DNA of 64,000 nucleotides from Sulfuricaulis limicola (GTDB lineage: Bacteria; Pseudomonadota; Gammaproteobacteria; Acidiferrobacterales; Sulfurifustaceae): contig NZ_AP014879.1 of NCBI RefSeq assembly GCF_002355735.1, forward strand, positions 992,001 through 1,056,000, in the 5' to 3' direction. Each line of letters opens with the position of its first letter. Within the stretch, counting starts at the first letter, position 1. The notes under the pieces are model-generated. The model made no database searches. It was not told the DNA's origin and was given only the letters and a program-made list of their open reading frames with translations. The position numbers and the translations under genes were made by a program. Positions 1 through 64,000 of this stretch are shown here, in pieces.

Positions 1-15
1 GCCGCAAATGGCTGA
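1..15 (+). CDS. C-terminal tail of an upstream gene, possibly the AbiEi-type antitoxin (partial)
   Basis: Reading from base 1, the frame gives four codons (Ala-Ala-Asn-Gly) and a TGA at 13-15. It overlaps the start of the AbiEii-type gene (ATG at 8) by eight bases. AbiEii toxins normally follow, and often overlap, a cognate antitoxin gene, so this is probably the antitoxin's end. The identity rests only on position because just four codons are visible. Confidence 0.35.
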   Translation, partial: AANG

Positions 16-1027
16 GATCTTTCTGCGACTCTCTCCCGAAGAGCGGCTCGAGGCGCTGGGCGTCGCCGCGACCAGTTCGGGGCGGCCGCTGCATCTGCTG
101 GAGAAGGATGTCTGGGTCGTGTGGGCGCTGGCGGCACTGTTCGAATCACGCTTCGCCGGTCATCTCGTCTTCAAGGGCGGGACCTCGCTATCGAAGGCCT
201 ACCAGGCGATCCGGCGGTTCTCGGAGGATATCGATGTCACCTATGATATCCGCGAGTTGGCCCCCGATCTGGTCGGGGATGCCCCGGAGGCGCTGCCTGC
301 CAACCCCAGCCAGGAGAAGAAGTGGACCAGCACGATCAGAAAGCGGTTGCCGGCCTGGGTGGCAGAACAGGCGCTGCCCCTCATCCAAGCCCGGCTGAAG
401 GAGATCGATGTCCCGGCCAGGGCAGAGGCTCATGGTGAGTTCATCCGTATTGCGTACGATGCCCTTGCTCATGGAAAGGGGTACGTGGCACCGGTGGTGA
501 CGCTTGAGTTCGGGGCGCGATCCACGGGCGAGCCGTGCGCGGTCAGGCCCGTGACATGCGATGCCGCCAGATTCTTGTCTGGTCTGGTGTGGCCCGAGGC
601 CTCGCCCCGCGTCATGCGTATCGAGCGGACCTTCTGGGAGAAGGCGACGGCCATTCACGTGTTCTGCCGCCAGCAGCGGTTACGGGGCGAGCGGTTCGCG
701 CGTCACTGGCACGATCTGACGCGACTCGACATCGCCGGATATGCGACCAAGGCGCTCGACGATCGGGATCTGGCCCGTGCCGTCGCGCGACACAAGGCGT
801 TGTTCTTTTCGGAGAAGGACAAGGCAGGAAACGAGATCGACTACAAGGCCGCGGTCTCCGGCGACCTGCAACTCGTTCCCACAGGCAGGGCACGGGAGGC
901 GCTGGAGGCGGATTATGATCGAATGGTGGAGGATGGCATTCTGCTCGACGATGTGGATCCGTTCGCTCTCGTGATCGACCGCTGCCGTGCCATCCAGGCA
1001 CGGGCCAATGTCGGGTCAGGGAGCTGA
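8..1027 (+). CDS. AbiEii/AbiGii-type nucleotidyltransferase toxin
   Basis: 339 residues. The N-terminal half has the two signatures of the AbiEii nucleotidyltransferase fold: the FKGGTSLSK loop near residues 56-64 and FSEDIDV near 71-77, whose Asp residues would bind metal. Family members are toxins of type IV-like abortive-infection toxin-antitoxin pairs that transfer nucleotides to RNA, tRNA in studied cases. The length fits the roughly 300-340 residue branch of the family. The gene overlaps the end of an upstream frame that may be the antitoxin, and it is the last gene before a tRNA-fragment attachment site, so it is island cargo. The RNA target here is unknown. Confidence 0.85.
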   Translation: MAEIFLRLSPEERLEALGVAATSSGRPLHLLEKDVWVVWALAALFESRFAGHLVFKGGTSLSKAYQAIRRFSEDIDVTYDIRELAPDLVGDAPEALPANPSQEKKWTSTIRKRLPAWVAEQALPLIQARLKEIDVPARAEAHGEFIRIAYDALAHGKGYVAPVVTLEFGARSTGEPCAVRPVTCDAARFLSGLVWPEASPRVMRIERTFWEKATAIHVFCRQQRLRGERFARHWHDLTRLDIAGYATKALDDRDLARAVARHKALFFSEKDKAGNEIDYKAAVSGDLQLVPTGRAREALEADYDRMVEDGILLDDVDPFALVIDRCRAIQARANVGSGS

Positions 1028-1069
1028 TGCCGTCTAATCCCGCTTGACCCATCGGCATCGGTGTTTCCC

Positions 1070-1160
1070 TGTCCAATATGGTTGTCCAATGCAACGCCAA
1101 CTTACTGATCCCTATCGAACCGTTACGTGCTGGTAATATTGGACAATGATGCGGTAATAT
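1070..1160. repeat. Short repeated motifs next to the attachment site
   Basis: TGTCCAAT occurs at 1070-1077 and 1083-1090, and its reverse complement ATTGGACA at 1138-1145. GGTAATAT occurs at 1132-1139 and 1153-1160. All lie inside the non-coding 160 bases between the toxin gene and the tRNA fragment. Arm-type recombinase sites or excisionase sites of tyrosine-integrase elements have this kind of layout, but the integrase is not in the window, so the role is inferred. Confidence 0.4.
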
Positions 1161-1186
1161 CTTGATGTTAATGGATAACGCGCCGG

Positions 1187-1232
1187 ATTCGTAATCAGTA
1201 GGTCGTCGGTTCGACTCCGGCCACCGGCACCA
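1187..1232 (+). other. tRNA-Thr(CGT) 3' fragment, putative att site of a genomic island
   Basis: The 46 bases contain an anticodon loop TTCGTAA (anticodon CGT, Thr), the 3' strand of the anticodon stem (TCAGT), a variable loop, a full T arm (GTCGG/CCGGC around TTCGACT), the 3' acceptor strand CACCGGC and ACCA. The 5' half is absent: the bases before the loop (CCGGA) do not pair with TCAGT, and there is no D arm or GCCGGTG acceptor strand upstream. Homology thus begins at the anticodon loop, a typical crossover point for tyrosine integrases. The intact tRNA would lie at the far end of the island, left of this window. Confidence 0.8.
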
Positions 1233-1299
1233 TTTTCCGGTTGTCGGCTACAATTTCTGCATGATTTCGCGCCGGACTGCCAGAAAAACCCGCGGCACC

Positions 1300-1848
1300 A
1301 TGAAAATTGATCCCGCCAGTGGTCTCGTGCGGGGAGTGCAGTTCGTGGCCTCACCCAATCATGATGCCCGTCCGGATGGCGCGCCGGTCGACATCCTGGT
1401 CATTCATTCCATCAGCCTCCCGCCGGGAAAATTCGGCGGTCGCGGTGTAGAGCAGCTGTTTTGCAACTGCCTCGATCCTGACGAGCATCCCTATTACCGC
1501 GAGATCAGGGATTTGACGGTTTCCGCGCATTTTCTCATCCGTCGTAATGGCGAAATCATCCAGTTCGTACCCTTGCACCGGCGTGCCTGGCACGCCGGGC
1601 AGTCGTATTGCGAGGGGCGCACGCGGATCAACGATTTTTCCATCGGCATCGAGCTGGAAGGCACGGACGATATGCCGTTTGAAAAAGCACAGTACGAATC
1701 TCTGGGCAGACTGACCAAAATCATCCGGCGGCGCTATCCCGCCATCACCCCTGAACATGTCTACGGGCATGGCGACATCGCACCCGGTCGCAAGACCGAT
1801 CCCGGACCAATGTTCGACTGGCAACGATATCTAAAGTCGCTCGCCTAG
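1300..1848 (+). CDS. ampD: 1,6-anhydro-N-acetylmuramyl-L-alanine amidase AmpD
   Basis: 182 residues from the ATG at 1300; an in-frame ATG at 1261 would add 13 basic residues that look non-native. Cytoplasmic zinc amidase of peptidoglycan recycling that removes the stem peptide from 1,6-anhydroMurNAc peptides. The N-acetylmuramoyl-L-alanine amidase type 2 domain fills the protein: the first zinc His is in VIHS (about residue 37), and the other zinc ligands and catalytic residues sit in YGHGDIAPGRKTDPG near the C-terminus. The length matches E. coli AmpD (183). It is the first chromosomal gene after the island junction and is followed by a CobD/AmpE-like gene, which recalls the ampDE operon. 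Confidence 0.93.
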   Translation: MKIDPASGLVRGVQFVASPNHDARPDGAPVDILVIHSISLPPGKFGGRGVEQLFCNCLDPDEHPYYREIRDLTVSAHFLIRRNGEIIQFVPLHRRAWHAGQSYCEGRTRINDFSIGIELEGTDDMPFEKAQYESLGRLTKIIRRRYPAITPEHVYGHGDIAPGRKTDPGPMFDWQRYLKSLA

Positions 1849-1911
1849 GGCTTGCCATGCGCCAGCCATGGCCAGTACATTAGATGCAAACAAGGATGAA
1901 GAACGATCGGC

Positions 1912-2841
1912 ATGAGTGAGATACTGATTATAGTTCTGCTGGCGATCCTGCTGGATCACCTGATTCCCGATCGTCACGGTTTCAAGCCTTTTGTCTGGTA
2001 TCGTGACTGGGCGGAATCCATCGAGGAACGCTTCAACGGCGGCAAGCGCACGCACGGCATCGGCGCCGTCATTCTGGCAACGTTCCCGATTGTCGCCGGT
2101 GTTTTCCTGATTCACTACATTCTCGGCGAGCTTGGCTGGATATTGCGCATCGCTTTCGACGTGGTGGTGCTCTATCTGTGTGTGGACGTTCACCGTCTCA
2201 GCAAGACAGCGGCTGGCATATCGAGCGCACTGGAATCCGGCGAGCTGGGCGAGGCGGACGAGAAATTGCGGGAGCTGACCGGAAAAGGCGTCTCGGAAAA
2301 GGGCGACACCAGCATCGCGCGCGCCGCCGTCGAGGGTGTGCTCAAGCAGGGAAATTCGCTGATCGTGTCTCCCATCTTCTGGTTCATTCTCCTCGGTCCG
2401 GTCGGCGCGGTGCTGCAACGGCTGAGCTGCATTCTTGATTCGCTCTGGGGCCATCGTTACGAACGCTTTGCCGAGTTCGGCTGGGCGGCGGCCCGTTTCG
2501 ACGATCTGATGGGCTGGGTTCCGGCGCGCATCACGGCGCTGTCCTACGCGCTGATGGGCAGCTTCGAGGATGCGCTGCACTGCTGGCGCAAACGCGTCGG
2601 TGTCTGGTCCGACATCAACAGCGGCCCGTTGCTGGCTTCCGGGTTCGGCGCCATGCACATGCAGATCTGCGAAGCGGCCGATGAAGGCGAATATGAAGAA
2701 CGACTGTCCGATCTCACCGTCGTCCCGGACGCCGGTCATGTGCAACGGGCCGTGGCGCTGGTGTGGCGGGTGCTGCTGTTGTGGCTGGCGGTTGGTATCC
2801 TGATGACCGGCGCGCATCTGATCGGTTTTATTTCCGGTTGA
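1912..2841 (+). CDS. CobD/CbiB-family membrane protein (AmpE-like)
   Basis: 309 residues with four or five hydrophobic segments (about 3-15, 50-70, 75-95, 150-170 and 280-305). Family features of CbiB/CobD are visible: an LLDHLIPD-type start, GWVPARITAL near 200-210 and a SGPLLASGFGAMHMQI stretch near 240-255 where CbiB proteins bind their corrinoid substrate. CbiB joins aminopropanol phosphate to cobyric acid; AmpE is a membrane sensor paralog encoded after ampD. Position after ampD favours AmpE, while the following cobC-like gene and B12 cluster favour a corrinoid role. The sequence alone does not settle it. Confidence 0.7.
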   Translation: MSEILIIVLLAILLDHLIPDRHGFKPFVWYRDWAESIEERFNGGKRTHGIGAVILATFPIVAGVFLIHYILGELGWILRIAFDVVVLYLCVDVHRLSKTAAGISSALESGELGEADEKLRELTGKGVSEKGDTSIARAAVEGVLKQGNSLIVSPIFWFILLGPVGAVLQRLSCILDSLWGHRYERFAEFGWAAARFDDLMGWVPARITALSYALMGSFEDALHCWRKRVGVWSDINSGPLLASGFGAMHMQICEAADEGEYEERLSDLTVVPDAGHVQRAVALVWRVLLLWLAVGILMTGAHLIGFISG

Positions 2842-2922
2842 TCCATCAAGGCCTGTCCCACGCGCGTTCTGCGGATTTGCAGTGTCCATTGCGGTAGCGG
2901 CAGGACTTCGCCCGAACACCCC

Positions 2923-3534
2923 ATGCCACACAAACTGATCACGACGCTGGACCTGATGCGCCACGGCGAACCGGTGGGCGGACGGAAATACCGCGGCCAG
3001 CAGGATGACCCGCTGAGTGAAAAGGGCTGGGCACAGATGTGCCAGGCAGTGGGTGATCACTGCCCGTGGCAGGCCATCGTGAGTTCGCCGCTGTTGCGCT
3101 GCGCTGATTTTGCCCGGGAGCTGGCCGCGCGCCACGGATTGCCGCTGGATATGGATGATCGCCTGGTCGAGCTGGGGTTTGGTGCCTGGGAGGGCCGCAC
3201 GGCCGATGAGCTGACTGCGGAAGATCCCGAAGTGCTGGTACGTTTTCGCCGTGATCCGGTCGCGCACGCCCCGCCAGGCGCGGAACCGCTGGCCAGGTTT
3301 CGCGGCCGGATTCTCGAGGCGTGGAACACCCTGCTTGAACGCCACCGGGGAAAGCAGGTGCTGGTAATCGCGCATGCGGGCGTGATCCGCATGATGGTGG
3401 CGCAAGTGCTGGGTATTCCGCTGCCGTATATTTTCAGGTTGCAGGTTCCGAGCGCCGGCATTACCCGCCTTCGTGTCGAAAGCGACGGGGATGATCTGTT
3501 CCCGCAATTGCTGTTTCATGCCGGCATTCTGTAG
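2923..3534 (+). CDS. cobC: Histidine phosphatase, probable alpha-ribazole phosphatase
   Basis: 203 residues of the phosphoglycerate-mutase-like superfamily. The phosphohistidine motif LMRHGEP is at residues 12-18, SSPLLRC at about 53-59, the Glu of ELGFGAWEG near 85 and the second His in VIAHAG near 150. CobC dephosphorylates alpha-ribazole-5'-phosphate in nucleotide-loop assembly of cobalamin. The substrate is assigned by context: a CobD-family gene upstream and btuF directly downstream. A general sugar or cofactor phosphatase of the same fold is the alternative. Confidence 0.78.
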   Translation: MPHKLITTLDLMRHGEPVGGRKYRGQQDDPLSEKGWAQMCQAVGDHCPWQAIVSSPLLRCADFARELAARHGLPLDMDDRLVELGFGAWEGRTADELTAEDPEVLVRFRRDPVAHAPPGAEPLARFRGRILEAWNTLLERHRGKQVLVIAHAGVIRMMVAQVLGIPLPYIFRLQVPSAGITRLRVESDGDDLFPQLLFHAGIL

Positions 3535-3565
3535 TGTCGCTGTTGCCAAGCCATCCTGCGTCCCA

Positions 3566-4483
3566 ATGAAGAAATACCGCACCGGTTTATTCTGCGGGTT
3601 TTTGTTGTTGCTGGTCTGCCTCCTGGCATCACCGGACGCGCCGGCGGAAATAAGCGTGATTGACGATACCGGAAATCCCGTCGCGCTTCCCGGCCCCGCA
3701 CGCCGTATCGTCAGTCTGGCGCCACATGTGACGGAATTGCTGTACGCGGTGGGCGCGGGTAGCCGTATCGTCGGTGCCGTCGAGTACAGCGATTATCCTG
3801 AAGACGCCAAGCGTATCCCCCGCGTCGGCAGCGGTTTCGGTTTTGACATGGAAACGATCGTTGCCATGCAACCCGATCTCATCATCGCCTGGCAAAGCGG
3901 CAATCCATCCTGGCAGGTGGCGCGCTTGAGCAGCCTGGGGATTCCGGTTTTTATCACCGAACCGCGGCGTCTGGATGACGTAGCCGGTTTGCTGGAGCGC
4001 CTGGGCCGGCTCACCGGCACCGAGGCGGTCGCGGCAGAGGTCGCCGGTGAATTCCGGGGCCGGCGCGCGCAGTTACAGGCCCGTTATTCGGAGCGACCGC
4101 GTATCTCGGTGTTTTACCAGGTTATCGATGCCTCGCTGCTGACGGTCAATGGTCAGCATCTTATCAACGACGTGATTGATTTGTGCGGCGGACGCAATGT
4201 CTTTTCCGGTCTGCCGGCGCTGACACCACGCGTGGACGTGGAATCCGTGCTGCAGAAAAATCCGGATGCCCTGCTTGCCAGCGGGTACGCCCCCTTGTGG
4301 CCGGCTTGGCGCGAGCGCTGGCGCGCCTGGCCCGCGTTTTCCGCCGCCGCGCGCGGCAATCTGTTTTTCATTCCCCCCGACCTGATTCACCGTCACAGCC
4401 CGCGAATCCTGCAAGGGGCCGGGCAGGTGTGCGCTGCGCTCGAAACGGCGCGGGCAGCGCCGGACGTTACGAAACTTCGCTAA
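3566..4483 (+). CDS. btuF: Cobalamin-binding periplasmic protein of an ABC transporter, BtuF-like
   Basis: 305 residues from ATG 3566, chosen because it starts directly with a Sec signal peptide (MKKY, then a hydrophobic run, cleavage near AEIS). The mature part has two alpha/beta lobes of the class III solute-binding fold, with the typical RIVSLAPHVTELLYAVGAG start, an IPRVGSGFGFDMETI segment and a C-terminal lobe with NVFSGLPALTPRVDVE. It delivers cobalamin to BtuCD, encoded at 11102-12834. Its stop overlaps the stop of the convergent adenosyltransferase gene by three bases. Confidence 0.87.
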   Translation: MKKYRTGLFCGFLLLLVCLLASPDAPAEISVIDDTGNPVALPGPARRIVSLAPHVTELLYAVGAGSRIVGAVEYSDYPEDAKRIPRVGSGFGFDMETIVAMQPDLIIAWQSGNPSWQVARLSSLGIPVFITEPRRLDDVAGLLERLGRLTGTEAVAAEVAGEFRGRRAQLQARYSERPRISVFYQVIDASLLTVNGQHLINDVIDLCGGRNVFSGLPALTPRVDVESVLQKNPDALLASGYAPLWPAWRERWRAWPAFSAAARGNLFFIPPDLIHRHSPRILQGAGQVCAALETARAAPDVTKLR

Positions 4484-5031
4484 CGGTTTTTCCCCGGCCT
4501 CCACAGAACGTCGGCGCGACCGGCGTGCACGTTCAGTACGCGGGCGACCACGAACAACAGGTCGGAGAGGCGGTTCAGGTATCGCGCGGTTGCCGGGTTC
4601 GTCTTTTCCGTCTCGCCGAGACGAACCACGCGTCGTTCCGCGCGCCGGCACACCGCGCGCGCCACATGGCACACGGCCGCGGCTTCCGATCCGCCGGGCA
4701 GGATGAATTCCTTGAGCGGCGGCAGATTCTCGTTCAGGCCGTCCAGCGCGGACTCCAGTCGCCGGACCTGATTGTCGGAGAGGGTGGTTTGGCCGGGAAT
4801 GCTGAGCTCTCCGCCCAGATCGAAAAGTTCATGTTGGATGTCCGTCAGCACGGAGCGGAGGTTGGACGGTATCTCGTGAACCAGCAGCACGCCCATGACG
4901 CTGTTCAGCTCGTCCACCGCGCCGATGGCCTCGATGCGCGCGCCGGTTTTTTTCACGCGCGATCCGTCGCCCAGACCGGTGCTGCCATCATCGCCGGTGC
5001 GGGTGTAGATCTTCGAGAGGCGGTGACCCAT
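4480..5031 (-). CDS. Cob(I)alamin adenosyltransferase, PduO type
   Basis: 183 residues from the ATG at 5031. ATP:cob(I)alamin adenosyltransferase, which makes coenzyme B12. PduO hallmarks are visible: KIYTRTGDDGSTGLGDG at 7-23 (ATP loop), an IEAIGAVDELNSVMG helix at about 34-48, the FILPGGS stretch with following helix, CRRAERRVV (the ATP-binding Arg region) and LNRLSDLLFVVAR near the C-terminus. It is the last gene of the btuB-tonB operon (three-base gap to tonB), so it should answer to the same cobalamin riboswitch. Confidence 0.92.
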   Translation of the reverse strand: MGHRLSKIYTRTGDDGSTGLGDGSRVKKTGARIEAIGAVDELNSVMGVLLVHEIPSNLRSVLTDIQHELFDLGGELSIPGQTTLSDNQVRRLESALDGLNENLPPLKEFILPGGSEAAAVCHVARAVCRRAERRVVRLGETEKTNPATARYLNRLSDLLFVVARVLNVHAGRADVLWRPGKNR

Positions 5032-5033
5032 GT

Positions 5034-5639
5034 TCAGTTCTCGATCAGGCGGTAGATGACCGGCAGTTGCATGTCGACGCCGCGGCCTTCCAGCCAGACG
5101 CGTGCTTCGACCAGATTGCCGATCCGTTGCAGCGAGTTTAACGCCGAATTGTCGAGAACGGCATAACCGGAACTGCGTTCGAGGCGGATTTTGTCGAGCT
5201 GCCCGTCGGATTCCACGCGCAGGCTCAGCCATACCGTGCCTTCCCATCCACGGCTGCGCGCGAGCGGCGGGTAGGTCAGGTAGCGCGAAAGACGGGTTCT
5301 CAGTTCTCCCAGCAATTGGTTGTGCTGGCCTGCCCTGGTTCCAATCGTTGGCGCGGATGGCCGCACACCGGTTCCGGTCGCAGGGTCTGCTGGCGATGAA
5401 CTGGCGACCGCTTCGACTGGTGCTGCGGCATGGTCGCCGGAGGATTTGGCGGCCGGAATAGCAGTCGTTGATCCAGAATAATTAACCGCCACTGGCGAAG
5501 GCGCGTCATTTTGCAGTTGGACGTTCAATACGGATTGCCCCAGCCGGAGATTTGGCGCGCTCGGCAAAGTCTGCCCGAACCCCGCCAGCAGGCACAGGTG
5601 CAAGGCGATCGACAGAGCCAGGAAGCGCGTTAACGCCAT
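5034..5639 (-). CDS. TonB-family energy transducer
   Basis: 201 residues. One N-terminal membrane helix (about 6-22), a Pro/Ala/Ser-rich periplasmic spacer (about 45-105) and a C-terminal TonB domain with YPPLARSRGWEGTVWLSLRV. TonB transmits proton-motive force from ExbBD to outer-membrane receptors; no exbBD genes are in the window, so these must lie elsewhere. The start ATG sits inside the last codons of btuB (ten-base overlap, ATGGCGTTAA), implying translational coupling and a dedicated partnership with that receptor. Confidence 0.85.
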   Translation of the reverse strand: MALTRFLALSIALHLCLLAGFGQTLPSAPNLRLGQSVLNVQLQNDAPSPVAVNYSGSTTAIPAAKSSGDHAAAPVEAVASSSPADPATGTGVRPSAPTIGTRAGQHNQLLGELRTRLSRYLTYPPLARSRGWEGTVWLSLRVESDGQLDKIRLERSSGYAVLDNSALNSLQRIGNLVEARVWLEGRGVDMQLPVIYRLIEN

Positions 5640-7588
5640 ACGTAGTCCATTGTCAGCCGCAGGTTGCGTTCGGGGGCGGGGAAGTAGGCGTCGCGCGATG
5701 TAAACGTCGCGTCCAGCCCGATGGCGCCGGTTTCGCTGTATTCGCGGTTGAACAGGTTGTTCACCTGCATCCCCAGCTCCAGATCTTTGTACTGTTGCCG
5801 CAGCATGAGATTGGCCAGCGTATAGGAGGGCAATCGCGGGAAGGCGTTGGCAAAGTCGCTGCCATTGACCTGCGAGCCGGTCCATTGGCCTTCCATCCGC
5901 AAGGACCACGCCGCGGCGATGCGCCAGTCAGCCGCCAGCCTGGCCTGAGACTGGGGCACCAGTGGAATGCGTTTTCCTTCGTTGGCCCCGGCGGTGATTT
6001 TGCCTTCGGTCCAGGTGTAGGCGCCTTGCAGCGACCAGTCAGGCGCGACCGGCAGGGAACCTTCCAGCAGCAGGCCGCGGCGATGCGTTTGCGGCAGATT
6101 GACGTTGGAATAGCCGGTGGCGTCAAAGGCGATTTCATCGTCCAGCTTCAGTTCGTACGCCACTGCCTTGGCAGACCGCGCCCCGCGCGAAAATTCCGCG
6201 CCGGCCTCGTAAGAGGCGCCGGTCTGGTTTTTCAACCCGACAGGCTGGCCAAACACGGGATTCGTGTGTTCGTCCACCTTGGCGAAGCGAAAGTTCTGAT
6301 CCGCACGCGTGAACAGCCGCCAGTCAGCATGAGGGCGCCAGCTCAGTCCCGCCGAGCCCACGCTGAGGTCGTCATCGAGCGGGGTCGAGGCGCCGGTAAA
6401 AATGTCGTTGGTGACCCGGGCGTAACGCGCGCCGACGGTGGCGGAAAGCGTATTCGACAGCGGGGCGATCGCCTGTCCATACAGGCCGCCCGCCATCTGG
6501 TCCACGTTTTGCGGCCCAAAACTGGTCAGCAGGCGGTATTTTGTTTGTTCCACATCCAGACCCAGCGTGAATTGGCACTGATCTGCGCCACAGGCGGACA
6601 CGCCGTGCAGGCGCGGATTGAGCGTGGAAATCTTGCGCTGCTGGGTGGAAAGCGTGCCGGGAGAAAAACGAAAACTGGTGATGAACTCGCGGTCATTGTC
6701 GCGGTGGGTTGCTTCGCCCTCGAATTGCCAGTTTTCGGACAGGGCATGCGCGAGCCCGATCCGGGTAGTTTGGGTGTGCGTCGTGTTGTAGTCGTTGGCG
6801 TAGGCATTGACCGATTGCCGGCGATTCGCCTCCAATTCGTCCTTGAACAGCGAGCCGGGTAATTGTGCGTTTTCTCGCGAGCTTTCGTGTTCCAGAAAGA
6901 CCCGTCCGCTGTTCAAAGCCTGCTCCAGGCGCAGCCTGGCCTGATCCAGTTCGGTGCGATTGTGATCGCGGTAATTGTCGCTGTCACGGTTGCGGCCGCC
7001 GAGACTGAAGGCAAAGCCATTGTCGAAACGCTGTCCCACTTGTGCCGTTACCTGCTGCTTGTCGTAGCTGCCGTAACCGGCGCCGATTTCTGCCTCGAAC
7101 CGGCGCGGCGCGCGACGTGTCACGATATTGATCAAGCCACCCACCGCCTGGTTTCCATACAGAATGCCGGCGCTGCCCTGTACGATTTCCACGCGCTCGA
7201 CATTGTTCAGATCCACCAGTGACAGGTCCAGGGCGCCAATATCGCTGGCATTGTTGAGCGGGCGCCCGTCGATCAATATCAGGGTGTTGGAAACCGCCGT
7301 GGCACCGAAACCGCGCATGTCGATATTGGCGCTGGAACCGTCCCCGTACAGATCCGAGACCTGCACACCCGCGCGGGTACGCAATAAATCCGCCAGCGAC
7401 AGCGCACCGCTGGCTTTGATTTCGTCGCGGCTCACGACGCTGATGCTGGTCGGGATCGGAATCCCGGTGCCTTCGCTGCGCGTGGCGGTGACGATGACGG
7501 CATCTTCGGGATCGGTTTCAGCGCATGCAAGGCTGGCTGGAAGACAGGCGAGCGCCGCCGCGGCGGCGAGAGAGCGAACATTTTTCAT
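5630..7588 (-). CDS. btuB: TonB-dependent outer-membrane receptor, BtuB-like (vitamin B12)
   Basis: 652 residues: signal peptide (1-23), a TonB box-like VIVTATRS just after cleavage, a plug domain (about 45-150, with RGFGATAVSNTLILIDGRPLNN and EIVQGSAGILYG) and a 22-strand barrel ending in an aromatic-rich strand (MDYVWR). BtuB-type length. Specificity for corrinoids is inferred from the upstream cobalamin riboswitch and the downstream tonB and adenosyltransferase. The start is supported by a GCGGAGG ribosome-binding site six bases upstream, which is also the element masked by the downstream hairpin of the leader. Confidence 0.9.
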   Translation of the reverse strand: MKNVRSLAAAAALACLPASLACAETDPEDAVIVTATRSEGTGIPIPTSISVVSRDEIKASGALSLADLLRTRAGVQVSDLYGDGSSANIDMRGFGATAVSNTLILIDGRPLNNASDIGALDLSLVDLNNVERVEIVQGSAGILYGNQAVGGLINIVTRRAPRRFEAEIGAGYGSYDKQQVTAQVGQRFDNGFAFSLGGRNRDSDNYRDHNRTELDQARLRLEQALNSGRVFLEHESSRENAQLPGSLFKDELEANRRQSVNAYANDYNTTHTQTTRIGLAHALSENWQFEGEATHRDNDREFITSFRFSPGTLSTQQRKISTLNPRLHGVSACGADQCQFTLGLDVEQTKYRLLTSFGPQNVDQMAGGLYGQAIAPLSNTLSATVGARYARVTNDIFTGASTPLDDDLSVGSAGLSWRPHADWRLFTRADQNFRFAKVDEHTNPVFGQPVGLKNQTGASYEAGAEFSRGARSAKAVAYELKLDDEIAFDATGYSNVNLPQTHRRGLLLEGSLPVAPDWSLQGAYTWTEGKITAGANEGKRIPLVPQSQARLAADWRIAAAWSLRMEGQWTGSQVNGSDFANAFPRLPSYTLANLMLRQQYKDLELGMQVNNLFNREYSETGAIGLDATFTSRDAYFPAPERNLRLTMDYVWR

Positions 7589-7591
7589 TTT

Positions 7592-7646
7592 TTCCTCCGC
7601 AAACCGCGCGCACCCGCGCGGTGATTGAATGCGATGTGCGGAGGAA
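7592..7646 (-). promoter_or_regulatory. btuB leader hairpin that would sequester the Shine-Dalgarno
   Basis: On the minus strand TTCCTCCGCA (7646-7637) is a perfect 10-base complement of TGCGGAGGAA (7601-7592), which is the btuB ribosome-binding site. The loop between them holds its own 8-bp GC hairpin (7603-7610 with 7615-7622). This looks like the expression platform of the cobalamin riboswitch acting on translation; no U-run that would mark a transcription terminator follows. Confidence 0.7.
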
Positions 7647-7708
7647 GGAAAGCGGAAGGCGTGGGGCCATTACCGCCCGGGCCGCCCTCCGCGACACCAT
7701 CTGGGTGG

Positions 7709-7944
7709 CTTCAGGCCGGTCTCCGGGCTCACGAGCGGGTTACACCGGGATCCGCGCCTTCCCGTGCCCACGGCTGCCTTGGCAGTCGTGTAATACAACA
7801 GGCACAGTGGCGTTGAGCGGATCTCTGACTCGTTTACCGTTGCGGGGGCAGCGCCGGGATGATTCGCCGCAAAAACGAACTTCAGCGAACGCACCGGCTT
7901 CCCGTTTCATTTCCCGGAACGACAGTTTCGGGAAACACCTGAAG
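7709..7944 (-). ncRNA. Cobalamin riboswitch upstream of btuB
   Basis: Minus-strand leader with the conserved B12 elements in order: CTTCAGG (P1 5' strand, 7944-7938), GGGAAGCCGGTG, CTGCCCCCGCAACGGTAA, a GCCACTG segment, GGGAAGGCG, the B12 box GAGCCCGGAGACCGGCC, and CCTGAAG (P1 3' strand, 7715-7709) closing the seven-base stem. It should bind adenosylcobalamin or related corrinoids and repress btuB, tonB and the adenosyltransferase gene. Confidence 0.93.
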
Positions 7945-7968
7945 CTGGTCTACTGCAAACTCCGGTGC

Positions 7969-7997
7969 AATATATGAAGCGGGGCAGAACCTGTCAA
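7969..7997 (-). promoter_or_regulatory. Sigma-70-like promoter of the btuB operon
   Basis: Minus strand: TTGACA (7997-7992, perfect -35), a 17-base spacer, TATATT (7974-7969, five of six to the -10). The predicted start lies near 7962, about 18 bases before the P1 helix of the riboswitch, so the whole aptamer would be transcribed. Confidence 0.8.
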
Positions 7998-8080
7998 TGA
8001 CATTCCGGTGATTACCGGATAACCACGCGGCGGGCGACACAAGCCGGGAGCGCGAAATGCGGATTTTTTTTCGGTGCGCC

Positions 8081-8111
8081 AAAAAGAAAAAGCCGGCCCG
8101 CAGGCCGGCTT
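8081..8111 (-). terminator. Rho-independent terminator after the Ala/Pro lipoprotein gene
   Basis: Nine-base stem AAGCCGGCC/GGCCGGCTT (8090-8098 with 8103-8111) with a four-base loop, followed on the minus strand by TTTTTCTTTTT. It lies 33 bases beyond the stop at 8144 and separates that gene from the btuB promoter. Confidence 0.85.
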
Positions 8112-8143
8112 GAAAAAACAGACAGCAGCTAAAAAAACGAGTC

Positions 8144-8353
8144 TTATTTCTTTTCCGGAGCAGCCGGAGCTGCCGGAGCCGCGGGCGCAGCCGGTGCTGC
8201 CGCATCCGCAGGTTTTGCCGCATCCGCCGCCGGGGCAGCAGGAGCTGCTGAGGTTGCCGGAGCCGCCGGAGCCGGGGCAGCCGCCTTTTTCTCGCATGCC
8301 GTAACCGCTGTCATGGCCAGAAGGGCGGCCAGAAGAATCGAGTACTTTTTCAT
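8144..8353 (-). CDS. Small alanine/proline-rich lipoprotein
   Basis: 69 residues. Signal peptide MKKYSILLAALLAMTAVTAC with a lipobox (VTAC), so the mature chain would be lipidated at Cys20. The remaining 49 residues are almost only Ala, Pro and Lys with a few Asp, arranged as APAAPA-type units and ending in PEKK. No enzymatic motif exists; such chains act as periplasmic spacers or cell-wall linkers. The single gene has its own terminator and about 200 bases of upstream non-coding DNA, suggesting it is independently expressed. Confidence 0.75.
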   Translation of the reverse strand: MKKYSILLAALLAMTAVTACEKKAAAPAPAAPATSAAPAAPAADAAKPADAAAPAAPAAPAAPAAPEKK

Positions 8354-8551
8354 GATAAATACGTTTCCTTGTGTTTGAGCTATGGGTATGCCCGTAAATG
8401 GGGAATTCGGCTGATCAAGACATGATCTTGCAGCCGGGCGCTATTCTTATCAAATTGGGGAAAGTTTCCATCGCTATTATTGCACGTCAATATTTATTTT
8501 TTTGATTGATAAAGCCGGGGCATCCTTGGGCGGACAGCAGATGAACGCCCG

Positions 8552-10915
8552 TCAGGACGCCAGTCGCGGCGCGCCGTAAAACAGGCCCTGGGCCGTGTGG
8601 ATGCCGATCTCCTGCAGCGCCCGCTCAGTAGCGGCGTCTTCCACGCTCTCCGCGATGGTTTTCATGCCGAAAGACGTGGCCAGTTCGTGGATATGGGTGA
8701 CGATCTTGCGATCGGATTCGTTGCGCAGCATGCCGCGCACGAAAGAACCCTCGATCTTGAGATAATCCGGCCGGAACTGGTTGAGGAAGTTATAGGTGGA
8801 ATAGCCGCTGCCGAAATCATCGAGTGCCAGCTGACAGCCCAGCGCCCGCAGGCTCTGGATGTCCTGATGCAGGCTGTCGCTCAGGGGGATGGTTTCGCGC
8901 TCGGTGATCTCGATGGTGATCGAACGGCCCTCGTCGCAGGCCGGTTTGAGCAGCTGGCTCAGCTCACCCACGAAATCCTTGTCATTGAAGGAAGTGATGT
9001 CCACGTTCAGGAACAGCGCGTATTCCGGCGGCGTCAGTTTCAGCGCCTGGCCGATGATGTGCAGATCCACGTAGCGCGTCAGCCCCAGTTCTTCCGCCAC
9101 CGTGATGAAATCCTTGGCCTGGATCACGAGACCGTTGATGCGCATGCGCGCCAGCACCTCGTAGGCCATGGGCTCGCCGCTTTTGAGATTGCAGATGGGC
9201 TGGAACGCGGGATGGAAATGACCCTGTTCCAGCGCGTTACGCAGCTGGAAGCCCTGGCTGAAAATGGACATCACCGCGCGGCTGATGTCGGGCGACAGCA
9301 CCTCGATGCGATTGCGGCCGCGGCGCTTGCTGTGGTACAGCGCCACGTCCGCCGCGCTCACCAGGTCCTGGGCATTGGTGCCGTGCGTGGGCGCCTCGGC
9401 CACGCCCATGGAGGATTGCAGCTGCATGTGCCCGACCGGCAGCGGGATGCGCGTGTCGTTGATGCTCTCGTGCAACTTCTGCGCGATGCGCGTGGCGTTC
9501 TCGATATCGGTGTTCTTGAGCACCATGGCGAACTCGTCGCCCGCCATGCGCGCGATGTAGTCGTTGCGCCGCACCTGCTGCTTGAGCAGCTGCGCGGTGG
9601 TGCGCAGCACTTCGTCGCCGAAGGGATGGCCGTAGGTGTCGTTGATGAACTTGAAACCGTCGAGGTCGATCAGCAGCAGGCACACCGGGAGATTCTTCGG
9701 CAGGTGATCGGAGAGGATCACCTCGAGCTGGCCGTCGAAATGACGGCGGTTGTACAGTCCCGTGAGCGGATCGGTGACGGACAGGTGGTAAAGCTCGTCC
9801 TGGTATTTGGTGAGCAGATGATTGAGCTCGACGCTCTTGGTGACGTCGCTGAGCGTGCCGATGATGCCGGTGAAGTTGCCAGCCGAGTCGGTCTGCGCAT
9901 CGGCGTCGAGACTCATCCACAGGCGTTTGCCGTCCGTCGAACGCAGGGAGATTTCCCGGTTTTTCTCGTGCAGGCGCGGCAGCGCGCGCGCATCGAAGTC
10001 GCGGATGACGTCCTCGTCCACCAGAAAGTCGCTGAAGGATTTGCCGAGCGAATCGTCGGCGGCGAAGCCGGTCAATCCCTTCCAGGCCGGATTGAGAAAC
10101 ACGATGCGCCCGTCGGTATCGAGCTCGAACAGGATTTCGTGCATGCTGTTGACGAGCTTGCGCAGCCGCGTCTCGCTGAATTCGAGCAGCTCGCGCGTCT
10201 CCTCGAGGCTTTGAATGTAATGCCGCAGCGTGGCCGAACCCTGGGTGAAGGCCTGGTTGAGTTCCTGGATTTCGCGGCTGCCGGACTCGATGAGCTGTGT
10301 GCGCGGGTGCCAGTTGCCATGGGCGAATTCGCGCGCCCATTCCATCAACGGCCGCAGCGGCGCGGTAAAGCGGGTCAACAGCAGGTACACCAGCAGCAGT
10401 GCTGTCACGAGCGCCGCGGCGGTCAGGGCGCCGCCGATGAGGACCACATGGCGGACGCTTTGATTGAGCGGCGCGTTCGAGAGCAGCGCCTCGATCTGTC
10501 CCACCTTGGTGCCGTTGACGATCACGTCCGAAACCAGCAGCGGACCGGTTTCGGCGGTGCCGGACAGCAGCCGTGTCAGCCAGCCGAGCGGTTCGGTGTT
10601 GCCCTCGTGCCCGTACAGCAGCGAACCGCCGTTCTCGTCGGTGATGCGGATGGAGGCGATCGCCGGGTCATCGGCGATCCGGCGCATGTAGAGGTCCAGG
10701 CCGTTGACGTCGTAGTTCGCGACCATGCCGCGGACCGCCGGTTCCACCAGCATCATGAGTTTCTGCGCCAGTTGCTGCCGGGTTTCCAGGTGGGTCTGGG
10801 CCGCCTGCCGCGCGAAAGCCAGCGTCACGGCGACGGCAATGAGTATCAGCAGGAAGGAAAAGGCAACGGCGATGCGGGCGCGCAGACTTCGCGGCAGCAG
10901 CGGCAGGCGTATCAC
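8552..10915 (-). CDS. Membrane PAS-GGDEF-EAL cyclic-di-GMP enzyme
   Basis: 787 residues. Two membrane helices (about 14-34 and 158-182) frame a periplasmic sensor region; a HAMP-like segment with a coiled coil follows, a PAS domain (about 250-370), a diguanylate cyclase domain with AGDEF in place of GGDEF (about 385-545) and a phosphodiesterase domain (about 555-785). In the latter the signature is EVL (YEVLARM), and LALDDFGSGYS is intact, so phosphodiesterase activity is plausible. Stands alone between the lipoprotein and btuD, interrupting the B12 genes. Confidence 0.93.
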   Translation of the reverse strand: MIRLPLLPRSLRARIAVAFSFLLILIAVAVTLAFARQAAQTHLETRQQLAQKLMMLVEPAVRGMVANYDVNGLDLYMRRIADDPAIASIRITDENGGSLLYGHEGNTEPLGWLTRLLSGTAETGPLLVSDVIVNGTKVGQIEALLSNAPLNQSVRHVVLIGGALTAAALVTALLLVYLLLTRFTAPLRPLMEWAREFAHGNWHPRTQLIESGSREIQELNQAFTQGSATLRHYIQSLEETRELLEFSETRLRKLVNSMHEILFELDTDGRIVFLNPAWKGLTGFAADDSLGKSFSDFLVDEDVIRDFDARALPRLHEKNREISLRSTDGKRLWMSLDADAQTDSAGNFTGIIGTLSDVTKSVELNHLLTKYQDELYHLSVTDPLTGLYNRRHFDGQLEVILSDHLPKNLPVCLLLIDLDGFKFINDTYGHPFGDEVLRTTAQLLKQQVRRNDYIARMAGDEFAMVLKNTDIENATRIAQKLHESINDTRIPLPVGHMQLQSSMGVAEAPTHGTNAQDLVSAADVALYHSKRRGRNRIEVLSPDISRAVMSIFSQGFQLRNALEQGHFHPAFQPICNLKSGEPMAYEVLARMRINGLVIQAKDFITVAEELGLTRYVDLHIIGQALKLTPPEYALFLNVDITSFNDKDFVGELSQLLKPACDEGRSITIEITERETIPLSDSLHQDIQSLRALGCQLALDDFGSGYSTYNFLNQFRPDYLKIEGSFVRGMLRNESDRKIVTHIHELATSFGMKTIAESVEDAATERALQEIGIHTAQGLFYGAPRLAS

Positions 10916-11101
10916 CGTCGTACCACCGGAAAAAAGGGGAGAAAAGTACCCACGGGGAGCCCGTGCTCCCGTACGGTTTCCGGCAGACGACTTAGCACCA
11001 AGACGCTAGCCCCATCCGTTATATATATATTTAAGTGCCGCTGCGAGTGGCGCAAAGTATAACGGTCGGTCTCTCATTAATCCACACCGCCCGGCGAGGC
11101 G

Positions 11102-11863
11102 TCAGTCCGGCAGAAACCATGTATTGCCGTTGTCACGGATTTCGCGCAAACGGCAGTGGTACATCTGCTCGAGGTTGGATCGGTTCAGCATGTCGGCCAG
11201 CGGGCCATGGCGGCATTCACCGTGGTCGAACAGCAGAATGGCGTGCGTGCCGAAGCGCGCCGCCAGGTTGACGTCGTGCAGCACGAAAACGTTGAGATGC
11301 CCCGGCCGGTGCGCGCGCCCGGCCACCAGCTCCAGCACCTGGACCTGGTGGCGCAGGTCGAGATGATTGGTCGGTTCGTCCAGCAGGCAGATCGGCGCAT
11401 CCTGTGCCAGCAGGGCGGCGATTTCCACCCGCCGCCGCTCGCCGCCGGACAGCGTCGCCAGTGGACGCTGCGCCAGGCCGTTCAGGCCGACGGCTTCCAG
11501 CGCGGCTTCGGCCACGCGATAGTCCTGCGCGCCTTCCCATTGCCAGCGATCGAGGTGCGGATAGCGGCCGGTCAGCACGGTTTCGAGGACGGTGGCGGGG
11601 AATTCCGACTCCGCTTCCTGGAACAGCACGCCGATGCGCCGGGCGCGCGTGCGCGGGGGGAAACCGCCGATCTCGCTGCCGTCGAGCCGGATCTGCCCCG
11701 CATCCGGCACGCGCAGGCCGGCCAGCGCATGCAGCAGCGTGGTTTTGCCGCTGCCGTTGGCGCCCAGGATTACCCAGTTCTCGCCGGGCTTCAGCTCGGC
11801 ATCGAGGCTGGCGCACAGGGTGCGCTCCGCAATGGCCAGGGTCAGGTTTTGCGCGTGCAGCAT
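11102..11863 (-). CDS. btuD: ABC transporter ATPase of the cobalamin importer
   Basis: 253 residues. Walker A GANGSGKTT (about 35-43), Q loop LFQEAES, signature LSGGERRRVEIA, Walker B ICLLDEPTNHLD and the switch His in VLHDVN. Class of type II importers for iron siderophores and cobalamin. Its ATG overlaps the stop of the permease gene (ATGA), so the two are translated together. Assignment to B12 rests on the permease and the nearby btuF, btuB and riboswitch; an iron-complex substrate is the alternative. Confidence 0.85.
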   Translation of the reverse strand: MLHAQNLTLAIAERTLCASLDAELKPGENWVILGANGSGKTTLLHALAGLRVPDAGQIRLDGSEIGGFPPRTRARRIGVLFQEAESEFPATVLETVLTGRYPHLDRWQWEGAQDYRVAEAALEAVGLNGLAQRPLATLSGGERRRVEIAALLAQDAPICLLDEPTNHLDLRHQVQVLELVAGRAHRPGHLNVFVLHDVNLAARFGTHAILLFDHGECRHGPLADMLNRSNLEQMYHCRLREIRDNGNTWFLPD

Positions 11864-12834
11864 CAGCGAGAACGGACCAGCAGATAGAGAAAGACCGGAA
11901 CGCCCAGCAGGGCGGTAATTACCCCTACCGGCAATTGCGCCGGCGCCGTCAGGCTGCGCGCGAGGGTGTCGGCGATGGTCAGGAAGCCGCCGCCGAGCAG
12001 CACGCTGGCGGGCAGCAGAAAGCGATGATCCGAGCCGCCGAGCAACCTTAATATATGGGGAATCACCAGGCCCACAAAACCGACGCTGCCGGCGAGCGTG
12101 ACCGCCATGGCGGTCAGCAGGGAAGCCACCAGATAAATGGCGAAGCGCAGCCGCGCGGGGTTTTCTCCCAATGCGGCGGCGGTGTTTTCACCGCGCAGCA
12201 GCAGGTTGAGGGCGCGGGCGAACCAGAGCGACACGGCGAGCCCGGCCAGCATGGCCGCCAGCGCCACGGTCGGTTGCGTGGCATAACTCAGATCGCCGAT
12301 CAGCCAGAACAGCATGCCCTGGATCTGCGCCGCGGGCGCCAGCGCCAGGATCAGGCTGATCAGGGCGCCCCAGCCCGCGGCGATCACCACGCCGGTGAGC
12401 AGCAGGCGATTCTGTGTCCACACCGAACCCAGGCGACTCAGGCCGAAGACCAGAAACATGGAGACCAGCGCGCCAAGGAACGCGTTGCCTCGCACCCAGC
12501 CGATGCCGAGACCGCCGAGCATGGACAGCAGCGCGGCACAGGCTGCGCCGCCCGAGACGCCGAGCACGTAAGGGTCCGCGAGCGGATTGCGCAGCAACAC
12601 TTGCAGCAGGGCGCCCGAGAGCGCCAGCAGGCCGCCGACGGCGAAGGCCGCCAGCGCGCGCGGCAGACGCAACTCGTGGACGACCAAATAGACGGTAGCG
12701 TTGTCCTGGCGACCCAGCAATGCGTGCCACAATTCCGCTGCGCCGATATCCAGGCTGCCATGCGATACGGCGAACCACAGGGCCAGCGGCGCCAGCGCCA
12801 GCAGGATCAGCATCGTCAGCAGGCGGCGGCTCAT
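11863..12834 (-). CDS. btuC: ABC transporter permease, BtuC/FecCD family
   Basis: 323 residues with about ten membrane helices. FecCD-family landmarks: LRLPRALAAFAVGGLLALSG, NPLADPYVLGVSGGA, a GSVGFVGLVIPHILR loop that contacts the ATPase, and a C-terminal LLGVPVFLYLL. Start set at 12834 (MSRRLL); a longer in-frame start at 12858 falls inside a REP-type repeat and would add eight unrelated residues. No riboswitch is recognisable in the short region upstream, unlike btuB. Confidence 0.87.
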   Translation of the reverse strand: MSRRLLTMLILLALAPLALWFAVSHGSLDIGAAELWHALLGRQDNATVYLVVHELRLPRALAAFAVGGLLALSGALLQVLLRNPLADPYVLGVSGGAACAALLSMLGGLGIGWVRGNAFLGALVSMFLVFGLSRLGSVWTQNRLLLTGVVIAAGWGALISLILALAPAAQIQGMLFWLIGDLSYATQPTVALAAMLAGLAVSLWFARALNLLLRGENTAAALGENPARLRFAIYLVASLLTAMAVTLAGSVGFVGLVIPHILRLLGGSDHRFLLPASVLLGGGFLTIADTLARSLTAPAQLPVGVITALLGVPVFLYLLVRSR

Positions 12835-12839
12835 GTTCT

Positions 12840-12922
12840 GTAGCCCGGATGAAGGCACGTAGTGCCGTAATCCGGGGAAAGTCGATTGATTCCCGGATTG
12901 CGCTTCGCTCCATCCGGGCTAC
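12840..12922. repeat. REP-type inverted repeat pair
   Basis: The ends are a perfect 12-bp inverted repeat, GTAGCCCGGATG (12840-12851) and CATCCGGGCTAC (12911-12922). Inside are two REP-like units with TAATCCGGGG and CCCGGATTGCGCTTCGCT. This is the BIME-like arrangement widespread in proteobacteria and mobilised by RAYT transposases, one of which is encoded at 35403. Its sequence differs from the REPs flanking that gene. Confidence 0.8.
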
Positions 12923-12964
12923 GCATAAGAATGCTGTTTCTGGAGCGGGGCATTCTCTTTGCCG

Positions 12965-13618
12965 TCAGCGCAGCGGCAGGATCTGCCAGCCGCGTTGCTG
13001 CGCCTCGCGCCGCAGGATGTCGTCGGGATTGACCGCCACCGGATGATCGACGATGGAAAGCAACGGCAGGTCGTTGTGTGAATCACTGTAAAACCAGCTG
13101 TCCTGCATGGTCAGCCCCTGTTCCTTTATCCAGCTTTTGAGCCGCGTGACTTTGCCTTCGCGGTAGCAGGGCGTGCCGGCGACCTTGCCCGTGAAACGGC
13201 CATCGCGCTCTTCCGGCTCGGTCGCGATCAGGTGCGGAATCTCGAACTCCTCGGCGATCGGCGCGGTCACGAAGCGGTTGGTCGCGGTGATGATGACGAG
13301 CGTGTCGCCGTTCGCGCGATGCAGGTTCACCAGCGCGCGCGCCGCGGGCGTGATCATGGGCAGAACCTTGTCCTGCATGTAGCGCCGGTGCCAGCCGTCG
13401 AGGGTGGCGCGGTCGTGAAGCGCGAGCGGGCGCAGCGCGAAGGCGAGAAATTCCATGATGTCGAGCGTGCCGGCCTGGTACTGGGCGTAATAGCGCTCGT
13501 TTTCGCGCTCGTATTCCTCGCCGTCCACGATGTGGTTCTCGATGAGAAAACGGCCCCAGGCATGGTCGCTGTCGCCGCGCAGCAGCGTGTTGTCGAGGTC
13601 GAAGATCGCGAGGGTCAA
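12965..13618 (-). CDS. HAD-IB family hydrolase, phosphoserine-phosphatase-like
   Basis: 217 residues from TTG 13618, preceded by GGAATAATAA. The longer open frame to an ATG at 13681 runs through an intergenic repeat, so that start was rejected. HAD motifs: FDLDNTLL (nucleophile Asp and general acid Asp), IITATN, the Lys of YREGKV, and SDSHNDLPLL. The four-helix cap between motifs I and II is that of the HAD-IB subfamily (SerB, CicA). Substrate is not predictable; small phosphomonoesters are typical. Confidence 0.82.
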   Translation of the reverse strand: MTLAIFDLDNTLLRGDSDHAWGRFLIENHIVDGEEYERENERYYAQYQAGTLDIMEFLAFALRPLALHDRATLDGWHRRYMQDKVLPMITPAARALVNLHRANGDTLVIITATNRFVTAPIAEEFEIPHLIATEPEERDGRFTGKVAGTPCYREGKVTRLKSWIKEQGLTMQDSWFYSDSHNDLPLLSIVDHPVAVNPDDILRREAQQRGWQILPLR

Positions 13619-13635
13619 TTTATTATTCCAATGAA

Positions 13636-13715
13636 ACCGCAGATAAACGCAGATTAACGCAGATTTGAACTCTTCTCTCAATATTTATCCGCGTTTATCT
13701 GCGTTCATCTGCGGT
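13636..13715. repeat. Intergenic inverted repeat between the HAD and WD40 genes
   Basis: Ends ACCGCAGATAAACGCAG (13636-13652) and CTGCGTTCATCTGCGGT (13699-13715) are inverted with one mismatch. Internal copies of the ACGCAGAT motif give a stuttered pattern. This resembles the ATCTGCG-type intergenic repeats found in many environmental genomes. It extends into the 3' end of the WD40 gene and supplies that protein's last residues. Confidence 0.75.
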
Positions 13716-14738
13716 TCCAGAATTATAAAAAACTCTTTCCGGCAGCAGATTCCGCAGATCCCAGAGATGTATGTTCGCGTCATCGGAGGTCGAGGCCAGG
13801 TAACGTCCGTCCGGTGAGAACAGCACGACAGTACCGCACAGTTCGTGCGGCTGAAAGCGCTGCAACACGTTTCCGGTTTGTGCATCCAGCAGGTACACCG
13901 CACTGTCGGTTTGCCGGCCGATGCTGGCGAGCTGCCGGCCATCGCGGTCGAAGCTGATGGATTTGACGATGCCGCGGTGCGCCGTGGGCAGGACGGTGAG
14001 CGATGCATCAGCGAGTCGCCAGCGGAACAGATTGAACCAGCCGCTGCCCAGGAGGATGTCGCCGGCGGGCGCGAAGGCCAAGTCCTGCGCGTCCGTGGGG
14101 GGAGCCGGGAGTGAACGCGGCTGTTCTCCCGGCCGCCAATAAAAGACGACTCCGTCCGTGCCGCCCGAAGCCACTTGCCGGGTGGCAGGATGATAAGCCA
14201 CGGCGCGCACCGCGCCACGGTGGAGCGGCAGGTCCTGCAGTAGCGCGAAATCGGTCAAATGCCACAGCCGCACATGCCCGTCGCGGTGACCCGTGACCAC
14301 CAGCGCCGTGGCCTCGTCCGCCACCATGTCGGTGACCGGAGAGGGCGTGGCGAGACGTTTGATCAGTTTGCCTTCGCGCGTCCAGAGCGCGAGCAAACCG
14401 TCGTATCCGGCGGAGAGGATTTCACGATCGTGGTTGAGAAATTGCAGCCCCTGAAGCGAGCCGTCATGCGCCGTCCAGCCGCCGAGTTCCGTTCCCTCCG
14501 GCAGGCTCCACAGGCGTATGCGCCCCTCCGAACCACCCGAAGCGAGCACCTTCGATGCGGTGTCGAAGGCGAGCGCATAGCCGTTGTTGTGGACGTCATG
14601 CAGGATGACATTGGCGGGAATACGGGGTGTGGACGCGCACCCGGTCAGCCCCGGTCCGGCCATCATCAATACCATACCGGCAATCCACCATCGGCGCGGC
14701 GCCGCATTGCCGCCACCGCGGCTTCGTGGAAAAATCAT
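13695..14738 (-). CDS. WD40-repeat lipoprotein
   Basis: 347 residues. Signal peptide with lipobox LTGC near residue 33, then six or seven WD40-type repeats of about 40 residues (ASGGSEGRIRLWSL, SAGYDGLLALWT, VTGHRDGHVRLWHL, ASGGTDGVVFYWR, ASTSDDANIHLWDL), making one beta-propeller. Likely a periplasmic or outer-membrane-tethered scaffold; binding partner unknown. The C-terminal NSGTADERR is encoded by the intergenic repeat at 13636-13715, so the original end may have been altered by its insertion. Divergent from rppH, 46 bases apart. Confidence 0.8.
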   Translation of the reverse strand: MIFPRSRGGGNAAPRRWWIAGMVLMMAGPGLTGCASTPRIPANVILHDVHNNGYALAFDTASKVLASGGSEGRIRLWSLPEGTELGGWTAHDGSLQGLQFLNHDREILSAGYDGLLALWTREGKLIKRLATPSPVTDMVADEATALVVTGHRDGHVRLWHLTDFALLQDLPLHRGAVRAVAYHPATRQVASGGTDGVVFYWRPGEQPRSLPAPPTDAQDLAFAPAGDILLGSGWFNLFRWRLADASLTVLPTAHRGIVKSISFDRDGRQLASIGRQTDSAVYLLDAQTGNVLQRFQPHELCGTVVLFSPDGRYLASTSDDANIHLWDLRNLLPERVFYNSGTADERR

Positions 14739-14784
14739 GTTATTGTTCCGTTATGCTTGTGACTGAACGGTTGACGGGTTTGTA

Positions 14785-15273
14785 ATGATAGACGAACACG
14801 GTTACCGCCCCAACGTGGGCATCATCCTGTGCAACCGCGTTAACCAGGTTTTCTGGGCGCGCCGCTGTGGCCAGGATGGCTGGCAGTTTCCGCAGGGTGG
14901 CGTGCGCCCGCAGGAACCGGTCGAGCAGGCCATGTACCGCGAGCTGCGCGAAGAGGTCGGCCTGTCGCCGGCGCACATCGAAGTGCTCGGCCGCACCCGC
15001 GACTGGTTGCATTACGATATCCCCGATCATTTTCGCCGGCGCAATCCGAACAGCGCCTTCCGCGGCCAGAAGCAGATCTGGTATCTGTTGCGCCTGATCG
15101 GGCAGGATCAGGACGTGCGTCTCAATGCCTGTGAACGACCGGAATTCGATGAATGGCGCTGGATCGAATACTGGAGCGCGCTGGAACATATCATCAGTTT
15201 CAAGCGCGAGGTCTACCAGCGGGCCCTGACCGAGCTGGAGCCGCTGTTGTCATCCCTGAAAACCCGCGACTGA
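14785..15273 (+). CDS. rppH: RNA pyrophosphohydrolase
   Basis: 162 residues. Nudix enzyme that removes 5' pyrophosphate from primary transcripts and so triggers mRNA decay. The sequence has the RppH start ([16 protein letters not shown]), the WQFPQGGV motif before the Nudix box, the REL and REEVGL parts of the box (about residues 52-62), and the family-specific [13 protein letters not shown] stretch. Length matches E. coli RppH (176) closely. The usual ptsP partner does not follow; an RND-type gene does. Confidence 0.95.
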
Positions 15274-15287
15274 GGAGCAAGCGGCGC

Positions 15288-17978
15288 ATGCCCTCAGCCG
15301 CTGCACGACCCTCCGCGCGTTATCGTTCCGTTGTCGTGGTCCTGCTCTTGGCGTTCATATTGCTGGGGATTTTTTCCCTGGGCCGCCTGCCCGTCGATCT
15401 GCCGCCGTCGGGGGAGGCACCACGGCTGAATCTCCATGTTTCCGCTCCGGGACTGATTGCGCCGGTGCTGGAGGAACGCCTGACACAGCAGCTCGAGCGC
15501 ACGCTGGCCGGCGTACCGGGCGTGGCCGGCATGGATTCCATCACCAGTTCGGGCGAGGTCGGCATCGACCTGTCGCTGCATCATCGGCGCGATATCGAGC
15601 GCGTGCAGCGCGACGTCATGGCGCGCCTGGAGCAGGCCGCTGCCTCCTGGCCGGGGTCAGTGGATGCGCCGACGCTGGCGTTGACGGATGGCGCGTCGAA
15701 AGTGGCGGAGTTCACCCTGACCTCGGGCACGCGCGATGCGCTGGCGCTGCGCGACTGGGCCGAAGCCGAGTTTGCCAAGCGCCTCCGGGAACTGCCCGGT
15801 GTCGCTGCCGTGGATATCGAGGGCGGCACGGTGCGTGAAATCCTGGTGCTGCCGGATCAGCGGCGCCTCGCCGGTTACGGGCTTTCGTTCGAGGACCTGT
15901 TGCAGGCGATCCGCAAGAATCCCGAGGCGGATTCGCAGGCGCGCGCGGCGCCGGTGAAGGGGCGATCCCGGCGCGAACCCGTGCAGTCCGGCAATCTGGC
16001 CGCGTTGGCGGCGCTGCCCGTGATGCTGCCCGGCGGCGAGAGCATACATCTCTCGGAGGTGGCCGGACTCACGCTCAGCCAGGAGCCGGGCCCGGCCTTG
16101 CTGTGGGTCGATGGCGCCGAGGCCGTCCGGGTGAAGGTGGCCAAACAGCCGCGCGCCGCCCTGTCGGAGGTCGCTGAAGAGGTGCGGGCGCATGTGGACT
16201 GGATGCGCGCGAACCGGTTGATTCCCGAAGGCATCGAGATTCATTCCTTCGTCAGCCAGCTCGATGCCGCGCGCAAGCCACTGCGGAAAATGGCCTATGC
16301 CTTTCTCATTGGTTTCGTGCTGGTGTTGGCCGCGGTCCATCTGTTGTGGGGCAGTGGACGGCGCACGCTGATGTTCGGCGTGATTCTCATTGCGGCGTTG
16401 CAAGCGGTGTTTATTGTCATGGCCTTGTCCGGCGCGGCACTCGATGCCATGACGCTGGGTGGCGTGGTGCTGGGGACGGGTCTCTTCGGCGGTGCCGTCA
16501 TGCTGTTGTTCGGGAGCACGACGCCTCCCGCGCCGGCGCCGGTCCCCAGCGTCAATCCGGTTATCGCCGCGACGGTTGCCATGATGATGGCGCTGGTTCC
16601 GGTCTGGTTCACCGGTGGCGAGCTGGGCGCGGTGTATCGCGAACCGGTTTCGGTTTTTGCCGGCGCCTGGCTGCTGGCCGCGCTGCTGGCCCTGTGGCTG
16701 GTGCCGATGTTCGATACGCGCCGCCGCCGGCAGGCAAGCACGTCGTGGCAGGTGACCGTCCGTCATGCCGTGACCGGGATGCACCGGTATTACGATGCGT
16801 TGCTGCGTCGCCTGCTGCAGCGCGCCGTGCCGGCGCTGGGGGTGGCCGCGCTGGTGTTGACGGCGTTGACGGCGGCGGTTTTCATGAAAAGCCGGGAGCT
16901 GTCCGCGCCGGTCGAACTGCCCGGGCGGGAAATCGTATGGCGACTCCAGGGACCGGACAGCGCCCGCTTGAGGACGCTGGCGGATGATGTCGTGCAACGC
17001 TTGCGCGCGCTGCCCGGATTGCATCAGGCCAGCCACTCGGGACAGGTGACGCGGGAGGAGTGGCTGCCGCGCCTGGATGAAGAACGCGCGCGTGAACTCG
17101 GCGTGGACCTGGGTCTGGCCGGCAAGGCGCTGGCCATTGCCGCAACCGGAATACCGGCGGGAAGCTTTCGTGATGCGGACCGGCGTTACAACGTGCGCAT
17201 GCGCCTGTCGTCCGAGGACGCCGCCGGCATCGCCGCCGGAAATATCCTGCTGCTCGGCGAACTGGAGCATCGTCCTGCCGTGTATTTGCGCGATATTGCC
17301 ACGCTGGAGCGGGTTGTCGTGCCGGCACGGATCCACCGCCACAATGGAACACCTGAAATCCGGATAACCGCCTTGCTGGCGGATACCCGCTCACCCGATC
17401 GGCTGATGACGGAAACAGACAGGCTGCTCGATAAAATGAAACTGCCGTCCGGTTATCAGTTGATGCATGGCCGCGGCAGTGACGCCGCGCGGAATGACAG
17501 CGGCATAATGGCTTTCTTGCTCGCGGTGTTGCTGGTGTTTGCCGCGCAGACCGTGTTGCACCGGTCGTTGCGCCTGGCGTTGCCGATCACGCTGGCGGCA
17601 GGCGCGACGGTAGTCGGGACCGGCGCTGTGCTGCTGTTATCCGGCGTGCCCTGGTCGCCACCGCTGTGGCTCGGCGCGCTGATGTTGTTCGGCATTGCGG
17701 CAGGGCATGCGGCCGCGTTGGCGGCGGCCCGCGAAACGCGACACCTGCGACAAATTGCCCGGCATCAGTTTCGTCCCTTGTGCGCCATGGTGCTGACGGC
17801 CGCCCTGGGCATGCTTGCCTTGATGTGGGTCAATGGCAGTGTTTCCGGCTTGCATATACTTATTACTGTTTTACTCACCGGATTGCCGATTTCATTGCTG
17901 ATTAATCTGCTGCTGACCCCGCTGTTGTATTGGATGTTTCTGCGCCAGGAACAAACTCCCGTGTCCCGGCGTCTATAG
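15288..17978 (+). CDS. RND-superfamily permease lacking the proton-relay residues
   Basis: 896 residues from ATG 15288, preceded by AGGAG (an open frame continues upstream inside rppH but lacks a ribosome site). AcrB-like layout: helix 1, a periplasmic half-domain, helices 2-6 (about 330-475), helix 7, a second periplasmic half, helices 8-12 (about 735-885). In helix 4 the usual LDAMTLGG is kept but the two relay Asp residues are replaced by Gly401-Gly402 (LFGGAVML), and in helix 10 the Lys position is Gly (AAGHAA). It is also shorter than true pumps (about 1040). No membrane-fusion protein or outer-membrane partner is adjacent. A transport role is doubtful. Confidence 0.8.
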   Translation: MPSAAARPSARYRSVVVVLLLAFILLGIFSLGRLPVDLPPSGEAPRLNLHVSAPGLIAPVLEERLTQQLERTLAGVPGVAGMDSITSSGEVGIDLSLHHRRDIERVQRDVMARLEQAAASWPGSVDAPTLALTDGASKVAEFTLTSGTRDALALRDWAEAEFAKRLRELPGVAAVDIEGGTVREILVLPDQRRLAGYGLSFEDLLQAIRKNPEADSQARAAPVKGRSRREPVQSGNLAALAALPVMLPGGESIHLSEVAGLTLSQEPGPALLWVDGAEAVRVKVAKQPRAALSEVAEEVRAHVDWMRANRLIPEGIEIHSFVSQLDAARKPLRKMAYAFLIGFVLVLAAVHLLWGSGRRTLMFGVILIAALQAVFIVMALSGAALDAMTLGGVVLGTGLFGGAVMLLFGSTTPPAPAPVPSVNPVIAATVAMMMALVPVWFTGGELGAVYREPVSVFAGAWLLAALLALWLVPMFDTRRRRQASTSWQVTVRHAVTGMHRYYDALLRRLLQRAVPALGVAALVLTALTAAVFMKSRELSAPVELPGREIVWRLQGPDSARLRTLADDVVQRLRALPGLHQASHSGQVTREEWLPRLDEERARELGVDLGLAGKALAIAATGIPAGSFRDADRRYNVRMRLSSEDAAGIAAGNILLLGELEHRPAVYLRDIATLERVVVPARIHRHNGTPEIRITALLADTRSPDRLMTETDRLLDKMKLPSGYQLMHGRGSDAARNDSGIMAFLLAVLLVFAAQTVLHRSLRLALPITLAAGATVVGTGAVLLLSGVPWSPPLWLGALMLFGIAAGHAAALAAARETRHLRQIARHQFRPLCAMVLTAALGMLALMWVNGSVSGLHILITVLLTGLPISLLINLLLTPLLYWMFLRQEQTPVSRRL

Positions 17979-18037
17979 CAGTCATGCTGTTATCTGTTAA
18001 CATTTCGCCCTGATTTTCTGGTTCACCGGAGGACCCC

Positions 18038-18511
18038 GTGACTCACCTTCCCCGCCGTCTGTTCCTCAAGAACACCCTCGCCACCGCCGTACTGGTCGGT
18101 GTCGGCAGCGCCGGCCTGTTCCGCCCCGGCTGGGCCCTCGCCGCCGAATGGCCCAAGGACGCCTTCGCCGCCAAGCAGCTCGACGAAGCCATCCGCGCCG
18201 TCTTCGGCCCCGGGGCCCCAAGCCCCTCAACCGCCGTCAAGCTGCGGGTCCCGACCCAGGCCGAAAACAGCGCCCAGGTCCAGATCCAGGTCCTGGCCGA
18301 GATGCCCAACGTCGAGGCCATCGCCGTGTTCGTCGAAAAGAACCCCTCCCCCCTGGTGGCCCACGCCAGCTTCAGTGGCGCCGAAGGCTACTTCTCGGCC
18401 CGCATGAAGATGGGCCAGACCTCGGACGTGGTCGCCGTGGTCAAGGCCGGTGGCAAGCTCTACACCGCCAAACAGAACGTGAAGGTGACGGTGGGTGGGT
18501 GTGGGGGTTGA
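18038..18511 (+). CDS. soxY: Thiosulfate oxidation carrier protein SoxY
   Basis: 157 residues from GTG 18038, with GGAGG six bases upstream. Twin-arginine signal (RRLFLK at 6-11), exported folded to the periplasm. The C-terminal GGCGG is the SoxY swinging arm whose Cys carries the sulfur substrate between SoxXA, SoxB and SoxCD. Forms the SoxYZ heterodimer with the next gene. No soxX, A, B, C or D is in the window, so the enzymes that load and unload the carrier are encoded elsewhere. Confidence 0.95.
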   Translation: MTHLPRRLFLKNTLATAVLVGVGSAGLFRPGWALAAEWPKDAFAAKQLDEAIRAVFGPGAPSPSTAVKLRVPTQAENSAQVQIQVLAEMPNVEAIAVFVEKNPSPLVAHASFSGAEGYFSARMKMGQTSDVVAVVKAGGKLYTAKQNVKVTVGGCGG

Positions 18512-18542
18512 TGAGTCCTGGAGCGACTGACGAAATGAATCT

Positions 18543-18577
18543 GTAGGGTGTGCTGAGCGTCAGCGAAGCGCACCGAT
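18543..18577. repeat. REP-like element between soxY and soxZ
   Basis: GTAGGGTGTGCTGAGCG followed by TCAGCGAAGCGCACCGAT. The two halves form an imperfect stem (GGTGTGCTGAGC with GCGAAGCGCACC), and the GTAGG 5' head is shared with the REPs flanking the RAYT gene at 35403. It sits in the 106-base soxY-soxZ gap and could set the relative amounts of the two messages. Confidence 0.6.
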
Positions 18578-18617
18578 GATTATAAATTTTTATATTTGTT
18601 TTTTTGAGGATTGATTC

Positions 18618-18941
18618 ATGGCTGAACGCAAGATGAGAATGCGCACCCGCGCCCAGGATGGCAGCGTCGAGTTGCAGATACTGATATCGCACCCGATGGA
18701 AACCGGACTGCGTACCGACAAGAACACCGGCAATAAAATCCCGCCGCATTTCATCCAGCGCCTGACGCTGGAACACAATGGCAAGGTCGTGGCCACGGTC
18801 AACACCGGCGCCGGCATTTCCGAGGATCCGCTGATCGGTTTCCGGCTCAAGGACGCCAAGCAGGGCGACAAGCTCAAGGTTTTCTGGAGCGACAACATGG
18901 GCGAGTCGGCGACGCTGGAAGGCACTGTCGATTTGTCCTGA
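18618..18941 (+). CDS. soxZ: Thiosulfate oxidation carrier complex protein SoxZ
   Basis: 107 residues, the usual SoxZ length. Ig-like beta-sandwich partner that binds SoxY. Characteristic HPMETGLRTDKNTGNKIPPH at about 25-44, and the typical C-terminal KVFWSDNMGES. Sec or Tat export occurs by hitchhiking with SoxY since no signal peptide is visible. A near-identical copy of its last 95 bases recurs at 19885. Confidence 0.95.
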   Translation: MAERKMRMRTRAQDGSVELQILISHPMETGLRTDKNTGNKIPPHFIQRLTLEHNGKVVATVNTGAGISEDPLIGFRLKDAKQGDKLKVFWSDNMGESATLEGTVDLS

Positions 18942-18960
18942 GATTTACCTGTTTCAAATA

Positions 18961-18989
18961 AAAAAACCGCCCGATGGGCGGTTTTTTTA
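18961..18989 (+). terminator. Rho-independent terminator of soxYZ
   Basis: Stem AAAAAACCGCCC/GGGCGGTTTTTTT (18961-18972, 18976-18988) with loop GAT, starting 19 bases after the soxZ stop. The T-run follows on the plus strand; the A-rich 5' arm would also terminate the opposite strand. Confidence 0.9.
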
Positions 18990-19121
18990 TGGGCAACCAG
19001 AATTCAATGGCGAAACAAGGTACGGGACACAGCCCTGTTATGCGCACGCTGGCAGCAGTATTATGTTCTGCCGGTTCGGCAGGACAGCAGCACACACCTT
19101 TCAGAAAACAAGGAGACGAGC

Positions 19122-19331
19122 ATGGCCAAAGGAAAAGGCAACGCTTCATCTGGTTTATCGATACCACGCAGTAACAAAAAGCCGGCTTCGGAACACGAGC
19201 TCCAGCAGATGGTTGCCGAGAAGGCTTACTTTCGCGCTCTCGAACGGGGTTTTCAGGGTGGCGATCCGGTCGAGGACTGGCTTATAGCGGAACGTGAGAT
19301 CAACGAAAAGTTTTCTAAATTCTCGCAGTAA
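19122..19331 (+). CDS. Small DUF2934-like protein
   Basis: 69 residues, with AAGGAGACGAGC directly before the ATG. The central part, AYFRALERGFQGGDPVEDWL followed by IAEREI (about residues 37-62), matches the DUF2934 pattern (an alpha-helical AY-E-G-DP-DW-AE-E motif) seen in small proteins of sulfur and metal bacteria. N-terminus is basic and low-complexity. Function of the family is unknown. Lies in the segment between soxZ and its partial copy. Confidence 0.7.
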   Translation: MAKGKGNASSGLSIPRSNKKPASEHELQQMVAEKAYFRALERGFQGGDPVEDWLIAEREINEKFSKFSQ

Positions 19332-19376
19332 CCGTCCCTGACCGCGGAAGCCAGCCAAGGACTCAGAGTCCACTGA

Positions 19377-19878
19377 CCCCAATTGTTACAACAGAGGCCA
19401 TCCAGCTACATCAACCGACAATTGAAGCAGTCAATGCTGTGCAGTAAGCTTTTATTCATTGGGACCGAAATATCGAGTGGGTCACAGTGGTCCGGGAAAC
19501 CGGCCCCGAATACGACGCAGGAGATGGGTGGGCAGTCATGAGCAAGCGCTTCCTGAGGTGGGTCGAGACCTGGATCGAGGAAAACATTCCTCCCGGCGCC
19601 AATCCCGACATCGAGAGCCACGAGGCGCGTGCGGAGCGGCTGACGGAGAAACTGTTCGCCGAGGCGGCCGCGGCCGGCTTCACAAACTTCGAGACCGAGG
19701 AGGAGCGGGAGCGCGTTTCGCCCCGGGTCCTGGCCGCGGTCGCGGACAGCACCGACTTCGACGTCGATGCCTATCATCTCAAGTCGCAACTGGCGGGGGA
19801 GAATGAAGACGGCGACTGAGCCCCGCCGTCCGACTCACTCATGGAAAGTAGGGTCAGTCCAGTCTGTCCCCAATTGTT
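19377..19878. repeat. Direct repeat bracketing a small-gene segment
   Basis: CCCCAATTGTT occurs at 19377-19387 and again at 19868-19878, both in non-coding sequence and both preceded by a GTC-CAGT-like stretch (GTCCACTGA, GTCCAGTCTGT). The pair encloses the DUF768-like gene. It could be the scar of an inserted segment, but 11 bases is short. Confidence 0.35.
19538..19819 (+). CDS. Small DUF768-like protein
   Basis: 93 residues from ATG 19538; an upstream in-frame start at 19487 is possible but has no ribosome site. Entirely helical and acidic: FLRWVETWIEENIPPG, then LTEKLFAEAAAAGF, then a Glu-rich run and RVLAAVADSTDFDVDAYHL. This resembles the DUF768 family of small proteins common in rhizobia; the match is from memory and not a search result. 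No function is known. It is flanked by the CCCCAATTGTT repeats and the soxZ remnant, suggesting acquisition. Confidence 0.55.
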   Translation: MSKRFLRWVETWIEENIPPGANPDIESHEARAERLTEKLFAEAAAAGFTNFETEEERERVSPRVLAAVADSTDFDVDAYHLKSQLAGENEDGD

Positions 19879-19884
19879 TCCGCA

Positions 19885-19983
19885 CGGCTCAAGGACGCCA
19901 AGCAGGGCGACAAGCTCAAGGTTTTCTGGAGCGACAACATGGGCGAGTCGGCGACGCTCGAAGGCATTGTTGATTTGTCGTAA
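19885..19983 (+). pseudogene. 3' remnant of a second soxZ
   Basis: Bases 19885-19979 repeat the end of soxZ with only three differences seen by eye, all near the 3' end, and stay in frame (RLKDAKQGDKLKVFWSDNMG onward) to a TAA at 19981. No start codon or upstream part of soxZ precedes it. It is followed by its own terminator, different in sequence from that of intact soxZ, so it looks like the tail of a former second soxZ rather than a simple local slip. Confidence 0.85.
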
Positions 19984-20000
19984 GTAATATTGTCTGTGAA

Positions 20001-20037
20001 ACACAAAAGCCGCCGAAGGGCGGCTTTTGTGTTTTTG
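20001..20037 (+). terminator. Rho-independent terminator after the soxZ remnant
   Basis: Fourteen-base stem ACACAAAAGCCGCC/GGCGGCTTTTGTGT (20001-20014 with 20019-20032), loop GAAG, then TTTT. Independent in sequence from the terminator at 18961. Confidence 0.88.
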
Positions 20038-20292
20038 GAGTCAGGCAAAACGGTTTGATTTCCCGATTTCGCGTTAAAGGGATATCGTTATGCGTCCGTT
20101 ATTCAACTCTTTGAAAAGCATGGACATAGGTGATGTGCCTAGGCGGCTTGCTTGACAACTATTGCCGGTTGGGCAATAGACACTATTACCCGTTATCCGG
20201 GAAGGAAGTATATAAGAAGAAACTAATAAACATTTGTGCGGGCGCCCGCCAAGTTACGCAGAACAATACGGGGCGCAAATGGGGAGAGTACA
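20038..20292 (+). promoter_or_regulatory. Leader and presumed promoter region of the exported-protein cluster
   Basis: About 255 non-coding bases. TTGACA at 20152-20157 is a perfect -35 hexamer, but the hexamer 17 bases on (AATAGA) is a weak -10, so the promoter call is tentative. No hairpin, repeat or small gene was recognised in the rest. Confidence 0.35.
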
Positions 20293-22695
20293 TTGGTCCT
20301 CTGCAATTCTGTTATACGCCGAGTTGTCACGGCCACCGTTGTTTTTCTGATCACACTCTTAACCTTGCTGCTACCGGCAGCGGCGCAGAATTCCGCGCCC
20401 GTTTCCGTTGTCTGGCTCGCCGATCACAAACATCTCAAACGCATTGACCTTGTCACAAACCAGGTCGACCTGATCGTTGCGCTTGATCATGAAGCTGAAG
20501 CGCTGGCGGCCGACCCTATGGATAACGGTGTCTGGATGCTGGCGCAGAAAAAGCTTTTCAAATTCGACAACGCTGGCCAATCCGCTCTCCAGATCGAATT
20601 AAAGAACATCGCTGACAAATTGGATGATCCCAAGTATCTGGTTCTGAATCCCTACGATGCCAGCCTATGGGTCAGCGGCGAGAAATCCCTGTTGCACGCC
20701 GATGCGCAAGGCCGCCGGCTGGGGGCATGGCAAGTGTCGGGCGAAATCCAGGCCATGCAACTCGATGTAGACGAAAGCCTGTGGTTGTTCACACACGAGA
20801 GTCTTCTGCATCTTTCTCCGCAAGGCGTCATCCTGCATAACCTGGAACTCAAGTCGCAAGTTAAAGAGCCTGAATATCTGGCTTTGGACAGCCTCGGCGG
20901 ATTGTTATGGGTGGCCGGCAAGAAAGAGCTTGTCCAGTTGGAGTCGAATCACCTCGATCAGGCCCCGCGCCCGGTAGCGGTGTCGAATGTTACAGACGGT
21001 GATGATAAGAAGATTCTGGCGCTTGCGGTCGATCCTCTCCTGGGGAACCTGTGGGTCGTCACGAAACAAAACCAGCTTTTTATTTACGACCGCGAGACCA
21101 ATCTTCTCAAGACCGTCGATTTTGGTTCGCACGATCTGGGTGAAGTACAAACGCTGGTGTTCGAGCCGGTAAGCGCGAGCTTCTGGCTGGGCGGCAAGAA
21201 AGCGGTCGAACGTTTTACCAGCAATGGCGATTTGGCTGCGCGCATCGCGGTCGACGAAGAAGCCGAAGTTATCGGTGTTGCTTCCTTCCGCCTGTCGCCG
21301 ACACTCACGCTGCTGGAGCCCGAGAACGGCGGCCTCACCAACAACCCGCACCCGCCGATCCGACTGGGGCTGGGGACGAGTTGCAACGCCGTGCCCTGTC
21401 TGCTGCCGGACACTTACAATCAATCGCTGGTGCTCAGCGTGGACCTCAACGGCTCACCCATTGGATCGCTTTTCACCCGCTCGGTCACCGAAGCATCCTA
21501 CGTGTCGCCGATTCGCCTGCCGGAAGGCCTCAATGCCTTGGGCGCCCAGGCGGTCGATCTTTTCGGTCATCCGTCTAATCGGATCAGCGCCAATTTCGTC
21601 GTTGATACCATCCCGCCGCAGTTCTTGTCCGTCACGCCGGCCGATGGCGCGAATGTCCCGCAATCCGAAGCGGCCATTACAGGCACGCTCGACGATCCGA
21701 CGGCGAACGTGATGCTGCTCGATGGCAACGGAAGTGTCGTTGCTGCTGGCGGCGCGGCCTTCAATTTTGTCGCCCCGCTGAAACCCGGAACCAATCTCTT
21801 CACGCTGCTCGCCCGCGACCCCGCGGGCAATGAATCGAGCTTGCTGCTTCGCCTGTTGCACAGCTCCTTGTCGGTCAAGTTCACGAGCCCGGCCGCGGGG
21901 ACGGTACTCGATCGCATGCGCGTGCTCGTGAGCGGCACCTTCCAGGGACCCGTGAATACCGGCATCAGCGTTAACGGTACAGTCGCCCTGGTCTCCGGCG
22001 ACCGGTTTCTGCTCAATCTCGATCTCGAACCGGGCCCGAACGCCCTGACCGCAACCGCGACGACCCTAGACGGCGTCACCGCGACCGATACGCTCATTGT
22101 CTCGGTCAGTCAGACCGAAGCAGACCCATTCGAAATCACCATTACCCCGGCTGCGGGCACCGCGCCTTTGCCCGTCCGCTTCAGCGTCGGCAACTTCAGC
22201 GGCCAGACCATTATGCGCGTCGAATTGGACATCGACGGCGATGGTTCGACCGACAGTATTGTCACCGACCTCAGCGAACCGGTAGAAGTCACCTACGCGA
22301 ATCCCGGGATATACCCGGCTCGCGTCAAGATCATCTACGGGCAGAATCAGAGCTATGAGCAGACCATGGCCGTCGTCATCCATGATGCCATGCAAATGGA
22401 TACGCAGTTCACTACTCTCTGGAATGGGACGAATGAAGCACTTATACGCGGTGATGTCAGCACTGCCTTGACTTACCTCAACGAAGGGGCGAAGCGGAAA
22501 TACGGGCCTGTGTTCCAGGTGCTCAAACCCCATATGCCGCAGATCATTGCCTCGTATTCGCCACTTCGCCGTGTTTCAATCTCTGAGGACATCGGTGAAT
22601 ACGCGATCGTGCGCAATTTCAATGGTCAAAACCGCGTCTACCTCATCTATTTTCTGCGGGATGCCGATGGGGTGTGGCGGATGGATGCAATGTGA
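20293..22695 (+). CDS. Large exported protein: beta-propeller, Ig-like and PKD-like domains
   Basis: 800 residues from TTG 20293, chosen because GGGGAGAG lies just upstream and a clean Sec signal peptide follows (VVTATVVFLITLLTLLLPAAAQ); an earlier GTG at 20236 would add 19 residues. Domains: propeller-like repeats (about 30-325; recurrent LWVSGEKSLL, LWVAGKKELV, FWLGGKKAVE blades), Ig-like repeats (about 330-610, with VDTIPPQFLSVTPADGANV), a PKD-like domain with a Ca-binding DIDGDGSTD loop (about 615-705) and a C-terminal NTF2-like tail. First of three genes for exported proteins. Function unknown; surface binding or scaffolding is likely. Confidence 0.8.
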   Translation: MVLCNSVIRRVVTATVVFLITLLTLLLPAAAQNSAPVSVVWLADHKHLKRIDLVTNQVDLIVALDHEAEALAADPMDNGVWMLAQKKLFKFDNAGQSALQIELKNIADKLDDPKYLVLNPYDASLWVSGEKSLLHADAQGRRLGAWQVSGEIQAMQLDVDESLWLFTHESLLHLSPQGVILHNLELKSQVKEPEYLALDSLGGLLWVAGKKELVQLESNHLDQAPRPVAVSNVTDGDDKKILALAVDPLLGNLWVVTKQNQLFIYDRETNLLKTVDFGSHDLGEVQTLVFEPVSASFWLGGKKAVERFTSNGDLAARIAVDEEAEVIGVASFRLSPTLTLLEPENGGLTNNPHPPIRLGLGTSCNAVPCLLPDTYNQSLVLSVDLNGSPIGSLFTRSVTEASYVSPIRLPEGLNALGAQAVDLFGHPSNRISANFVVDTIPPQFLSVTPADGANVPQSEAAITGTLDDPTANVMLLDGNGSVVAAGGAAFNFVAPLKPGTNLFTLLARDPAGNESSLLLRLLHSSLSVKFTSPAAGTVLDRMRVLVSGTFQGPVNTGISVNGTVALVSGDRFLLNLDLEPGPNALTATATTLDGVTATDTLIVSVSQTEADPFEITITPAAGTAPLPVRFSVGNFSGQTIMRVELDIDGDGSTDSIVTDLSEPVEVTYANPGIYPARVKIIYGQNQSYEQTMAVVIHDAMQMDTQFTTLWNGTNEALIRGDVSTALTYLNEGAKRKYGPVFQVLKPHMPQIIASYSPLRRVSISEDIGEYAIVRNFNGQNRVYLIYFLRDADGVWRMDAM

Positions 22696-22708
22696 CAAGG
22701 AGCCAGTT

Positions 22709-23416
22709 ATGAAACAGAGAACGAATCTGCTGTGCCTGTTATTTATGTTTATGGCGCTCCCTGCCTGCGCCGCAGAATACCCGCCGACTTATTCGGCCGA
22801 AGCTATCGAAGCCTGGGTTATTGATGCCGAAACCAAGAAACCCATTGAAGGCGTAATTGTGACCGCCAACTGGGAGCTCGTTGGCGGCTTCGAGGGCAAC
22901 ACCCCCGTGGGGCAGATGAAAGTCCTGGAGACCGTCACTGACAAAGATGGCAAATTCACTTTCTCCGCTTGGGGCTCCGAACCACGGAAGAAAGGTTACT
23001 TACGCAACCGCGATCCGCAGTTTCTGCTGTTCAAACCCAGTTATGAATACAGACGCCTCGTAAATGAGGTTAGCTCCAAGATCAGCATGGCATCCCTGCG
23101 ACGTTCAGAGTGGAACGGGAAGACGATTGGGATGAAACTGTTCAAGGGGACTCAGGAAGAGTATGCAGAACATATCTATCGTCTGGGTAGCGACATGGAT
23201 TCCATGCTCGATTTTGCACGCGGCGATAAAGATTGCAATTGGAAGAAGACACCACGAATGCTTACAGCTCTCCATAAAATGAGCCTGCATTTCGAGGCCC
23301 AAGGAACAAAACTTAAAGGCTGGCGACTTGGTCAGCGCATTATTCGCACAGATGACATTCCACACAATGCCAAATGTGGTTCCGTAGAAGAGTTTTTCCG
23401 GAGCTATCTGCAATGA
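22709..23416 (+). CDS. Exported carboxypeptidase-regulatory-like protein
   Basis: 235 residues from ATG 22709 with AAGGAG upstream. Signal peptide (MKQRTN, hydrophobic core, cleavage after ACA). The N-terminal third looks like a transthyretin-type carboxypeptidase-regulatory fold (AWVIDAETKKPIEGVIVTA, TDKDGKFTFSAWG); the rest is helical with two lone Cys (residues near 173 and 226) and no known motif. Its stop overlaps the start of the next gene (ATGA), so the two are translated together. Role unknown, probably acts with its neighbours outside the inner membrane. Confidence 0.75.
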   Translation: MKQRTNLLCLLFMFMALPACAAEYPPTYSAEAIEAWVIDAETKKPIEGVIVTANWELVGGFEGNTPVGQMKVLETVTDKDGKFTFSAWGSEPRKKGYLRNRDPQFLLFKPSYEYRRLVNEVSSKISMASLRRSEWNGKTIGMKLFKGTQEEYAEHIYRLGSDMDSMLDFARGDKDCNWKKTPRMLTALHKMSLHFEAQGTKLKGWRLGQRIIRTDDIPHNAKCGSVEEFFRSYLQ

Positions 23417-26400
23417 TGCATGTACAGCATTTGGTCGCTGTTTTTGTTCTCACTGCCTTAACATCAGTATGTATGGCTTATGAGCGTAATACCCATAGAG
23501 AGATCTCGACGGCAGCGATAGAAAATTCTACTCTGCAAACAGACCCAGATATTCTCAAAAATTTGGGTCTGAAAGGCTCGGACAGATTTCGCAATTCCAA
23601 AAACAAAGAGAGGCCAATCTTTGGCCTTATCGAAGACGGTGCTGACTTCGAAGATGGTCTCACCGACGACTGTGAATCCCGCCCACGGCACCACTTCTAC
23701 GACCCCGCACATGATCAAGGATTGCGTTGGGGAATTGTTCGCGGCGAGAAATCCCCTGACTGGGCGCTGGAAGACAAGGGCGACATCAACGAACAGGAAT
23801 TCTCCTACAAAAATGCCCGGGGTTATTTCTACCAAGCGCTCACCTCCACAAAGGAAAACGATCGCAAGGCAAATTTCGGTCTTACTTTTCAAAGTCTTGG
23901 CCACGTCATCCACCACATTCAGGACATGGCCCAGCCGCAGCACGTACGCAACGATATCCATATCAAAGCGGGGGAAAACTGCTGGTACAAGAGCATCGCC
24001 AAGCTCATCGAGAACCCAAGCCTGTACGAACACTACACCGACGACAACCGCGGCAACCTCCCATTCATCGATCCCGACTACAATCAAGGTAAGTCGGTTG
24101 TCTTTACTGCCCCTCGGAAATTCTGGACTGATGATGGCAAAGGCTTAGCGGAATTTACCAATCGCAATTTCGTTTCCGTCGGCACGAACTACCAACTGTT
24201 CAACAATCTGCCCGTCGCGAATGCAATATATCCCCGGCCCGTACCGCTTCCCGGACAATCGATCCATATCCGCGATCTGCTCGCGGAGGAGGGGAGAACC
24301 ACTGACCTTGACGGCTACGTCGACTTCATCGCCAATACTGTTGCCGACCCCGTTGTCGGCGACAAGCCTAACTCCCGTTCCGCTTCCGTATCGATCTTCG
24401 ATCAGGACCTTAAGACCTACAACCAGACTATTACTTACAATACCGACCCCCTGGACCCAATCTTCAACGTTCAGGTGACTACCGATCGGCTTCTGACACT
24501 CAATCGGTTTAATTTCAAGAAAGCGCACGACTTCCTCATCCCCCGCGCTGTCGCCTACAGCGCGGGCCTCGTCGATTACTTCTTCCGCGGCAAGCTCGAA
24601 GCCGAGGACGTGACCTTCACTGACACCGGGATTTCGTTGCGAGTGAAGAATGCCATCGATCCCCAGAAGACCCCGGCGTGGGCAAATGAAGTCCTTTACT
24701 CCACAAGCTCCAATGGTTCGGCGGGCAGTCTTGTGGTCGCCTTCGACTATCAGGATAGCGCCGGCAAGACCCAGTATGGCGTCTCGAACACGGTTTCGGT
24801 ACGCGCCACCGATACTCTTGCTCCTGGTCAAGTTTCGACCGACGTTTATGATTTCACTCTGTCCGTTCCACCCGATGCTAAAAATGTGAACTACCGGCTT
24901 ATCTTTCGTGGCAAGCTTGGGCAAGAAGAAGATGCTGTGGCGGTGGGCGTTGCCGAACAGATTTCTGGCTTTCTCGTCACACCGAATTATTTGCCCACCG
25001 ATGGCATTACCGGTCAACGCGCAATCTTCAAGCAGGGTGGGCAATGGAGGTTGAGCGAAAAGAAGAATTTATTAGCGGGAAACATCGATTGGAAAGGTTG
25101 GTATGTCAATGGCAAGCCTACCAAAGTGCTTACTTGGCATGGACCAAAGGCACGCTATTTTCCAAATCCATCCGGATTCAGTGCCCCTTTTACTCCTAAC
25201 ATCTTTCAAAATGGAGAGCTCTTTTCAGTTGCTCCTCATGATGTCTTCGGAGCTGCGCTTATGAAAGATTCTGACGGAAAGGAATGGCTAATCGCAATCT
25301 GTATGCGTTTTGGAAGCGATATCGTTTATCGACGCCCTAATGTGAAAAGTGATTCCCCAGCTTTGTATGATCCGGTCACAGCAAAAGATGGATGGCAGGA
25401 AATCGGAAGGTTTTTACCTGATTTAGGCTGGAATCTGGAAATTCCCTGGTTTTTCAATGGTGATGGTACTGCAGCTCAAACTATGCGGAGAAAAACCAAA
25501 TACATATTCGATGACATTGGGAAGTTAATCAGTTCCCAATATGACGGGCTTGACAGGGCAAAAATAGAAATTGTTGGTAATTTAGCGGAACGTACCAATT
25601 TAGGAAATTATTCCGGCATTACAGTTACGAGTACGTGCGAACGGAAACCGTTTCCCTCGGAAAATTGCTTGTCATATGAGGTGTCACTTCAAGAGAACCA
25701 GTTACGCGACGGAAAATACATAATGGCTGTCGATTATCTGAATAATCAAGAAATTCTTGCTGTTTTGTCAGATACGCGTTCAGGTATGTATGATTATTCC
25801 GCTTCAAGAAATTACACCAAAGTCAACGATGTTTGTTCGGGCTTTGAACAGCATGTGACCTCATTAAACGTAGGGTCGGGTGCGTCAAGTCTGGCAATCG
25901 GATCCAGATCGTATGATTTGATAAAGAATGATGAAACATGGCTCTATAGAATTGATAGTGTGTCCAATTTCTATACCAGTTCTGCTACCGCAGAGGTTTC
26001 CTATTCGTCGGTGAATGAAAGAAATGAACTTCATCATGTGGACCTGCGTTATGGTTTATTGACAGGCAGAAGCGTAAAAGACAGTTTCATGACAGCTGGA
26101 AGCGCCAGCTCCAATAGATCCGATTTTGTTGTGCCGACAACCCTCAATACTGGGCGTGTGATTACACAGGAGGTAAAATCAAATATTGCGAGTCAACTCA
26201 TATTTGAGTCATCAGAAAACACATCGATGCCATTTGGAATAGGCGCATCACTATCAATTCATCTCGATTCCTGCGGCCCAGTCGGTTCGAAAGTCGAATA
26301 TCCAGATTACCGGACTATTATCGCCCCTTTGACGGGTTCATGGGTTGTGGATGGCGGTGAAAATTTGTTGATAACTCAAGAATATACAGGCCAGAATGGG

Positions 26401-26502
26401 GCAAAGCGGAATTTCAACTACTTAACAGGCGGCGATCTATATCAACTTATCCAAACAGCGCCAGAAGATGCGCGTTACTATCCATCTGGTGTTATTAAAT
26501 AG
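23413..26502 (+). CDS. Very large exported protein with a zinc phospholipase C/P1-nuclease-like head
   Basis: 1029 residues from ATG 23413, overlapping the previous stop. Signal peptide, then a head of about 350 residues with the His pattern of the zinc PLC/P1 nuclease fold: NTHREIS near residue 25-31 and GHVIHHIQDMAQPQHVRND near 160-178, the latter with the HxxxDxxQPxH logic that binds three zinc ions. A beta-rich middle (about 400-550) and a Ser/Thr/Asn-rich C-terminal half without recognised domains follow. The last 1.5 kb is visibly AT-richer than the head and flanking genes, suggesting a joined origin. Likely a secreted hydrolase on phospholipid or nucleic acid; substrate unproven. Confidence 0.72.
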   Translation: MMHVQHLVAVFVLTALTSVCMAYERNTHREISTAAIENSTLQTDPDILKNLGLKGSDRFRNSKNKERPIFGLIEDGADFEDGLTDDCESRPRHHFYDPAHDQGLRWGIVRGEKSPDWALEDKGDINEQEFSYKNARGYFYQALTSTKENDRKANFGLTFQSLGHVIHHIQDMAQPQHVRNDIHIKAGENCWYKSIAKLIENPSLYEHYTDDNRGNLPFIDPDYNQGKSVVFTAPRKFWTDDGKGLAEFTNRNFVSVGTNYQLFNNLPVANAIYPRPVPLPGQSIHIRDLLAEEGRTTDLDGYVDFIANTVADPVVGDKPNSRSASVSIFDQDLKTYNQTITYNTDPLDPIFNVQVTTDRLLTLNRFNFKKAHDFLIPRAVAYSAGLVDYFFRGKLEAEDVTFTDTGISLRVKNAIDPQKTPAWANEVLYSTSSNGSAGSLVVAFDYQDSAGKTQYGVSNTVSVRATDTLAPGQVSTDVYDFTLSVPPDAKNVNYRLIFRGKLGQEEDAVAVGVAEQISGFLVTPNYLPTDGITGQRAIFKQGGQWRLSEKKNLLAGNIDWKGWYVNGKPTKVLTWHGPKARYFPNPSGFSAPFTPNIFQNGELFSVAPHDVFGAALMKDSDGKEWLIAICMRFGSDIVYRRPNVKSDSPALYDPVTAKDGWQEIGRFLPDLGWNLEIPWFFNGDGTAAQTMRRKTKYIFDDIGKLISSQYDGLDRAKIEIVGNLAERTNLGNYSGITVTSTCERKPFPSENCLSYEVSLQENQLRDGKYIMAVDYLNNQEILAVLSDTRSGMYDYSASRNYTKVNDVCSGFEQHVTSLNVGSGASSLAIGSRSYDLIKNDETWLYRIDSVSNFYTSSATAEVSYSSVNERNELHHVDLRYGLLTGRSVKDSFMTAGSASSNRSDFVVPTTLNTGRVITQEVKSNIASQLIFESSENTSMPFGIGASLSIHLDSCGPVGSKVEYPDYRTIIAPLTGSWVVDGGENLLITQEYTGQNGAKRNFNYLTGGDLYQLIQTAPEDARYYPSGVIK

Positions 26503-26529
26503 AGTAACCATGAATTATCTGATCACGAT

Positions 26530-28530
26530 TCACGAAAACGTTTTTGCCACCACCCCCGCCGCGAGCAGCGCGGAGCCATAGGCGGCGTGCCCGGAGCGCG
26601 GCTTTTCCATTTTCACCCGCAGGATTTTTTCGCGGATGCGCGTCCAGGCCGGGTTCTGCGAGCCGCCGCCGGTGGTGAAGACCTTGCTGAGCGCCGGCGC
26701 GCCGAGTTTTCCCAGCAGTTGGTAGCCCTCGGCCTCGATGCGGGCGATGCCTTCCAGCATGCCCTGAAAGAAGGTGATGCTGTTGCCGGGCAGCGGTTCC
26801 AGTCGCGGCGCCATTTCCGGGTTGTTGATGGGGAAACGTTCGCCGATGTCCGGCAGCGGGTAGTAATCCAGGCCGGTGACGCTCTCCGGATCCAGCAACG
26901 GCGTCATCTCCCGCATCTGTTCAATCTTGAAATACTGCAACAGCACCGCGCCGCCGCTGTTGGAGGCGCCGCCGGCGAGCCAGTATCGGCCGAGGCGATG
27001 ACTGTAAACGCCATGTTCCAGCGAGAACACCGGCTTGTCCGACAGCAGTTTCAGCACCAGCGTTGTGCCCAGCGCCGTGACGCCGTGCCCCGACTCGGTG
27101 GGGCCGGCCGCGAGGAAGGATGCCACGCCGTCCGTGGTCCCGGCCAATACCTCCACGTCGGACGGCAGGCCAAAGGTTTTGGCGATGTCGGCGCTGAGGG
27201 TGCCGAGCGATTCGCCCGGCACGTGGACTTCCGGCAACAATGCGCTATCGAAGCCGAGCTTGTTCAGCCATTTGGGCCAGGCCATTTTTTCGGCGTCGAA
27301 ACCGAGCTTCAGACAATTGTTGTAATCGCTGTGACCGTACTGGCCGATCAGCTTGCCGCTGATCCAGTCGGCCTGGTGCAGCGCATGCTGGGCGCGTTTG
27401 TCGAGTTTCTTGTCGTGCATCCACATGAGCTTGGCGAGGCCGCTCCCGGCGCCCTGGGCGCCGGAAACGCCGCTCGTCAGCGAGGCGATGTGCTTTGCCT
27501 GTTGCACGGCGCGCCGGTCGTTGTACATGATGGCCGGCGTCACCGGGCTGCCCTTGGCGTCGCACAGCAGCAGGGTGCCGGAGGTGCCATCCACGGCGAT
27601 GGCCTGCACGCGTTGCGGATCGATTTGTTTCAGCAGGTTTTGCAGGCAGCCGGTGACCGCCTTCCACCACACGGTCGGGTCCTGGGTGACTTCATCCCCG
27701 TTGCGCGGCGGGGTGGGAATGGGCGCGCTCATCTCGCCATGGATCTTGCCGGTGGCGTCGACGGCGATGGCGCGGCAGCCGGTGGTGCCAAGATCGATAC
27801 CTATATAGAGTCCGTCCTTGCGCACCGGCGCCGGGGGCGGCGGCTCCGGCTCAACTGGCTCGGCGACGATTTCCTCCGGCTCCAGCTCTGGCTCGGGTTC
27901 CGGCGGCGGATCGTTGCGGCGCGAGCGCCGCAGCATGCGGAAGCGTTCGCTGGCCGACGGCTCGGGTTCCGGCGCTGGCGCCGGGTTGCGGTTTTTCGGC
28001 GCGGGCGCGGGCGGGATGACCGGCTCGGTCAGTTTCACCGGGTTGCGGGGCTTCGCCGCGGGCATGGGCTTGGCGGCAGGGGCCTGCGCGGGAGCCGTGC
28101 CCGGGACCTGTTTCGCCGGCAGCTCCTGGACCTCGCGCGGCAGATCGGCCGGCGGTGGCGGTGGCGCTTGCCAGCCGCTCTGGCGGTGCACGACCTCGAC
28201 GGTCGTATAGAGCCCGCCGCGCACGTAGAATTTAGCCCGCAGCCGCAGGTAGCGCGGGTGCGTGACCGCCACCAGATCGTTCAGGATGCGGTTGGTCACG
28301 TCCTCGTGGAAATGGCCCTCGTTGCGGTAGGACCAGATATAAAGTTTCAGCGACTTCAATTCCACGCACAGCCGGTCCGGGACGTACTCCAGGGTCAGGG
28401 TGGCGAAGTCCGGCTGGCCGGTCTTGGGACACAGACAGGTGAACTCCGGACATTCGATCTCAATGATATAATCCCGGTCCAGACGCGGATTGGGGAAGGT
28501 ATCCAGATTCTTGCTGGGCTGGCTCGGCAT
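26530..28530 (-). CDS. QueF (preQ0 reductase)-FGGY sugar kinase fusion
   Basis: 666 residues in one frame. Residues 1-121 are a complete type I QueF: Cys34 and Asp41 in [16 protein letters not shown] at 57-64 and His75-Glu76 in GHFHED, at the spacing of the B. subtilis catalytic residues (Cys55, Asp62, His96, Glu97). Residues 122-238 are a Pro/Glu/Ala-rich linker. Residues 239-666 are a complete short FGGY kinase ([16 protein letters not shown] phosphate loop, DGTSGTLL, catalytic Asp in [12 protein letters not shown] site [11 protein letters not shown]), most like cyanobacterial/plant D-ribulose kinases of about 425 residues. QueF reduces 7-cyano-7-deazaguanine to preQ1 with NADPH. I know of no such fusion, and the link between the two activities is unexplained. 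Divergent from smc. Confidence 0.9.
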
Positions 28531-28610
28531 GGACTGGCTGTAGTTAGTAAGGAATCCCTGTAAAATTGTAGCTTAATTCAGGCCGGCGGACAGGACACAC
28601 ACGGGACACG

Positions 28611-31600
28611 ATGCGACTTAAAACAATCAAGCTTTCCGGCTTCAAATCCTTCGTCGAACCCATCATTATTCCCATCAACGGCAACCTGATCGGCATTGTC
28701 GGGCCGAACGGCTGCGGCAAGTCCAATATTATAGACGCCGTGCGCTGGGTCATGGGCGAGATGTCGGCCAAGAACCTGCGCGGCGATTCCATGGCCGACG
28801 TCATTTTCAACGGCTCCAATTCGCGCAAGCCGGTGGCGCAGGCCTCGGTCGAGCTCATTTTCGACAACAGCGAAGGCCGTGCCGGCGGCGAGTACGCCAA
28901 GTATGCCGAGATTTCCATCCGGCGCGAGGCCGGGCGTGACGGCCAGTCCGATTATTTCCTCAACAAGACCAAGTGCCGGCGCAAGGACATCACCGACATC
29001 TTCCTCGGCACCGGCCTGGGGCCGCGCGCCTACTCGATCATCGAGCAGGGCATGGTCACGCGCATCATTGAGGCCAAGCCGGAAGACCTGCGCGGCTTCC
29101 TGGAAGAGGCCGCGGGCGTTTCCAAATACAAGGAACGCCGCCGCGAGACCGAGAGCCGCATCAAGCACACACGCGAGAACCTGACGCGCGTGGATGACAT
29201 CCGCAAGGAACTCGATACCCAGCTCTCCAAGCTGCACCGGCAATCGCGCGCCGCGGCGCGCTACAAGGAACTGAAGCAGGAAGAGCGCCTGACGCGCGCG
29301 CAATTGCTGGTGTTGCGCTGGCAGGAACTCGACGGGCGCGTGCAGAGCCAGGACATGTTGTTGTCGCAGCAGCAGACGGCGCTGGACGCCGTGCTGGCAG
29401 AGCAGCGCGGCATCGAAGCCGAGATCGAAAAAATCCGTGCCCAGCAGACCGAGACGGTGGACCAGTTCAACGCGGTGCAGGCCGAGTTCTATTCCGTCGG
29501 CGCCGAGATTTCGCGCCTGGAGCAGGCCATCCAGCACGCGCGCGAGACGCGCGAAAACCAGGAGCGCGAGCAGGAGCAGGTCAACCGCGCCTGGAGCGAG
29601 GCCAGCCAGCATCTGCAGTCGGATGTGGCGCGCATGCAAGAACTGCAGCGTCGGCTGGAAGAATTGACGCCGCAGCTGGAAGAACTGACCCGCGCGCGCG
29701 ACGCCGCCGCGGAGAGCCGCGCCCAGGCCGAGCGCGCCATGCAGGACTGGCAAAACGAGTGGGAATCTTTCAGCGAAGCGGCGGCCGAACCGGCCCGGGT
29801 GCGCGAGGTCCAGACCGCGCGCATGCGCCAGCTGGAAGGTCATATTGAACAGCTGCGCCAACGCCAGGCGCGCCTCGAACAGGAGGCCGCGACCATCGGC
29901 GCGGAGCTGGAAAAAGAGCCGGCCAACGCCCTGGCCACGCAGGTGGCGGAACTGGACGAATCCTGCGAGGCGCGGGAACGCTCGATCGGCGAAATCGAGG
30001 CGCGTTTGCGCGAGGCGCGCGACCGGCGCGACGAGCTGGATGACGAGTTGTCCGAGGTGCGCGGCCAGAAACAGAGTGGCGAGGCGCGTCTGGCCTCGTT
30101 GCGTGAATTGCAGGCGGCGGCGCAGGGCGAGAGCGACGCGGCTTTGGGTGAGTGGCTGCACGGGCAGGGTCTCGACAAGGCGCCGCGCCTGGCGCGCGTG
30201 CTCAAGGTCGAATCCGGCTGGGAAAAGGCCGTGGAGCGGGTGCTCGGTGTCAATCTCGGCGCCGTGTGCGTGCCGAAGATGGAATCGGTCGCGTCCGCGG
30301 CCGCCGGCTACGACCAGTCGCAGGTCACGTTCATCGAACAGGGCACGCCGGCCGCGCGCGGGTCCACGCCGCATCCGGCGCTGCTCGACAAGATCCAGGG
30401 CGACATCAATCTCGCGCCGCTGCTCGATGGCATTTACGTCGCCGAATCGCTGGAACAGGCGCTGTCCTGGCGCGGCGGTCTCACGGCGCGCGAATCCTTC
30501 GTCACGCGCGACGGCGCCTGGGTCGGCCGCAACTGGCTGAGCCTGGGAAGCGAGAAAGGCGCGCGCGCCGGCTGGCTGCTGCGCGAGCGTGAAATCGAAA
30601 CGCTGCAATCGGATCTGGGCGAATGGCACAACAAGCTCGCCAACCTGCAGGCGGCGATCGCCGAGCTGGATACGCAGTTGCAGAATCTCGAGGACGAGCG
30701 CGACGAGCTCACCCGCGATCTCAGCGAGAACAATCGCAATCGCGCGCAGTTGCGCGAGCAGCTTGGACACAAGCAGGCGCGGCTGTCGCAGCTCGAATCG
30801 CGCCGCGCGCAGATCGAGCGCGAGCAGAATGAAATCGGCGAACAGCTGGGCCGCGACCAGGCAGAGATTTCCGCCGCGGGCGATTTGCTGCGCCAGGCTG
30901 AGGCCACCGGCGGCGAACACGAACAGCGGCGCGCGCAGTTGCAGCAGAACCGCCAGACCCTGCTGGACGCGGTAGAACAGGCGCGCACGCAGGAATCCGC
31001 GGCGCGCGACAGCGTGCATCGCCTGGAAATCGAGCGCGAGACGCAACAGACCGCCTTCGAGGCCACGCGCGCCAGCCATGCGCGTCTCGAGGGGCAGTTG
31101 CAGCAGCTGATCTCGCGGCGCGAGCAGCTGTCGCTGGCGCTTTCGGGCGAACAGGACCCGACGCCGGGATACCGCCAGCATCTGGACGAATTCCTGCAGA
31201 AGCGCCTGGGCATCGAGGAGCGCTTGAACGCCGCGCGCCAGGCGGTGACCGATCTCGAAACCCAGCTGCGCGAACAGGAACAGGCGCGGACGCGGGAAGA
31301 ACGCAAGACCACCGAAATCCGCGAGAAACACGAAAGCGAGCGCGTCGTGCTGCAGGAACTGACGGTGCGCCGCGAAACCGTCGCCGACCAGTTGCGCGAA
31401 TCCGGTTTCGAGGTCGAGGCCGTGCGCGCGGAGCTGCCGCCCGAGGCCAACGAAACCGAATGGGCCTCACGCCTGGAGCAGGTGACCGCGCGCATCGAGC
31501 GCCTGGGGCCGATCAACCTGGTGGCGATCGAGGAATTCGAGGAGGCCAACACGCGCAAGACCTATCTCGACAAGCAGTGCGAGGACCTGTCGCAGGCGCT

Positions 31601-32116
31601 GGCCACGCTGGAAGAGGCAATCCGCAAGATCGACCGCGAGACGCGCACGCGCTTCAAGGAGACCTTCGACCAGGTCAACGAATATTTCCAGAGCTTCTTC
31701 CCGCAGCTTTTCGGCGGCGGCAGCGCGCATCTCGAAATGACCGACAACGACCTGCTCGAAACCGGCGTGTCCGTCATGGCGCGCCCGCCGGGCAAGCGCA
31801 ACAGCACCATCCACCTGCTCTCGGGCGGCGAGAAGGCGCTCACCGCGGTGGCGCTGGTGTTCGCCATCTTCCAGCTCAACCCGGCGCCGTTCTGCCTGCT
31901 GGACGAGGTGGACGCGCCGCTGGACGACGCCAACGTGATCCGTTATTGCGAAACCCTGAAGACCCTGTCGGACAAGACCCAGCTGGTTTACATCACGCAT
32001 AACAAGATCAGCATGGAGATGGCCGACATCCTGATCGGTGTCACCATGTCCGAGCCGGGCGTGTCGCGCCTGGTGGCGGTGGACGTGGATCAGGCCATGG
32101 AGATGGTCGCGCAGTA

Positions 32117-32117
<1 letters not shown>
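28611..32117 (+). CDS. smc: Chromosome segregation protein SMC
   Basis: 1168 residues, full length. Head: Walker A GPNGCGKSNIIDAVRW (about 32-47); coiled coils about 170-480 and 670-990; hinge about 510-660 (KAPRLARVLKVESGWEKAVE); C-terminal head with LSGGEKALTAVALVFAIF and Walker B FCLLDEVDAPLDD. ATP-driven DNA loop extruder that works with ScpA and ScpB, encoded at 44984-46467. Its stop overlaps the zipA start by one base. Confidence 0.97.
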
Positions 32118-35331
<3,214 letters not shown>

Positions 35332-35338
35332 CTTTTAT

Positions 35339-35370
35339 GTAGGTTGGGGTAAGCGCAGCGAACCCCAACA
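35339..35370. repeat. REP sequence, left flank of the RAYT gene
   Basis: GTAGGTTGGGGTAAGCGCAG with its following GCGAACCCCAACA folds into a 7-bp stem (TTGGGGT/ACCCCAA). It is the inverted counterpart of 35940-35971 (31 of 32 bases). Confidence 0.88.
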
Positions 35371-35402
35371 AACATATATCGATATTTCACTGAAATACTC
35401 TC

Positions 35403-35936
35403 ATGCGTTATCGCCGCGCAGGGATTCCTGGAGCCAGCTATTTTTTCACCGTCAACCTAGCCGAGAGGAGCCGGACATTATTGGTAGATTACGCCGATGT
35501 CTTGCGAACGGTAATCCGTGAGGTGCAATCCCGACATCCGTTCCATATTGATGCCATGGTGGTACTTCCGGACCATCTTCACGCCATCTGGACATTGCCG
35601 GATAACGACAAGGATTTTTCCACCCGCTGGATGCTGATCAAGAGCGGATTTTCGCGCAGGCTGCCAGCGGATGAAGGTCGCAACAGCAGCCGTATAACAA
35701 AAGGAGAGCGTGGTATCTGGCAGCGCCGTTTCTGGGAGCATTTGGTGCGTGATGAAGAAGATTATGAGCGCCACGTGAATTACATTCATTATAACCCTGT
35801 GAAACACGGTTATGTGGCAAAGCCGGTGGATTGGTTGCATTCAAGCATCCATCGGTTTATGACAGAAGGTATTGTGAGTACGGATTGGGCTGCGGGGAAT
35901 CAGGATGAGGACAGCAACAAATATGGAGAGCGTTAA
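35403..35936 (+). CDS. REP-associated tyrosine transposase (RAYT, IS200-like)
   Basis: 177 residues. HUH endonuclease of the Y1 transposase family that acts on REP hairpins. The His-hydrophobic-His signature is DHLHAIW (about 56-62), and the catalytic Tyr lies in HVNYIHYNPVKHGYV (about 121-135). Framed by one inverted pair of REP sequences at 35339 and 35940, the standard REPtron layout. Full-length and apparently intact. Other REP-like elements are at 12840 and 18543, but of different sequence. Confidence 0.93.
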   Translation: MRYRRAGIPGASYFFTVNLAERSRTLLVDYADVLRTVIREVQSRHPFHIDAMVVLPDHLHAIWTLPDNDKDFSTRWMLIKSGFSRRLPADEGRNSSRITKGERGIWQRRFWEHLVRDEEDYERHVNYIHYNPVKHGYVAKPVDWLHSSIHRFMTEGIVSTDWAAGNQDEDSNKYGER

Positions 35937-35939
35937 GTT

Positions 35940-35971
35940 TGTTGGGGTTCGCTGCGCTCACCCCAACCTAC
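35940..35971. repeat. REP sequence, right flank of the RAYT gene
   Basis: TGTTGGGGTTCGCTGCGCTC with ACCCCAACCTAC; inverse of the left REP with one mismatch. It starts right after the RAYT stop codon region and precedes the EamA gene by about 40 bases. Confidence 0.88.
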
Positions 35972-36013
35972 ATTATTTGATTGTGCTCGGCCTGATCGGC
36001 GGGCGTAACTGAA

Positions 36014-36871
36014 ATGACCGCGGCGGCACTGGCGTTAACGGCGGCGGTGCTGATGCACGTCGCCTGGAACCTGCTGGCGCGGGCGAGCCATCCCGATACC
36101 CGGTTTCTCTGGTGGGCGCTGGTCGGTTACCTTGTTGTTCTCGGGCCGTGGTCGTTGTATTCCCTTGTCACTCAAGCCGATTGGTCGTTGAATCTCGCGG
36201 GCCTGCTGGTCATCTCGGCGCTGGCCAACAGTCTTTATTTCCTGATGCTGGGCGCGGCCTATCGCCGTGCGCCGGTGGCGCTGGTATATCCCATTGCCCG
36301 CAGTTCGCCGTTGCTGATCGCACTCTGGAGCAGTTTGTTCTTTGGCGAAATGATCGCCGCGTCCGGCTGGCTCGGCATACTTGTTTCCGTCGCCGGTCTG
36401 CTGCTGCTCGCGGCCAGCGCACGACATGGCGACAGCCGGCGCGCGGTGACCCTGGCCGTTATCGCCGCCTTCGCCACCAGCGCGTATTCGCTCAGCAACA
36501 AATTCGCAGTGGCGAGCCTGCCGACCTACGGCGCGCAGCTGGGATTGGTGAGCGTTGACCTGACGGCTTCATTTATCGCGCTCAGCCTCGAACAGCGTTT
36601 GCGTCTGGGGCATTGGTGGCCATCAGTAATGCCGCCTGTTTCGCGCTGGTTGCCGGCGGGGCTGTTCATCGGCAATGCCTATGGACTGGTGATCTTCGCG
36701 ATGCAGTATCTTTCCGCCGCCTATGCCGTGGCCTTCACCAACGCAGGTATCGTGATTGCCGGCCTGTTGTCCATTTTCGCCTTCGGCGAACGCGAACACG
36801 CGCGCAGGCGGATAGCCGCCATCGTGGTGGTTGCCGCCGGCCTTGCGGTTCTGGCATTCTCGGTCCGATAA
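36014..36871 (+). CDS. EamA/DMT-family membrane transporter
   Basis: 285 residues with ten predicted membrane helices in two EamA halves (about 1-135 and 145-285). The first half ends in the typical ALVYPIARSSPLLIALWSSLFFGE and the second in AFTNAGIVIAGLLSIFAFGERE. Probable exporter or importer of small metabolites; substrate unknown. Six bases separate it from the DUF1499 gene. Confidence 0.85.
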   Translation: MTAAALALTAAVLMHVAWNLLARASHPDTRFLWWALVGYLVVLGPWSLYSLVTQADWSLNLAGLLVISALANSLYFLMLGAAYRRAPVALVYPIARSSPLLIALWSSLFFGEMIAASGWLGILVSVAGLLLLAASARHGDSRRAVTLAVIAAFATSAYSLSNKFAVASLPTYGAQLGLVSVDLTASFIALSLEQRLRLGHWWPSVMPPVSRWLPAGLFIGNAYGLVIFAMQYLSAAYAVAFTNAGIVIAGLLSIFAFGEREHARRRIAAIVVVAAGLAVLAFSVR

Positions 36872-36877
36872 TCCTTG

Positions 36878-37336
36878 ATGTGCGATACCATGACCTTATG
36901 GCGGAATTTTCTGTTCGTGGTTTTCTTGACGCTCCCGGTTGCCGCCCCGGGCGCGGAATCTGAGCATATGACAAAACGCTTTGCGCCTTGTCCGGATTCG
37001 CCCAACTGCGTTTCGAGCGACGCCACCGACCCGGCACATTACACGGCCCCCTTCGCACTCATTATCCCTGCCAGGCAAGCATGGCCTCTGGTCCGGGAAG
37101 CCATGAAAGAAATTCCCCGGACAGAAATCACGAATGATACAGACTTCTATCTGCGCGCCGAGTGCACGAGCCTCGTGTTCCGGTTCGTGGATGACCTCGA
37201 GCTCGAGCTGCGTGCCGGCGACGGAATCATTGCCGTCCGTTCGGCATCGAGAACGGGATATTCGGACTTCGGCGTGAACCGGCGCCGGGTCGAGCGCCTG
37301 CGGGAGGCGTTGCGGAGCAGGGGCGTCGTCAAATGA
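36878..37336 (+). CDS. DUF1499 exported protein
   Basis: 152 residues from ATG 36878; ATG 36890 is an alternative that begins straight at a signal peptide (MTLWRNFLFVVFLTLPVAA). The mature part carries the DUF1499 pattern: RFAPCPDSPNCVSSDATD near the start, then FYLRAECTSLVFRFVDDLEL and AVRSASRTGYSDFGVNRRR. The family is periplasmic or lipoprotein-like, widespread, and of unknown function. Probably co-transcribed with the preceding transporter. Confidence 0.8.
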   Translation: MCDTMTLWRNFLFVVFLTLPVAAPGAESEHMTKRFAPCPDSPNCVSSDATDPAHYTAPFALIIPARQAWPLVREAMKEIPRTEITNDTDFYLRAECTSLVFRFVDDLELELRAGDGIIAVRSASRTGYSDFGVNRRRVERLREALRSRGVVK

Positions 37337-37367
37337 TGAAGCTGAGCGTTACTAATTAAAGTCATAT

Positions 37368-37407
37368 CCCCTCTCCCCCACGGTCGTGGGGGAGAGGGGA
37401 GTTTTTT
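37368..37407 (+). terminator. Strong terminator-like hairpin
   Basis: A 14-base perfect stem CCCCTCTCCCCCAC/GTGGGGGAGAGGGG (37368-37381 with 37386-37399), loop GGTC, followed by AGTTTTTTC. Lies between the DUF1499 gene and the convergent gene ending at 37462. The stem sequence recurs in many genomes as a dispersed repeat. Confidence 0.82.
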
Positions 37408-37461
37408 CAGTCAGCTTCAAGCTGACAACTCTAAATCTCTCGCCTTACAGGTGAGGGTGGT

Positions 37462-38469
37462 TTAATTATCCAGCAGCTCGAAGTACATCAGCAGCGTTCG
37501 CTGCACGAAAAGATCGTTGTTGTCGCTCACCATGAAGAAGCGATTGCCACGATGGCGGGCCAGGCCTTCGAAATTGTCCATCAGAAACCCCTTGTTGCTG
37601 TCGAGCGTCACGATCGTTTCCGGTTTCAGCGGCAGGGCCGGCGAGCCGGACGCAAGCTGTGCGCGCCTGAGCATCACGACGACCTGACCGAAAGGGTTCT
37701 GATAATTCTGTTGCAACACCAGCACCTGGCCCTGGCCCAGGCATTCCATGGCGGTGATCCGGTCTCCCGGCGCGACGGGATAAAGCCAGGAGAGGCCGGC
37801 CACGTTGAAAATCCGGGTGTATCCCTCGCGTTCGTTTTTGAGCGGCACTTCGGGCACGGCCAGGACGCCAAACGTGGAGTCCACGCATACGGCCTCCAGC
37901 ATCTTGTTTGGATCGCGAAACACCCCGGCCTTGTCGATCGGCGCCGGCAGGGTGTACTGGCCGATGGCATAGCCGTCCGGACGGTAACGCATGATCTGCG
38001 GCACCCGCTCCGTGCCGATAATCAACTCGGCGTCACCGCGGCGTCCGTTGCGGCCGTTCAGGATGTCGAGCGACTCCGCGTCGATGCGCCAGCCGCGCAG
38101 CGGCTTGCCGCTGCCCAGTTCGCGCAGCGGCAGCGCTTGCAGCAGTTTGACGCCGGTCAGGATGTCGCCTTCGAAGAGCGGTTGCAGATGGAACAGAGCG
38201 CCCTTGTCGGAAAGGGCGTACAAAATGCCGTCGTCATCGTCCCAGGCGAGCCCCGACAATTGCGACAGCCGCCAGCCGTCGCGCATGAGATCGGGCAGTT
38301 CCAGCATGCCGAGGAAACGCAGACGCCCGGTGCGGTCGCCGGGTTTCAGGTTTTGGGAAAGCGCGACCGGCCGTGTTTCCAGGGTTGTCTGGTCCGGGAG
38401 GGCGCCGCCAGGGAACCAGGCGCACAGCATCCCGATGATCACGCCGGCAGTTTTGAGGAAATGTTTCAT
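37462..38469 (-). CDS. Exported esterase-like/phytase-like propeller protein
   Basis: 335 residues from ATG 38469 (MKHFLK); an in-frame ATG 27 bases upstream is less likely. Signal peptide to about residue 26. Body with QLSGLAWDDDDGILYALSDKG, GWRIDAESLDI, LEAVCVDSTFGVLAVPE and MDNFEGLARHRGNRFFMVSDNN, the repeated acid-rich motifs of the esterase-like activity of phytase family (PF13449), a six-bladed propeller. Periplasmic; substrate unknown. Alone on its strand between a terminator and the foldase gene. Confidence 0.78.
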   Translation of the reverse strand: MKHFLKTAGVIIGMLCAWFPGGALPDQTTLETRPVALSQNLKPGDRTGRLRFLGMLELPDLMRDGWRLSQLSGLAWDDDDGILYALSDKGALFHLQPLFEGDILTGVKLLQALPLRELGSGKPLRGWRIDAESLDILNGRNGRRGDAELIIGTERVPQIMRYRPDGYAIGQYTLPAPIDKAGVFRDPNKMLEAVCVDSTFGVLAVPEVPLKNEREGYTRIFNVAGLSWLYPVAPGDRITAMECLGQGQVLVLQQNYQNPFGQVVVMLRRAQLASGSPALPLKPETIVTLDSNKGFLMDNFEGLARHRGNRFFMVSDNNDLFVQRTLLMYFELLDN

Positions 38470-38530
38470 CGCGAGTGGCGCAAGGATGAAACCCATCCCG
38501 CCGACGGCGGGATGGGGATGAGCAGGTGGC

Positions 38531-39388
38531 TCAGTTGACCGTGATCTTGGCCTTGCCTTTGAGATCCTTGACCAGGTTGCCGATCCGGTCGTCCTGCATC
38601 TTGCGCTGGATGTTGGCGCGGGCGCGCTGATCGGCCATGAATTCCTCGAAGGCCGGTATCTTGAGCGGGCGGGTATCCTCGACCTTGATGATGTGCCAGC
38701 CGAAGTCGGACTTCACCGGCGCGGCCGAGACCGCGCCTTTTTTCATCGCCATCACGGCGTTGAAAAATTCCGGCACCACCATGCCCTGGTTGATCCAGCC
38801 GAGTTCGCCGCCGTTCTTGCCGCTCTGCGTATCAACGGACTTGTCTTTGGCGAGTTTGTCGAATTTCGCGCCTTTCTCGATCTGGGCCAGGATATCCTTG
38901 GCTTCGGCCTCGTCCTTGACGAGAATGTGGCGCACCTTGTATTCGGTCTTGTGCGTCGCCTCGACTTCCTGTTCGAAGCGTTTTTTCACGTCGTCCTCGG
39001 TGATGGGGTTGTCACGCAGCAGCTTGCGCTTGACCGCCTGCACCAGGATTTCCTCGCGCACGCGCTTCATGAGGCTGCTCACCTCCGGTTCCTGGTCGAG
39101 CTTGGTGCTGATCGCGTGCTGCGCCAGCAGCATTTTTTCGATCAGCTCATCCATCACGATCTGCTTTTCCTTGTCCTTGTCGGGAATCGGGCCAACCTGC
39201 TGCTGGCGCAGCTGCAGGTAATTCTGGTAATCCGATTGCATCAGCTTTTCGCCGTTGACCGTGGCGACGACCTTGTCGGGCTCCTTGGCCTGTTTTCCGG
39301 CCTCGTCAGCGGGTTTCTTGTCACAGCCGGCGGCAAACAGGCCGGCGGCGGCGAGAAACAGAATGAGAGCAGTGCGTGAGGTAGACAT
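38531..39388 (-). CDS. Parvulin-type peptidyl-prolyl isomerase lipoprotein
   Basis: 285 residues from ATG 39388; signal peptide with lipobox FAAGC at about residue 17-21, so membrane-anchored on the periplasmic side. SurA/PrsA-like N-terminal helices (about 45-130), then a rotamase domain (about 145-240) with YKVRHILVKDEAEAKDIL, GGELGWINQGMVVPEF and KSDFGWHIIKVED. Helps fold exported proteins. Last gene of the leftward yciB-yciI-bolA operon, about 47 bases after bolA. Confidence 0.87.
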   Translation of the reverse strand: MSTSRTALILFLAAAGLFAAGCDKKPADEAGKQAKEPDKVVATVNGEKLMQSDYQNYLQLRQQQVGPIPDKDKEKQIVMDELIEKMLLAQHAISTKLDQEPEVSSLMKRVREEILVQAVKRKLLRDNPITEDDVKKRFEQEVEATHKTEYKVRHILVKDEAEAKDILAQIEKGAKFDKLAKDKSVDTQSGKNGGELGWINQGMVVPEFFNAVMAMKKGAVSAAPVKSDFGWHIIKVEDTRPLKIPAFEEFMADQRARANIQRKMQDDRIGNLVKDLKGKAKITVN

Positions 39389-39434
39389 GGATTTTCCTTG
39401 ATGAGGGTTGTGGTTTGACTGACGGTTTCGCGGT

Positions 39435-39701
39435 TCAGACTTCATCGGGCGCGAACGCCTGGATGCTGAGGGCGTGAATCTCCTTTTTCATCATCTCGCC
39501 CAGCGCCTGGTAGATCATCTGATGCCGTTGCACGGAACTTCTTCCCTGAAATTGCGGTGCGACGATGGTGACGCTGAAATGCCCGCCGCCGCCCTTGGCA
39601 CCTTCGTGTCCGGCGTGACGGTGGCTGTCATCGCGTATCTCGATTTTCGAGGGTGCGAACACCTCGCGCAAGCGGTTTTCGATCAGGGTTGCGCGTGACA
39701 T
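39435..39701 (-). CDS. bolA: BolA-family protein
   Basis: 88 residues. Class II KH-like fold with the BolA elements EIRDDSHRHAGH (about 21-32), HFSVTIVAPQFQG and RHQMIYQAL. BolA proteins bind monothiol glutaredoxins through iron-sulfur clusters and influence cell shape and stress responses. Starts on the stop of yciI. Confidence 0.93.
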   Translation of the reverse strand: MSRATLIENRLREVFAPSKIEIRDDSHRHAGHEGAKGGGGHFSVTIVAPQFQGRSSVQRHQMIYQALGEMMKKEIHALSIQAFAPDEV

Positions 39702-40000
39702 CAGGGCAATACCTTGCGGAACGGCTTGACGCTGACCCCGGCGTAGACGCCGGCTTCCACGTACGGGTCGGCATTGGCCCAGGATTGCGCGTCTTCCAGC
39801 GAATCGAATTCGGCGACGATCAGACTGCCGGTGAAGCCGGCCGGGCCGGGGTCGTTGCTATCGACCGCTGGATAAGGACCGGCCAGCAGCAGGCGGCCCT
39901 GGTTTTGCAGCTCCTGCAGGCGCGCCAGGTGTCGCGCGCGCACCGAAAGCCGGCGCTCCAGGCTGCCTTCGTTGTCCGTGGCGTTAATCACGTACCACAT
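39701..40000 (-). CDS. yciI: YciI-family protein
   Basis: 99 residues of the YCII ferredoxin-like fold, with [21 protein letters not shown] (spanning the conserved His-Asp region near 21-41, here RHL) and [19 protein letters not shown]. Often a small dehydrochlorinase-like protein with no proven role in bacteria. Sits between yciB and bolA, starting on the stop of yciB as in many gammaproteobacteria. Confidence 0.87.
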
Positions 40001-40593
40001 CAGTCGGCGGACTTGTTGGCGGCGGATTCCCCGCCCTCGGGTTTATCCTGCATGTGTCTCGCCATGAAGAACGCCTGCACCACGACGAACAGCAGCGTAA
40101 TCCCGAGCAGTCCGAATACCTTGAAATTGACCCAGATGTCCTGGCGCGTTTGCGCGTCCAGGTCGAGGCGGTAATAGAAGGCGACGTAGATGTTCACGGC
40201 GCCGAGCACGGCGAAGAAAATGCCCCAGCTCAGGTTGAGGCGTTTCCACACGTTCGCCGGGAGCGCGATCTGGGCCGACATCATGCGCTCGACGATGGTC
40301 TTGCGGCCGAACCGCTGGCTGGCGAGCACCAGCGCGCCCAGGATCCAGTACACCAGCGTCGGTTTCCACTTGATGAAGGTGTCGTCGTGCAGCAGCAGTG
40401 TCAGGCCGCCGAACACCGCGATCACCGCGAGCGTCACCACGTGCATGGTCTCGACGCGGTGATGCCGGAACCAGAAATAACCCACCTGCGCGAATGACGC
40501 GGCAATGGCCACGGCCGTGGCGGCGTAGATACCGTAAAACTTGAAGGCCGCGAAGAACAGCAGCAGCGGAAACAGGTCGTAAAGGAATTTCAT
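40000..40593 (-). CDS. yciB: Inner-membrane septation protein YciB (IspA)
   Basis: 197 residues with five membrane helices. [10 protein letters not shown]-like start ([19 protein letters not shown]), [20 protein letters not shown] near the centre and [20 protein letters not shown] are family signatures. Involved in envelope and septum synthesis; exact activity unknown. First gene of the yciB-yciI-bolA-foldase operon, read leftward with one-base overlaps. Confidence 0.92.
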
Positions 40594-40692
40594 CGTGCAA
40601 GCAGCGGCAAAAGGAGCGCTATTTTGGCACCCCGCCGGCGGGGCGGCAAGAACATCGCGGAATATTTCCGGGTTTTCGCGAGGTTTTCCCGA

Positions 40693-41436
40693 TCAGTGCA
40701 TCCGCGGGCGGGTCCAGCGGTCGAAATAGCGGTGCATGACCTGGCGCACGTGCGGGGGGTAGTCGAGTTCCTCCATCTGCTGCATGCCCTCGGCGAAAAA
40801 CGCGGCCGCGTCCTCCGGCAGGCAGCGCACCAGGTCGTCGAAAACCTTTTCCATCAGCTCCGGATTGTGCGTGCGCGTGGCGACGATGCCGCGATTCAGG
40901 TGCAACACCCGCCACGGGCGCCCGGGATTGTTCTTTTCCAGGTCCTGCTTGATGAGGTTGGCGGCGGCCTGGGCCACGCGTCCCATCAGCGTGATCAGCG
41001 GCTCCAGCGACGCGGGATCGTGCGCTCGGTTGGCGAAATTGGCCAGCGCGTTGACCACCGGTTCGAGCGTGCGGATCTGTCCGTCGTGGCGCACGATCCA
41101 GTCGGCGGCGGCGAGCGTCACGATTTCCAGGTCCTGGCGCGGAACCGGCAGGTTGAGCTGGCCGGCCCACGCGGCCAGATCGGCGATGAGCGTCATGCCG
41201 TAGTCGCCCAGCTGCGTGGCGTCGTCCTTGGCGATGGGGCCGATTTTCCCTTCCTCGCGGTCGATGCGCTCGATGATGGTCAGGAACTGTTCGATGGCCT
41301 CGGTCAGCTGGCCCGGCGTCACCTGATTGGTCTGGTCCGGACGCCGGCCCTCGTAGGTGTCATTGATCTCCGCCGCCGCGTGTTTGAAACGCAGCACCGC
41401 TTCGGCAAGGCTGGGAGGCAATGTGGTGCTGGTCAT
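40693..41436 (-). CDS. Hypothetical helical protein
   Basis: 247 residues from ATG 41436. I do not recognise a family. The chain is soluble and almost wholly helical, with no signal peptide or membrane segment. Regularly spaced hydrophobics (LAEAVLRFKHAAAEIND, LTEAIEQFLTIIERID, MTLIADLAAWAGQL, LEPVVNALANFAN, LITLMGRVAQAA) suggest a HEAT- or TPR-like array of helical pairs. Divergent from rnm, 57 bases apart. Base composition is like the neighbours. Confidence 0.7.
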   Translation of the reverse strand: MTSTTLPPSLAEAVLRFKHAAAEINDTYEGRRPDQTNQVTPGQLTEAIEQFLTIIERIDREEGKIGPIAKDDATQLGDYGMTLIADLAAWAGQLNLPVPRQDLEIVTLAAADWIVRHDGQIRTLEPVVNALANFANRAHDPASLEPLITLMGRVAQAAANLIKQDLEKNNPGRPWRVLHLNRGIVATRTHNPELMEKVFDDLVRCLPEDAAAFFAEGMQQMEELDYPPHVRQVMHRYFDRWTRPRMH

Positions 41437-41493
41437 GGGTAGATAAGGGGCGCCGTCACGAAATAATCGGGCATTCATGATACCCTGTTTGCC

Positions 41494-42393
41494 ATGGGCA
41501 ATTCCAACGCCATCCCGGTTTCGGTCACACCACAACGGCATGACATGCACACACACACCCTGCGCTCGGACGGAACGCTCACGCCGACGGAGCTGGTGCG
41601 GCGAGCGCACGCCGCCGGCGTGGAAGTGCTGGCGCTGACCGATCATGACGTGACCGACGGCATTGCCGAGGCACAAACCGCCGCGGCCGCGCACGGGCTG
41701 AGACTGATCGCGGGCGTCGAGATTTCAGTGACTTGGCGCAGCCAGACGCTGCATATCGTCGGTCTCAACATCAACCCAGAGCAATCAGAAATGCAGCAGG
41801 GGCTGGCGCGTCTGCGTGAATTCCGCCAATGGCGCGCCGAGGAAATCGGCCGCCGCCTGCAGAAAAAAAGAATCGAGGGCGCTTACGCGGGGGCGGCGCG
41901 CCTGGCCAAGGGGACCATCATTTCGCGCACGCATTTCGCGCGTTTCCTCGTGGATCAGGGTTATGTGCGCGGCCCGCAACAGGCCTTCCGGCAGTTTCTG
42001 GGGCAGGGAAAACCCGGGCATGTGCCCGGGCAATGGGCCACGCTCGAAGAGGCGGTGCAATGGATCGTCGCCGCGGGCGGACAGGCGGTGGTGGCGCATC
42101 CGGCGCGCTACAAGCTGAGCGCCGGGAAACTGCGCCAGATGCTGGGTGAATTCCGCGAGTGCGGCGGTGCCGCGATCGAGGTGATTTCCGGCAGCCACAC
42201 GCCCGAGGCCAATCGCCACTTCGCCGGCGTCGCCGCGGAGCACGGATTTCTGGCCTCGGCCGGATCGGATTATCACGGGCCGGAGAAAACCTGGATGGAC
42301 CTCGGAAGATTACCTGCGTTGCCGGATGGATGCATTCCTGTGTGGCGGGAATGGGATAACGCGGATACAACGCGGCGCCCGGCCTTTGCCTGA
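41494..42393 (+). CDS. rnm: PHP-domain 5'-3' exoribonuclease Rnm (YciV/TrpH)
   Basis: 299 residues. PHP metal-binding motifs: DMHTHTLRSDG (about 17-27), LTDHD (48-52), HFARFLVDQG, VVAHPARYKL and GSDYH (about 260-264). RNase AM trims 5' ends of 23S, 16S and 5S rRNA and degrades oligonucleotides. As in E. coli it is followed by yciO. The next start is only 19 bases away. Confidence 0.92.
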   Translation: MGNSNAIPVSVTPQRHDMHTHTLRSDGTLTPTELVRRAHAAGVEVLALTDHDVTDGIAEAQTAAAAHGLRLIAGVEISVTWRSQTLHIVGLNINPEQSEMQQGLARLREFRQWRAEEIGRRLQKKRIEGAYAGAARLAKGTIISRTHFARFLVDQGYVRGPQQAFRQFLGQGKPGHVPGQWATLEEAVQWIVAAGGQAVVAHPARYKLSAGKLRQMLGEFRECGGAAIEVISGSHTPEANRHFAGVAAEHGFLASAGSDYHGPEKTWMDLGRLPALPDGCIPVWREWDNADTTRRPAFA

Positions 42394-42411
42394 AATGTTT
42401 TCAAAAAATCC

Positions 42412-43035
42412 ATGGCCCAGTATTTTCAAATCCACCCGGTCAACCCGCAGGCGCGCCTGATCAAGCGCGCGGTGGAAATCGTGCGTGCCGGCGGCGTGAT
42501 CGCCTATCCCACCGATTCGAGCTATGCGCTCGGCTGCCACATCGGCGACAAAGAGGCGATGGAGCGTATCCGGCGCATTCGCCGCGTGGATGACCGCCAC
42601 AATTTTACGCTCGTGTGCCGCGACCTTTCCGAGGTGGCGCAATACGCGCGGGTGGGAAATGCCGATTACCGCTTGTTGCGGGCCAATACGCCCGGTCCCT
42701 ACACATTCATTTTGCCGGCCACGCGTGAAGTGCCGCGCCGTTTGCAGCATCCCAAGCGTAAGACCATCGGTTTACGCATCCCCGACAATGTGATCGCCCA
42801 GTCCCTGCTGACCGAGCTGAACGAGCCGTTGATGAGCTCCACCCTGATTCTGCCGGGCGAGGACCTGCCCCTGAGCGACCCGGAGGAGATCCGGACCCGT
42901 CTGGAGCATGAGCTGGATCTGGTGATCGATGGCGGTTTCTGCGGATTGGATCCCACGTCCGTTATCGAACTGGAAGACGGGGCCGTGACTCTGGTGCGCC
43001 AGGGCAAGGGCGACACCGCGCGGTTTGCCACGTAA
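42412..43035 (+). CDS. yciO: YciO/Sua5-family threonylcarbamoyl-AMP synthase-like protein
   Basis: 207 residues with a single YrdC domain: GGVIAYPTDSSYALGCHIGD (26-45), RRIRRVDDRHNFTLVCRDLS, NTPGPYTFILPAT and a basic IGLRIPDN. No C-terminal Sua5 domain. YciO is the paralog of TsaC/Sua5, which makes the threonylcarbamoyl-AMP used for t6A tRNA modification. Co-occurs with rnm. Confidence 0.9.
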   Translation: MAQYFQIHPVNPQARLIKRAVEIVRAGGVIAYPTDSSYALGCHIGDKEAMERIRRIRRVDDRHNFTLVCRDLSEVAQYARVGNADYRLLRANTPGPYTFILPATREVPRRLQHPKRKTIGLRIPDNVIAQSLLTELNEPLMSSTLILPGEDLPLSDPEEIRTRLEHELDLVIDGGFCGLDPTSVIELEDGAVTLVRQGKGDTARFAT

Positions 43036-43113
43036 ATCTTTCTGAAAATCAAGGGGATGAAGCCGGAATCCGGCTTTCATGTCGATGAAGGGTCCTGATA
43101 TACTCCGCGGCCA

Positions 43114-43767
43114 ATGCCCAACCTAAGCCTGCCCCAGTTTTTTGCGGTAGCCATCCTGCCCCTGCTGTTCGCCATCACTGTCCATGAGGTCGCTCACGGC
43201 TGGGTGGCCAAACTCTATGGCGACCCCACGGCCCAGCGCCTCGGGCGCCTGACCCTGAATCCGCTGAAACACATTGACCCCGTTGGCACCATCCTGGTGC
43301 CCGGTCTGTTGCTCATGCTGGGTGGGTTCATTTTTGGCTGGGCCAAGCCGGTACCGGTCACCTGGGAAAACCTGCGTCATCCCAAGCGCGACATGGCCAT
43401 TGTCGCGGCGGCGGGGCCGGCCGCGAATCTGCTCATGGCCATTTTGTGGGCCATCGTGGCCAAGGTCGGGTACGTACTGGGACCGGATTCCTGGGCCGGG
43501 ATACCGATGCAATATATGGGAGTATTTGGTATACAAATCAATGCTGTTTTAATGATTCTTAATCTGATTCCTTTGCCACCGCTCGATGGGGGGAGGGTGG
43601 CTGTTGGGCTGCTGCCGGGTCCTTGGGCGTGGCAGCTGTCGCGCATCGAGCCCTTTGGTTTTTTTATTCTGCTGGGACTGCTGGCGACAGGTGTCTTGAG
43701 CATTCTGATCAGCCCGCCAATTCATGGATTTGAGCGCCTCCTGACGTTCTTGGTGGGATTGCAATGA
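43114..43767 (+). CDS. Site-2-protease-like zinc metallopeptidase (M50)
   Basis: 217 residues with about five membrane helices. Catalytic HEVAH (about 24-28) and the downstream NLIPLPPLDGG (about 147-157) that supplies the Asp ligand, both within helices. M50B proteases cleave membrane proteins; this short form has no PDZ domain. Overlaps trpS by four bases, and the hairpin GAAGCCGGA/TCCGGCTTT sits upstream at about 43061-43079. Substrate unknown. Confidence 0.88.
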   Translation: MPNLSLPQFFAVAILPLLFAITVHEVAHGWVAKLYGDPTAQRLGRLTLNPLKHIDPVGTILVPGLLLMLGGFIFGWAKPVPVTWENLRHPKRDMAIVAAAGPAANLLMAILWAIVAKVGYVLGPDSWAGIPMQYMGVFGIQINAVLMILNLIPLPPLDGGRVAVGLLPGPWAWQLSRIEPFGFFILLGLLATGVLSILISPPIHGFERLLTFLVGLQ

Positions 43768-44987
43768 GCGCGGTCATGCCCGGCCAACCGATGCGGGTCC
43801 TGTCGGGCATGCGCCCGACCGGCCGGCTGCACCTGGGGCATTACCACGGGGTGCTCAAGAACTGGGTCAAGCTCCAGGCCGAGTACGACTGTTTCTTTTT
43901 CGTGGCTGATTGGCATGCCCTGACCACCCATTACGAAAACCCTCATATCATCGAAGAAAGCGTGTGGGACATGGTGGTGGACTGGCTGGCCGCCGGGGTC
44001 GACCCGAACAACGCCACCCTGTTCATCCAGTCCCGCGTCCCGGCGCATGCCGAGCTGAACGTGCTGCTGTCCATGATCACGCCGCTGTCGTGGCTGGAGC
44101 GGGTGCCGTCGTACAAGGACCAGCAGCTCCAGCTCAAGGAGCGCGACCTCTCGACCTACGGTTTCCTCGGCTACCCGCTGCTGCAAAGCGCCGACATCCT
44201 GGTCTACCGGGCGGGGCTGGTGCCGGTGGGCGAGGACCAGGTGGCGCACGTGGAGCTGACGCGCGAAGTGGCGCGTCGCTTCAATCACCTCTACGGGCGC
44301 GAACCGGGCTACGAGACCCGGGCCGAGGAGGCGATCAAGAAAATGGGCAAGAAAAACGCCAAGATGTATCGCGAACTGCGCACGGCCTACATGGAGCAGG
44401 GCGATCGCGAGGCGCTGGAAACGGCGCGCGCGCTGCTGGAGCGGCAGAAGAACATCACCCTCGGCGACAAGGAACGGCTGTTCGGTTTTCTGGAAGGAGG
44501 CGGGAAGATCATCCTGCCGGAGCCGCAGGCCATGCTGACGCAGGCGCCCAAGATGCCGGGACTCGACGGCCGCAAGATGTCGAAGTCCTATGACAACGTG
44601 ATCAGCCTGCGCGATCCGCCGGCGGAGGTGGAGAAAAAACTCCGCACCATGCCCACCGACCCGGCGCGCGTGCACCGCGACGACCCGGGCGACCCCGACA
44701 AGTGCCCGGTGTGGGATTTCCACATGATCTACTCGGACGCGGAGCGCAAGGACTGGGTGCAAAAGGGCTGCCGTTCGGCGAAAATAGGCTGCCTTGAGTG
44801 CAAACAAACCATCATTGACCCCGTGCTGGCGGAACTGAAGCCAATGCAGGAACGCGCCGTGGAATTTTCCCGCGATCCGCTGCTGGTCCGGAACATCATT
44901 GCCGACGGTTGCAAGCGCGCGCAGGATGCGGCGGAGACGACCTTGGTGGACGTGCGCGCCGCCATCGGACTGGGTTACAGCGGATGA
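43764..44987 (+). CDS. trpS: Tryptophan--tRNA ligase
   Basis: 407 residues, about 70 longer than E. coli TrpS (334). Class I signature HLGHYHG (about 25-31) and KMSKSYDN (about 272-279). The extra residues lie mostly between 185 and 265 (KKMGKKNAKMYREL through GGGKIILPEP), just before KMSKS, an insertion found in some proteobacterial TrpS proteins. Overlaps the M50 gene upstream and scpA downstream by four bases. Confidence 0.95.
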   Translation: MSAVMPGQPMRVLSGMRPTGRLHLGHYHGVLKNWVKLQAEYDCFFFVADWHALTTHYENPHIIEESVWDMVVDWLAAGVDPNNATLFIQSRVPAHAELNVLLSMITPLSWLERVPSYKDQQLQLKERDLSTYGFLGYPLLQSADILVYRAGLVPVGEDQVAHVELTREVARRFNHLYGREPGYETRAEEAIKKMGKKNAKMYRELRTAYMEQGDREALETARALLERQKNITLGDKERLFGFLEGGGKIILPEPQAMLTQAPKMPGLDGRKMSKSYDNVISLRDPPAEVEKKLRTMPTDPARVHRDDPGDPDKCPVWDFHMIYSDAERKDWVQKGCRSAKIGCLECKQTIIDPVLAELKPMQERAVEFSRDPLLVRNIIADGCKRAQDAAETTLVDVRAAIGLGYSG

Positions 44988-45778
44988 GCACGCCGACCGG
45001 TCCCGAAACAGCACCCCTTGCCGTGGTTCGCGGCGAGAACCTCACCCGCCTGCCGGAAGATCTGTACATCCCGCCGGACGCGCTGGAAGTGTTTCTCGAA
45101 ACCTTCTCGGGCCCGCTGGATCTCTTGCTGTACCTGATCCGCAAACAGAATCTCGACATCCTCGACATCCCCATTGCCGAGGTCACACGCCAGTACATGG
45201 GCTACGTCGAGCTGATGCAGGCCATCAAGCTCGAGCTCGCGGCGGAATATCTGGTAATGGCCGCGATGCTGGCGGAAATCAAATCGCGCATGTTGCTGCC
45301 GCGCCCGGCCGGTGCGGAAGGCGAGGAGGCCGACCCGCGCGCCGAACTGGTGCGGCGCCTGCAGGAATACGAACGCTACCGCGGCGCCGCCGAGTCGCTG
45401 GATCAGCTGCCGCGCGTGGGGCGCGAGGTGCACCTGGTTGTGATCGAAAACGACCAGCCGCCGGTCAAACGGATCGAGCCGAACGTCAGCCTGTTCGAGC
45501 TGATGGATGCCTTCAAGGAGGTGCTTGTACGCGCCGAACTTTACCGGCATCATCGCGTGCAAATGGAACCCCTGTCGGTGCGTGAGCGCATGACCCGGAT
45601 TCTGGCGAAGATCAACAGCGATGCATTTGTGAGTTTCGAGGACATGTTCGACCTGAACGAGGGCCGGCGCGGCTTGGTGGTCACCTTCATGGCGGTGCTG
45701 GAACTGCTGAAGGAGTCGCTGGTCGTGGTGGTCCAGCAGGAACCCTTTGCCCCCATCCATCTCAAGGCGGCGGCCTGA
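44984..45778 (+). CDS. scpA: Segregation and condensation protein ScpA
   Basis: 264 residues from ATG 44984 (ATGA overlap with trpS). Kleisin of the SMC complex: N-terminal helices with FSGPLDLLLYLIRKQNLDIL and LELAAEYLVMAAMLAEIKSR that bind the SMC neck, and a C-terminal winged helix (about 210-260; VTFMAVLELLKESLV). Partner of scpB, one base downstream. Confidence 0.95.
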   Translation: MSTPTGPETAPLAVVRGENLTRLPEDLYIPPDALEVFLETFSGPLDLLLYLIRKQNLDILDIPIAEVTRQYMGYVELMQAIKLELAAEYLVMAAMLAEIKSRMLLPRPAGAEGEEADPRAELVRRLQEYERYRGAAESLDQLPRVGREVHLVVIENDQPPVKRIEPNVSLFELMDAFKEVLVRAELYRHHRVQMEPLSVRERMTRILAKINSDAFVSFEDMFDLNEGRRGLVVTFMAVLELLKESLVVVVQQEPFAPIHLKAAA

Positions 45779-46467
45779 TGAGCGAGCCCAATACCGAGCT
45801 GAAAAACATCATCGAGGCGGCGCTGCTGGTCGCCGGCCAGCCGCTCACCATCGAAAAGCTGCTGACCATGTTTCCCGCCGAATCGGCGCCCACGCGCGAG
45901 GAAATCCGCGCCGTGCTGGAAATGCTGGAAGAGGAATACGCCGAACGCGTGGTGGAACTGAAACAGATCGACCGCTCCTGGCGCTTCCAGACCCGCGATA
46001 AATATGCGTCCTGGATCACCCGCCTGGCCGAGGAACGCCCGGTGCGCTACTCGCGCGCACTGCTTGAGACCCTGGCCATCGTTGCCTACCGCCAGCCGGT
46101 GACGCGCGGCGACATCGAGAACATCCGCGGCGTTTCCGTCAGCACCGACATCATCAAGACCCTGCTCGGGCGCGAATGGATACGCCAGGTCGGCGTGCGC
46201 AACGTCCCGGGACGGCCGGCGCTTTACGGCACCACGCGCGAGTTTCTCGAGCATTTCAATCTGAAGAACCTGGAAGAGCTGCCACCGCTTTCGGCGCTGC
46301 GCGATCTGGATGTCATCAGCAATGAACTGAACCTGCGCCTCGATCTGGAGCAGGGCGAAGGATCTCACGCCGCCGAGGCCACCGCGGCCGACGGCGAATC
46401 CCACGAGAGTCTCGAGCAGGAACCGGAACCGATCATGTCCGAGGCCCGTACGGCCGAGCGTGAGTGA
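45778..46467 (+). CDS. scpB: Segregation and condensation protein ScpB
   Basis: 229 residues. Two winged helices (about 5-80 and 85-165): IIEAALLVAGQPLTIEKL and YSRALLETLAIVAYRQPVTR, with GREWIRQVGVRNVPGRPALY near 145-165. Acidic tail of about 45 residues. Dimer that binds ScpA and SMC. ATGA-type overlap with scpA and an eight-base overlap with rluB. Confidence 0.95.
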   Translation: MSEPNTELKNIIEAALLVAGQPLTIEKLLTMFPAESAPTREEIRAVLEMLEEEYAERVVELKQIDRSWRFQTRDKYASWITRLAEERPVRYSRALLETLAIVAYRQPVTRGDIENIRGVSVSTDIIKTLLGREWIRQVGVRNVPGRPALYGTTREFLEHFNLKNLEELPPLSALRDLDVISNELNLRLDLEQGEGSHAAEATAADGESHESLEQEPEPIMSEARTAERE

Positions 46468-47335
46468 AAAACTCCAGAAGGTTTTAGCTCGCGCAGGATT
46501 GGGTTCGCGGCGCCAGATCGAGCGCTGGATCGAAGAAGGCCGCATCACCATCGATGGCCAGCCCGCCACCCTCGGCGCCCGGGTCACTCCCCATCAGGCG
46601 CTGCGCGTGGACGGCCGCATGGTTCCCGCGCATGCCATCCAGCCCAAGCCGCGCATTCTCATTTACCACAAGCCCGAAGGCGAGGTCTGCACGCGTTCCG
46701 ATCCGCAGGGACGCCCGACGGTGTTCGAGAAGCTGCCGCCGCTGCGCGGCGCGCGCTGGATCGCCGTGGGCCGCCTCGATTTCAACACCTCGGGTCTGCT
46801 GCTGTTCACCACCGACGGCGAGCTCGCCAATCGCCTGATGCATCCCTCGCGCGAGATCGAGCGCGAATATGCCGTGCGCATCCTGGGCAAGATCAGCGAT
46901 GACATGCTGGCACGGCTGAAGGAAGGCGTGATGCTCGAGGACGGTCCGGCCCATTTCGATACCATCACGAACGCCGGCGGCACCGGCGCCAATCGCTGGT
47001 ATCATGTGACGCTCAAGGAAGGCCGCAACCGCGAGGTACGCCGGTTGTGGGAGGCCGTCGGCGTGCAGGTCAGCCGGCTGATGCGGATCCGTTTCGGTCC
47101 GGTTCAGCTGCCGCCGCATTTTCACGCCGGGCGCACCGTGGAACTGGATGACGACGCGGCCGCCGCGCTTTACGAGCATGTCGGGCTCGAGCCGCCGTTG
47201 CCGCCGAAAGCAAAAACAAAACCACTGGCGGCGAAGCGGGCGCGTGACCCGGGGCGCAAGCGTGGCCGCGTGGAAACGTCGCGAACGCGAACGGAGTCAC
47301 GCCGCCGGGCAGGGCGAACCGAACGGCGCCGATAG
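46460..47335 (+). CDS. rluB: 23S rRNA pseudouridine(2605) synthase RluB
   Basis: 291 residues from GTG 46460. S4 RNA-binding domain (about 2-60; LQKVLARAGLGSRRQIERWI), then the RsuA-type synthase domain with catalytic Asp in GRLDFNTSGLLL (about 103-114) and LKEGRNREVRRL near 190-201. Long basic C-terminal tail (about 240-291; KAKTKPLAAKRARDPGRKRG) like that of RluB, which favours RluB over RluE/RsuA. scpA-scpB-rluB is a conserved trio. Confidence 0.93.
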   Translation: MSEKLQKVLARAGLGSRRQIERWIEEGRITIDGQPATLGARVTPHQALRVDGRMVPAHAIQPKPRILIYHKPEGEVCTRSDPQGRPTVFEKLPPLRGARWIAVGRLDFNTSGLLLFTTDGELANRLMHPSREIEREYAVRILGKISDDMLARLKEGVMLEDGPAHFDTITNAGGTGANRWYHVTLKEGRNREVRRLWEAVGVQVSRLMRIRFGPVQLPPHFHAGRTVELDDDAAAALYEHVGLEPPLPPKAKTKPLAAKRARDPGRKRGRVETSRTRTESRRRAGRTERRR

Positions 47336-47459
47336 CAAATATCTTTTTTATTTCCAATCCTGTTTTGTTCATGGCGCGTGTCCGACCGGCTGACCCAACG
47401 TCGGCGTCGTGACGTTTTGACAGGCCTGCTGCCGGGTTTTTGGGCGCCTGCAAAAATAT

Positions 47460-47477
47460 ATGTAATGTATATTACAT
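47460..47477. promoter_or_regulatory. Palindromic operator-like site before chrB
   Basis: ATGTAAT-GTAT-ATTACAT: seven-base perfect inverted repeats around a four-base spacer, ending 18 bases before the chrB ATG. TTGACA at 47417-47422 is a possible -35 further upstream, though spacing to a -10 is unclear. A dimeric regulator, perhaps ChrB itself, would fit. Confidence 0.55.
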
Positions 47478-47495
47478 AAGTGTAGAGTTCATGAC

Positions 47496-48452
47496 ATGGA
47501 CATACCCGCCAACCCGTCGTGGTCCATGCTGGTCATCAGCCTTCCCGGACGCAGCGCCACGCCGCGCATGCGGGTATGGCGCGCATTAAAGGGACTCGGA
47601 GCGGCGGTGTTGCGGGACGGGGTGTATCTTCTGCCGTACAGTGAATCGGCTTCCCGCTCGCTGCGGGAGCAGGCCGAGGCGGTGATGGCCTCCGGGGGCG
47701 ATGCCCATGTGTTCACTTTCAACAGCACGGAACCATCACAGACCGGGCATTTTCGCGGGCTGTTCGACCGTACCGGCGACTATGCGCAACTTGCCGGGGC
47801 GATCCGCAAACTCAAACCCGCGCTCACGCGAAAGCGCGCCGCCTCCGTTTCGCGTCATCTGCGACAGCTGCGCCGTGAATTTGAAACCGTGGCGGCGACC
47901 GATCACTTTCCGGGACCGGCAAAAGAACAGGTTCAGCATTTATTGTCCGAGACGGAAGCGGCAGCCACCGCGCTGCTTTCTCCGGACGAGCCGCGTCCCG
48001 TGGCACGGACAATCCGCCGCCTCGACAAACGCGACTATCAGCAGCGTGTATGGGCCACACGCGCGCGCCCCTGGGTGGATCGCCTGGCCTCCGCCTGGCT
48101 GATTTGCCGCTTCATTGATCCCAAGGCCCGTTTTATCTGGTTGAAAAATCCCCGGAAATGTCCAGCCAAAGCGCTCGGGTTTGATTTCGACAACGCAACT
48201 TTCACGCATGTCGGCGCGCGTGTCACCTTCGAGGTCTTGCTCGCGAGTTTCGATCTGGAAAAAGATCCCGCTCTCATGCGTCTGGGATCGTTGGTGCATT
48301 ATCTTGACATCGGCGGCGTTCCCGTCGCCGAGGCACCCGGGCTGGAGATGATCCTGAACGGCGCGCGCCGGCAATATGACGACGATGACAAACTGCTCAA
48401 GGACGCCGGCAAGACTTTCGATTCTCTGTATGCCTCATATTCCGAAGAATAA
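47496..48452 (+). CDS. chrB: Chromate resistance protein ChrB
   Basis: 318 residues. N-terminal ChrB domain (about 8-150; WSMLVISLPGRSATPRMRVW, LLPYSESASRSLREQAEAV) and C-terminal ChrB domain (about 180-310) with WATRARPWVDRLASAWLICR, FIDPKARFIWL and GSLVHYLDIGGV. ChrB senses or aids chromate resistance and in some bacteria regulates chrA. Followed by chrA after ten bases; a palindrome lies just upstream. Confidence 0.92.
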   Translation: MDIPANPSWSMLVISLPGRSATPRMRVWRALKGLGAAVLRDGVYLLPYSESASRSLREQAEAVMASGGDAHVFTFNSTEPSQTGHFRGLFDRTGDYAQLAGAIRKLKPALTRKRAASVSRHLRQLRREFETVAATDHFPGPAKEQVQHLLSETEAAATALLSPDEPRPVARTIRRLDKRDYQQRVWATRARPWVDRLASAWLICRFIDPKARFIWLKNPRKCPAKALGFDFDNATFTHVGARVTFEVLLASFDLEKDPALMRLGSLVHYLDIGGVPVAEAPGLEMILNGARRQYDDDDKLLKDAGKTFDSLYASYSEE

Positions 48453-48462
48453 GGAGAAAACC

Positions 48463-49815
48463 ATGTCTGTCGCTTCAAAGACCCATGACACTGTCCAACC
48501 ACCGGCCGCGGTTTCCATCGGCGAGGCATTTGCCTACTGGCTGAAACTCGGGTTCATCAGTTTCGGCGGTCCCGCCGGACAGATTTCCATCATGCACCAG
48601 GAACTGGTGGAGAAGCGTCGCTGGATTTCAGAACACCGCTATCTGCATGCGCTCAATTACTGCATGCTGCTGCCGGGGCCGGAGGCGATTCAGCTTGCGA
48701 TCTACATCAGCTGGCTGATGCACGGTGTGCGCGGCGCAGTGATCGCGGGCGTGTTGTTTTTCCTGCCGGCCTTCGTGCTGCTGTCACTGTTGGCGGGAAT
48801 TTATCTCGCCTTCGGTGACGTGCCCGCGGTGCAGGGTGTCTTTTACGGTATCAGGCCCGCCGTGGTGGCGGTGGTGTTGTTCGCCGCCTGGCGCATTGGC
48901 TCACGCGCCCTGAAAAATGAAATCCTCTGGTCTATCGCTGCGCTGGCCTTCATTGGCATCTTCGTCTTCAGGATCGATTTTCCGTGGATCGTGCTGGGGG
49001 CCGCCGTGCTTGGCGTGATCGGCGGAAAATTCGCTCCGGACAAGTTCAAGGCGGGCGGTGGGCACGGCGCATCCCACAAGCAGTTCGGTCCCGCGCTGAT
49101 TGACGACGACACCCCGCCACCGGCCCACGCGCGTTTTTCCTGGGGCAGGTTGGCCGCCACGGTGGCGGTGTTTGTGCTGATCTGGGTGATTGCCATGGTG
49201 GCGATACAGGGCATACCCGATCTCTACATCATGGGCGAGTTTTTTACCAAGGCGGCGTTTCTGACCATCGGTGGAGCGTATGCCGTGCTGCCGTACGTTT
49301 ACCAGGGCGGCGTCGAGCATTACGGCTGGCTCACCGGTCCGCAGATGATGGATGGCTTGGCGCTGGGCGAAACCACGCCGGGGCCGCTCATCATGGTGGT
49401 GACCTGGGTGGGCTATCTCGGGGGCGTCACCAAAGAGGTGTTCGCCAACCCGGTCGCGGCCGGTATTGCCGGAGCGAGCGTCGCGACCTTCTTTACTTTC
49501 CTGCCGTCTTTTCTCTTTATTCTGGCGGGTGGTCCCATGGTGGAAGCGACACGCGGCGAAATCAAATTCATCGCCCCGCTGACCGCCATCACGGCGGCCG
49601 TGGTCGGCGTGATTCTCAACCTGGCGGTGTTTTTCGCCTGGCACAGCTTCTGGCCGACGGCCACGGAAGCCGCCCCGTTTACCGGCAACTTCGAGTGGTT
49701 TCCGGTCATCGTCGCCGTCGCCGCTTTCATCGCCCTCTGGAAATACAAGGCCGACATCATGAAGGTCATCGGTGCGTGCGCTCTGCTGGGGCTGGCCTAC
49801 ACTTACCTTATCTGA
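48463..49815 (+). CDS. chrA: Chromate efflux transporter ChrA
   Basis: 450 residues from ATG 48463 with AAGGAG upstream; about eleven membrane helices in two homologous CHR domains. First: FISFGGPAGQISIMHQELV and LLPGPEAIQLAIYISW; second: FLTIGGAYAVLPYVYQGGVE and GETTPGPLIMVVTWVGYLGG. A hydrophilic loop (about 205-235) links them. Exports chromate by proton exchange or membrane potential. Long-chain bidomain type. Confidence 0.95.
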   Translation: MSVASKTHDTVQPPAAVSIGEAFAYWLKLGFISFGGPAGQISIMHQELVEKRRWISEHRYLHALNYCMLLPGPEAIQLAIYISWLMHGVRGAVIAGVLFFLPAFVLLSLLAGIYLAFGDVPAVQGVFYGIRPAVVAVVLFAAWRIGSRALKNEILWSIAALAFIGIFVFRIDFPWIVLGAAVLGVIGGKFAPDKFKAGGGHGASHKQFGPALIDDDTPPPAHARFSWGRLAATVAVFVLIWVIAMVAIQGIPDLYIMGEFFTKAAFLTIGGAYAVLPYVYQGGVEHYGWLTGPQMMDGLALGETTPGPLIMVVTWVGYLGGVTKEVFANPVAAGIAGASVATFFTFLPSFLFILAGGPMVEATRGEIKFIAPLTAITAAVVGVILNLAVFFAWHSFWPTATEAAPFTGNFEWFPVIVAVAAFIALWKYKADIMKVIGACALLGLAYTYLI

Positions 49816-49923
49816 ACATGCGTACCATATTGATCATCGCGTGAAAGCGGCTGCATATGTCGATGCTTTCATGCAGAATATCAACTGGAACCATGTTACC
49901 CGTCTTTACCAGGAGTGTTTGTC

Positions 49924-50247
49924 GTGAACCGAACCATATCGCCTGATGACCTCAAACAGCTGCTGAAGCTGCGCAAGAACGTCCTGGTTCTCGACGTGCG
50001 CCGCAAGAGCGATTACCAGACCGCCGGCGATAAAATTCCCAACGCCGCCTGGCTCGACCCGGACAAGCTCACGCAATGGAGCACGGCGCTGCCGCTCGAC
50101 CGGGATATCGTCATCTACTGTGTGCGTGGCGGCACTGTGAGCAACTCGGTGGTGGATCAGTTGCAGGCGAAGGGCGTCAAGGCGCGTTTCATCGAGGGCG
50201 GCTTCGAAGCCTGGAAAGCCAGCGGTGGCGAGACCATCTCGAAATAA
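49924..50247 (+). CDS. Single-domain rhodanese-like protein
   Basis: 107 residues from GTG 49924, with AGGAG at 49911-49915. One rhodanese domain with ISPDDLKQLL, VLDVRRKSDY and the active-site Cys in YCVRGGTVS (about residues 64-72), then FIEGGFEAWKASGG. Sulfur-transfer or oxyanion-handling enzyme; rhodaneses recur in chromate clusters. Twelve bases to the next gene. Confidence 0.88.
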   Translation: MNRTISPDDLKQLLKLRKNVLVLDVRRKSDYQTAGDKIPNAAWLDPDKLTQWSTALPLDRDIVIYCVRGGTVSNSVVDQLQAKGVKARFIEGGFEAWKASGGETISK

Positions 50248-50259
50248 CCGGAAAATTTC

Positions 50260-50712
50260 ATGAAATGGGTCACCCGGGAAAGACCGAAAATAGACCGCAT
50301 CGCCTGCCCCTGGCTGATCGCGCGATTCATCGACACGTCCCCCGAGTTTCTCTATGTGCCGGCGGATGAAGTCATTCGCGTGGCCCGCGAAACCGGCGCG
50401 ATTCCCTACGACCTTCCCGGCGTCGAGCTGTCCCACGACGGCGAGTTGTGCAGCTTCGATACCTTTCTCAAGAAGTACAAACTGACCGATCCCGCGTTGC
50501 ACCAGCTTGCCGTCATCGTGCGCGGCGCGGACACGGCGCGGCTGAACCTGGCGCCGCAGGCGTCGGGCCTGATGGCGTTGTCACTCGGCCTGTCGCGCGT
50601 ATTCCCGGACGACCATGAAATGCTGCGCCACGGCATGGTGATGTATGATGCGCTGTATGCGTGGTGCCGCGACTGCCAGAAAGAAACGCACGGCTGGCCG
50701 CCCAAAGCCTGA
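50260..50712 (+). CDS. Stand-alone ChrB C-terminal-domain protein
   Basis: 150 residues with only the ChrB C-terminal domain: KIDRIACPWLIARFIDTSPE at about 10-29, ELCSFDTFLKKYKLTDPALH and ARLNLAPQASGLMALSLGLS. It parallels residues 180-310 of ChrB at 47496, so the cluster has one full and one half copy. The conserved Cys of ACPW and the His/Asp positions suggest an enzymatic or metal site. Overlaps the next gene by 68 bases. Confidence 0.85.
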   Translation: MKWVTRERPKIDRIACPWLIARFIDTSPEFLYVPADEVIRVARETGAIPYDLPGVELSHDGELCSFDTFLKKYKLTDPALHQLAVIVRGADTARLNLAPQASGLMALSLGLSRVFPDDHEMLRHGMVMYDALYAWCRDCQKETHGWPPKA

Positions 50713-51379
50713 CGGCCGCCTGACCATCCCAGGGGTTTACCATCGGCTCTTCGCCGCCAACGGCCGCCAGCACTGGTGGCCGGGCGATGGCGCGTTCGAA
50801 ATCATGGTGGGCGCGGTGCTGACGCAGAACACCGCCTGGACCAACGTCGAAAAGGCGATCGTCAACCTGAAGCAGGCCAAGGCACTGTCGCCCGAAGCAA
50901 TCATGATGGCGCACCCCAAACGCCTCGCGACCTGGCTCCGGCCCTCCGGTTATTTCAACATCAAGGCCAGACGCCTGAAAGCGATGTGCCGTTGGGTGGT
51001 GCAGCAGGGCGGTGTCAGACGTCTGGCAAAACGCGCCACGCCTGAACTGCGCCATGCGCTTCTGGGCGTCCACGGCATCGGGCCGGAAACAGCCGATGAC
51101 ATCCTGCTCTATGCCTTCCGCCGTCCGGTATTCGTGATCGACGCCTATACGCGACGTATTTTTGCGCGCCTGGGGCTGATCACCGGCGATGAACCTTACG
51201 AAACATTGCGTAGTCTGTTCGAGAATGGGCTCGGTTCCTCGGCACCGCTGTTCAATGAATACCATGCCCTGATCGTGATTCACGGCAAGGAGGTGTGCAG
51301 GAAACGGCCATTATGCGGAAACTGCCCGCTGACCGACGAGTGCCCTTCCGCTGTTTCGTATAAGGCGGCGGAAGATTGA
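50645..51379 (+). CDS. Endonuclease III-like DNA glycosylase (HhH-GPD)
   Basis: 244 residues as drawn; alternative start ATG 50657. HhH-GPD fold: VGAVLTQNTAWTNVEKA (about 53-69), hairpin LLGVHGIGPETADDILLYA with Glu where EndoIII has its lyase Lys, catalytic Asp in VIDAYTRR, and a 4Fe-4S cluster C-X5-C-X2-C-X5-C (CRKRPLCGNCPLTDEC). The missing Lys suggests a monofunctional glycosylase. Target base unknown. Appended to the chromate cluster, where DNA lesion repair would make sense. Confidence 0.85.
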   Translation: MMRCMRGAATARKKRTAGRPKPDGRLTIPGVYHRLFAANGRQHWWPGDGAFEIMVGAVLTQNTAWTNVEKAIVNLKQAKALSPEAIMMAHPKRLATWLRPSGYFNIKARRLKAMCRWVVQQGGVRRLAKRATPELRHALLGVHGIGPETADDILLYAFRRPVFVIDAYTRRIFARLGLITGDEPYETLRSLFENGLGSSAPLFNEYHALIVIHGKEVCRKRPLCGNCPLTDECPSAVSYKAAED

Positions 51380-51433
51380 CAACGACCCGCCTACGGGTAA
51401 ATTGACGGCGTTGACTGCCAGGAGGATTTGTCC

Positions 51434-51898
51434 ATGACAACGGAAAGAAAAAAGGGCCATTTCACGTTTCGTTCCGCAGGTATATTGTTGATGGCGTCGG
51501 CAGCGCTGGAGCTGCTTTCCGTCTCATCCGAAGTACCGCTGTTCGGCGAGGTTCGTGGCGGTATCGGCGCCGGCATTTACCATGTCTTTTATGCCGTGCT
51601 TTTCCTGGCGCTCGGGCTGGGTTTGTGGAAAGCCAGGACATGGGGTTACGCGCTGGTATTCGTGACCACGGCCATCTACACCCTCGACAAGCTGCAACTG
51701 GTGCTGGGCCGTCAGGCGCTGGAGGCGTTCATCAAGTCCCAGTTCGCCGGCTACGAGAGCCAACTGCAATCACAAGGCATTGACGCGGCACTTGTTACGC
51801 AGGCAGTGGTATTGATGGCTGTCGTCGTCGTTCTTTGCTGGTGGGGCTTCGCCCTGTATACCCGTTGGCGGCGAGATTACTTCACGGATAACGGCTGA
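51434..51898 (+). CDS. Small four-helix membrane protein
   Basis: 154 residues from ATG 51434 with GGAGG at 51421-51425. Four membrane helices (about 14-32, 45-65, 70-90 and 125-145), the middle ones containing GIGAGIYHVFYAVLFLALGL and KARTWGYALVFVTTAIYTLD. I recognise no family; DoxX-like or integral-membrane DUF are possible. Convergent with the YheT-family gene, ten bases apart. Confidence 0.7.
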   Translation: MTTERKKGHFTFRSAGILLMASAALELLSVSSEVPLFGEVRGGIGAGIYHVFYAVLFLALGLGLWKARTWGYALVFVTTAIYTLDKLQLVLGRQALEAFIKSQFAGYESQLQSQGIDAALVTQAVVLMAVVVVLCWWGFALYTRWRRDYFTDNG

Positions 51899-51907
51899 CA
51901 TTATCCG

Positions 51908-52861
51908 TTATAGATATCGGTCAAGATAAGCCGGGATGCGTTCTTCCAGCCAATAGCGCGCCCGCCAGGGCCACGCGCCCGCCACAAAACCCACGTGCCC
52001 GCCGTGCGTCGAGAGTTCCAGGGACACGGCTTCAGAAAACTCATGGGGGCCGGGGACGGCTTTTTCGGTCATGAATGGATCATCACGCGCGTGCAGCAGG
52101 AGCGTCGGCACAACGATGCCCTTCAGGTACTGGCGCGAACTCGACACGGTGTAGTAATGATCCGCGCCGTCGAATCCGTGCAGGGGAGCGGTGACATGTT
52201 CATCGAAATCGCGGAAGCTTCCCAGGGTCGATAAGTCCTGAATCTTGAGCGGCAGCTTGATGCGCTTGCGTTTCTCGGCAATATTGCGTCGCAAGGACCG
52301 CAGCAGCTGCCATTGATACAGGCGCGAGAAACCCTGATTCAGGTGATCGGCGGCGCAACCCAGCACATAAGGCACCGATACCGCCACGGCCGAGCGTAAT
52401 GGGGCAGCGCCACCGGCTTTGCCCAGCCACTTCAGCAGGACGTTACCGCCCAGCGAGTAACCGACCACGGCCAGTGGTGTGCGCGGTTCGCGACGGTGGA
52501 GCGTGTTGACGAACCAGGACAGGTCGCCGGTGTCGCCGGAATGATAGCTGCGCGCCAGGCGGTTGGGTTCGCCGCTGCAGCCGCGGAAGTGCATGACCAC
52601 GCCGCGCCAGCCGCGCTGTTCGATGGCGCGCATGAGGCCGCGGGCATACGGCGAGTCGGATGAACCCTCGAGGCCATGCAAGACGATGACGATCGGTCCG
52701 CTGCCGCTTTCCGACCAGTCCAGATCGATGAAATCGCCGTCCGGCAGTTCCAGGCGTTCGCGCCAGAAGCGGATTTGCGGCGCCCGCCGCGCCAGACGCG
52801 CCCACAAGGTCTGGGCATGCGGGCCGCGGCACCACCAGGCGGGCTGGAAGCATCCATCCAT
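51908..52861 (-). CDS. YheT-family alpha/beta hydrolase
   Basis: 317 residues. Starts with the family's FQPAWWCRGPHAQTLWARL, HGLEGSSDSPYARGL as the oxyanion region, nucleophile Ser in GYSLGGN (about 152-158), acid in LHARDDPF and His in STHGGHVGF. Carboxylesterase-like; natural substrate unknown. Convergent with a membrane-protein gene on one side and followed upstream by a palindromic repeat. Confidence 0.92.
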   Translation of the reverse strand: MDGCFQPAWWCRGPHAQTLWARLARRAPQIRFWRERLELPDGDFIDLDWSESGSGPIVIVLHGLEGSSDSPYARGLMRAIEQRGWRGVVMHFRGCSGEPNRLARSYHSGDTGDLSWFVNTLHRREPRTPLAVVGYSLGGNVLLKWLGKAGGAAPLRSAVAVSVPYVLGCAADHLNQGFSRLYQWQLLRSLRRNIAEKRKRIKLPLKIQDLSTLGSFRDFDEHVTAPLHGFDGADHYYTVSSSRQYLKGIVVPTLLLHARDDPFMTEKAVPGPHEFSEAVSLELSTHGGHVGFVAGAWPWRARYWLEERIPAYLDRYL

Positions 52862-52893
52862 GGATCAGAAGTTTATGGAATCCCTGACAAAAT

Positions 52894-53048
52894 AAATATG
52901 ATTTTGAACCGCCATGACGTCAAGGGTGAGGCGGGGTTTTCGCGAATGTTCGGTGAACATTCGCGCCGCCGAACGGGTGCAACGGGTTTGGTTGCACCCT
53001 GGGCCGCAACATAGAAAAACTTGGCGCTCTTGGCGTCTTGGCGGTTAA
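52894..53048. repeat. Palindromic mobile repeat (MITE-like), copy 1
   Basis: About 155 bases with imperfect terminal inverted repeats (GAACCGCCATGACGTCAAG at 52906-52924, CTTGGCGTCTTGGCGGTT at the right end). Inside are an 11-bp perfect palindrome arm pair (52941-52965, CGCGAATGTTC/GAACATTCGCG) and a 9-bp pair (52975-52999, GGGTGCAAC/GTTGCACCC). No coding capacity. Copy 2 is at 58984 with nearly the same sequence. Confidence 0.85.
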
Positions 53049-53059
53049 TTTTTTTTCTC

Positions 53060-53494
53060 TCATACCCAAAGGGCCTGCCACCAGCGCAGGCGGCCGGCGG
53101 GCAGAGGGCGCCTCGTCTCCAGCGGTTGCGGCGGTATCCGGCTCAGGATCCAGCCGGGCAGCGGTGGATTGTTGCTGAAACCGCAGGCGACGCCAAGATT
53201 GTCAGGATCAAAAATTTTGACCAGCGTCGGGTCCTGTTTGCTGTCGGTGTACACGATCCCGCAGTAATCCTCGTAATGTTCCTTGCGCAGGAGCGCGCCA
53301 ACTTCATTGACGAATTTTACGACATCAGCGCTTGAGGATATTTGAGTGGGAACCGGCGTGCCGATGGCGTAGATGTACCACCCGGCGTCGGCCTTGCGGC
53401 GCAGCACTTCCCAGAATTCATCGAGCTGCTGCCAGCTCAGCAGGCTGCTGAAATTTCCACGGAAGGCCTGATAAAACGCGTCGCTGCTGCTCAT
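53060..53494 (-). CDS. Hypothetical protein
   Basis: 144 residues from ATG 53494 (MSSSDAFYQ); an in-frame ATG at 53524 overlaps the next gene's stop. Contains FRGNFSSLLSWQQLDEFWEV and YAIGTPVP plus EHYEDYCGIVYTDSKQDPTL, ending in basic Trp-rich RLRWWQALWV. No signal peptide or membrane helix. I recognise no family. Lies directly after the response-regulator cyclase gene with which it may be co-transcribed. Confidence 0.65.
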   Translation of the reverse strand: MSSSDAFYQAFRGNFSSLLSWQQLDEFWEVLRRKADAGWYIYAIGTPVPTQISSSADVVKFVNEVGALLRKEHYEDYCGIVYTDSKQDPTLVKIFDPDNLGVACGFSNNPPLPGWILSRIPPQPLETRRPLPAGRLRWWQALWV

Positions 53495-53523
53495 GGCTGC
53501 CACCGATCCGGTCGATGGGGCCA

Positions 53524-54717
53524 TTATCGCATATCGGAGAGCTTGTCCTTAAGTGACTCGATGGCGAAACCCAGGCCCAGGTCGAGTTTCTTGTTGCAGA
53601 ATTCCAGCAGGGGCAGGCAGCGGCCGATCAGGTCCGGCAGGAACGGCAGCAGCTTGCCGCCCTCGTTGGCGCCGAGCATCTTGAGCGCGGTTTCGAGGTC
53701 GGGCTGCTCGATGACGGCCTCTTCGGGTTTCGGCGCCTCTTCCTGGTAGCTGATGCCGAGACGATTGCCGCCGGCCGCCTTGGCCAGTGTCATGCGTTGC
53801 TCCGCCAGCGTGAGCAGCTCCTCGATGGTTTCGCCGGGATCGCGGCCGAGCGTAGAGAGGCCGAGACTGATCGTCAGCGGCAGGGACAGGCTGGCATGCT
53901 TGAAAGGTTCGGCGATGACGGCGGTGCGCGCCCGCTCGCAGAGCACGGCGGCCTCCATGCGCCCCGATGACGGCGCGAGGATGGCGAACTCGCCGCCGCC
54001 GATGCGGGCCACGGTGTCCTCGGTGCGACAGGTGGCCGTCAGGATTTTGGCGAGCCAGACCAGGATCTGGTCGCTGACCTGGTCGCCGTGTTGTTTGTAA
54101 ATGGTGCGGAAATTATCGATGTCGATGCGAATGACCGACAGGTCGCTGTTATGGCGCTTGGCATAGGCCAGGTCCTGCACGCCGCGCTGGATGAAGTAAC
54201 GCCGGCTGTGCAGTTGCGTGAGCGGGTCGACCGCCGTCTGCTCTTCGAGCGCGGTGGCGGTTTCCTCCAGCTTGCGGGTCGTCTGGTCGAGTTTGGCGTG
54301 CGCTCGCGTGCGTGCCAGCAGCTGCACGCCGTCAATCGGCTTGATGATGAAATCGGTGGCGCCGCAGGCGAACGCGCGTTCGCGCGTCAGCTCGTCGTCG
54401 GCGCCGGTGATAACGATGATGGGAACGTTGCGGACCCGCTCGGGTTCTGCGGCGCGAATGCGGCAGATGAGCGAATAGCCGTCGAGCCTGGGCATTTCGA
54501 TATCGGAGACCACCACCTCGATGGAATCGTCCTTCAGCAAATGTTCCCACGCGGTTTCGCCGTCTTCGGTCTCGACGAGCTCGAATTCGCTGCTCAGGAT
54601 CTTGTTGATGGCCTTGCGGATGACGCGCGAGTCATCCGCCACCAGCACCCGCACCTTGTCGGTTGCGGGCGCGGCAATTTCCGTTTTTTCCGCCTTCATT
54701 TCCATGTCTTGGCTCAT
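53524..54717 (-). CDS. Response regulator diguanylate cyclase (REC-GGDEF)
   Basis: 397 residues. REC domain (about 22-140) with ADDSRVIRK, phospho-acceptor Asp in SDIEMPRLDGYS and switch IITGADDEL/KPIDG. Short coiled linker, then GGDEF (about 165-320) with GGGEF in ARIGGGEFAIL, functional by family rules, and a helical C-terminal extension of about 70 residues (residues 325-397). Synthesises cyclic-di-GMP under control of a histidine kinase not encoded next to it; the hybrid kinase at 59136 has its own receiver domains. Confidence 0.93.
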   Translation of the reverse strand: MSQDMEMKAEKTEIAAPATDKVRVLVADDSRVIRKAINKILSSEFELVETEDGETAWEHLLKDDSIEVVVSDIEMPRLDGYSLICRIRAAEPERVRNVPIIVITGADDELTRERAFACGATDFIIKPIDGVQLLARTRAHAKLDQTTRKLEETATALEEQTAVDPLTQLHSRRYFIQRGVQDLAYAKRHNSDLSVIRIDIDNFRTIYKQHGDQVSDQILVWLAKILTATCRTEDTVARIGGGEFAILAPSSGRMEAAVLCERARTAVIAEPFKHASLSLPLTISLGLSTLGRDPGETIEELLTLAEQRMTLAKAAGGNRLGISYQEEAPKPEEAVIEQPDLETALKMLGANEGGKLLPFLPDLIGRCLPLLEFCNKKLDLGLGFAIESLKDKLSDMR

Positions 54718-54933
54718 TCAAGAAATGGGCCAAATCCGGCGTTTGCCGTGCCTGCCTGAACTTCCGGGCCCATTCAATAACCATAGTGCAGTCATGGGGC
54801 ACATTCAAAGTCCTGAATACACGCCGGTTTCCATCGAAATACAGGTTATTCCTGATGGAAAGAAGGTGTTTGGGGATGATGGGGCGCAAATGCGGGCCCC
54901 GTCCGGGCAGCGGCTGCCCGGAGCGGTTCGATA

Positions 54934-55521
54934 TCACCACATCGCGATGAGCACGAAGAAACCGACCAGCAGAACCATGAAGAGCAGCGTCAACATATTG
55001 AAGTAGCGATCGATGAAAACCCTGATCGCGGCGCCGTAATGGTGAATCAGCCAGGCCAGCAGGAAAAAACGCGCGCCGCGGGAGAAAAGCGAGGCCAGGG
55101 CGAAGCGCCACACATCCATGTCAAAGGCGCCGGCGGCGATAGTGAATACCTTGTAGGGAATCGGGGTGAAGCCGGCAATGGCGACAGCCCAGATGTCGTA
55201 GTCGAGATACAAGGCGCGGATTTTTTCAAATTGTTCGTGAAAGTGATAGACGTCCAGGATCCACTGACCGGCGCTGGCCATGAACCCGTAACCGATGGCG
55301 TAGCCGGCCAGTCCGCCCAGTACCGATCCGATGGTGGTGATGAGGGCGAGGCGGAACGCGCGCGCCGGAATCCCGAGCGCGAGCGCGATCAGCAGCACAT
55401 CCGGCGGGATCGGGAAAAACGAAGACTCGGCGAACGCCAGCAGGAACAGCGCCAGCGGCGCGTGCCGGTGATGGGCCAGTGACAGCACCCAGTCATAGAG
55501 GCGGCGTATCGGGTGGAACAT
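54934..55521 (-). CDS. DedA/YqaA-family membrane protein
   Basis: 195 residues with four or five membrane helices. SNARE-associated/DedA motif: FAESSFFPIPPDVLLIALALG near 29-49, the GGLAGYAIGYGF glycine helix and AGFTPIPYKVFTIAAGAFDM. YqaA-type members are linked to lipid scrambling and envelope homeostasis. Three bases after uppP in the same direction, making a lipid pair. Confidence 0.88.
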   Translation of the reverse strand: MFHPIRRLYDWVLSLAHHRHAPLALFLLAFAESSFFPIPPDVLLIALALGIPARAFRLALITTIGSVLGGLAGYAIGYGFMASAGQWILDVYHFHEQFEKIRALYLDYDIWAVAIAGFTPIPYKVFTIAAGAFDMDVWRFALASLFSRGARFFLLAWLIHHYGAAIRVFIDRYFNMLTLLFMVLLVGFFVLIAMW

Positions 55522-55523
55522 GC

Positions 55524-56321
55524 TCAGTTCCAGTAATACGCGAGCGCCAGCATCCCGAAGACGATGCGATAGATCGCGAATGACGTGAAATTATGATTGG
55601 AAACGAAGCGCAGGAACATCTTGACCACGATGAGTGCGGACACGAAGGAGGCCACGAACCCGGTGGCGAAAACCGGAAAATCGGCGGCCTCGAACAGTTT
55701 GTAATTGCTCAACAGCTCGAAGAACGTCGCCGCGAACATGATCGGCATGGCCAACAGAAAGGAAAATTCGGTGGCGGCGGTACGCGACAGCCCGGCGATC
55801 AGTCCGCCCATGATGGTGGCGCCGGCGCGCGATACGCCGGGGAAAAGCGAAAATGTCTGGGCGATGCCGATTTTCAGCGCATCCATCGGGCCGAGAGTTT
55901 CCATGCTGGTGACGCGCACGCGCAGTGGCAACCGCTCGATCCAGAGGATCGCGAAGCCGCCGACAATGAGCGCTCCGGCCACCGTGACCGGATTGAAAAG
56001 ATGGGTCTTGATCTGATGATGCAGCAGCAGGCCCATGATGGCCGCGGGGAGGAATGCAATAAACAGATTCAGCAGAAACCGCTGTTCGTGTTTCGTGTTC
56101 AACCCCGTGATCAGGCGGCCGACGCGTGCACGGTAGTCCCAGACCACGCCAAGAATGGCGCCAAGCTGGATGACGATCTCGAATACCTTGCCCTTGTCGT
56201 CGTTGAAGCCGAGCAGGTCGCCCACGATGATCAGATGGCCCGTGGAGGATACCGGCAGGAATTCGGTCAGACCCTCGACGATGCCGAGAATCAGGGCCTT
56301 GATCAGCAGCGGAAGTTCCAT
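55524..56321 (-). CDS. uppP: Undecaprenyl-diphosphatase UppP (BacA)
   Basis: 265 residues, about eight membrane helices. Active-site motifs EGLTEFLPVSSTGHL (about 16-30) and FPGVSRAGATIMGGL (about 167-181). Dephosphorylates undecaprenyl pyrophosphate to recycle the carrier lipid for peptidoglycan and O-antigen; resistance to bacitracin. Precedes dedA in the same transcript. Confidence 0.95.
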   Translation of the reverse strand: MELPLLIKALILGIVEGLTEFLPVSSTGHLIIVGDLLGFNDDKGKVFEIVIQLGAILGVVWDYRARVGRLITGLNTKHEQRFLLNLFIAFLPAAIMGLLLHHQIKTHLFNPVTVAGALIVGGFAILWIERLPLRVRVTSMETLGPMDALKIGIAQTFSLFPGVSRAGATIMGGLIAGLSRTAATEFSFLLAMPIMFAATFFELLSNYKLFEAADFPVFATGFVASFVSALIVVKMFLRFVSNHNFTSFAIYRIVFGMLALAYYWN

Positions 56322-56462
56322 GAATCAGCCAAATGAGTTGTCATGTGAATGATAGCAGGCGCCGCGCCGACGATAGCGGGCTTGTTGTCGGCCGCACTCG
56401 GCCTGCCGCGTGGCAGGCGCTGTCATGGAGATGATGCGGGAATTTGAGACGAAAAAACGATT

Positions 56463-56912
56463 TCAGCCCAGTTGCTTTTCGCGGATCTCGTCGAGCGTTT
56501 TGCAATCGATGCAGAGATCCGCGGTGGGGCGGGCTTCAAGACGCTCCACCCCGATCTCGACACCGCAGACTTCACAGTAGCCGTAATCGCCGGTGTCGAT
56601 GCGCTCGATGGCCTCGTCGATTTTCTTGATGAGCTTGCGCTCGCGGTCGCGCGAACGCAGTTCAAGGGACATGTCGGTTTCCTGGCTCGCGCGATCGTTC
56701 GGATCAGGCGGATTTTCCGGCACGTCGCGCATCTGCTGCACGGTGCGGGTAATCTCTTCTTCCAGTTCGCCTTTCCACGCGTTCAACACAGCACGGAAAT
56801 GATCCTGCTGTTTCTTGTTCATGTACTTCTCGCCCTTTTTCGCCGCGTACGGCTTGATGCCCGCGACAGGCGAAATGGACTGTTCCTTTTCCTTCTTTTT
56901 TCTGGCCGGCAT
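56463..56912 (-). CDS. dksA: RNA polymerase-binding transcription factor DksA
   Basis: 149 residues. Coiled coil with the tip Asp pair region NPPDPNDRASQETD, and C-terminal four-Cys zinc finger (CEVC, then CIDC; about 113-136). Binds the secondary channel of RNA polymerase and with ppGpp mediates the stringent response. Sits alone between uppP and a convergent-to-divergent gap. Confidence 0.95.
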   Translation of the reverse strand: MPARKKKEKEQSISPVAGIKPYAAKKGEKYMNKKQQDHFRAVLNAWKGELEEEITRTVQQMRDVPENPPDPNDRASQETDMSLELRSRDRERKLIKKIDEAIERIDTGDYGYCEVCGVEIGVERLEARPTADLCIDCKTLDEIREKQLG

Positions 56913-57060
56913 GCTTCAACTCCTGCAATAATGTGGTCCCTGAAGGGTAGGGGGCAAAAAAATAAGCGCGAATCTATACCAGAAAGCCCCCGGTGCCGCA
57001 AGAAAAGAGTATAGATGCAGAAAACACCTGTCGCTGTAATGGCATATTTGACCGGATTTT

Positions 57061-57837
57061 ATGGACAATTACATGACACCCCAGGCGCTTATTTTTGATG
57101 TTGACGGGACCCTGGCCGACACTGAGCGCGACGGGCACCGGCTGGCCTTCAACCGGGCATTCGCCGAGGCCGGCCTGGACTGGGAGTGGGACGTCGGCTT
57201 GTACGGCGAACTGCTGGCGGTGACCGGCGGCAAGGAGCGCATGCGCCATTATGTCGAGCATTACCGCCCGGATTATCGGAAACCCGCCGATTTCGACGCG
57301 CTGATCGCGCGCCTGCATGCCGCCAAGACGCGTCATTACACCGAGTTGCTGGGGCGCGGCGGCATCCCGCTGCGAACCGGTGTGCGACGTCTGCTCGAGG
57401 AGGCGCGCCGCGCGGGAATCCGCTTGGCGATCGCCACGACCACCACGCCGGACAATGTCAGTGCCCTGCTACAGCACGCTATCGCGCCCGATGCCGAATC
57501 CTGGTTCGAGGTAATCGGCGCGGGTGACGTGGTGCCGGCGAAGAAGCCGGCGCCCGATATCTATCATTATGTCCTTGAGCGTCTCGGCCTCGCGCCCGCA
57601 CAATGCCTGGCCTTCGAGGATTCGGAGAACGGCCTGCGCGCCGCGCGCGATGCGGGCCTGAGAACCGTCATCACCGTGAACGACTACACCCGTACGCACG
57701 ATTTCCGCGGCGCGGCGATCGTGCTGAATCATCTGGGCGAGCCGGATCGGGCATTTGAAGTATTGTCCGGCCCGCCGGTCAATGGCGCACGGGTTCTCGA
57801 TCTCGCGTTGATCAGACAGTTGCTGTCCGTGGCATGA
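57061..57837 (+). CDS. HAD hydrolase, CbbY-like (xylulose-1,5-bisphosphatase type)
   Basis: 258 residues (ATG 57061, alternative 57073). HAD motifs FDVDGTLADTE (about 9-19), ATTTTPDN, AKKPAPDIY and EDSENGLRAA. The helical cap with YRPDYRKPADFDAL and HYTELL is that of the CbbY/PGMB group. CbbY dephosphorylates xylulose-1,5-bisphosphate, an inhibitor of RuBisCO, fitting an autotroph; no RuBisCO genes are in view. Overlaps the aminotransferase gene by four bases. Confidence 0.8.
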   Translation: MDNYMTPQALIFDVDGTLADTERDGHRLAFNRAFAEAGLDWEWDVGLYGELLAVTGGKERMRHYVEHYRPDYRKPADFDALIARLHAAKTRHYTELLGRGGIPLRTGVRRLLEEARRAGIRLAIATTTTPDNVSALLQHAIAPDAESWFEVIGAGDVVPAKKPAPDIYHYVLERLGLAPAQCLAFEDSENGLRAARDAGLRTVITVNDYTRTHDFRGAAIVLNHLGEPDRAFEVLSGPPVNGARVLDLALIRQLLSVA

Positions 57838-58991
57838 CGCCGCGCGCCACGCGTTTGTCGAAGATCGAACCATTCCACGTCATGGACATCCTGGCGCGGG
57901 CGCGCGCCATGGAGGCGCAGGGCCGCTCCATCATCCACATGGAAATCGGCGAGCCGGATTTCCCCACGGCGCCGGCCATCGTTCAGGCCGGCATCGCGGC
58001 GCTCCAGGCCGGTCGCACGCATTACACCCCGGCCCTGGGCCTGCCGGAATTGCGCGCCGCCATCGCCGCGAGTTATCCGGCGCATGTGCGGCCGGATGCC
58101 GGCCGGGTGGCGGTCACCCCCGGCGCTTCCGGCGCCTTGCAACTGATATTCGCCGCGCTGATCAATCCCGGCGATCAAGTGCTCATGGCCGATCCGGGTT
58201 ATCCCTGCAACCGCCATTTCGTCAGCCTGTTCGAGGGCGAACCGCGGGCCATTCCGGTGGATGCCTCGACCGGATATCAGCTGAATGCCGATCTGGTCCG
58301 CGAGCATTGGGCTGACCGCACGGTAGCAGTGCTGCTGGCCTCGCCCTCCAATCCCACGGGCACCCTCGTGCCCCCGGATGAGATGGAGCGGATCGTCCAC
58401 GTTGTGGAAGAGCGCGACGGCATATTGATCGTGGACGAGATTTATCACGGCCTGGTTTACGGGGAAGAGGCGGTGACAGCCCTGGCGCACTCGCCGAACC
58501 TGTTCGTGGTGAACAGTTTTTCCAAGTACTACGGCATGACCGGCTGGCGCCTGGGATGGCTGGTGGCGCCGGCATCTTATATCCCGGCCATCGACAAGCT
58601 GGCCCAGAATATTTTTCTCGCCGCCAGCACGCCGGCGCAATACGCCGCGCTGGCCGCATTCGATGCCGGAGTACGGCAGGAATTGCAGAATCGCCGGGAG
58701 ATTTTCCGGGAAAGGCGCGATTTTCTGCTGCCGGCCTTGCGCGAACTGGGGTTTGAAATCCCGCTGGTGCCGCAAGGCGCTTTCTATCTGTATGCGGATT
58801 GTTCGCGCTTTGCCGACGACAGTCAGGCCTTTGCCCTGCGGTTGCTGGAGCAGGCCGGAGTGGCCATTACCCCGGGCCTCGATTTCGGCAGTCACCGGGC
58901 GGCGCAGCATGTGCGTTTTTCCTACGCCAACACGCTCGACAATCTGCGCGAGGGTGTGGCGCGCCTGCGGAAGTATCTTAAAGAAATATGA
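57834..58991 (+). CDS. Class I/II pyridoxal-phosphate aminotransferase
   Basis: 385 residues. Fold type I: IGEPDFPTAPAIV (about 38-50), YTPALGLPELRAAIA, NPTGTLV, and the PLP Lys in NSFSKYYGMTGWRLGWLV (about 228-245). Substrate could be aspartate, alanine or valine/methionine; the sequence does not tell. Co-transcribed with the HAD gene. Its stop codon lies inside the left end of the palindromic repeat at 58984. Confidence 0.88.
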   Translation: MTPRATRLSKIEPFHVMDILARARAMEAQGRSIIHMEIGEPDFPTAPAIVQAGIAALQAGRTHYTPALGLPELRAAIAASYPAHVRPDAGRVAVTPGASGALQLIFAALINPGDQVLMADPGYPCNRHFVSLFEGEPRAIPVDASTGYQLNADLVREHWADRTVAVLLASPSNPTGTLVPPDEMERIVHVVEERDGILIVDEIYHGLVYGEEAVTALAHSPNLFVVNSFSKYYGMTGWRLGWLVAPASYIPAIDKLAQNIFLAASTPAQYAALAAFDAGVRQELQNRREIFRERRDFLLPALRELGFEIPLVPQGAFYLYADCSRFADDSQAFALRLLEQAGVAITPGLDFGSHRAAQHVRFSYANTLDNLREGVARLRKYLKEI

Positions 58992-59139
58992 TTTTGAACC
59001 GCCAAGACGCCAAGAACGCCAAGTTTTTCTATGTTGCGGCCCAGGGTGCAACCAAACCCGTTGCACCCGTTCGGCGGCGCGAATGTTCACTGAACATTCG
59101 CGAAAACTCCGCCTCACCCTTGGCGTCTTGACGGTTTAC
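58984..59139. repeat. Palindromic mobile repeat (MITE-like), copy 2
   Basis: Same element as 52894-53048 with the interior in the opposite orientation. It fills the gap between two convergent genes and even supplies both stop codons: TGA of the aminotransferase at its left end and TAA of the hybrid kinase at its right end. Its palindromes could terminate both transcripts. Confidence 0.85.
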
Positions 59140-61376
59140 TTTTTTATCAGGCTGTCGCGCAGGCGGGCGTAAGCTTCCTCGAGTTTTTTCAGCACCGGCT
59201 GCGCCTGGTCGAGATTGCCTTTGTCCGCCATTTCCTCCAGCTGTGCCGCCGCGTCGCGCATGTCTCCGGCCTGAAAATAGGTGCTTGAGCTTTTGAGTGT
59301 GTGTGCCTCGCGCGCGGCGCGCCGGGCATCGTCGAACGCCAGCGCGTCGCGCAATGACTCCAGCCGCTGCGTGGCTTCGCTGATAAAGATTTCCACCAAC
59401 TTCGCGTCCGGCACGGGTTTTTTCGTTCCGGGTGACGCGGCAGCCAATGATTCGGGGAGCGGCGCATCCGCCGTCGCGGACGTTGGCGTTATCTGATAGC
59501 GCTTGAGTGCATCGGCGAGCACGTTGCTGTCGACCGGTTTGGTCAGAAAGTCAGTGACCGCCAGCGTGCGGCAACGCGCTGTTTCCTCGTCTGATGCGCC
59601 TGCCGTGAGCACGACGATCGGCGTTTTGCCGCGCGCGCTGGTCAAGGTGCGAATGGCTTCAATCGCTTCGGTCCCGCTGATGTCGGGAAGATGCAGATCC
59701 ATGAGAATCAGGCCGTAATCTTCGTGTGTCGCCGCCTGGACCGCCGCCCGGCCGTTTTCCGCGATGTCGGCCGAGTAGCCCAATTTGGACAGCATTTTCA
59801 GCAAGATTTCCCGATTGACCTCGCTGTCCTCCACGAGCAGCAGGCGTGCGGGATTCCGGCGCATGCCCGAGAGCGTGTACTTGGTGACCAGGCCGGCGCG
59901 CTGGCGTTCCTGCTCATCCATGCCCCGGGTCGCCATGACGGCCCGCAGCGCTTCATGCAGGTTTTCGGGCGGTATCGGCTTGCCGAAATAGCCGGCGAAA
60001 CCGATCTGATTCAACCGTTGGGCGTCGCCGCGGACGCCCGCGGATGTGAGGATGACCAGAACGGTATCGCGTGTATCCGGGTGCGACATGACTTCGCGCC
60101 CCAGTTCCTCGCCGCTCAGGTTGGGCAGAAACATGTCCACCAGCACCAGGTCGAAGCGGAAAGCCGAACCCGCGGCGGCACGAATCATTTGCAATGCCGC
60201 CGCGCCGTTGCCGATGGACTGCACCTCCATGCCCAGGGCCTTCAGCTGGTCGACCAGGGCGATGCGTGCCGGAATGTTGCCGTCGGCCACCAGCACACGC
60301 AGTCCCTTCAGATCGACCCGGGCGGGTGCAGGCACAATGACTGCCGCTGCCGGTTTGCGGAACTCGGCGGTAAACCAGAACACGCTGCCCCTGCCTTCCT
60401 GGCTTTTCACTCCGATCTGTCCACTCATGGCTTCCGCCAGCTCCTTGCTGATCGTGAGCCCGAGCCCGGTGCCGCCATAGCGACGCGTCGTTGCCGCGCC
60501 GCCCTGATTGTAGGGCTGAAACAGCCTGGCCTGCTCTTTGGCCGAAATGCCGATACCGGTATCGGCGACTTCCACGTGCAGACGCACGCGGTCCGCGGAA
60601 TCATCGTGGAGTTTCTTGACGCTCAGGACAACCTCGCCGGAATGGGTGAATTTGATGGCGTTGCCGAGCAGGTTGATGATGATCTGCCGCAGACGTCCGG
60701 GGTCTCCGCGCAGCCGGCCGGGCACGTCGCTCTGGATCAGGTTGGTGAGCACGAGCCCCTTGGCGTGCGCCTGTTGTGCGAGCAAGGTAACGGATTTTTC
60801 GACGCAATCACGCAGATCGAATTCGATATCCTCCAGTTCCAGCTTGCCGGCCTCGATTTTGGAAAAATCCAGCAGGTCGTTGATCAGGGTGAGCAAGCCG
60901 CTGGCCGAGGATTTGATGATATCGACGTGACGCCGCTGCTCACGGGTCAGGTTCGTCTCCAGCACCAGGTCGCTCATTCCGATGATGCTGTTGATCGGGG
61001 TGCGCAGCTCGTGACTCATCTTGGCGAAGAAATCGCTTTTGGCCTTGCTGGTGAAATCGGCCTTGGTCAGCGCCTCGCGCAGCGACTGGGTTTTGCTTTG
61101 CACGAGATTGTCGGCCTCGTGCGCCATGCGGTGCGACGCGTACTGCCCCCAGGCAGCGAACAGGAAGGGCATGGCATCCACGGTCCACAGCGCGATATTG
61201 GAGGTCTGGGCGAGAATGATGCCGTCGAGGGTAATGGCATCGACCATGAAATAGCTGACCAGCAGGGTCGCGATGATGACGCTGACACTGGCGATATACA
61301 CGCCATACAGGGCGTATTTCGAGGCCTTCTCCCGCAGCAGCAGGAGGTCTTCCCGGCGTTGTTGCAACTGATCCAT
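59136..61376 (-). CDS. Hybrid histidine kinase with two receivers and an HPt domain
   Basis: 746 residues: two membrane helices (about 22-44, 52-78), HisKA with His122 in SHELRTPINS, HATPase (about 230-345; GNAIKF, DTGIGI, GTGLGL), REC1 (about 362-480), REC2 (about 522-635; VEDSEVN, acceptor Asp in MDLHLPD, TKPVD), and HPt (about 660-740; His in REAHTLKSSSTYF). REC1 keeps its acceptor Asp (VDMFLPN) and Lys but has Gly for the second acidic residue (VADGN), so it may be weak. ArcB/BarA-like phosphorelay. No dedicated regulator gene is adjacent. Confidence 0.94.
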   Translation of the reverse strand: MDQLQQRREDLLLLREKASKYALYGVYIASVSVIIATLLVSYFMVDAITLDGIILAQTSNIALWTVDAMPFLFAAWGQYASHRMAHEADNLVQSKTQSLREALTKADFTSKAKSDFFAKMSHELRTPINSIIGMSDLVLETNLTREQRRHVDIIKSSASGLLTLINDLLDFSKIEAGKLELEDIEFDLRDCVEKSVTLLAQQAHAKGLVLTNLIQSDVPGRLRGDPGRLRQIIINLLGNAIKFTHSGEVVLSVKKLHDDSADRVRLHVEVADTGIGISAKEQARLFQPYNQGGAATTRRYGGTGLGLTISKELAEAMSGQIGVKSQEGRGSVFWFTAEFRKPAAAVIVPAPARVDLKGLRVLVADGNIPARIALVDQLKALGMEVQSIGNGAAALQMIRAAAGSAFRFDLVLVDMFLPNLSGEELGREVMSHPDTRDTVLVILTSAGVRGDAQRLNQIGFAGYFGKPIPPENLHEALRAVMATRGMDEQERQRAGLVTKYTLSGMRRNPARLLLVEDSEVNREILLKMLSKLGYSADIAENGRAAVQAATHEDYGLILMDLHLPDISGTEAIEAIRTLTSARGKTPIVVLTAGASDEETARCRTLAVTDFLTKPVDSNVLADALKRYQITPTSATADAPLPESLAAASPGTKKPVPDAKLVEIFISEATQRLESLRDALAFDDARRAAREAHTLKSSSTYFQAGDMRDAAAQLEEMADKGNLDQAQPVLKKLEEAYARLRDSLIKK

Positions 61377-62027
61377 GCGAATTCGATGCCGCCCCGCGCG
61401 CCGGGGCTTTGGCCTAAGTGTAGTTGGGTTTAGCGGCGGGAATTTCCCGGCGCCGGGTATGGGGATACCCGCCGCGGCAGCCCGGATCGTGGGTGCCGCG
61501 GGAACCGGCTGAATCCGGTTCAGAGCCGGATGAGGTTTTCCAGATGCCGGGGCATGTTGTGCGGTTCCACGCCTTCAGGCCCATGCCCGGACCCTTGCTT
61601 CCATAAAGCCATGCGCTCTTGATGCGCCACCGGGATCAACATGTTATTTACCATGCGTGAACACCTGTAATCGGTAACCGCCTTGTCGGGAATTTTTACA
61701 TCACGTCTGCTCCGGCGATCATCCGGTATCCATTCCGGATTTTCAGACTAACTGCTTGATTGATTGTGGCAAGATTTTTCCTCCGGGAACGGCGGTAAGG
61801 AAATTCCGGCACGCAGGATTTTATTACCAGCAGAAAAGTGTAAACGGATTCTTACAAAACGACCGTTCGTCCAGCATGCAAAAACAGTTGACCCTGGATC
61901 ATGCTGGAAAAACAATTATTAATTCAGGTGGTTCGCGAATACATTTCAAAACGCATTACGAGTGGCACAGGAATTGCGATTGTATGGCAGCAACGCCCGA
62001 ACCACCGGGGCGGAGGGGAGGACAATA
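61377..62027. other. Long non-coding stretch with one candidate small gene
   Basis: About 650 bases without a confident gene. A CCGCGGCA/TGCCGCGG hairpin occurs at about 61474-61500. One plausible short open frame lies at 61520-61654 on the minus strand, listed separately. The rest shows no repeat, tRNA or terminator that I can read; base composition falls towards 61780-61950. Confidence 0.5.
61520..61654 (-). CDS. Candidate 44-residue small protein
   Basis: ATG at 61654 preceded by CAGGTG nine bases away and running to TGA at 61520. The product is MVNNMLIPVAHQERMALWKQ, then GSGHGPEGVEPHNMPRHLEN and LIRL. It is hydrophilic, rich in His, Glu and Pro, with no signal peptide. No family is recognised; coding potential is only suggested by the ribosome-site spacing. 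Confidence 0.3.
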   Translation of the reverse strand: MVNNMLIPVAHQERMALWKQGSGHGPEGVEPHNMPRHLENLIRL

Positions 62028-62240
62028 ATGAAAAAGTGGTTGCGCAACATCAAGTCTCGGGTGGCGTGGCTGACGCACACCGGGACGAATGAAGCCGGGT
62101 GGCAGGAGACGGCCGCGATGGTTTACGACGGGGATATCTATGCGGTGCTCTTGCACGACCGCGCCGCGCGCCGGCTGACGCCATCCATCCCTCAACGACA
62201 GGATTATCGTCGCGACGCCTGCTGGCCCTTCATTCGATAG
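62028..62240 (+). CDS. Small basic hypothetical protein
   Basis: 70 residues from ATG 62028 with GAGGGGAGGACAATA directly upstream, a strong ribosome site. Sequence has WLRNIKSRVAWLTHTGTNEA, GWQETAAMVYDGDIYAVLLH and a basic tail. No membrane helix. Its last 11 bases overlap the 3' end of the convergent sulfurtransferase gene. I recognise no family. Confidence 0.6.
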   Translation: MKKWLRNIKSRVAWLTHTGTNEAGWQETAAMVYDGDIYAVLLHDRAARRLTPSIPQRQDYRRDACWPFIR

Positions 62241-63045
62241 GCGTCTCGGGACTGTTACCCCACTCCGACCACGAGCCCGGATAGCCGCGTACCCGCGGGT
62301 ATCCCAGGCGCTTCAGTACCATATAAGTATGCGCCGAGCGGTGATGTGTCTGGCAATAGGTGATGATCTCCTTGTCCGGCGTCACGCCCAAGCCGGTTAA
62401 AACCCGTATCAATTCATCCGCCGGTTTCAGTCGCAGGCTGTGCGCCTGGTCGATGGCATTCATCCAGTCGAAATTGACCGCGCCGGGAATATGGCCGGTG
62501 CGTTCGGCGCGCCGGGTTTCGCCGCGATACTCCGCCGGGGTGCGTGTATCCACGATGACCACATCGGGATCATGCAGCCGGTTCATGACGTAATTCTTGT
62601 CCGCCACCGCTTCATTGCCGAGTCTGACCGGGTAATCGCTGCGCGCGGGTTTGACGGGTTCGGCGCTGACCCGGCGCCTTTCATTGAGCCAGGCATGCAG
62701 ACCGCCATTCAGCAGTGAATAACGGGCGTGACCGATGACATCCAGCGTCCAGAGCAGGCGCGCGGCGCGCCCGCCACCCTCGTCGTCGTAGGCTACCACG
62801 TGACTTTCCGGTCGCATGCCGATGGAACCGAGCGTGTCGCTCAGGCGCGCGGCGTTCGGCAGCAGGCCCAGGGAGGGTGGTTGCGCGGCGACGATTTGCG
62901 CGTAATCGAGATGCACCGCACCGGGGAGGTGGGCCTGGGCGTAAATTTCCGGGCGGCACAGATCCGCGATCAGGAGATTTTCCATGCCAAGATGCGTTTC
63001 CAGCTCCGCCGGTTCCACGATCAGCGGGAGCGGGGTATGGGCCAT
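62230..63045 (-). CDS. Tandem-rhodanese sulfurtransferase
   Basis: 271 residues with two rhodanese domains. N-terminal (about 5-115) is degenerate, lacking a Cys at the active loop (AYDDEGGG); C-terminal (about 140-265) has DTRTPAEYRGE and active Cys in YCQTHHRSAH (about 230-239). Transfers sulfane sulfur from thiosulfate or 3-mercaptopyruvate to cyanide or thiol acceptors. The loop CQTHHR differs from both classical CRKGVT and CGSGVT loops, so the donor is uncertain. Confidence 0.9.
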   Translation of the reverse strand: MAHTPLPLIVEPAELETHLGMENLLIADLCRPEIYAQAHLPGAVHLDYAQIVAAQPPSLGLLPNAARLSDTLGSIGMRPESHVVAYDDEGGGRAARLLWTLDVIGHARYSLLNGGLHAWLNERRRVSAEPVKPARSDYPVRLGNEAVADKNYVMNRLHDPDVVIVDTRTPAEYRGETRRAERTGHIPGAVNFDWMNAIDQAHSLRLKPADELIRVLTGLGVTPDKEIITYCQTHHRSAHTYMVLKRLGYPRVRGYPGSWSEWGNSPETPIE

Positions 63046-63276
63046 GGTTCCTCCGGGAAGGATTTTGCGGCTTGAGATGCCGGGTCATTTTAGCGCCCCG
63101 GCTTCAGCCCCGCGAGCGCGGCGCCGGGTTTGCGTCCCTCGGCACCGCAGACGGCCGATTGTGTCCTTGGCTCCGTAAGCGGCGCCTCTCTGCACTATTT
63201 CTCATTGGGTCGTGGTTTCCGGCGCGCGCGAAAGCCGTTAAACTCTTTCATTCCTATTTTCTGTCCGGTTATTCCC

Positions 63277-63636
63277 GTGGAAATATTCAAGATCTTTACC
63301 ATCGAGGCGGCGCACCTCCTGCCGAACGTGCCGGAAGCTCACAAGTGCCGGCGTCTGCACGGCCATTCGTTCCGGATCGAGATTCGCGTCGCCGGTCCGG
63401 TGGAGGAAAAGTCCGGCTGGATCATGGACTTCGCCGATCTGTCGCGCGCTTTCCAGCCGATCTATGAACAGCTCGACCATCATTATCTGAACGAGATCGA
63501 AGGCCTGCAGAATCCCACCAGCGAACACCTGGCCCGCTGGATCTGGCGTCGGCTCAAGCCCGCGTTGCCGGCGCTTTCGGAGGTTATCGTGCGGGAAACC
63601 TGCACGGCCGGTTGTGCCTATCGCGGGGAAGACTGA
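63277..63636 (+). CDS. queD: 6-carboxy-5,6,7,8-tetrahydropterin synthase QueD-like
   Basis: 119 residues from GTG 63277. PTPS fold: zinc His in [12 protein letters not shown] and [10 protein letters not shown] (about 29-38) with the catalytic Cys in [27 protein letters not shown], and [15 protein letters not shown]. QueD converts dihydroneopterin triphosphate to CPH4 in the queuosine pathway. The pathway's reductase QueF is encoded within the fusion at 26530. No queC or queE is adjacent. Confidence 0.88.
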
Positions 63637-63638
63637 AG

Positions 63639-64000
63639 GTGGATATCCAGCCGCGCGAGGAGCCTGCTGTTGAAGTTGAAACCGGTGCGAATCCGGCGGC
63701 CAGCATCATCTGGTTGCACGGGTTGGGCGCGGACGGCCACGATTTCGAACCGATCATTCCGGAGTTGCGATTGCCGGCGACGCCTGCGTTGCGTTTCGTA
63801 TTTCCGCATGCGCCGTACCGGCCGGTGACCATCAATAATGGCTATGTCATGCGCGCCTGGTACGACATTGCCATGTCCGAGCGCGGACTTGAACAGAATG
63901 CCGACCACATCCGCGAATCCGGAAAAATCCTGGAAACCCTGATCGACAGGGAAACCCGGCGCGGCATCGCCTGTAAGCGCATCGTGTTGGCGGGATTTTC
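63639..64000 (+). CDS. Phospholipase/carboxylesterase, alpha/beta hydrolase (partial)
   Basis: 120 residues visible from GTG 63639; the gene runs off the window end. IIWLHGLGADGHDFEPII (about 24-41) is the oxyanion region, then FVFPHAPYRPVTINNGY and MRAWYDI, typical of the esterase/acyl-protein-thioesterase family (YpfH/EstB-like). The catalytic GFSQGG is cut after GFS. Two bases after queD. Confidence 0.85.
   Translation, partial: MDIQPREEPAVEVETGANPAASIIWLHGLGADGHDFEPIIPELRLPATPALRFVFPHAPYRPVTINNGYVMRAWYDIAMSERGLEQNADHIRESGKILETLIDRETRRGIACKRIVLAGF

What the first reader, a model, noticed from the sequence alone, without database searches (positions are those of the whole stretch)
26530..28530. 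One gene fuses the queuosine enzyme QueF to an FGGY sugar kinase
A single 666-codon frame encodes a complete type I QueF (Cys34, Asp41, His75, Glu76 at catalytic spacing), a 117-residue Pro/Glu-rich linker and a complete FGGY kinase of D-ribulose-kinase type (phosphate loop, catalytic Asp, ATP motif). Both halves look functional, and no frameshift or stop separates them. QueF is normally a stand-alone enzyme of about 120-160 residues. I know of no reported link between preQ0 reduction and sugar phosphorylation. It may be a bifunctional enzyme that salvages or marks a queuosine-related sugar, or simple co-regulation of two activities. Why the two are joined is open.
Basis: partly seen in the sequence, partly recalled or inferred. 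Interest (0 to 1): 0.88.

Follow-up and report, generated by a model that had tools for sequence, protein, structure and literature searches.

The report
Queuosine enzyme fused to sugar kinase
In a group of carbon-fixing bacteria two neighbouring genes, one for a tRNA-modification enzyme and one for a sugar kinase that tends to accompany the carbon-fixing enzyme RuBisCO, have merged into one gene; the merger is real and inherited, but it most likely records who the neighbours were rather than a shared pathway.

Summary
In detail: one intact 666-codon gene (window 26530-28530, minus) of Sulfuricaulis limicola encodes a complete type I QueF, a disordered 116-residue linker and a complete FGGY kinase. 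It is not a sequencing error: 29 of 60 genomes searched (own included) carry the fusion, which maps to one change on the tree, and both halves are under strong purifying selection. In 25 more of the 60 the genes are separate but adjacent. In 275 genomes of the class the kinase occurs in 109; in 93 of the 94 whose QueF row was printed, queF lies directly upstream. The surrounding block (zipA, smc, queF, kinase) is conserved, and either gene can be missing alone. Kinase presence follows RuBisCO (103 of 109 kinase genomes, 33 of 166 others), likewise in cyanobacteria, where 0 of 80 loci had QueF within about 4 kb. The nearest solved relatives are SePSK, whose ATPase is stimulated by D-ribulose, and chloroplast AtXK-1. 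Best reading: the kinase returns stray ketopentose (D-ribulose) to the Calvin cycle, and the two were joined because they were neighbours. A queuosine-linked sugar is not supported. Kinase genomes without RuBisCO among other Pseudomonadota (4 of 11 in that survey) limit the Calvin-cycle reading.

The parts
26530..28530 (-). fusion gene, 666 codons: type I QueF - linker - FGGY kinase (P0001)
   Evidence: same open frame in 29 of 60 genomes
28168..28530 (-). QueF (preQ1 synthase) part, residues 1-121; C34, D41, H75, E76 conserved
   Evidence: TIGR03139 169 bits against cut-off 86.9; residues identical in 29 of 29; dN/dS 0.05-0.19 in five within-genus comparisons
27820..28167 (-). Pro-rich linker, residues 122-237, predicted disordered
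   Evidence: pLDDT under 50 for residues 129-131 and 135-224; dN/dS 0.27-0.57
27916..27945 (-). conserved basic motif [10 protein letters not shown], residues 196-205, inside the linker; function unknown
   Evidence: pattern found in 23 of 29 fused proteins; related RFRQLGDRR in the tail of the unfused QueF of G039
26533..27819 (-). FGGY kinase part, residues 238-666, SePSK/AtXK-1 type
   Evidence: phmmer to 5htn E 2.9e-95; Foldseek top eight all SePSK/AtXK-1 entries; D246 29/29, D467 28/29, N626 and W629 29/29
28611..32117 (+). smc, divergent neighbour; part of the conserved block
   Evidence: TIGR02168 1115 bits, cut-off 567; smc-queF-kinase order in 37 of 40 order loci and 35 of 39 class kinase loci
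32117..33322 (+). zipA-like gene, next in the block
   Evidence: TIGR02205 E 3.1e-28 but below its cut-off, 99.6 against 119.65

Best explanation
SHOWN: the gene is an inherited in-frame fusion of two genes that stand side by side (queF, then a SePSK-type FGGY kinase) in many Gammaproteobacteria (GTDB sense), inside a conserved block next to smc. SHOWN: in this class the kinase's presence follows RuBisCO. INFERRED: the product is one polypeptide with two independent activities: QueF reduces preQ0 to preQ1 for queuosine, and the kinase phosphorylates a free ketopentose, most likely D-ribulose to D-ribulose 5-phosphate, returning to the Calvin cycle carbon that unspecific phosphatases release. 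INFERRED: the QueF C-terminus first lengthened towards a close or overlapping kinase start, and then the stop was lost; the proline-rich linker keeps the two folded parts apart. Since type I QueF is a decameric ring (recalled), the kinases would hang from a QueF ring on flexible tethers.
For: Fusion in 29 of 60 genomes, separate adjacent genes in 25, neither in 6. Fused rows need one change on a 48-row tree, branch support 84/82, one change in 83% of 200 bootstrap trees. Separate sister lineages show longer QueF tails (G026, G039) and a TGATG stop-start overlap (G039). dN/dS QueF 0.05-0.19, kinase 0.11-0.19, linker 0.27-0.57. Class survey of 275 genomes: kinase in 109, queF upstream in 93 of 94 with a printed QueF row; RuBisCO (E<1e-50) in 103 of 109 against 33 of 166, Fisher p 9e-38; within type-I-QueF genomes 98/4/26/55, p 8e-22; one genome per family, 149 families: 57/3/16/73, p 2.5e-22. 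Cyanobacterial phylum, 146 genomes: both 62, kinase only 1, RuBisCO only 3, neither 80. Either gene can be absent alone: smc-queF without kinase in 16 of 20 chosen kinase-less loci; smc-kinase without queF in G106 and G202. SePSK is stimulated by D-ribulose and needs D8, T11, D221 (PMC4880283, parts 1-2 of 5 read); D8 and D221 equivalents conserved. The host is an autotroph with two RuBisCOs (PMC5024460, passages).
Against: Wider Pseudomonadota survey (249 genomes): kinase in 11, RuBisCO E<1e-50 in 7 of these (two only at 1e-62 and 1e-72, perhaps RuBisCO-like proteins) and absent in 4 (G561, G625, G633, G639); 68 RuBisCO genomes lack the kinase; p only 0.02. In the class 33 RuBisCO genomes lack the kinase and 6 kinase genomes lack RuBisCO. 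A D-ribulose-contacting residue of SePSK, Ser222, is Gly in 28 of 29 fused proteins; T11 is Ser in 5 and Pro in 1. The NCBIfam xylulokinase model is far below its cut-off, and no NCBIfam kinase model fits. The evidence on SePSK is ATP hydrolysis, not an identified product. The cyanobacterial result may rest on few evolutionary events.
Confidence: 0.68

Rival explanations
1. Functional coupling: the kinase acts on something tied to 7-deazaguanine or queuosine metabolism, or the fusion links tRNA modification to carbon state, and selection joined them for that reason.
For: The pair is close (HMM-edge gap 36-907 nt in 93 genomes), found across many families, and fused in one clade; a queuosine gene, gluQRS, lies in the same block in 14 of 101 loci examined. 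Within RuBisCO genomes the kinase is somewhat commoner with type I QueF: 98 of 124 against 5 of 12, p 0.009.
Against: smc, which has no known tie to queuosine, is as conserved a neighbour of queF as the kinase. 81 of 183 type-I-QueF genomes lack the kinase. 0 of 80 cyanobacterial loci have QueF within the flank, at most 4 kb, and 0 of 9 loci of other Pseudomonadota within 6 kb. QueF chemistry uses and yields no sugar (recalled).
Confidence: 0.12
2. The kinase is an ordinary catabolic pentulose kinase for sugars taken up from outside, unrelated to the Calvin cycle.
For: Alphaproteobacterial-type loci put the kinase beside a class II aldolase-domain protein and a HAD hydrolase, once with a sugar-binding regulator; 4 of 11 kinase genomes in the phylum survey lack RuBisCO.
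Against: Strong RuBisCO association in the window's class and in cyanobacteria; the conserved block around the fused and unfused gammaproteobacterial kinases shows no recurring sugar uptake or pentose gene among the clusters found.
Confidence: 0.13
3. The linker is cut in the cell, so the fused gene is only a translational arrangement and the halves act apart.
For: 116-residue disordered, fast-evolving linker; no sign of an internal start with a ribosome site before the kinase, so cutting would be the way to free it (by eye).
Against: The open frame is kept in 29 of 29 fused genes examined, which cutting alone would not require; proteolysis cannot be tested here.
Confidence: 0.15
4. Sequencing or assembly artefact.
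For: None found.
Against: Same fused frame in 29 of 60 genomes, with linkers of different length and sequence.
Confidence: 0.01

Closest known systems
Type I QueF (preQ1 synthase, TIGR03139; Bacillus subtilis type)
   Same: Full-length match well above the curated cut-off; C34, D41, H75, E76 conserved
   Different: Carries a 116-residue tail and a second enzyme; unfused class members mostly end soon after a '...PVxLP' tail
SePSK of Synechococcus elongatus (PDB 5htn, 5hv7) and AtXK-1 of Arabidopsis chloroplasts (5htr)
   Same: About 40% identity; top structural matches; D8, D221, N380, W383 equivalents conserved
   Different: Ser222 is Gly in 28 of 29; no QueF within the flank (at most 4 kb) in 80 of 80 cyanobacterial loci; SePSK itself is not fused
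Xylulokinase XylB (TIGR01312) and other named FGGY kinases
   Same: Same fold and domain order
   Different: 170 bits against a cut-off of 380; other FGGY models also far below their cut-offs
Fusions of operon neighbours ('Rosetta stone' proteins)
   Same: Separate adjacent genes in relatives, one fused clade
   Different: No shared pathway is evident; the link appears positional

Membership tests
type I QueF | score above the curated equivalog cut-off (TIGR03139) | tested here: met
   169.1 against 86.9
type I QueF | active-site Cys, Asp, His, Glu at the recalled spacing | tested here: met
   C34, D41, H75, E76 in 29 of 29
type I QueF | a queuosine pathway in the same genome | tested here: inconclusive
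   Tgt present in own genome and 57 of 60; queA, queC, queD, queE, queG not searched
type I QueF | NADPH-dependent reduction of preQ0 | not testable with these tools
   needs an assay
SePSK/AtXK-1 group of FGGY kinases | closest solved relatives by sequence and by fold | tested here: met
SePSK/AtXK-1 group of FGGY kinases | D8, T11, D221 needed for SePSK activity (PMC4880283) | tested here: met
   window gene has D246, T249, D467; across fused proteins 29, 23 and 28 of 29
SePSK/AtXK-1 group of FGGY kinases | all D-ribulose contacts of SePSK kept (S72, D221, S222) | tested here: not met
   S317 and D467 kept, but S222 is G468; this lowers the claim of the same substrate, not of the group
SePSK/AtXK-1 group of FGGY kinases | phosphorylates D-ribulose | not testable with these tools
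   needs an assay
XylB xylulokinase | score above the curated cut-off | tested here: not met
   170 against 380

The most novel reading that the evidence does not exclude
QueF and the ribulose kinase do belong together: in autotrophic Gammaproteobacteria a QueF ring carries kinases on tethers, with the conserved RFRMLRR motif as a docking site, so that preQ1 supply (hence decoding of NAU/NAC codons through queuosine) is tied to Calvin-cycle ketopentose state.
Probability: 0.1. Interest if true: 0.85.

Novelty: new variant of a known kind. Interest (0 to 1): 0.5.

Why it matters
The fusion led to a wider regularity: SePSK-type kinases, whose physiological role (chloroplast AtXK-1 included) was called unknown in the paper that solved their structures (PMC4880283), follow RuBisCO in two bacterial groups. 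That makes a Calvin-cycle salvage role directly testable in cyanobacteria and plants. The fusion itself warns against reading a fusion as proof of a shared pathway: here the conserved neighbourhood accounts for it at least as well. I found no report of the fusion or of a queF-kinase pairing in the held library (searches; open-licence PMC papers only).

Tried and rejected
Artefact by lost stop or frameshift: rejected, the frame recurs in 28 other genomes. Ordinary xylulokinase: rejected on score. Internal translation start freeing the kinase: only ATG199 and GTG236 in codons 190-245, neither with a purine-rich site upstream by eye. Sigma-70-type promoter within 26450-28700: none found, which says little. 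A first FastTree tree (73 rows) left unfused rows inside the fused clade; the more careful 48-row tree, for which I chose 10 of the outgroup loci, gave one change. I report the second, but support is moderate (84/82) and fission in some lineages is not excluded.

Papers: PMC4880283 parts 1 and 2 of 5 read; PMC5024460 and PMC3245297 passages only; the rest search listings. The search of FGGY literature (PMC3245297) showed no mention of cyanobacteria, fusion or Calvin by those words.

Rows dropped before counts: one search left out 5 of 48 loci whose kinase my pattern missed; one search left out L066, L068, L099; one search kept one genome per family (149 of 275); one search treats RuBisCO hits weaker than 1e-50 as absent (10 of 146). 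In one search, 15 of 109 kinase genomes had no printed QueF row and were not judged. The 39 class kinase loci and 20 kinase-less loci fetched were my choice, not a random draw; one of the former (G162) was known to lack an adjacent queF.

Full report
Identity. The genome holding the window is 2,864,672 bases in one contig. That equals the published genome of Sulfuricaulis limicola HA5, and relative G011 (3,958,814 bases) equals Sulfurifustis variabilis skN76; both are described as autotrophs with two RuBisCOs (PMC5024460, passages). RuBisCO is found twice in G000.

The gene. Window 26530-28530, minus strand, is one 666-codon frame. It matches Pfam QueF, FGGY_N and FGGY_C above cut-offs and the NCBIfam preQ1 synthase equivalog; it is the only QueF match over threshold in its genome. 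By sequence the kinase is nearest SePSK and AtXK-1, and the AlphaFold model (mean pLDDT 79.8, linker 135-224 below 50) has SePSK and AtXK-1 entries as its first eight Foldseek matches.

Conservation. Among 60 genomes including its own, QueF and kinase lie in one open frame in 29, in separate adjacent frames in 25, and in 6 one or both are missing or only weakly matched (recounted). Catalytic residues are kept: QueF C34, D41, H75, E76 in 29 of 29; kinase D246 in 29, D467 in 28, N626 and W629 in 29. The exception, G030 (L050), has lost D467 and the T249 equivalent. Pairwise dN/dS against five congeners is 0.05-0.19 (QueF), 0.27-0.57 (linker) and 0.11-0.19 (kinase).

How it arose. On a 48-row tree of both domains the fused rows need a single change (84/82; one change in 83% of bootstrap trees). 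A quicker tree had unfused rows inside, so fission is not excluded. The nearest unfused lineages look like steps: QueF tails in most sampled class members end about 27 residues after the V-R-G-G motif; G026 and G039 have long tails, that of G039 with a motif like RFRML; G039 and G040 have a TGATG stop-start overlap. In 23 of 29 fused proteins the linker carries RFRML-type basic sequence; I do not know what it does.

A conserved neighbourhood. In 275 genomes of the class, kinase relatives (E up to 1e-60) occur in 109; of the 94 with a printed QueF row, 93 have queF just upstream on the same strand. In 35 of 39 fetched class kinase loci the order is smc (divergent), queF, kinase; 20 of 39 have a CysZ/EI24 gene next (name). 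In 20 chosen loci with queF and no kinase, smc is still beside queF in 16 and EI24 in 11. In G106 and G202 the kinase stands next to smc and queF is absent from the locus. The block is thus conserved whether or not its members share a pathway, and queF and kinase can be absent one without the other.

What the kinase follows. RuBisCO large subunit (E<1e-50) is in 103 of 109 kinase genomes and 33 of 166 others. One genome per family gives 57 with both, 3 kinase only, 16 RuBisCO only, 73 neither. Among type-I-QueF genomes alone the figures are 98, 4, 26, 55. In the cyanobacterial phylum: 62, 1, 3, 80, and 0 of 80 named cyanobacterial loci have QueF within the flank, at most 4 kb. Against this, in 249 genomes of the whole phylum Pseudomonadota only 11 have the kinase, 4 of them without RuBisCO and two with weak RuBisCO matches, and 68 RuBisCO genomes lack it. 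Kinase loci there that belong to other classes (9 fetched) have no queF within 6 kb, and several carry an aldolase-domain protein and a HAD hydrolase beside it. The kinase family is therefore not confined to autotrophs; the association is strong in the window's class and in cyanobacteria.

Mechanism. SePSK's ATPase rises with D-ribulose and depends on D8, T11 and D221 (PMC4880283). I infer that the kinase rephosphorylates free D-ribulose lost from Calvin-cycle intermediates. One SePSK contact, Ser222, is Gly here (28 of 29), so the substrate is likely but not certain. A HAD phosphatase gene lies within the fetched flank in 15 of 39 class kinase loci and 1 of 20 kinase-less loci; that it is CbbY-like is my recollection, and only general HAD-IA models pass their cut-offs. 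For QueF I infer the standard reaction; Tgt is present, other queuosine genes were not searched.

Verdict. Real, conserved, new as an architecture so far as my searches of the held library go, and best explained by joining of neighbours with separate jobs. The more interesting outcome is the testable Calvin-cycle role for an orphan kinase family.

Noticed in passing
window 27916-27945 (residues 196-205): Conserved basic motif [10 protein letters not shown] in an otherwise fast-evolving linker; pattern in 23 of 29 fused proteins, absent in the four f7 rows, L044 and L061. A similar RFRQLGDRR ends the unfused QueF of G039.
   Followed up: partly
L050 2-1840: The fused gene of G030 keeps its frame and QueF residues but has lost the kinase's catalytic Asp (Thr instead) and the Thr of the phosphate loop (Pro); perhaps a dead kinase half.
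   Followed up: no
L058 5484-6302: G038 also encodes a type II QueF (TIGR03138 379 bits, cut-off 293) besides the fused type I; the genome is listed with 5% contamination.
   Followed up: partly
L108 180-1145 and 13 other loci: dksA and gluQRS (glutamyl-queuosine tRNA synthetase; the L108 copy is above its cut-off) lie in the same smc-queF block in 14 of 101 loci, so a second queuosine gene is nearby.
   Followed up: partly
L221, L223-L230: SePSK-type kinases of other Pseudomonadota lie, in several loci, beside a class II aldolase-domain protein and a HAD hydrolase, a possible sugar or polyol pathway.
   Followed up: partly
L042 543-3516: G015 has queF and kinase in different, overlapping frames (107 bases with the longest start): natural overlap, fission by frameshift, or assembly error.
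   Followed up: no
window 23374-26502: A 1042-aa ORF convergent with the fusion gene matches no NCBIfam model.
   Followed up: no
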